From IMG/VR virus record IMGVR_UViG_3300007236_002283, positions 1-20,577 of that record: a DNA stretch of 20,577 bases. One strand, 5' to 3'. Of this stretch, positions 1 through 20,577 are shown piece by piece. A model generated the notes under the pieces. The model saw only the letters and a list, made by a program, of their open reading frames with translations. It did not search any database and was not told where the DNA came from. The translations under genes and the position numbers were made by a program. Position 1 is the stretch's first letter. Each line of letters opens with the position of its first letter. The stretch comes from a virus.

Positions 1-426
1 TTAATGGCAGATCGCTGGGAACGATTGGGTGTTATGTCTGACCGAGTCAGTATGATAACTGTAACTACCGATGCAGCCCGTGCAGACACATACGAAAAGT
101 TGAGACGAGGCGGCAAATGGGATAATGTCAACAGAAACTTAAAATGGTTGCAGCAAAAAAAGCAAGAAACTAAAATGGCATTTCACATGCGTATGGTTGT
201 TCAATACGATAACTATCAAGAGATCGAAGAGTTTTATAACTATTCAAAACAACTAGGTGCTGATGTTGTTGAATATGGGCGTATCACAGACTGGGGGACA
301 TTCGGTAATCAATTCCATAAACACGATGTGTTTGATCCCAATCATCCCGAATATCAATCAGCACAAGATATTCTAAATCGAATAAAAGCAAAACCGGATA
401 TATTTTTATCTGGTGGACTATCATAG
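1..426 (+). CDS. Radical SAM protein, C-terminal part (5' end outside window)
   Basis: The reading frame is open to the left edge, so this is the C-terminal piece of a longer gene; the ATG at 4 is probably internal. The visible part carries hallmarks of the second half of a MoaA/SPASM-type radical SAM barrel: an ITVTTDAA strand, then TYEKLRRGGKWDNV and a NLKWL helix, then a strand ending VVQYDNYQEIEEF. In this superfamily the segment follows the 4Fe-4S/SAM half, whose CxxxCxxC motif would lie upstream and cannot be seen here. The SGGLS tail gives no clear cysteine-rich SPASM cluster. The substrate is unknown. It is unlikely to be QueE, because the pattern is that of the larger peptide- and cofactor-modifying radical SAM family. 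The family call is fairly safe; function is open. Confidence 0.75.
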   Translation, partial: LMADRWERLGVMSDRVSMITVTTDAARADTYEKLRRGGKWDNVNRNLKWLQQKKQETKMAFHMRMVVQYDNYQEIEEFYNYSKQLGADVVEYGRITDWGTFGNQFHKHDVFDPNHPEYQSAQDILNRIKAKPDIFLSGGLS

Positions 427-429
427 TGC

Positions 430-458
430 TAGACAAATTTCATTTTGTGTGTTATATT
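430..458 (+). promoter_or_regulatory. Possible sigma70-type promoter before the DsbA-like gene
   Basis: In the 59-nt gap after the radical-SAM gene, TAGACA (430-435) and TATATT (453-458) stand 17 bp apart, a good sigma70 geometry with moderate matches. A strong ribosome site, AGGAGA (475-480), follows 5 nt before the ATG at 486. Predicted from sequence only. Confidence 0.45.
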
Positions 459-485
459 ACACTTAACTTTTAATAGGAGATCTAA

Positions 486-746
486 ATGAACGATAAAGTT
501 TTCAACACAGAAGAAAAAGCCAAACTAACTCAGCTCATTAACGAAGGTATGCAAGTGATGCACGAAGTTGAAGCTCTCAACGGTGGACTTAACGACACAA
601 TCAAAGCAGTAGCAGAGGAAATGGAAATCAAACCCAATGTTCTCAAAAAAGCTATTCGATTAGCACACAAAGCCGAGTTTGGTCGTGAAAAACAAGATCA
701 TTCGTTGCTTGAAAACATCATGGAAACGGTGGGTCGTACTTTGTAA
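486..746 (+). CDS. dsbA: DsbA-like small dsDNA-binding / late-transcription accessory protein
   Basis: This 86-aa, mostly helical, charged protein is close in size to T4 DsbA (89 aa), a double-strand DNA-binding protein tied to late transcription. The pattern agrees: an N-terminal helix (EEKAKLTQLINEGMQ), a middle helix predicted to recognise DNA (LNDTIKAVAEEMEIKPNVLKKAIRLAHK split over about residues 36-62), and an acidic C-terminal helix. The phrase EMEIKP..LKKAIRLAHK resembles the DsbA segment ELGVDGKMFNRLLALYHK in layout. It has its own ribosome site (AGGAGA) and possible promoter. The stop codon TAA shares one base with the ATG of the amidinotransferase gene. No enzyme motif is present. 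The assignment rests on size, pattern and phage context, so the exact family remains moderately uncertain. Confidence 0.55.
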   Translation: MNDKVFNTEEKAKLTQLINEGMQVMHEVEALNGGLNDTIKAVAEEMEIKPNVLKKAIRLAHKAEFGREKQDHSLLENIMETVGRTL

Positions 747-1906
747 TGATGCAAGTATATCAGCACTGGGATCCGTTGAAAAAATGTATAGTGGGAAGAA
801 CTTATCCCCCTGAGTTTTATTCTTGGATAACCAATAGTGCAACTCGTAATCGTTTTGAAAAACTTGCCGAAGAAACCGAAGAAGACTATCAAAGCCTTAT
901 ATCACTTTTGCAAGATCGATTTGGTGTCGATGTGGTTCGGCCCGAGTTTCCTGAAGATATCAACACATTATATATCGACGGCAAATGGGTACAACCTCCT
1001 ACTGCACCACGTGATTACTTTTTAATGATTCATAACAAATTTTGGGTGCCCACTGTACCCAATGCCAGTCATGCATGGGGACTCTATTACCGACAAAACA
1101 AACAGAATTGGTGGGGTGATTATGTACGTCCCAGTGATTTTTACGATGCATTTCCAGAACATGCTCAAGAGGTTCGTGAAGGATTTGCTCAATTTCAAAC
1201 AGTCGATCAAAAACATCTAGATGCCAAGCTGCAATTTTACACACATATTTTTGACCAAATACGTGACAGCGGCAACGAAATTTGCGAGACAGATCTTGAC
1301 TTTATCAACGGATGCTTTGTCAGTCGTATAGGTGAAGATTTGTTTTTTGCAACACAAACTTTTCATGATGACAAAGCAGCATTGCTCAACCAAGTCAATG
1401 CTAACTTTCCCACCACTAACAATAAAATTGTCAATGCAGGAGGACACGGTGATGCTGTATACTGTCCAGTAACACCTGGATTGATCATCAGTCTCAACGA
1501 CATTCCCACTTATCAAGACACATTCCCGGACTGGGAAGTGGTTTACCTGCCTCCCAGTGATTATGCACACATGCGAGAATTTGAATGGAGTATGAAGCGC
1601 AATAAAGGAAGGTGGTTCTTTCCGGGATTTGAAAAAGATCCAAACATGATTGACATGGTTGATCATTACTTTGATGAGTGGGTCGGAGAAGTACACGAAA
1701 CTGTTTTTGATGTTAACATTTTAGTAGTAGATCCAAAAAATATTGTTGTAAGCGCACACAACGACATTGTCGAAAAAGCCTGTGCTAGATACGGAATCGA
1801 AGTACATATACAACCATTTAGACACAAATACTTCTGGGATGCTGGCATACATTGTATCACAAACGATCTTGATCGTGCAGGCAATTGTGGTAAATTTTTA
1901 ACTTGA
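746..1906 (+). CDS. Amidinotransferase-superfamily protein (glycine amidinotransferase-like)
   Basis: This 386-aa protein has the layout of the guanidino-modifying (GME) superfamily that includes L-arginine:glycine amidinotransferase and arginine deiminase. Visible motifs are PRD at 88-90, an acidic strand ETDLDF (181-186), the His motif NAGGHGDAVY (230-239; H234 and D236), and the C-terminal nucleophile region DAGIHCITNDLDR (365-377), with C370 matching the catalytic Cys of the FHCWT-type motif. These support an active Cys-His-Asp enzyme that moves an amidino group from an arginine-like donor to an amine, or hydrolyses a guanidino group. The acceptor is not predictable. ATG 746 is used (749 is also in frame); it overlaps the DsbA-like stop by one base. 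Enzymes of this family are metabolic in cells; here it sits beside DNA-transaction genes. Family confidence is high, reaction uncertain. Confidence 0.82.
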   Translation: MMQVYQHWDPLKKCIVGRTYPPEFYSWITNSATRNRFEKLAEETEEDYQSLISLLQDRFGVDVVRPEFPEDINTLYIDGKWVQPPTAPRDYFLMIHNKFWVPTVPNASHAWGLYYRQNKQNWWGDYVRPSDFYDAFPEHAQEVREGFAQFQTVDQKHLDAKLQFYTHIFDQIRDSGNEICETDLDFINGCFVSRIGEDLFFATQTFHDDKAALLNQVNANFPTTNNKIVNAGGHGDAVYCPVTPGLIISLNDIPTYQDTFPDWEVVYLPPSDYAHMREFEWSMKRNKGRWFFPGFEKDPNMIDMVDHYFDEWVGEVHETVFDVNILVVDPKNIVVSAHNDIVEKACARYGIEVHIQPFRHKYFWDAGIHCITNDLDRAGNCGKFLT

Positions 1907-1939
1907 CATTTGACAAAAAGGTGTGTACACTTGTATAGT
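1903..1939 (+). promoter_or_regulatory. Sigma70-type promoter upstream of leader peptide and DNA polymerase
   Basis: Two overlapping TTGACA boxes (1903-1908 and 1910-1915) precede TATAGT (1934-1939). The second box gives an 18-bp spacer. A perfect 8-bp palindrome, GTGTACAC (1923-1930), lies between the -35 and -10 elements, where a repressor could act. The first box overlaps the stop codon of the amidinotransferase gene. This looks like a promoter read by host-type RNA polymerase, placed to drive the replication genes. The palindrome as operator is inference. Confidence 0.65.
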
Positions 1940-1962
1940 AATTCTAACACAAGGAGAACACC

Positions 1963-2043
1963 ATGCAAACGCTTATTGGATTGTTTGTTTTGACTTTTAT
2001 ACAGTCAGGTCAACCGTTTATGTTTTGTATATCCGGCTGTTAA
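1963..2043 (+). CDS. 26-aa hydrophobic leader peptide upstream of DNA polymerase
   Basis: A short frame starts at ATG 1963, with a strong ribosome site AAGGAG (1951-1956) at ideal spacing, and ends at TAA 2041-2043. It sits about 24 bp downstream of a promoter -10 box. The peptide begins MQTLIGLFVLTFIQSG and ends FCISGC: one hydrophobic stretch and two cysteines near the C-terminus. It could be a tiny membrane peptide, or a leader peptide whose translation affects the structured RNA between it and the polymerase gene. I do not recognise a family. The ribosome site and promoter are the main evidence that it is translated. Confidence 0.5.
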   Translation: MQTLIGLFVLTFIQSGQPFMFCISGC

Positions 2044-2115
2044 ACGGCCTAAATACCGTTGTACTGAGTCGCTGGCATTACCAGCATGTAAAAAGGTTAG
2101 TGGGCCACAAGCCAC
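2043..2115 (+). promoter_or_regulatory. Structured mRNA leader: three consecutive short hairpins before the polymerase start
   Basis: Between the leader-peptide stop and the polymerase ribosome site (AGGAGA at 2117-2122) lie three inverted repeats: AACGG 2043-2047 with CCGTT 2056-2060 (8-nt loop); GCTGG 2071-2075 with CCAGC 2081-2085 (5-nt loop); GTGG 2100-2103 with CCAC 2112-2115 (8-nt loop), ending right at the ribosome site. A further 6-bp inverted repeat, GATCGC 2149-2154 with GCGATC 2159-2164, lies just inside the gene. T4-type gp43 is known to repress its own translation by binding a hairpin next to its ribosome site. This leader may play that part, though its sequence gives no direct match to that operator. 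Confidence 0.4.
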
Positions 2116-2124
2116 AGGAGAAAC

Positions 2125-4782
2125 ATGAGTTATATTGATGCACTGTTTGATCGCAATCGCGATCGTATACACATTGTTGGTCGTCGTGACGGTGAAAGAT
2201 ATTTCACCGAATACCCGGCTAACTATGTGTTTTATTATGATGACCCAAAGGGTAAATTTAAGTCAATATACAACACACCGGTGTCAAGATTTTCCACTCG
2301 CAGCAACAAAGAATTTCGTAAAGAAATGGCCATTCAAAAAGGCAAACAGTTTTACGAAGCCGACATCAATCCAGTATTTCGTTGCTTAGAGGAAAATTAC
2401 AAAGGTATAGACGCTCCAAAAATGAATGTTGCGTTTTTTGACATCGAGGTTGATTTTGACAAAGATCGAGGATTTTCTCCTCCCGATGATCCTTTCAATC
2501 CAATTACTGCTATCACTTTATATCTAGACTGGCTTGACAAGCTGGTGACTTTGGCTATTCCTCCCACACACATGAGCGACGAAACTGCTGAAGAAATTGC
2601 CAGTGAATTTGATAACACTTATATTTTTCGTGACGAAGGAGAACTTCTTAAAACATTCTTGAGTCTTATTCAAGAAGCAGATGTTCTCACTGGCTGGAAC
2701 AGCGAGGGATATGATATTCCGTACACTGTGATGCGGACTACTCGTGTTCTCAGCAAAGACGATACACGGCAATTTTGTTTGTGGGATCAACTACCAAAGC
2801 AACGTACTTTTGAACGATTTGGGGCAGAAAATATTACATTTGACTTGATTGGTCGAGTACACATGGATTACATGCAACTGTACCGCAAATACACATACGA
2901 AGAACGACACAGTTATGCATTGGATGCAATTCTAGAATACGAAGGACTCGAAGGCAAAACCAAGTTCGAAGGTACACTGGATCAGTTATACAATCAAAAC
3001 TTTAAGAAGTTTATTGAATATAACCGGCAAGATGTCAACGGTATTGCTGAAATGGATCGCAAATTAAAGTTTTTAGATCTAGCAAACACACTGGCACACG
3101 AAAATACAGTGTTGTTGCCAACCACAATGGGTGCTGTTGCAGTTACAGAACAAGCAATTATCAATGAAGCACACGAACGTGGTATGGTTGTTCCATCACG
3201 CCGCAGAGACGGAAACAGCAACGATACACAAGCTGCCGGAGCATATGTTGCATATCCCAAAAAAGGCATGCACGATTGGATTGGCAGCATTGACATCAAC
3301 AGTCTATATCCATCGGCTATTCGAGCTTTAAATATGGCTCCCGAAACAATTGTTGGACAATTGCGTCCAACAATGACTGACCGACATATTTACGATCGGC
3401 AGGAAAAAGGAATGAGCTTTGCAGCAGCATGGGAAGGATTGTTTGGTACACTCGAATACGAGGCTGTCATGGAAAAGCGTCGCGATACCGAACTGATTAT
3501 CGACTGGAAAGACAATACCGAAACTGTACATTCAGCTGCCGAAGTTTGGAAAATGATATTTGACAGCAACCAACCCTGGTTGTTGAGCGCAAACGGTACA
3601 ATTTTCACATACGAAGTCGAAGGTGTTATTCCAGGTTTACTAAAACGTTGGTACGCCGAACGTAAAGTGATGCAAAAGACATTGCGTGAATGTGACGAAA
3701 GCGAAAAAGAGTACTGGGATAAAAGGCAGCTGGTTAAGAAGATTAACTTGAATAGTTTGTATGGTGCTATTTTGAATCCAGGTTGTAGATTCTTTGACAA
3801 ACGCATCGGACAATCAACTACACTTACAGGTAGAGCCATAGCCAAACACATGGATGCCAAGGTAAACGAAATTGTCACAGGCGAATATGATCATGTTGGC
3901 GAAGCAATCATATACGGTGATACAGATTCGTGTTATTTCAGTGCGTGGCCGGTGTTGAAAAAAGAAGTCGAAAGCGGTGCAATGACATGGAATAAAGAAA
4001 CATGTATACAGTTGTATGACACCATTGCTGAACAAGTCAACGAAAGTTTCCCGGCGTTTATGGAGCAAGCATTTCATTCTCCAAGGTCAATGGGAGAAAT
4101 TATTGTTGGCGGCCGTGAAGTAGTTGCATCTCGAGGATTGTTTATTACTAAAAAGCGATATGCAGTAATGATTATAGACCTCGAAGGACGAAGACTTGAT
4201 GTTGATGGCAAACAAGGCAAAGTAAAAGCCATGGGTCTAGACTTGAAGCGGTCAGACACACCAAAAGTTATTCAAGACTTTTTAAGTGATGTTTTGTATG
4301 ATACTCTAACCGGTAGTACCCGAGATGAAATTGTTGAGAAAATACGCGACTTTAAGTACAAATTCAAAGAACGCCCGGGGTGGGAAAAAGGCTCCCCCAA
4401 GCGTGTAAACAACTTGACCATGTATACACAAAAGGAGCAAAAGCAAGGTAAAGCAAACATGCCCGGCCATGTCAGAGCTGGTATGAATTGGAATACATTA
4501 CGGAGAATGAATTCCGACAACTACTCGATGAAGATTATTGATGGAATGAAAGTGATTGTTTGCAAACTAAAATCAAACATGATGGGTTGGACATCGGTTG
4601 CGTATCCCACCGATGAACTTCATTTACCCGAGTGGTTTTGTGAATTGCCATTTGATGATGCAGCAATGGAAGAAACTGTAATCGACGGCAAAATTAGTAA
4701 CCTGTTAGGTGTGTTGGATTGGGATCTTAAATCAGCAACAAACACAGATAACACGTTCCAAAGTTTATTTGATTTTTCATGA
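2125..4782 (+). CDS. 43: Family B DNA polymerase, T4 gp43-like, with 3'-5' exonuclease
   Basis: This 885-aa protein is near the length of T4 gp43 (898 aa) and keeps all expected motifs in order. Exonuclease motifs: Exo I FFDIEVDF (D106, E108), Exo II NSEGYD (N192, D197), Exo III YNRQD (Y299, D303). Polymerase motifs: A DINSLYPS (D390-S397), B KKINLNSLYG (538-547), C YGDTDS (597-602, with D599 and D601), then KKRY (676-679). The C-terminal tail QSLFDFS (879-885) resembles a sliding-clamp-binding peptide, as in gp43. It should be the replicative polymerase with active proofreading, and the clamp gene lies two genes downstream. The start ATG has AGGAGA 2 nt upstream. The last 4 nt overlap the next gene (ATGA), implying coupled translation. 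Nothing in the motifs looks degraded. Confidence 0.98.
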   Translation: MSYIDALFDRNRDRIHIVGRRDGERYFTEYPANYVFYYDDPKGKFKSIYNTPVSRFSTRSNKEFRKEMAIQKGKQFYEADINPVFRCLEENYKGIDAPKMNVAFFDIEVDFDKDRGFSPPDDPFNPITAITLYLDWLDKLVTLAIPPTHMSDETAEEIASEFDNTYIFRDEGELLKTFLSLIQEADVLTGWNSEGYDIPYTVMRTTRVLSKDDTRQFCLWDQLPKQRTFERFGAENITFDLIGRVHMDYMQLYRKYTYEERHSYALDAILEYEGLEGKTKFEGTLDQLYNQNFKKFIEYNRQDVNGIAEMDRKLKFLDLANTLAHENTVLLPTTMGAVAVTEQAIINEAHERGMVVPSRRRDGNSNDTQAAGAYVAYPKKGMHDWIGSIDINSLYPSAIRALNMAPETIVGQLRPTMTDRHIYDRQEKGMSFAAAWEGLFGTLEYEAVMEKRRDTELIIDWKDNTETVHSAAEVWKMIFDSNQPWLLSANGTIFTYEVEGVIPGLLKRWYAERKVMQKTLRECDESEKEYWDKRQLVKKINLNSLYGAILNPGCRFFDKRIGQSTTLTGRAIAKHMDAKVNEIVTGEYDHVGEAIIYGDTDSCYFSAWPVLKKEVESGAMTWNKETCIQLYDTIAEQVNESFPAFMEQAFHSPRSMGEIIVGGREVVASRGLFITKKRYAVMIIDLEGRRLDVDGKQGKVKAMGLDLKRSDTPKVIQDFLSDVLYDTLTGSTRDEIVEKIRDFKYKFKERPGWEKGSPKRVNNLTMYTQKEQKQGKANMPGHVRAGMNWNTLRRMNSDNYSMKIIDGMKVIVCKLKSNMMGWTSVAYPTDELHLPEWFCELPFDDAAMEETVIDGKISNLLGVLDWDLKSATNTDNTFQSLFDFS

Positions 4783-5732
4783 ATTTAAGTGATATAGTAG
4801 AATTTCGTAATTATTTAGATCGAATCGATCATACACAACTGCTTCAGCAATCTACCCAAGAAGCTCGATCCATCAAGAATTACCTTGATGTTACACAGCC
4901 ACGTTACGATGATTTATGTGATGCAGTTGGATTCGAGCTTAAGAATATCGAACAACACATTAACTTGTTTAGTGCAAATGTCGGCAGCATTCGTGATCGG
5001 GTGCAAACAGATATTGTTGCCCGAGAACCAGAATATTACCAAAAAAGTCAACAACTTTACCAAGAAGGATTGAACGATCCACACGATTACATACTCGACC
5101 GTAGTCCAGTACTTGAAAAACAACAAGTGGAATTTGTAAGCGGAAGAATCAACCTTTACTGCGACTGGAAGCATGTTGGACTTATTTTACGTCCTGGGAG
5201 AGAAGAATGGATACGTTCAATGGTGAGCTTGGATCCGTTGTACATAGTAGACACCAACTGGGCACTGTTGTCTCCGGCTATAGAACGCTTTAATCCGGTG
5301 TATCAAACAAGGTTGAGACCTTATGTAATCACTGAAAGATCAATGAATGAAATGATGTCAATGCTGCCCACTTATCAGTTTGATGTAGTGTTTGCATATA
5401 ACTTTTTTAATTTTAAATCAATTGAAATAATTGAAAGATATTTGACAGAATTTTTCGAGTTAATGGCATTTGGTGGTGTAATGATGTTTACCATCAACGA
5501 CTGTGACCGTCACCATGGTGTAAGAAATTGCGAACGAAATTATTCTTGTTATACACCGTTGTCGCGAGTTTTAGATTATGCACGTGAAGTTGGATTTACA
5601 GTTGAAACTATCCACTATCTTGACGGTGCTACAACTTGGGTTGAATTGTTCAAGCCTGGGTCAAGGCACAATCTACGTGGAGGTCAGGTGCTGTCAGAAA
5701 TACGTCCAAAATTAAAAAATAACAAAAAATAA
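4779..5732 (+). CDS. Methyltransferase-like protein of unknown role, coupled to DNA polymerase
   Basis: This 317-aa protein starts inside the polymerase stop codon (ATGA). Residues 1 to about 95 are helical and charged. Residues about 127-295 look like a class I methyltransferase (Rossmann) domain: a strand and turn at HVGLILRPGREEW (132-144), an acidic strand end PLYIVD (153-158), a strand FDVVFAYNFFNF (201-212), then a helix and strand ELMAFGGVMMFTIND (227-241), and a final strand pair TVETIHYL..TTWVELF (274-291). That order matches the motif IV-VI region of SAM methyltransferases. The glycine-rich motif I (ExGxG) is not canonical, so it may bind a different ligand or be non-catalytic. It is not one of the DNA methylases with DPPY or PC motifs. 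I know no T4 counterpart at this position. The domain call is tentative. Confidence 0.45.
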   Translation: MNLSDIVEFRNYLDRIDHTQLLQQSTQEARSIKNYLDVTQPRYDDLCDAVGFELKNIEQHINLFSANVGSIRDRVQTDIVAREPEYYQKSQQLYQEGLNDPHDYILDRSPVLEKQQVEFVSGRINLYCDWKHVGLILRPGREEWIRSMVSLDPLYIVDTNWALLSPAIERFNPVYQTRLRPYVITERSMNEMMSMLPTYQFDVVFAYNFFNFKSIEIIERYLTEFFELMAFGGVMMFTINDCDRHHGVRNCERNYSCYTPLSRVLDYAREVGFTVETIHYLDGATTWVELFKPGSRHNLRGGQVLSEIRPKLKNNKK

Positions 5733-5745
5733 ATTGCCAAAAAAA

Positions 5746-5774
5746 TTGACTATACTGTCGAAATGTATTATAAT
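5746..5774 (+). promoter_or_regulatory. Sigma70-type promoter for the sliding clamp operon
   Basis: TTGACT (5746-5751) and a perfect TATAAT (5769-5774) are separated by 17 bp in the 74-nt gap before the clamp gene. This is near consensus. AAAGGA (5789-5794) then serves as ribosome site 12 nt before ATG 5807. It probably starts the transcript that carries the clamp, the small membrane peptide and the DpdA-like gene. Confidence 0.75.
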
Positions 5775-5806
5775 TAAAATCACACAAGAAAGGATTGTGA
5801 AGTATC

Positions 5807-6538
5807 ATGAGAGATCACTTATTGGACTTGGTCGAACACACGTTTGACTTGGGTTGTATTGACCTAGTAAAAATTTCCGGAACAGACACAGCTACAGTAA
5901 TTGACGCACTTGCTGAAGATAAAAGCGTGGTTGTATCTGGAGAATTCAGCGCTCCGGTTGCTGACTTTATTGGAACGTTTGGTATGCCAAACTTGAGCAA
6001 ACTTAAAATATTGCTTAACATTTCAGAATATCGAGAAGATGCTGAGATTACTGTACGCCGGCAAGAGCGCAACGGCGAACAAGTGCCAGTGGGTTTGCAT
6101 TTTAAAAACAAGAGCGGCGACTTTAAAAATGATTATCGGTTCATGACAGCCGAAGTAGTTGCTGAACAGCTCAAGACTGTTAAGTTTCGTGGAGTCAACT
6201 GGGATATTCAATTTGAACCATCAGTAGCATCTATTCAAAAACTCAAAATGCAATCTAGTGCAAATGCCGAAGAAGACAATTTTAAAGTTCGTGTTGAAAA
6301 CGGAAATTTAAACTTTTACTTTGGTGATCATTCAACACATGCCGGAGAGTTTGTATTTCAAACTGGTGTCACTGGTGCATTAACACACCAATGGGCATGG
6401 CCGGTGCAACGTATTATCAGTATCTTAAATCTTCCTGGCGATAAAACAATGAGTATCAGCAATGAAGGTGCAGCCGAAATTGTAGTCAATTCAGGCATTG
6501 CTCGTTATCAATATCTACTACCAGCACAGAGCAAGTAA
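5807..6538 (+). CDS. 45: Sliding clamp (DNA polymerase processivity factor), gp45-like
   Basis: This 243-aa protein is close in size to T4 gp45 (228 aa) and shows its architecture: two similar beta-rich halves, with SVVVSGEFSAPVADFIGTFG (40-59) and a following strand KLKILLNISEY in the first half. The second half has WDIQFEPSVASIQKLKMQSS, then strands KVRVENGNLNFYFGD and GEFVFQTGVTG, ending SGIARYQYLLPA. A trimeric ring of this protein tethers gp43 to DNA and, in T4, also links to late transcription. Loader genes 44 and 62, which follow gene 45 in T4, are absent here, so gene order is rearranged. The promoter just upstream is strong. The next gene's ATG follows its stop with no gap (TAAATG). 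The family is well supported by pattern and by the nearby polymerase. Confidence 0.85.
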   Translation: MRDHLLDLVEHTFDLGCIDLVKISGTDTATVIDALAEDKSVVVSGEFSAPVADFIGTFGMPNLSKLKILLNISEYREDAEITVRRQERNGEQVPVGLHFKNKSGDFKNDYRFMTAEVVAEQLKTVKFRGVNWDIQFEPSVASIQKLKMQSSANAEEDNFKVRVENGNLNFYFGDHSTHAGEFVFQTGVTGALTHQWAWPVQRIISILNLPGDKTMSISNEGAAEIVVNSGIARYQYLLPAQSK

Positions 6539-6631
6539 ATGGGTGAACTAGCAACAGCAATTAGTATACTAGCTATTATTATAGGTGGCTTTTATGTTAT
6601 TGCAGTAACAGAGATGAATAAACGTAGATGA
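6539..6631 (+). CDS. 30-aa single-pass membrane peptide
   Basis: The ATG follows the clamp stop codon directly (TAAATG), and the TGA stop overlaps the next gene's ATG (ATGA at 6628-6631). The frame therefore exactly bridges the two genes. The peptide has a short N-terminus MGELATA, a hydrophobic run ISILAIIIGGFYVIAV (about residues 8-23) and a basic end NKRR. That is the form of a type-I-like single-pass membrane microprotein, with its positive end in the cytoplasm. No family is recognised. The tight junctions on both sides and the membrane pattern argue that it is real and translated by coupling. Confidence 0.6.
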   Translation: MGELATAISILAIIIGGFYVIAVTEMNKRR

Positions 6632-8148
6632 AAACTAACCTCACCGAAGCACAAAATGACTATGCTGTTTTTTTGCCAGCAATAAGCGGATTTTATGCCA
6701 CTTATATCGGTCGACAACGACACGAAGAATATGTTCCAGCAGATCGAATGCCCACTGCTATAACTGACATGGAACAGCTGAACTGGCTTAATCCGCAAAA
6801 AGCACTGTTTCCTTATCGGTGGAGTTTGTATTCAGCTGGACATGCCAACTTGGATTTAACTAAATCAGTTCCAAAAGAAGACATGGTTCGTGATAGAGAT
6901 CCCAACAGTTTTATATTAGCTGACTCAGGCGGGTTTCAGATTGCCAAAGGTGTGTGGCCTGGTGAATGGGCCAATCCCAAATGCCCAAATGCAAAAAAGA
7001 AACGAGATGCAGTGTTGGAATGGCAAATGGGTATTGCAGATTATGCAATGACAATGGATATTCCAACATGGACAAGTACCAACCCCGAGTGGGCTAAAGC
7101 AAGCGGCATTTACAGTTATCAAGATGCAGTCACAGGCACCAACTATAACAACGATTACTGGATGGCAAATCGTTATGGCGATACCAAAATACTAAATGTA
7201 TTGCAAGGTGCCAATCATGCTGATGCTGATTCGTGGTATGAAACAATGAAGCACTATTGCGATCCCGACAAGCACGAGCGTCATTTCAATGGCTGGGCAA
7301 TGGGTGGACAAAACATGTGCGACATTCACTTGGTGTTACGCAGACTGGTTACACTGATACACGATGGATTGCTTGAACAGGGCGTACACGACTGGATGCA
7401 CTTTTTAGGTACCAGTAAATTAGAATGGGCAGTTATACTAACAGACCTACAACGTGCAGTACGAGCAAATCACAATGCCAACTTTACTATTTCGTTTGAC
7501 TGTGCAAGTCCTTTCCTTGCCACAGCAAATGGACAACTATATCATAGCATTGTCACAGAAGATAGGGAAAAGTGGAGTTATCGAATGGAACCCACTATTG
7601 ACAATAAAAAATTCTCGTCTGATCAACGTATGTTCCGCGATGCTGTGATACAAGAAGGTATTCATAAAAACTTCGAAGATTCACCAATTAGTTCAAGAAT
7701 GACAGCTGGAGATATTTGCTGGTATGGTCCAGGTGACCTAAATAAAATTGGTAAAGAAGGTAAAACTTCGTGGGACAGCTTTAGCTATGCATTGCTAATG
7801 GGACATAATGTTTGGATGCATATAGAAGCAGTGCAACGTGCCAATAGAGTATACGATTCAGGGTTGGGTCCTGACATGTTGTTGCATCCATTGGACCCAC
7901 AGTATAATGTGCGTGAATTAATTAATCGAATTTTTGAACAAAAAGATAGAAAAAAGTCCTTGCAATTGATAGACGATCATGCTAATATATGGGAAAGAGT
8001 GATAGGAACAAGAGGTTACACCGGAAAACGTGCAGTCAACGCAACAACAATGTTTAATGCACTATTTGACACTGCACAAGAAGAACAAGAGCTAGTCCAA
8101 GAACTCAACCCCCAACTGCTAGATAATCTTGAAATGACTACTGACTAG
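6628..8148 (+). CDS. tRNA-guanine transglycosylase-like / DpdA-like 7-deazaguanine base-exchange enzyme
   Basis: This 506-aa protein carries the active-site motifs of the TGT superfamily: LADSGGFQ (98-104; D99 matches the general base), DIP (144-146), LQG (192-194), GWAMGG (222-227, the usual GYAIGG) and FDCASP (290-295; D291 matches the catalytic nucleophile). An HN pair at 393-394 matches the conserved zinc-ligand His, but the CxCxxC zinc site of bacterial TGT is missing: only one cysteine lies after residue 300. Phage members of this superfamily are DpdA enzymes, which place 7-deazaguanines such as preQ0 into DNA. Lack of the tRNA-type zinc site and an extra N-terminal 90 residues fit DpdA better than Tgt. 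It is coupled to the clamp operon. FolE (17432) and a QueD-like T-fold protein (9333) lie in the same window. DNA as substrate is inference. Confidence 0.82.
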   Translation: MKTNLTEAQNDYAVFLPAISGFYATYIGRQRHEEYVPADRMPTAITDMEQLNWLNPQKALFPYRWSLYSAGHANLDLTKSVPKEDMVRDRDPNSFILADSGGFQIAKGVWPGEWANPKCPNAKKKRDAVLEWQMGIADYAMTMDIPTWTSTNPEWAKASGIYSYQDAVTGTNYNNDYWMANRYGDTKILNVLQGANHADADSWYETMKHYCDPDKHERHFNGWAMGGQNMCDIHLVLRRLVTLIHDGLLEQGVHDWMHFLGTSKLEWAVILTDLQRAVRANHNANFTISFDCASPFLATANGQLYHSIVTEDREKWSYRMEPTIDNKKFSSDQRMFRDAVIQEGIHKNFEDSPISSRMTAGDICWYGPGDLNKIGKEGKTSWDSFSYALLMGHNVWMHIEAVQRANRVYDSGLGPDMLLHPLDPQYNVRELINRIFEQKDRKKSLQLIDDHANIWERVIGTRGYTGKRAVNATTMFNALFDTAQEEQELVQELNPQLLDNLEMTTD

Positions 8149-8157
8149 GAGATAGAT

Positions 8158-8361
8158 ATGAGCGAAGCAAGAATTGATTCGTTACGTAAGAAACACTCTA
8201 AACTCAATCAAGAAATTGATGACATCGAACGTCGTGAACTAGTAGATCAACAATATATAAAAAAATTAAAAAAGCAGAGGCTAGCTCTCAAAGACGAAAT
8301 TAAACTGTTAACACTCAAGCAAGGAGCAAGCAATGGATCGTCCAGGACACGAAACAGTTGA
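8158..8361 (+). CDS. DUF465 (YdcH-like) small coiled-coil protein
   Basis: This 67-aa protein is largely a helical hairpin rich in charge: IDSLRKKHSKLNQEIDDIE, then YIKKLKKQRLALKDEIKLL. This is the standard DUF465 pattern (L..KH..L..EI, then IK.LKK..L.LKDEI). The family is common in proteobacteria and has no firmly known function. The ribosome site AGGAGA starts at the last base of the previous stop codon, 4 nt before the ATG. Its C-terminal tail (GASNGSSRTRNS) overlaps the next gene by 29 nt in another frame and is probably unimportant for the fold. It hints at a proteobacterial gene source, though phages can carry it too. Confidence 0.75.
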   Translation: MSEARIDSLRKKHSKLNQEIDDIERRELVDQQYIKKLKKQRLALKDEIKLLTLKQGASNGSSRTRNS

Positions 8362-8845
8362 CTTTTTCACAGGCATCGAAGTTGAAAAAACACCTGCATA
8401 TGGATTGCCAACACTATTTGTTGTTGGCATACAGTCTATAGAAGATATTGAAGAACACTATAGATCGAACTCATGTGAACACATTTTCTTTGGTGCCAAT
8501 CATAGCTTTTCACCTACAATAGCAGACGAAGACAGCTGGATACCCTGGGAAGACATGATCTATTATTTCCTTAAGAGAAATTTCTTATGTACTTTAGATA
8601 TTCCTATTACACATATTGAACCGTTTCACGAAACTGGATTTTGTGAGCACAATACATTTATCCCACAAATTCGTATTTCGTTGCCATACATCGAATTATT
8701 CAACTACAACACCATGATCAAACTTGACGATAAGGATTTTAACAAATCAAATCCAGGTGTTTGGTGTCATGGCTTGCACGACTTGATGGCAAGAGACAAA
8801 TTCACAGACTGGTCACAATACAAAAACGACAAGGAAGTTCAATGA
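8333..8845 (+). CDS. Unknown protein, conserved-looking, in the DpdA-like neighbourhood
   Basis: This 170-aa soluble protein starts at ATG 8333 with AAGGAG (8321-8326) upstream, inside the end of the DUF465 gene. It alternates strands and helices: GIEVEKT, a strand TLFVVGIQ, HIFFGANHSF, a helix MIYYFLKRNF, a strand CTLDIPITHIE, a strand FIPQIRISLPYI, NYNTMIKLDD, then NPGVWCHGLHDLM. Strong composition around His, Cys, Asp and NPGVW suggests a folded enzyme-like domain, perhaps half of an alpha/beta barrel. I cannot match it to a named family, and no classical metal motif is obvious. Its end overlaps the next gene (ATGA). Position directly after the DpdA-like gene and DUF465 may mean a role in base modification, but this is context only. 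Confidence 0.7.
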   Translation: MDRPGHETVDFFTGIEVEKTPAYGLPTLFVVGIQSIEDIEEHYRSNSCEHIFFGANHSFSPTIADEDSWIPWEDMIYYFLKRNFLCTLDIPITHIEPFHETGFCEHNTFIPQIRISLPYIELFNYNTMIKLDDKDFNKSNPGVWCHGLHDLMARDKFTDWSQYKNDKEVQ

Positions 8846-9330
8846 CTGAAGTAGAAACACTGTATCGAATAACACCATGCGATAAAAAAAGTATTGAATT
8901 TGAAATTGAAACATATCAGCTTGACAGCCAAGGTGCGTATCTTAAAGGGTTTACTGCACAGTTTCGATATCGTTGGGGAGTTGGTTTTAGAGAAATCGAT
9001 GATGCAGTTTTTGAATACGAATTACGTGACGGTGTTCATTGTGATCCTACTTTGGGTTGGGGCGGAGAGCTTGATGATCTTGTTGCTGTCTGGGTAGATT
9101 TTGATGGAGAATGGGATGCCGAAGAGCAAGAACTAGTTCGCCAATACATCGAAGGTGAACAACAAGATGACGAAGGTCGATCAGGCGAGGCATGGATATT
9201 TGATGGTGATCACGAATTTGAAATAGAACAGGATTTTATTAAAATATACGGTCCAGTAAAAATTGATTTGGTAGATGCAAAAGGTTATGGTGATTCAGCT
9301 GTAATTAAAGAAAACATCGGCACTGAATAA
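8842..9330 (+). CDS. Unknown acidic protein
   Basis: ATG 8842 overlaps the previous stop (ATGA), with AAGGA at 8831-8835, so this start is preferred over the longer frame from 8761, which would lie inside the gene before. The product is 162 aa, strongly acidic, and contains many strand-like segments: SIEFEIETYQL, FTAQFRYRWGVGF, VFEYELRD, DLVAVWVDFDGEW, EAWIFDGDHEFEIE and FIKIYGPVKIDLVD. A QYIEGEQQDDEGRSG linker interrupts the middle. The content suggests a beta-rich, possibly DNA-mimic-like acidic surface, but no family is recognised. It sits between another unknown and the T-fold-like gene in one tight transcript. Confidence 0.65.
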   Translation: MTEVETLYRITPCDKKSIEFEIETYQLDSQGAYLKGFTAQFRYRWGVGFREIDDAVFEYELRDGVHCDPTLGWGGELDDLVAVWVDFDGEWDAEEQELVRQYIEGEQQDDEGRSGEAWIFDGDHEFEIEQDFIKIYGPVKIDLVDAKGYGDSAVIKENIGTE

Positions 9331-9332
9331 AA

Positions 9333-9833
9333 ATGGTCGACAATCGCACAGAAGAACGTTATTATGAATATATGTTACGCAGAACAAGAGAGGAAGATGC
9401 TAAAATGAACCAAGCAGAACGCGAACGCATCGAAGTAGCAAAGCAACACGCAGATCGCAAAATTTGGGTTACATTTCAACGCGAAGGCATTCATAGATAT
9501 CCAGCAGCAGCTGATGATCCTATGTTGGCAACCGGTGATGAATATGATGTTTCGTTTCTAGGTGTGCCACACAGACACATATTCCATTTTCGTGTATGGA
9601 TAGATGTGTTTCACAACGATAGAGACATTGAGTTTATACAATTCAAACGGTGGTTGCAGAATCTCTATCGAGATGGTGTATTGCAACTTGACTATAAAAG
9701 TTGTGAGATGATGGCAGATGACTTATATATACAAGTAGCAGGAAAATATCCTAATCGAACTGTTTGGATCGAAGTCAGCGAAGATGGAGAAAACGGTGCA
9801 ATTATACATTATGATGTTGTATCTGCTGAATAA
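9333..9833 (+). CDS. T-fold protein resembling QueD / 6-pyruvoyl-tetrahydropterin synthase (tentative)
   Basis: The order of motifs in this 166-aa protein follows the PTPS/QueD fold. EGIHRYPAA (51-59; H54) stands where the family has its AHRL zinc His. FLGVPHRHIFHFRVWIDV (75-92; H80, H82) stands where it has LHGHNY followed by strands. RDIEFIQFKRWL resembles the V.DF..LK helix, LDYKS resembles LDHK, and CEMMADDLYIQVAGKYPNRTVWIEVSEDGENG includes the helix and the final E-bearing strand (E125, E150). QueD turns dihydroneopterin triphosphate into carboxytetrahydropterin on the way to preQ0. The usual nucleophile cysteine is not at the standard place. ATG 9333 lacks a good ribosome site; ATG 9405 (residue 25) has GAGAGGAAG upstream and could be the true start (142 aa). 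This assignment is by eye and remains uncertain. Confidence 0.45.
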   Translation: MVDNRTEERYYEYMLRRTREEDAKMNQAERERIEVAKQHADRKIWVTFQREGIHRYPAAADDPMLATGDEYDVSFLGVPHRHIFHFRVWIDVFHNDRDIEFIQFKRWLQNLYRDGVLQLDYKSCEMMADDLYIQVAGKYPNRTVWIEVSEDGENGAIIHYDVVSAE

Positions 9834-9878
9834 GAAAACATAAACATAAACCTGTAAAAATAACAAGGAATATACACG

Positions 9879-10097
9879 ATGACATTGAAAGCCAACCGAG
9901 GTGTTTATATTCAAGTCAACCAAATTTTTGACGATCTCGACAATTTTTTACAATTTTGTAAAGATTTTGGCTATCGCTTTAACGAGCGTGATTTATATAA
10001 TTGGAAAAGTTATTCTTGGCAACAATATAATAAATTTCTTCAAAACAAACCAGCAAAAAACATGTGGGAAGTTGATGCAAAACGTAGGCACAGATGA
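9879..10097 (+). CDS. Small conserved-looking phage protein of unknown function
   Basis: This 72-aa protein has its own ribosome site AAGGAA (9865-9870) 8 nt before ATG. It begins with GVYIQVNQIFDDLDNFLQF, and continues CKDFGYRFNERDLYNWKSYSW to a basic, tryptophan-bearing end (MWEVDAKRRHR). Aromatic-rich short proteins of this kind recur in T4-like marine phages, from memory, but I know no function. Its stop overlaps the next ATG (ATGA at 10094-10097). A second frame over the same DNA is AT-rich chance coding. Confidence 0.6.
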   Translation: MTLKANRGVYIQVNQIFDDLDNFLQFCKDFGYRFNERDLYNWKSYSWQQYNKFLQNKPAKNMWEVDAKRRHR

Positions 10098-10975
10098 TAC
10101 ATGTTTTTTACGGATGTGGTAGTTTTGGTAGCACAATAGAATATGTGCTAAAGACACCCACCCTAATCGATCCGTTAGCTGACTTACCAATTTTAGCTGA
10201 CGGATCTATGCACTTGTTTGACAAACAGTGCCATATCACCGAGGTCGATGATGTTGAGACAATATTATCACTCGGTGATAATTCTATTACAACACCAATA
10301 TATCCTTTGCAAACACTCAAGTTACCAGACCTGATTGATCTATTTCGGCAGTTGCCTTCATGGCAGCAAGATTATAAAATTTTAATTTATCAACCCAACC
10401 TCGAAGCAGTTGAAATTAATTTATTATTTCAATATCACAAAGTTTGTGCTGGTTCAGTAGTAAAAATGGGCCTTGCTCCTATTGTAGGTAACAACAGTCA
10501 CAATATTCGAGCATGGAATCCTAATTATACCAACTGGAATCAAATGCAAACATGGGAACTTCGAGAATGGTTGAGTATCTTTTATCCGGAATATGCTCAA
10601 GAACTCAATTGTGCTATCGATTCAGTAGATTCAGATTGGTTTACTATCTCTAACACTGACATTTTATATCACCCACAACAGTCGTTTAAAGCAGTGCTTG
10701 ATTTTTGCAAACTTCAAATCACAACACCGATTGATCAATTTGCTAGCAATTGGAAAACTGCGCAACAGTATGTCGTTGATGAGTTTGATCTCGTGGCAAA
10801 AATCGTCGATTCGGCTGTTGGAGGAAAAGAGTTTGCTTGGAAAGAAATGAATATTGTAGCCGAAGCAATTGTGCAACAGCGGTTGAGACAAAAAGGTTTT
10901 GAGATTAAATGCGACGGCCTAAATATCTTTCCAACCAATGCTGCTGAATTACACAAACTTTTGTATAAACACTAA
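10094..10975 (+). CDS. Unknown protein with P-loop-like N-terminus (sulfotransferase-like pattern, weak)
   Basis: This 293-aa protein opens with a strand and glycine/serine loop, IHVFYGCGSFGSTIEYVL (2-19), which looks like a phosphate-binding loop such as the 5' site of sulfotransferases. Later, NPNYTNWNQMQTWELREWLSIFYPE and ISNTDILYHPQQSFKAVLDFC (a strand, then helix where a sulfotransferase has its 3' region) keep a similar flavour. There is no sure catalytic motif. The last third is helical. It may act on nucleotides, sugars or sulfate esters. It is translationally coupled to the previous small gene and followed after 9 nt by another. I rate the enzyme class as a guess and the gene itself as firm. 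Confidence 0.6.
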   Translation: MIHVFYGCGSFGSTIEYVLKTPTLIDPLADLPILADGSMHLFDKQCHITEVDDVETILSLGDNSITTPIYPLQTLKLPDLIDLFRQLPSWQQDYKILIYQPNLEAVEINLLFQYHKVCAGSVVKMGLAPIVGNNSHNIRAWNPNYTNWNQMQTWELREWLSIFYPEYAQELNCAIDSVDSDWFTISNTDILYHPQQSFKAVLDFCKLQITTPIDQFASNWKTAQQYVVDEFDLVAKIVDSAVGGKEFAWKEMNIVAEAIVQQRLRQKGFEIKCDGLNIFPTNAAELHKLLYKH

Positions 10976-10984
10976 GAGGTAAAA

Positions 10985-11149
10985 ATGCAAAAAACATTAA
11001 CTTTAGAACAATTGAGGAAAATTTTTAGAGATAACAATATTGAATACGTTATCTCAGAAATCGACGGACAACTAGTTAAAATAAATGTATGGGTTGATGA
11101 GATCAATAACCAGTTTGATGAAAAAACACTTGACTTGTTTGACAGTTGA
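10985..11149 (+). CDS. 54-aa small protein of unknown function
   Basis: The frame runs from ATG 10985 to TGA 11147-11149, with GAGGT (10976-10980) close upstream. The peptide begins MQKTLTLEQLRKIFRD, then has strand-like NIEYVISEIDGQLVKINVWVDEI and an acidic end. The layout resembles a small alpha-beta-beta fold. The gene ends inside the promoter of the glycosyltransferase gene. No family recognised. It is acidic and without Cys or His. Confidence 0.5.
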   Translation: MQKTLTLEQLRKIFRDNNIEYVISEIDGQLVKINVWVDEINNQFDEKTLDLFDS

Positions 11150-11158
11150 TAGTATAAT
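11130..11158 (+). promoter_or_regulatory. Sigma70-type promoter for the sugar cassette
   Basis: TTGACT (11130-11135) and TATAAT (11153-11158) are 17 bp apart. A second TTGACA (11139-11144) is too close to the -10 box to work with it. The promoter overlaps the end of the 54-aa gene. AAGGA (11179-11183) then precedes ATG 11194. The -35 sequence and spacing are the same as in the clamp promoter. Confidence 0.75.
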
Positions 11159-11193
11159 AACATTTACACCGGTAGACCAAGGATTCAGAATAG

Positions 11194-12390
11194 ATGAGAA
11201 AATTATTTTATATGGGACTCGAAAGTTACGAAGCCCGTTACACATTACAACTCACCGAATGGAATCGTCGAGTTTTTGAACGACGAGGTATCAACTGGGT
11301 AAATGTACCCGGAACCACAATTGATGATACAAAAGCAATTAGTGTGGGGCAGGTTCTAGATGCACACGGGAGATCGTACTTTGGTATGAGTCAGCTCATG
11401 AATCTAGTGCAAATGATGCGCAACGGAGAATGTAGTGGGGAAGATGTAGTTTATTTTGAAGATATGTTCCAGCCCGGTATGGAAAGTTTACCTTACATTA
11501 TGTGTCAAATACCTGAAGAACAGCGTCCTCGAATATACCTGCGGTGTCTAGCACAAGCTGTAGACCCTGATGATTTTGTACATGTTTGGGGTATGAGCAA
11601 GTGGATGAGCTTGTATGAACAGATGTGTAATGAAATTCCAAATGTACATATTCTTGCAACCAACGAAGAAATGGTTGCACACATGCGTATTGCAAACTGG
11701 ACTGCGCCAATTTATAACATCTCGGGTTTGGCATTTGGAAAACAAGAAGTTTTAGAACGAGTTGACAACAAAGTAAAACCGTTTTTAGAACGAACAAGAC
11801 GAGTTGGATTTGCAGCAAGATTTGATCAAGAGAAGCAGCCTGATTTCTACATGGATCTAGCAGAAAGATTTAATCAGATCGATCCAACAACCAAGTTTGC
11901 AATTTTCCAAGGCGGTGCTTTACGCAGCAACAATGCTGCTTATGTTGAACGTGCAAGACAATTAGAGTCGCAAGGCATACTTGAAATTTATGAAAATCTC
12001 AGTAAAAACCAATATTACGAAATGTTGTCAGACACACGAGTATTATTCAACTGTGCCTTGCAAGACTGGGTAAGTAACACAGTGAGTGAAGCTGACACAC
12101 TGGGAGCAAATGTATTGTATCCAGCATATCGTTCGTTCCCGGAAACATTTGCAAACGACCTTGACCGGCTGTATGTGCCATGGAGCCAAGACGATGCTGT
12201 AGCAAAACTCAACAACTTGTTAGAGCAACCGCATCATAACATGGGTCTAATCAGTGACTGGACAGACGGTACAGTTGATCGAATCATAGATATTGTCGAA
12301 GGCAACGGAGAACAATGGCAGCGTAATGGAAATCGTTATAGAGATTATGTAGCTGATGCTAAATTTAATGTAAACAAAATTGAGGAATAA
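11194..12390 (+). CDS. GT-B glycosyltransferase (GT4-like)
   Basis: This 398-aa protein has a two-Rossmann plan. The C-terminal half begins VGFAARFDQEKQPDFYMDLAE (204-224), equivalent to the GR.....KG.D.li segment of GT4 enzymes, continues with TKFAIFQGG (233-241), IYENLSKNQYYEMLSDTRVLFN and ends the donor site with VSEADTLGANVLYP, where the E of the ExxxxG region binds the nucleotide sugar. The N-terminal half is the acceptor domain. No signal peptide. It likely transfers a sugar from a nucleotide donor; the acceptor could be phage DNA, a protein or a glycan. It starts a new transcription unit with its own promoter, followed by a GalE-like epimerase, which suggests that the donor is a UDP-sugar. 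Several Cys and acidic residues appear in the acceptor half without a known motif. Confidence 0.75.
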   Translation: MRKLFYMGLESYEARYTLQLTEWNRRVFERRGINWVNVPGTTIDDTKAISVGQVLDAHGRSYFGMSQLMNLVQMMRNGECSGEDVVYFEDMFQPGMESLPYIMCQIPEEQRPRIYLRCLAQAVDPDDFVHVWGMSKWMSLYEQMCNEIPNVHILATNEEMVAHMRIANWTAPIYNISGLAFGKQEVLERVDNKVKPFLERTRRVGFAARFDQEKQPDFYMDLAERFNQIDPTTKFAIFQGGALRSNNAAYVERARQLESQGILEIYENLSKNQYYEMLSDTRVLFNCALQDWVSNTVSEADTLGANVLYPAYRSFPETFANDLDRLYVPWSQDDAVAKLNNLLEQPHHNMGLISDWTDGTVDRIIDIVEGNGEQWQRNGNRYRDYVADAKFNVNKIEE

Positions 12391-12391
12391 T

Positions 12392-13363
12392 ATGAGTAAA
12401 ACTATTGCAATAACCGGTGCTACAGGATTTGTTGGTGGTGAAACATTACTGGATTTCAAGGATCACGGTCATCGTGTAATTGCAATTGACAATCGGCCGC
12501 CACCAGAACATTTACAAGGAATTGCTGATCAACAAGTTGTTGCCAGTTATGCCACTGAAGACGCATTCCGTGCTATTGAGGCAGCAGGAGTTGATGCTAT
12601 TGTACACTGTGGTGCTACTAGCTTGGTTGGGCCGAGTGTAAAAAACCCCTCTTTCTATTACGAAAACAATGTGATTGGCACCAAACGACTCATGGATTTT
12701 GTTGTTGAGCACATGCCTTCGGTGAGATTTATTTTTTCAAGTTCAAGTTCGGTGTATGGTGAACCAGTAATGGTTCCGATTTCAGAAGTTGATCCGCCGC
12801 AACCGTTGAGTCCGTATGGCGAAAGCAAACTCATGACAGACATGATGTTAGCCAGCTATCATACTGCTTACAACTTTGATTATGTGAGTTTTAGATACTT
12901 TAATGCAGTAGGCGCTGATCCACAAGGCAGGCACGGACAAGAACCACGAGCAACACACATTATTGCTAGAGTATTAGAAGGCATTAGAGACGGTGGTGAA
13001 TTTACTCTTTTTGGAAACACATATCCAACCCCAGACGGTAGTTGTGTGCGAGACCATGTGCATGTTGCTGACTTAGCACGAGCACACAGAATGGCCCTAG
13101 AGTCTGACTTTGAAGGCGGCGTATACAATGCCGGCATCGGTCACGGCGTTTCTAATCTCGAAGTAATCAAGATGGCTGAAGAAGTAACTGGACAAAAACT
13201 CAATTACAAAATTGGTGAGGCACGTCCGGGAGATCCATCGCAGTTGACAGCAGTCAATGATCGACTTGTCAATCAAGGATGGGCAGCCGAATACACGTTG
13301 CATGATATGATAACACATGCGTGGAGTTGGTACATGAAGTCACACAACCAGGTAGCCGCATAA
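12392..13363 (+). CDS. galE: NAD-dependent UDP-glucose 4-epimerase-like (GalE/extended SDR)
   Basis: The start is taken at ATG 12392 with GAGGAA (12382-12387) upstream; an earlier in-frame start at 12380 would overlap the previous gene. The 323-aa product has the extended SDR signature: GATGFVGG (9-16) for NAD, D33 at the end of beta 2, a serine run SSSSS (116-120), and YGESK (142-146; Y142, K146). Then FRYFNAVGADP follows, the usual GalE sequence leading into the sugar-binding half, with RDHVHVADLARAH and EARPGDPSQL. It should interconvert UDP-glucose and UDP-galactose, or a close nucleotide-sugar pair. It is one gene after a glycosyltransferase, so it likely prepares its donor or that of a neighbour. 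Length and motifs are standard. High family confidence; exact sugar unknown. Confidence 0.9.
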   Translation: MSKTIAITGATGFVGGETLLDFKDHGHRVIAIDNRPPPEHLQGIADQQVVASYATEDAFRAIEAAGVDAIVHCGATSLVGPSVKNPSFYYENNVIGTKRLMDFVVEHMPSVRFIFSSSSSVYGEPVMVPISEVDPPQPLSPYGESKLMTDMMLASYHTAYNFDYVSFRYFNAVGADPQGRHGQEPRATHIIARVLEGIRDGGEFTLFGNTYPTPDGSCVRDHVHVADLARAHRMALESDFEGGVYNAGIGHGVSNLEVIKMAEEVTGQKLNYKIGEARPGDPSQLTAVNDRLVNQGWAAEYTLHDMITHAWSWYMKSHNQVAA

Positions 13364-13364
13364 C

Positions 13365-14273
13365 ATGGCCGGAGTAATGAAAAATCTCAAACACTTGCCA
13401 TATTCAGGAGCAGGAGCAGTTTCTGATCCCATGCTTGGTGCTGTGATTGATCAAATTGTAGAAGATAAACAAGTGACTGCTTGGTTAAATGATCGAGATA
13501 TTCATCATCAATTTGTGAGTGATTATAGAAACTGGATATTGGCAAGCGAGCTTAATCAATTTCACGGACTTGGTAATTTTCCTGTAGCAGTCACAGGACA
13601 AGGCACTACAGAAGGATTTGATAAATTTTATTTAAAAAATCGCAATCGGCGTTTTCGTTGTTATCGAGGAGAATACATGTATCATGCAGCAGCTTGGAGA
13701 AACTATTTTCCAGATTGGTGCAGAATCGAGGACGACGAAATTCGATCCAACGATGCAGTTGTTGTTAGTATGCCGTTTAGTGACACTGGAGACATACACC
13801 CAGACATGTCAAGGGTATTAGATGAATGTGATCGTTTGGGTGTTCCAGTGTTGGTTGACTGTGCATTTTACGGAATTTGCAACGGAATTGAATTTGACTT
13901 TGATCGAGAATCAATCACCGATATTACTTTTAGTCTCAGCAAAACTTTTCCCATCAGCCATGCTCGAACCGGAATGCGATTGACTCGAACAGATGATGAC
14001 GATCCCATGTTGGTGCATCACAAAACCAACTATGTGAATAGAATATCTGCCGGTATAGGTATTGAACTAATGTCGTTGTACAGTGCCGATTACAATACCA
14101 AGAAATGGCAGCAAACACAGCTAAAGTTTTGTCAACAGCTCGATGTTGAGCCAAGCAAATGTGTGATATTTGGTCTTGGTGACGACAACTGGAACGTTTA
14201 CAATCGAGGAAGGTCGAGCAATCGTTTGAATTTTGCTGATTATCTATATGGAGGAGAATTACCCAATGAATAA
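13365..14273 (+). CDS. PLP-dependent aminotransferase-like protein (fold type I)
   Basis: This 302-aa protein follows the class I aminotransferase order. There is a glycine-rich loop TGQGTTEGFDKF (77-88), SMPFSDTG (135-142) in place of the NP..PTG loop, VPVLVDCAFYG (160-170; D165 and Y169, which contact the PLP ring), and a SLSKTFPISHARTGMRL segment (190-206), where K193 is the likely Schiff-base lysine and R201 binds phosphate. It is shorter than most such enzymes (about 400 aa), and the C-terminal small domain seems reduced, so it may be a compact or divergent form. It sits between GalE and a secreted protein, 1 nt after the GalE stop, and may make an amino-sugar or amino acid derivative. 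ATG 13365 lacks a clear ribosome site. The family is well supported, but activity and substrate are not. Confidence 0.7.
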   Translation: MAGVMKNLKHLPYSGAGAVSDPMLGAVIDQIVEDKQVTAWLNDRDIHHQFVSDYRNWILASELNQFHGLGNFPVAVTGQGTTEGFDKFYLKNRNRRFRCYRGEYMYHAAAWRNYFPDWCRIEDDEIRSNDAVVVSMPFSDTGDIHPDMSRVLDECDRLGVPVLVDCAFYGICNGIEFDFDRESITDITFSLSKTFPISHARTGMRLTRTDDDDPMLVHHKTNYVNRISAGIGIELMSLYSADYNTKKWQQTQLKFCQQLDVEPSKCVIFGLGDDNWNVYNRGRSSNRLNFADYLYGGELPNE

Positions 14274-14865
14274 AGCATTTGCACAACTATTATTTTTACT
14301 GACACTATTTGTGTTCAGCATGTTTACTATTACAGCAAAGGCCGATGAACCCGAGCTTACTATTTGCGAAGGACAGTTTGCATTGTGTGCAGCAAGTGCT
14401 TGTAAGCCAACCGGAGGCACAGTTGTCAACAGCCAAGGTGTAGAATATCCAGAAGTGATTTGCACATGTCCTATCTTAAAAGGTAAAAATATTGCTGACC
14501 TTAATGCAGGAAATATGCAAGGTTCGTGCGAGCCCACAGACGAAAATCATGTATGGAGTACATTTTGGCCACGGTTTGAATACCCAAGACAACAGAATGA
14601 TTTTTCACACAATCCAAAAGACATGCGAGCAAGCATACAAGAATGTCCAGCAGAACTCAAGCAAGGATACAATGCATCAAACTGTTTTAGTTGGAACTGT
14701 GAAATCGACGCCAACGGCTTAGCTATTTGTTCCTGCCCAATGGGACAGTCACCTGAAGATACACCATTCTTAATTGAAACATTACCTGAAGAGTTTCCGC
14801 AACGTTGTTTTGAACATCCAGTGAGCTTACCGTTAGAGACTATTAAAAAACTTGAATTAGAATGA
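14266..14865 (+). CDS. Secreted or periplasmic cysteine-rich protein with duplicated six-Cys module
   Basis: ATG 14266 is chosen for GGAGGAG (14250-14256) upstream; an earlier start at 14233 would add 11 unlikely residues. The 199-aa product starts with a Sec signal peptide: a short N-region, hydrophobic LLFLLTLFVFSMFTIT (8-23), and an AKA cleavage site near 24-26. The mature part has 12 cysteines, arranged as two similar sets: 34, 41, 46, 66, 68, 88 and 127, 140, 145, 155, 157, 181. Each ends with a CTCP or CSCP pair then a distant single Cys. It likely forms disulfides outside the cytoplasm. No lipobox is seen. A small secreted Cys-rich phage protein could act on the envelope, in superinfection exclusion or as a decoy. 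No family known. Confidence 0.8.
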   Translation: MNKAFAQLLFLLTLFVFSMFTITAKADEPELTICEGQFALCAASACKPTGGTVVNSQGVEYPEVICTCPILKGKNIADLNAGNMQGSCEPTDENHVWSTFWPRFEYPRQQNDFSHNPKDMRASIQECPAELKQGYNASNCFSWNCEIDANGLAICSCPMGQSPEDTPFLIETLPEEFPQRCFEHPVSLPLETIKKLELE

Positions 14866-15602
14866 ATAGTATTATTGACATAAATTTGCTTACTGAAAAA
14901 TACGAGGCAAAAGATTACGCACTTGACTACAGCAAAGGCACACCTGTGCCGTGGATTGCATTTGACGATTTTTTACCTCAAGATTTACTAACAGCAGTAC
15001 AAAACGAAATAGACGAAATACCGTTGCATATTTGGGATAGCTTTACACGCAACGGTAGTTACATGAGAGAATGTAACAACATGAAATTTAGTCCGTTGAT
15101 ACGTGAACTAGTAATGAATTTTAACAGTGGAGAATTTGTTCATTGGTTAGAAGGAATCACAGGATTAGAAAAACTAATTCCAGATCCGCATTTGATTGGT
15201 GCTGGATTGATGAGATGTGGCCCAGGTAATAGTCTTAAATTACATACTGACTTTAATTGGAACGAACAGTTACAATTGAATCGAAGTCTAAGCATGATTT
15301 TGTACGTCAGTCGAGAATGGGAGGATGAATGGGAAGGCGGACTTGAATTTTGGAGTTTTGATCGTAAAGAACTGTTACACAAAATTCATGCAAAACCCAA
15401 TCGCTTGTTGTTATGGAACTATGATGAAAATCTTGTTCACGGACACCCTAATCCAATTGCATGTCCTGAGTCAGCCAGCCGCGACGGATTAAGATTGTTT
15501 TATTTTCATAGCAATGCAAAACCAACCACAACTCCGCATCGCAGTCTTTATTGGTTTGATGAATCCAGCGGCGAAGCATACGATCGTAGAGAGAACCGGT
15601 GA
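14862..15602 (+). CDS. 2-oxoglutarate/Fe(II)-dependent oxygenase (prolyl-hydroxylase-type fold)
   Basis: This 246-aa protein begins in the previous stop codon (ATGA) and shows a facial triad in order: HTD (128-130; H128 and D130), then a distal His in VHGHPNP (192-198; H193 most likely) and R211 in RDGLRLFYF, which would hold 2-oxoglutarate. The core strand RSLSMILYVSREWEDEWEGGLEFW (141-164) is the usual jelly-roll region of P4H-type phage oxygenases. Such enzymes hydroxylate a protein, nucleotide or small molecule. Common in marine T4-like phages, where the substrate is rarely known. It stands between a secreted Cys-rich protein and a P-loop-like protein in a sugar cassette. The family is firm; target unknown. 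Confidence 0.85.
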   Translation: MNSIIDINLLTEKYEAKDYALDYSKGTPVPWIAFDDFLPQDLLTAVQNEIDEIPLHIWDSFTRNGSYMRECNNMKFSPLIRELVMNFNSGEFVHWLEGITGLEKLIPDPHLIGAGLMRCGPGNSLKLHTDFNWNEQLQLNRSLSMILYVSREWEDEWEGGLEFWSFDRKELLHKIHAKPNRLLLWNYDENLVHGHPNPIACPESASRDGLRLFYFHSNAKPTTTPHRSLYWFDESSGEAYDRRENR

Positions 15603-16420
15603 CGGATTATTGTACTGATCAATTTTTATTAACTAGATACCCAAACGGTGCTGGCGGCAAATTTATACTAACAAGTCTATGTCAATTTGATGCTGTTGCA
15701 CATTGGGATGCTGAAGTTGACCAAAAACAGCGTGAGTATTTGGATTGGTTTTCTTCAATTTGGCCCGATCAACTCAATCAATGGGTAACATTTGAACCAA
15801 ACCAACCTTGGGAATTAAATTTTTATAGTCGACGTTGGTTTCGTAACAACAACCTTACATGCAAAGAATTTAATCAACACGTTGATCGTGATGCCAACAG
15901 TTATTTTCATCAACAATGGCAACAAAAACACATCATAACAGATCACTGGCACAAAACTACTGTGCCTGATTTTTTTCAAAAAGCTCGTTGGATTGAGTTA
16001 TTACTGCCTTGTCAAGATCTCGAAACTTATAAAAAACTTGTGCGTAATAAACTATATCTTTGGCAAGAGGATTCTCAAACAGTAATCAGTACTATGGATC
16101 ATCCTGATTATGCGTGGGATGAAAAAACAAGAAAAAATTCAATTGCATATCAAAATCAGTACGAACTTACAGACCATGACACATACGACGATTTCTTTTA
16201 CAACTGGTTACTTGAGCAGCATTGGGTCAAGCCTTTTGTCAATCAAAAGCCCGATCCTCAAGCAATTGCTTCAATTGAACTAGGCCAATTGATTGATGTC
16301 GATGGATACATTGCATTAATGAAACAACTTTCTGACTACTTTGGAGAAAGCGGCCTAAATACAGATCAATTAAAACACATGCATACCATTTGGAAAGAAA
16401 AAAGTCAAATTGATGATTGA
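15599..16420 (+). CDS. Unknown protein with P-loop-like N-terminus (GTG start)
   Basis: A GTG start overlaps the previous stop (GTGA at 15599-15602). The 273-aa product begins with DQFLLTRYPNGAGGKFILTS (7-26): strand, glycine-rich loop with a Lys (K21), then helix, as in a nucleotide- or PAPS-binding loop. Later parts are rich in Trp, His and acid: FSSIWPDQLNQWVTFE, HIITDHWHKTTVPDFF, and a helical C-terminus. No sure catalytic motif is seen; a sulfotransferase- or kinase-like role is possible. It shares the loop-first layout with the 10094-10975 gene, but I do not see clear sequence identity between them. It sits tightly inside the sugar cassette. Confidence 0.6.
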   Translation: MTDYCTDQFLLTRYPNGAGGKFILTSLCQFDAVAHWDAEVDQKQREYLDWFSSIWPDQLNQWVTFEPNQPWELNFYSRRWFRNNNLTCKEFNQHVDRDANSYFHQQWQQKHIITDHWHKTTVPDFFQKARWIELLLPCQDLETYKKLVRNKLYLWQEDSQTVISTMDHPDYAWDEKTRKNSIAYQNQYELTDHDTYDDFFYNWLLEQHWVKPFVNQKPDPQAIASIELGQLIDVDGYIALMKQLSDYFGESGLNTDQLKHMHTIWKEKSQIDD

Positions 16421-17417
16421 AGATATTTCACAATTTACCAATGATGGATACTGGTGGGAAGAAGCCGGGCTTGATCAATCTCCTTCAATGCTGATTAAAA
16501 TGTATCACGAACACGATGGACACACACGCTGGCAAATGCCAGACATTGAAGCACTTGAGGGTTGGAAACAAGCTCGGAACATATTCTTGTTTGAATGTGA
16601 AGGTTGGGCAGATGTATCAAGACTTCGAGATCCGCGAGTACACTTGTTTCAATCCGGAAAACTTGATCACCCACGTTGGCACTTTTTTCCTTTTTGGATC
16701 GAGTATGTGCAACGGGCCGAAAAAGAAGTAAATTATCATCAACTGCTTGACTATACACAACAACGTGAATATTGGTTTGATGCACTACTAGGTGCACCAC
16801 GCACTGCAAGGCGTTGGTTGTACAATCGAATAGTCAACAGCGAATATCGTGATCGTTTTATTCTAAACATGTATGGTCAAGAAGCTGTACACGGCACCGA
16901 ACATTATAATGTTACAAACTGGTTGACCGGTCATGATTTAGATGACAGCTACAGCTATCGTACCGAAGTTGACGGATTACCACACGAAGTGAATATTGAT
17001 AGTTTATTGCCTTATCGAATATACAATCAATCTTGGTTCAGTGTGATTAGCGAAACACACGACCATGCCAGTATTCCCATTATAACAGAAAAAACAGCCA
17101 AGTGTCTGTTGGGACGTAGACTTTTTATACATTTTGGAAACACTGGTATTATTGAACTGCTAAAGCAAGTGGGATTTAAAACATTTGATTGTGTGATTGA
17201 TGAAAGCTATGACCAAGAACCTGATCCTGACCGACGACTAGAAATGGCTTGGCAACAGGTAGAACTAATTATGCAACAGGATCCAAAAGAAATAATCCAG
17301 AAATGTCAAAAAGTATTTGACCATAACCAGGATATTGTGTTAAACTACAATTATGATAGCTATATTATCAAAGAGTTGGCACGCCTAGATACAAATAACG
17401 GCAATCCACTGCCTTAA
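16413..17417 (+). CDS. Glycosyltransferase-like protein, GT10 (fucosyltransferase)-like C-terminus
   Basis: ATG 16413 is preferred; a TTG at 16410 is one codon upstream in the same frame. The 334-aa product overlaps the previous gene by 8 nt. Its C-terminal half has WFSVISETHD (208-217), then IPIITEKTAKCLLGRRLFIHFG (221-242), then LLKQVGFKTFDCVIDESYDQ (249-268). The EKT..CL.GR..I..G segment is like the donor-binding EK.....a...g..PV..G motif of GT10 alpha-1,3-fucosyltransferases, and the GFKTF.....DESYD phrase is common in marine phage proteins of this type. No signal peptide. It likely transfers a sugar. A fucosyl donor is not implied by the sequence. GC-rich or foreign-looking traits are not evident. 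Assignment by pattern only. Confidence 0.6.
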   Translation: MIEDISQFTNDGYWWEEAGLDQSPSMLIKMYHEHDGHTRWQMPDIEALEGWKQARNIFLFECEGWADVSRLRDPRVHLFQSGKLDHPRWHFFPFWIEYVQRAEKEVNYHQLLDYTQQREYWFDALLGAPRTARRWLYNRIVNSEYRDRFILNMYGQEAVHGTEHYNVTNWLTGHDLDDSYSYRTEVDGLPHEVNIDSLLPYRIYNQSWFSVISETHDHASIPIITEKTAKCLLGRRLFIHFGNTGIIELLKQVGFKTFDCVIDESYDQEPDPDRRLEMAWQQVELIMQQDPKEIIQKCQKVFDHNQDIVLNYNYDSYIIKELARLDTNNGNPLP

Positions 17418-17431
17418 CATCGGAGAAACAA

Positions 17432-18115
17432 TTGAGTAAAGCAGAACAAATTAAAGCAAAATTAGAAGACGCTGGTATTAGATACTGGGCAGGCGACAAC
17501 ATTTCGGAAGTCCTACAAAAGGGCGACAAAGAAGCACTTATTGAAGATGCTACAGCGGCATTCGAAGGTGTGTTAGACGCACTTGTAATTGACCGACACA
17601 ACGATCCTAATTCACAAGGCACAGCAAGACGTCTTGCTAAAATGTACTTTAATGAAATTATGGCAGGACGCTACGATACACGTCCTCCTGCAACAGCATT
17701 TCCAAATGATGGCAATGACCGCTATCCTGGTATGCTAGTTGTACGCAGCGAACTTAAATCAATGTGTTCACATCATCACCAGCCAGTAAACGGTGTAGCA
17801 TACATTGGTATTATTGCTGCAGATAAACTAATTGGTTTGAGTAAGTACACACGTTTAGCACAGTGGTGTGCAAGGCGTGGTACGCTGCAAGAAGAACTTG
17901 CAATGGATATTGCACGTGAAATCTCTCAAGCAACAGACAGTGAGCATGTAGGTGTTTACATTCAAGCCACACACGGTTGCTGCGAAAACAGAGGCATTAT
18001 GGCACATAGTTCACTTACACAAACAACTGTGCTAAAAGGTGCATTCGAAAAAGATACAGGCACAAAGAAAGAGTTCTTTGACAACATTAAACTACAACAG
18101 GAGTTTGCTTGCTGA
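17432..18115 (+). CDS. folE: GTP cyclohydrolase I, phage-type
   Basis: The start is TTG 17432 with GGAG (17422-17425), 6 nt apart. The 227-aa product shows the FolE T-fold: MCSHHHQPV (111-119; C112 with H114/H115) and THGCCENRG (180-188; C183), which together hold zinc. GLSKYTRLAQWCARRGTLQEEL (135-156) is the highly conserved loop for catalysis and GTP binding. It turns GTP into dihydroneopterin triphosphate, the shared first step to folate, biopterin and 7-deazaguanines. CSHHHQ replaces the usual CEHH motif, and CCENRG is a variant of the usual C..-RG end. It is followed with 1-nt overlap by a HIT gene. In phages FolE usually means preQ0 (queuosine/DpdA) chemistry, supported here by the TGT-like and QueD-like genes. 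Assignment is firm. Confidence 0.95.
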   Translation: MSKAEQIKAKLEDAGIRYWAGDNISEVLQKGDKEALIEDATAAFEGVLDALVIDRHNDPNSQGTARRLAKMYFNEIMAGRYDTRPPATAFPNDGNDRYPGMLVVRSELKSMCSHHHQPVNGVAYIGIIAADKLIGLSKYTRLAQWCARRGTLQEELAMDIAREISQATDSEHVGVYIQATHGCCENRGIMAHSSLTQTTVLKGAFEKDTGTKKEFFDNIKLQQEFAC

Positions 18116-18537
18116 TGGTACAATCTTTACACCAAGCAGCACTTGACGGTATTGCTCCTTGGACTGATCAAGTCGATGGTTTATCAACTTTTCTTGTTAC
18201 AGTTTTTCGAGACAAGTATCCAGTAACTCCTGGGCATCTGTTGTTTGTTCCCAAAGACAACACCCCAAATGCAATTGGTATTGCAATGAAGATGGCAGTT
18301 GACTACGGCGATCAACTAGTCAACAACAACGAATGTGACGGATACAATGTTGGGCTCAACAGCGGAGAAGCAGCCGGACAAACAGTAATGTATCCGCATG
18401 TGCATTTAATTCCTCGATTGACCGGAGACATGAAAGATCCTCGCGGGGGAGTAAGACATGTCATACCCGATCGTGGAAATTATAAAAAAGACAACGACCT
18501 TGATTGGGATAACTTGGCTGTTGGCATGGCAGGATAG
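18115..18537 (+). CDS. HIT-family nucleotide hydrolase/transferase-like protein
   Basis: ATG 18115 overlaps the FolE stop by one base (TGATG), with CAGGAG (18098-18103) 11 nt upstream; a TTG at 18109 is an alternative. The 140-aa protein ends its core with QTVMYPHVHLIPRLTGD (89-105) and DPRGGVRHVIP (108-118), the HIT signature. The family motif is H-x-H-x-H: here the first position is Tyr (Y93), while H95, the usual nucleophile, and H97 remain. Activity is therefore likely, but the altered first ligand may change rate or leaving group. HIT proteins cleave or transfer on nucleoside phosphates and dinucleotides. Coupling with FolE suggests a pterin or GTP-derived substrate, as an inference only. 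Confidence 0.85.
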   Translation: MVQSLHQAALDGIAPWTDQVDGLSTFLVTVFRDKYPVTPGHLLFVPKDNTPNAIGIAMKMAVDYGDQLVNNNECDGYNVGLNSGEAAGQTVMYPHVHLIPRLTGDMKDPRGGVRHVIPDRGNYKKDNDLDWDNLAVGMAG

Positions 18538-19361
18538 TGGATTTAAAAGGAAATAATAAATTGGATTTAAAAATTAGTGTTTTGTTGCCAACAAGGGCAA
18601 GAACATATGCTTTATTTAAAAGTGTATCTACGTTGTTAGATCAAGCAGACGATCCTGCTAGTATTCAGTTTTTGTTTGCATTTGATGACGACGACGAAGT
18701 CAGTAGCCAATGGTGTGTTGAAAACGTAATACCTCGTATACGAGCAGCCGGTAGCAAATATAAAGTGTTGAGTTGGCCAAGAATGGGCTACGAAAAGTTA
18801 AATCAATATGTCAACGGTCTTGCAGCACATGCTGAAGGTAAATGGCTGGTATTTTGGAATGATGATGCAATAATGGATCATCCAGGCTGGGATCGAGATA
18901 TAGCCGCAGTTGACGAATTTTGTATACAGGCATTTGATACTCATAACAAACACCCATATTCGATTTTTCCTATTGTGCCACGAGAATGGTATGAATGGCT
19001 AGGACATTTAAGCCAACATCAACTCAGCGATGCATACATCAGTCAAATTGCATGGATGATGGGCATTATGAAACGAACAGACATCAAAGTCACACATGAT
19101 CGATTCGATCTCACCGGCAACAACAACGATGACATATATCAAAATCGTCCTATGCTAGAAGGTAACCCGAATAACCCTGTTGATTTTAACCATCCCACGT
19201 TTCGAATCAAACGCATCGAAGATGCAAACATATTGTCTGATCGGTTAGAAGAAATTGGATATGACATGACGCATTGGAAAGAAGTTCATGCCGGCAAAAG
19301 AGATCCGTGGAAAGAGATGTTAGAGTCTGATGTAAACAATCATATGCAGAGATTGAATTGA
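18537..19361 (+). CDS. GT-A glycosyltransferase (GT2-like)
   Basis: This up to 274-aa protein has a GT-A opening: ISVLLPTRART (13-23), a strand FLFAFDDDDEV (45-55) and WLVFWNDDAIMDHPGWD (103-119). NDD at 108-110 stands for the metal-binding DxD. The C-terminal half lacks membrane segments, so it works in the cytoplasm. The GTG at 18537 overlaps the HIT stop (TAGTG), but AGGA there is only 2 nt away. TTG 18561 has AAAGGA (18546-18551) at 9 nt and may be the true start, giving 266 aa. The two starts lie in an imperfect duplication (see the repeat). It likely transfers a sugar from a nucleotide donor. The acceptor is unknown. Confidence 0.75.
   Translation: MDLKGNNKLDLKISVLLPTRARTYALFKSVSTLLDQADDPASIQFLFAFDDDDEVSSQWCVENVIPRIRAAGSKYKVLSWPRMGYEKLNQYVNGLAAHAEGKWLVFWNDDAIMDHPGWDRDIAAVDEFCIQAFDTHNKHPYSIFPIVPREWYEWLGHLSQHQLSDAYISQIAWMMGIMKRTDIKVTHDRFDLTGNNNDDIYQNRPMLEGNPNNPVDFNHPTFRIKRIEDANILSDRLEEIGYDMTHWKEVHAGKRDPWKEMLESDVNNHMQRLN
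18538..18572 (+). repeat. Direct repeat at the glycosyltransferase start
   Basis: TGGATTTAAAA occurs at 18538-18548 and again at 18562-18572, 24 bp apart, so in frame (8 codons). Each copy follows a possible start codon, GTG 18537 and TTG 18561, with AAAGGA between. The arrangement creates two in-frame start regions for one gene. Confidence 0.7.
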
Positions 19362-19362
19362 T

Positions 19363-19623
19363 ATGATAGATTATTATACTTTACATTGGAGCGATATTGT
19401 AGGGCAATGTGGAATGCTACTTCTGGTGGGCACATATTGGGGATTGCAAACAGATCGCTTAAATGCAAAAGGGTTTTTATACAGTTTTCTTAACCTAGTG
19501 GTAGCAATACTGCTGGGCATTAACTTGTATTTTAAACCGGTTATTGCAAACATCACATTAGAAATCTTTTGGGCCACCATGAGCATGTGGGGTCTGTACA
19601 AATGGCATAAGGCTAAACAATGA
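19363..19623 (+). CDS. Three-segment membrane protein, CBU_0592-like
   Basis: This 86-aa protein has hydrophobic stretches IVGQCGMLLLVGTYWGL (12-28), FLYSFLNLVVAILLGINLYF (38-57) and ITLEIFWATMSMWGLYKW (64-81). The pattern of a first G..L...Y segment, a NL..A.LL segment and a final E.FW segment is like the small CBU_0592-type membrane proteins. It has no known function. ATG 19363 follows the previous stop by 1 nt, and its TGA overlaps the next ATG (ATGA). No strong ribosome site. It lies between a glycosyltransferase and a phosphoribosyltransferase. The topology is clear; family is a tentative recall. Confidence 0.65.
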   Translation: MIDYYTLHWSDIVGQCGMLLLVGTYWGLQTDRLNAKGFLYSFLNLVVAILLGINLYFKPVIANITLEIFWATMSMWGLYKWHKAKQ

Positions 19624-20201
19624 AAAAAGTATATCTATCATGGAACAATGTTCAACAACAAACTAACGAGCTATTACGACAAATGGCAATTGACTGTTGG
19701 CGACCCGACTATGTAGTCGGAATCAATCGAGGAGGACTAGTTCCTTGTAATCTAATTAGTCAATACCTAGATGTACCAATGTACACATTGGATGTACGAC
19801 TACGTGATGGCGATAGCGGACCCGAAAGCAATCTTTGGATGGCAGAAGATGCATTTGGTTATAATTACCCCGAAGTATCAGGTGTAACCGGAGCACGATG
19901 GGATCTTAATCTACGTAAGAAAATTCTTATTGTAGATGACATCAACGATAGCGGTGCCACAATCAATTGGATCAAACAAGATTGGCAATCGAGCTGTTTG
20001 CCCGGTGAAGAAAGTGCCTGGAATACTGTATGGGGTAATACTGTTCGAGTGGCTGTGTTATTCCATAACGAATCTAGCGAATGTGAACTTGTGCCCAACT
20101 ATTCAGCTGTTGAAATAAACAAATTTGAAGATCCGCAATGGATTGTGTTTCCGTGGGAAGATTGGTGGTCAAATACAAATTCAAATAAGGATACAGTATG
20201 A
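19620..20201 (+). CDS. Type I phosphoribosyltransferase (purine-like)
   Basis: The 193-aa product has the PRTase core: VVGINRGGLVPCNLISQYL (32-50), the usual PPi loop; a hood-region segment; and the PRPP loop ILIVDDINDSGAT (102-114) with adjacent acids D106 and D107. The end holds WIVFPWEDWW, like the FPWE end of xanthine-guanine/hypoxanthine enzymes. It should join a base with PRPP to give a nucleotide. Purine salvage is the best guess; the base could be an unusual one, such as a 7-deazaguanine, but nothing in the sequence shows it. It is coupled both upstream (ATGA) and downstream (ATGA at 20198-20201) to its neighbours. Family confidence is high, substrate is uncertain. Confidence 0.8.
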   Translation: MKKVYLSWNNVQQQTNELLRQMAIDCWRPDYVVGINRGGLVPCNLISQYLDVPMYTLDVRLRDGDSGPESNLWMAEDAFGYNYPEVSGVTGARWDLNLRKKILIVDDINDSGATINWIKQDWQSSCLPGEESAWNTVWGNTVRVAVLFHNESSECELVPNYSAVEINKFEDPQWIVFPWEDWWSNTNSNKDTV

Positions 20202-20577
20202 ATTTAGGTATAATAGGTGTCGGTAAACTAGGGCTTGTATATGCGCTGGTATTTGAAAAGCAAGGACTCGATGTCTTTGCTAGCAGCTACAAACAAGAAT
20301 ATGTAAAAGAACTACAACAAAAAACAACCACAACAGTAGAACCTGGGGTTGCTGAACTATTAGCTGAATCAAAAAACATCACATTCACAATCGATAATCA
20401 TCAAGTTATTGATCAGTGTGATATGATTTATGTGATGGTTGCTACACCATCTACACCTGAAGGTGACTACGATGTTACAGCTCTTGATGAGGTTGTTGAC
20501 GACTTTCGAGTTCATCCCGGATCAGTTGCCGGAAAAACTCTTATTGTAGGCAGCACAGTAAATCCAGGTGATTGTGA
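20198..20577 (+). CDS. UDP-glucose/GDP-mannose dehydrogenase-like protein, N-terminal part (runs off the window)
   Basis: The frame begins at ATG 20198 in the previous stop, with AAGGA (20187-20191) upstream, and is open to the window end. The visible 126 residues open with LGIIGVGKLGLVYALVFEKQG, a Rossmann GxGxxG (7-12). Then EPGVAELL (49-56), MIYVMVATPSTPEGDYDV (about 76-93) and LIVGSTVNPGDC follow: these match the N-terminal domain of the UDP-glucose 6-dehydrogenase family (TP..... and STV.PG). The acid that normally ends beta 2 and holds the NAD ribose is replaced by VFASSYK, so cofactor choice may differ. The catalytic Cys would lie beyond the window. It likely feeds UDP-uronic acids or related sugars to the glycosyltransferases. 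Family is firm for the part seen. Confidence 0.85.
   Translation, partial: MNLGIIGVGKLGLVYALVFEKQGLDVFASSYKQEYVKELQQKTTTTVEPGVAELLAESKNITFTIDNHQVIDQCDMIYVMVATPSTPEGDYDVTALDEVVDDFRVHPGSVAGKTLIVGSTVNPGDC

Follow-up and report, generated by a model that had tools for sequence, protein, structure and literature searches.

How, and at what time, does a TGT-fold enzyme find phage DNA? DpdA places 7-deazaguanines in phage DNA and protects it against restriction. The window, that is the whole stretch of DNA analysed here, is an IMG/VR virus record of 20,577 bases, which raises the question through the following ORF and the residues that it encodes:

6628 to 8148, plus strand: DpdA-like DNA-guanine transglycosylase, 506 aa, ATG start; predicted from sequence and fold
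6922 to 6924, plus strand: D99, which starts DSGGFQ at residue 99
7498 to 7500, plus strand: D291, within FDCASP, which begins at residue 290
7717 to 7719, plus strand: C364, remnant metal-site residue
7804 to 7806, plus strand: H393, remnant metal-site residue; HN at 393 to 394
Further residues of the same protein: D144, Q193 and GWAMGG at 222 to 227

An earlier note on this DNA had picked out the ORF for its TGT motifs, and DSGGFQ with D99, GWAMGG, FDCASP with D291 and the HN at 393 to 394 are all found there. The ORF is not a chance one, because at least 600 IMG/VR stretches encode relatives and the key residues are invariant. Specifically, D99, D291 and C364 do not vary among 32 family members less than 80% identical to each other, and H393 is kept in 31 of these 32, so that the former metal site has lost all but one Cys and the His. 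The cysteines of the protein lie at positions 119, 211, 231, 292 and 364 only, which bears out the statement of the note that CxCxxC is absent; from the zinc site of tRNA Tgt (CxCxxC...H), C364 and H393 alone are left. The two catalytic Asp residues and the GG motif that characterise the TGT superfamily (PF01702) are represented by D99, D291 and GWAMGG. In E. coli Tgt the catalytic Asp residues are D89 and D264, and D264 is covered in the Tgt profile alignment with the window family.

Kinship was judged by profile comparisons, Tgt, DpdA1, DpdA2 and the window family being too divergent for a trustworthy tree alignment. As a single sequence, window DpdA has no match in Pfam or NCBIfam and does not reach the PF01702 gathering score, and sequence searches of the PDB gave no match; a single PHROG hint (phrog_10773, E 0.021) points to the PHROG that contains nt-1 DpdA2 itself. 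The earlier note had proposed a profile search against DpdA groups and Tgt, and in this search the DpdA2 part stood and the DpdA1 part did not. Against the DpdA2 profile, that of the family scores a probability of 96% and E 4.7e-9 over 201 aligned columns at about 20% identity, and D99 and D291 are aligned to the DpdA2 aspartates. Bacterial Tgt is matched more weakly (probability 34%, E 4e-4), and 9g DpdA1 shows no similarity in hhalign (probability 0.4%), which rules out membership of the window family in DpdA1. At E 1.9e-9 the family profile also matches a TGT-like protein encoded by Vibrio phage GR7B, in which CxCxxC is retained. This TGT-domain protein (L085:9692-11308, with CxCxxC..HN) connects the window family with both DpdA2 and Tgt in profiles and is a possible intermediate in zinc-site loss. 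DpdA3 and DpdA4 are reportedly enzymes of Campylobacter phages or archaeal viruses; two Campylobacter phages searched for a window-family match gave none at E<=10.

The predicted structure points in the same direction. An AlphaFold2 model of window DpdA (pLDDT 87), built on a 45-row alignment without phage-record sequences, retrieved 13 PDB structures at E<=1e-3, all of them TGTs. Its viral structure matches include nt-1 DpdA2, at E 6e-10, and named phage TGTs; the best of them is a 596-aa protein, the same length as the homolog in Vibrio phage 2.275.O. Regarding the zinc cysteines, whose loss the note had taken as distinctive, CxCxxC is absent also from the aligned DpdA1 (9g) and DpdA2 (nt-1) sets, and its absence is thus normal for phage DpdA; the control bacterial Tgt proteins keep it in 81 of 81. 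DpdA has been shown to be required for 7-deazaguanine in CAjan DNA, and phage nt-1, which bears DpdA2, has dPreQ0 in its DNA (Hutinet et al., PMC6884629). Because of the DpdA2 profile link, the TGT fold and the occurrence of relatives within 7-deazaguanine gene sets, sequence and model support the view, already taken in the note, that the window protein is a DpdA-like transglycosylase and not a tRNA Tgt. Its nearest relative by sequence is phage DpdA2.

Could the protein nevertheless be a tRNA-guanine transglycosylase with which the phage increases queuosine-type tRNA modification during infection? The TGT fold and the catalytic residues would agree with such a role, and some phages have queuosine genes without DpdA (PMC6884629). 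We consider it very improbable, since the link to the Tgt profile is weak and that to DpdA2 much stronger, the zinc site is lost, dpdA is fixed in a polymerase-clamp cluster (79 to 80 of 80 loci) and the DpdA tail has a polymerase-like clamp peptide. The last two points concern the following features:

2125 to 4782, plus strand: family-B DNA polymerase (gp43-like), 885 aa, ends NTFQSLFDFS
5807 to 6538, plus strand: predicted sliding clamp, PCNA fold; best PDB match PCNA, E 7.7e-12; PHROG 12062 (unknown function)
6539 to 6631, plus strand: 30-aa hydrophobic ORF (MGELATAISILAIIIGGFYVIAVTEMNKRR), its stop overlapping the dpdA start as ATGA
8333 to 8845, plus strand: conserved neighbour, 170 aa, found at 75 of 80 loci
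9333 to 9833, plus strand: conserved neighbour, PHROG 17812, found at 66 of 80 loci

Judging from its structural model (pLDDT 93), for which PCNA structures are the best PDB matches, the protein upstream of window dpdA is a sliding clamp. A clamp homolog lies upstream of dpdA on the same strand in all 80 IMG/VR loci, and the polymerase does so in 79 of the 80. The genes in the clamp position upstream of the DpdA homologs of PA5oct (L082:13912-14658, 38% identical to the window clamp) and, less certainly, Sinorhizobium phage Phosso (L083:14184-14906, 23% identical) are annotated as 'structural protein' or 'virion structural protein'. Another protein of the window, of 386 aa at 746 to 1906, has GGHGDA and DAGIHC and is reminiscent of an amidinotransferase/deiminase; it has no Pfam match and is found at 7 of the 80 loci.

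The earlier note had seen in this arrangement a new coupling of base exchange to the replication fork, made through a microprotein between clamp and dpdA. Its idea of fork coupling has found support and its two reasons have not. Adjacency to a clamp is not new: in phage 9g dpdA adjoins the clamp, and a clamp homolog is present in 66 of 80 DpdA1 contigs from IMG/VR, the median offset between it and dpdA being 953 bases. The 30-aa ORF is not conserved, and the clamp-dpdA gap in relatives holds varied genes or none, which leads us to reject the microprotein as the coupling element. The slot itself (6539 to 6627 in the window) is occupied among relatives by membrane proteins, radical-SAM-like fragments or unknowns, or is empty, and resembles a small gene-insertion hotspot. 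What speaks for the fork is found in the tail of DpdA, and neither this motif nor the invariance of C364 was part of the note:

8005 to 8067, plus strand: conserved DpdA tail block GTRGYTGKRAVNATTMFNALF, residues 460 to 480
8053 to 8067, plus strand: FNALF, PIP-like candidate clamp-binding motif, DpdA residues 476 to 480
4756 to 4770, plus strand: FQSLF of the polymerase, residues 878 to 882, counterpart of the DpdA FNALF
DpdA tail peptide with FNALF: GTRGYTGKRAVNATTMFNALFDT
Polymerase tail peptide: NTDNTFQSLFDFS

Residues 462 to 491 of window DpdA have pLDDT below 50 and are predicted to be disordered, and the conserved block lies in or beside this segment. The F-x-x-[LMF]-F of the DpdA tail matches what we take to be the core of the PIP box, and polymerases of the same genomes end with NTFQSLFDF or similar. 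In the syntenic set, 69 of 78 DpdA proteins carry F..[LMF]F within their last 60 aa and 74 of 79 polymerases carry it within their last 12; it is found at the tails of none of the other conserved neighbours. Among 1757 same-strand ORFs the motif is found in the last 14 residues of 104, namely 77 polymerases, 26 DpdA and one other. It occurs in 24 of 29 representatives (0.52 expected after shuffling) and in 0.7% of other ORF tails. Bacterial Tgt tails have it in 0 of 81 cases and a looser form in 1 of 81. About two thirds of the window family have an acidic extension after the motif, which is therefore not terminal.

In T4, the C-termini by which clients bind the clamp are hydrophobic-acidic, closely alike and interchangeable (PMC2988020), gp43 ends with SLDFLFG, and alpha-glucosyltransferase binds the clamp (PMC13216743). 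By its sequence, window DpdA likewise has a hydrophobic-acidic C-terminal motif in common with the replicative polymerase. The parsimonious reading is that window-family DpdA would dock on the clamp. Our literature search found no statement linking DpdA to a sliding clamp.

The two tails also correspond in other lineages. Vibrio phage 2.275.O pairs a polymerase ending NNTDLFDW with a DpdA ending NNNDLFGW, and the PA5oct polymerase, which finishes with HFDSLFGW, is accompanied by a DpdA with SFNSLFDVD in its tail. In three related contigs (L028, L030 and L053) LF is changed to FF in both polymerase and DpdA, probably as one event. DpdA2 phages have polymerases ending ATLEGLFG or ATLEDLFS and DpdA2 ending SSLEELFG or ASLEDLFA, so that DpdA2 relatives in IMG/VR outside the nt-1 group carry a polymerase-like SLEDLF tail, as in the pairing of the window family. 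Such a tail is lacking in the DpdA2 of nt-1 and in the two relatives closest to it (L092, L093); as nt-1 DNA has dPreQ0, the tether is not essential for DpdA2. Regarding DpdA1, a hydrophobic residue followed by Phe lies within the final six positions of 69 of 77 proteins, most commonly in the form of a terminal QELF, and such an end is found in 7.8% of all ORFs in this comparison and in about 3% without DpdA. The 9g-type polymerase has no such C-terminal motif, and the case for DpdA1 is therefore built from the end motif and clamp adjacency. What the tail suggests for the window family appears to hold for DpdA2 as well and, with less force, for DpdA1.

An enzyme working after replication and untethered would need another use for its tail, such as a dimer contact or an interaction with the packaging machinery, and a coincidental likeness to the polymerase. 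That nt-1 DpdA2 works without the tail, with dPreQ0 in nt-1 DNA (PMC6884629), is in line with this explanation, as is the report that the glucosylation ratio in T4 is not determined by the binding of alpha-glucosyltransferase to the clamp (PMC13216743). We nonetheless regard it as unlikely, for the motif is almost exclusive to polymerase and DpdA and follows the polymerase tail lineage by lineage. Coupling to the fork is supported because the DpdA tail motif matches the probable clamp-binding tail of the polymerase; at the level of sequence, this gives strong support to what had been a guess and puts it on a solid, testable basis.

Which base would be installed is suggested by the pathway genes, of which the window contains one:

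17432 to 18115, plus strand: FolE, GTP cyclohydrolase I, first enzyme of the 7-deazaguanine pathway

There is no PTPS in the window at the usual site after HIT and no QueD was seen in it; the window ends before the position at which relatives have QueE. We examined 24 long contigs of the family from IMG/VR. FolE is present in 21, a PTPS/QueD-type protein in 18, and QueF or a convincing QueC in none; both are absent also from PA5oct and Phosso. A single weak match of QueC type (G022) exceeded the Pfam cut-off solely in combination with neighbouring matches. The order dpdA, FolE, (HIT), QueD-like, QueE on one strand recurs in most relatives (18 regions examined in detail), and the best NCBIfam matches of the pathway genes are QueE and QueD models, below curated cut-offs. 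FolE, QueD and QueE lead to 7-carboxy-7-deazaguanine, and QueC is needed for preQ0 (PMC13329287). Because FolE, the QueD-like protein and QueE are present, usually with neither QueC nor QueF, the most likely installed base, as predicted from gene content, is 7-carboxy-7-deazaguanine or a product such as its decarboxylated form, not preQ0.

The QueD-like protein has HC..(L/I)HGY where QueD has HGH. Its predicted zinc ligands are thus altered, which makes the biosynthetic route uncertain: the protein could act as QueD or in a later step such as decarboxylation. The HGY form of this PTPS/QueD paralog is seen in all 15 window-clade contigs where the paralog was found (L109-L123, e.g. L109:13094-13609), and paralogs also lie in PA5oct (L351, 3496 onward) and Phosso (L352, 757 onward). 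PA5oct has one HGH copy and one HGY copy, and the HGY paralog may be a distinct enzyme travelling with window-family DpdA. Between the replication genes and FolE, at 11194 to 17417, the window encodes a glycosyltransferase, an NAD-dependent epimerase, an aminotransferase-like protein and a 2OG-Fe(II) oxygenase, which could supply further decoration of the base or of surface structures.

As far as the base alone is concerned, preQ0 or preQ1 might be drawn from the host pool and installed, with FolE serving folate; clamp tethering would be compatible with this. Many hosts make preQ0, and the DpdA homolog of Vibrio phage 2.275.O lies beside QueF, the transporter YhhQ, QueC, FolE and QueD. This phage is, however, the only one among the three cultured relatives examined that has QueC, QueF and YhhQ, and in most relatives QueE and the QueD-like protein accompany dpdA while convincing QueC and QueF are absent, as described above. 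We find host supply doubtful, if somewhat less so than the untethered enzyme.

Based on these results we favour, with a probability of about 0.75, a DpdA-type DNA-guanine transglycosylase tethered to the clamp behind the fork. Guanine in phage DNA would be exchanged for a 7-deazaguanine derivative by window DpdA, with D291 as the nucleophile and D99 as the general acid/base. The FNALF peptide would dock on the phage's own PCNA-like clamp, at the site that the polymerase probably uses via its FQSLFDF tail, and would hold DpdA behind the replication fork. For the base, the phage would rely on its own FolE, QueE and QueD-like protein, in most cases with no QueC.

A polymerase-like clamp tail would be a simple answer to how DpdA finds phage DNA. 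It would also annotate a very large protein family in uncultured phages, whose cultured relatives, PA5oct-like Pseudomonas phages included, carry the label 'hypothetical protein', and would predict an unusual base for window-family phages. We lean slightly towards a broader view, in which clamp docking is general to phage DNA-guanine transglycosylases, several divergent DpdA groups each having a peptide for their own clamp, exchange is confined to new phage DNA behind the fork, and carboxy- or unsubstituted 7-deazaguanine is used here without QueC. If this is true, general docking would account for the way in which an enzyme of the TGT fold gets to phage DNA and not to tRNA.

Among known systems, bacterial tRNA Tgt (PF01702) has in common with the window family the TIM-barrel fold, the two catalytic Asp residues and the GG motif, but in all 81 controls CxCxxC is retained and the tail motif is lacking. 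DpdA2 of nt-1 and its relatives has the same catalytic Asp layout and fold, the same lack of CxCxxC and a link to 7-deazaguanine genes; the window family differs in its size of about 506 aa, in keeping C364 and H393, in adjoining the clamp and in genomes that are usually without QueC. DpdA1 of 9g and its relatives is alike in the position of dpdA beside a clamp gene, in the QELF end of most members and in the absence of CxCxxC. It is unlike the window family in profile, phage 9g carries the complete gene set for preQ0/G+, and the 9g clamp is of another, beta-annotated type, different from the PCNA-fold clamp of the window. The clients of the T4 clamp gp45 (the C-termini of gp43, gp55 and gp33, and alpha-glucosyltransferase) present a similar short hydrophobic-acidic C-terminal clamp epitope, and alpha-glucosyltransferase is, moreover, a DNA-modifying enzyme that binds the clamp. 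None of these clients is a base-exchanging transglycosylase, and window-family DpdA would extend clamp-coupled DNA modification, as known from T4 alpha-glucosyltransferase, to base exchange.
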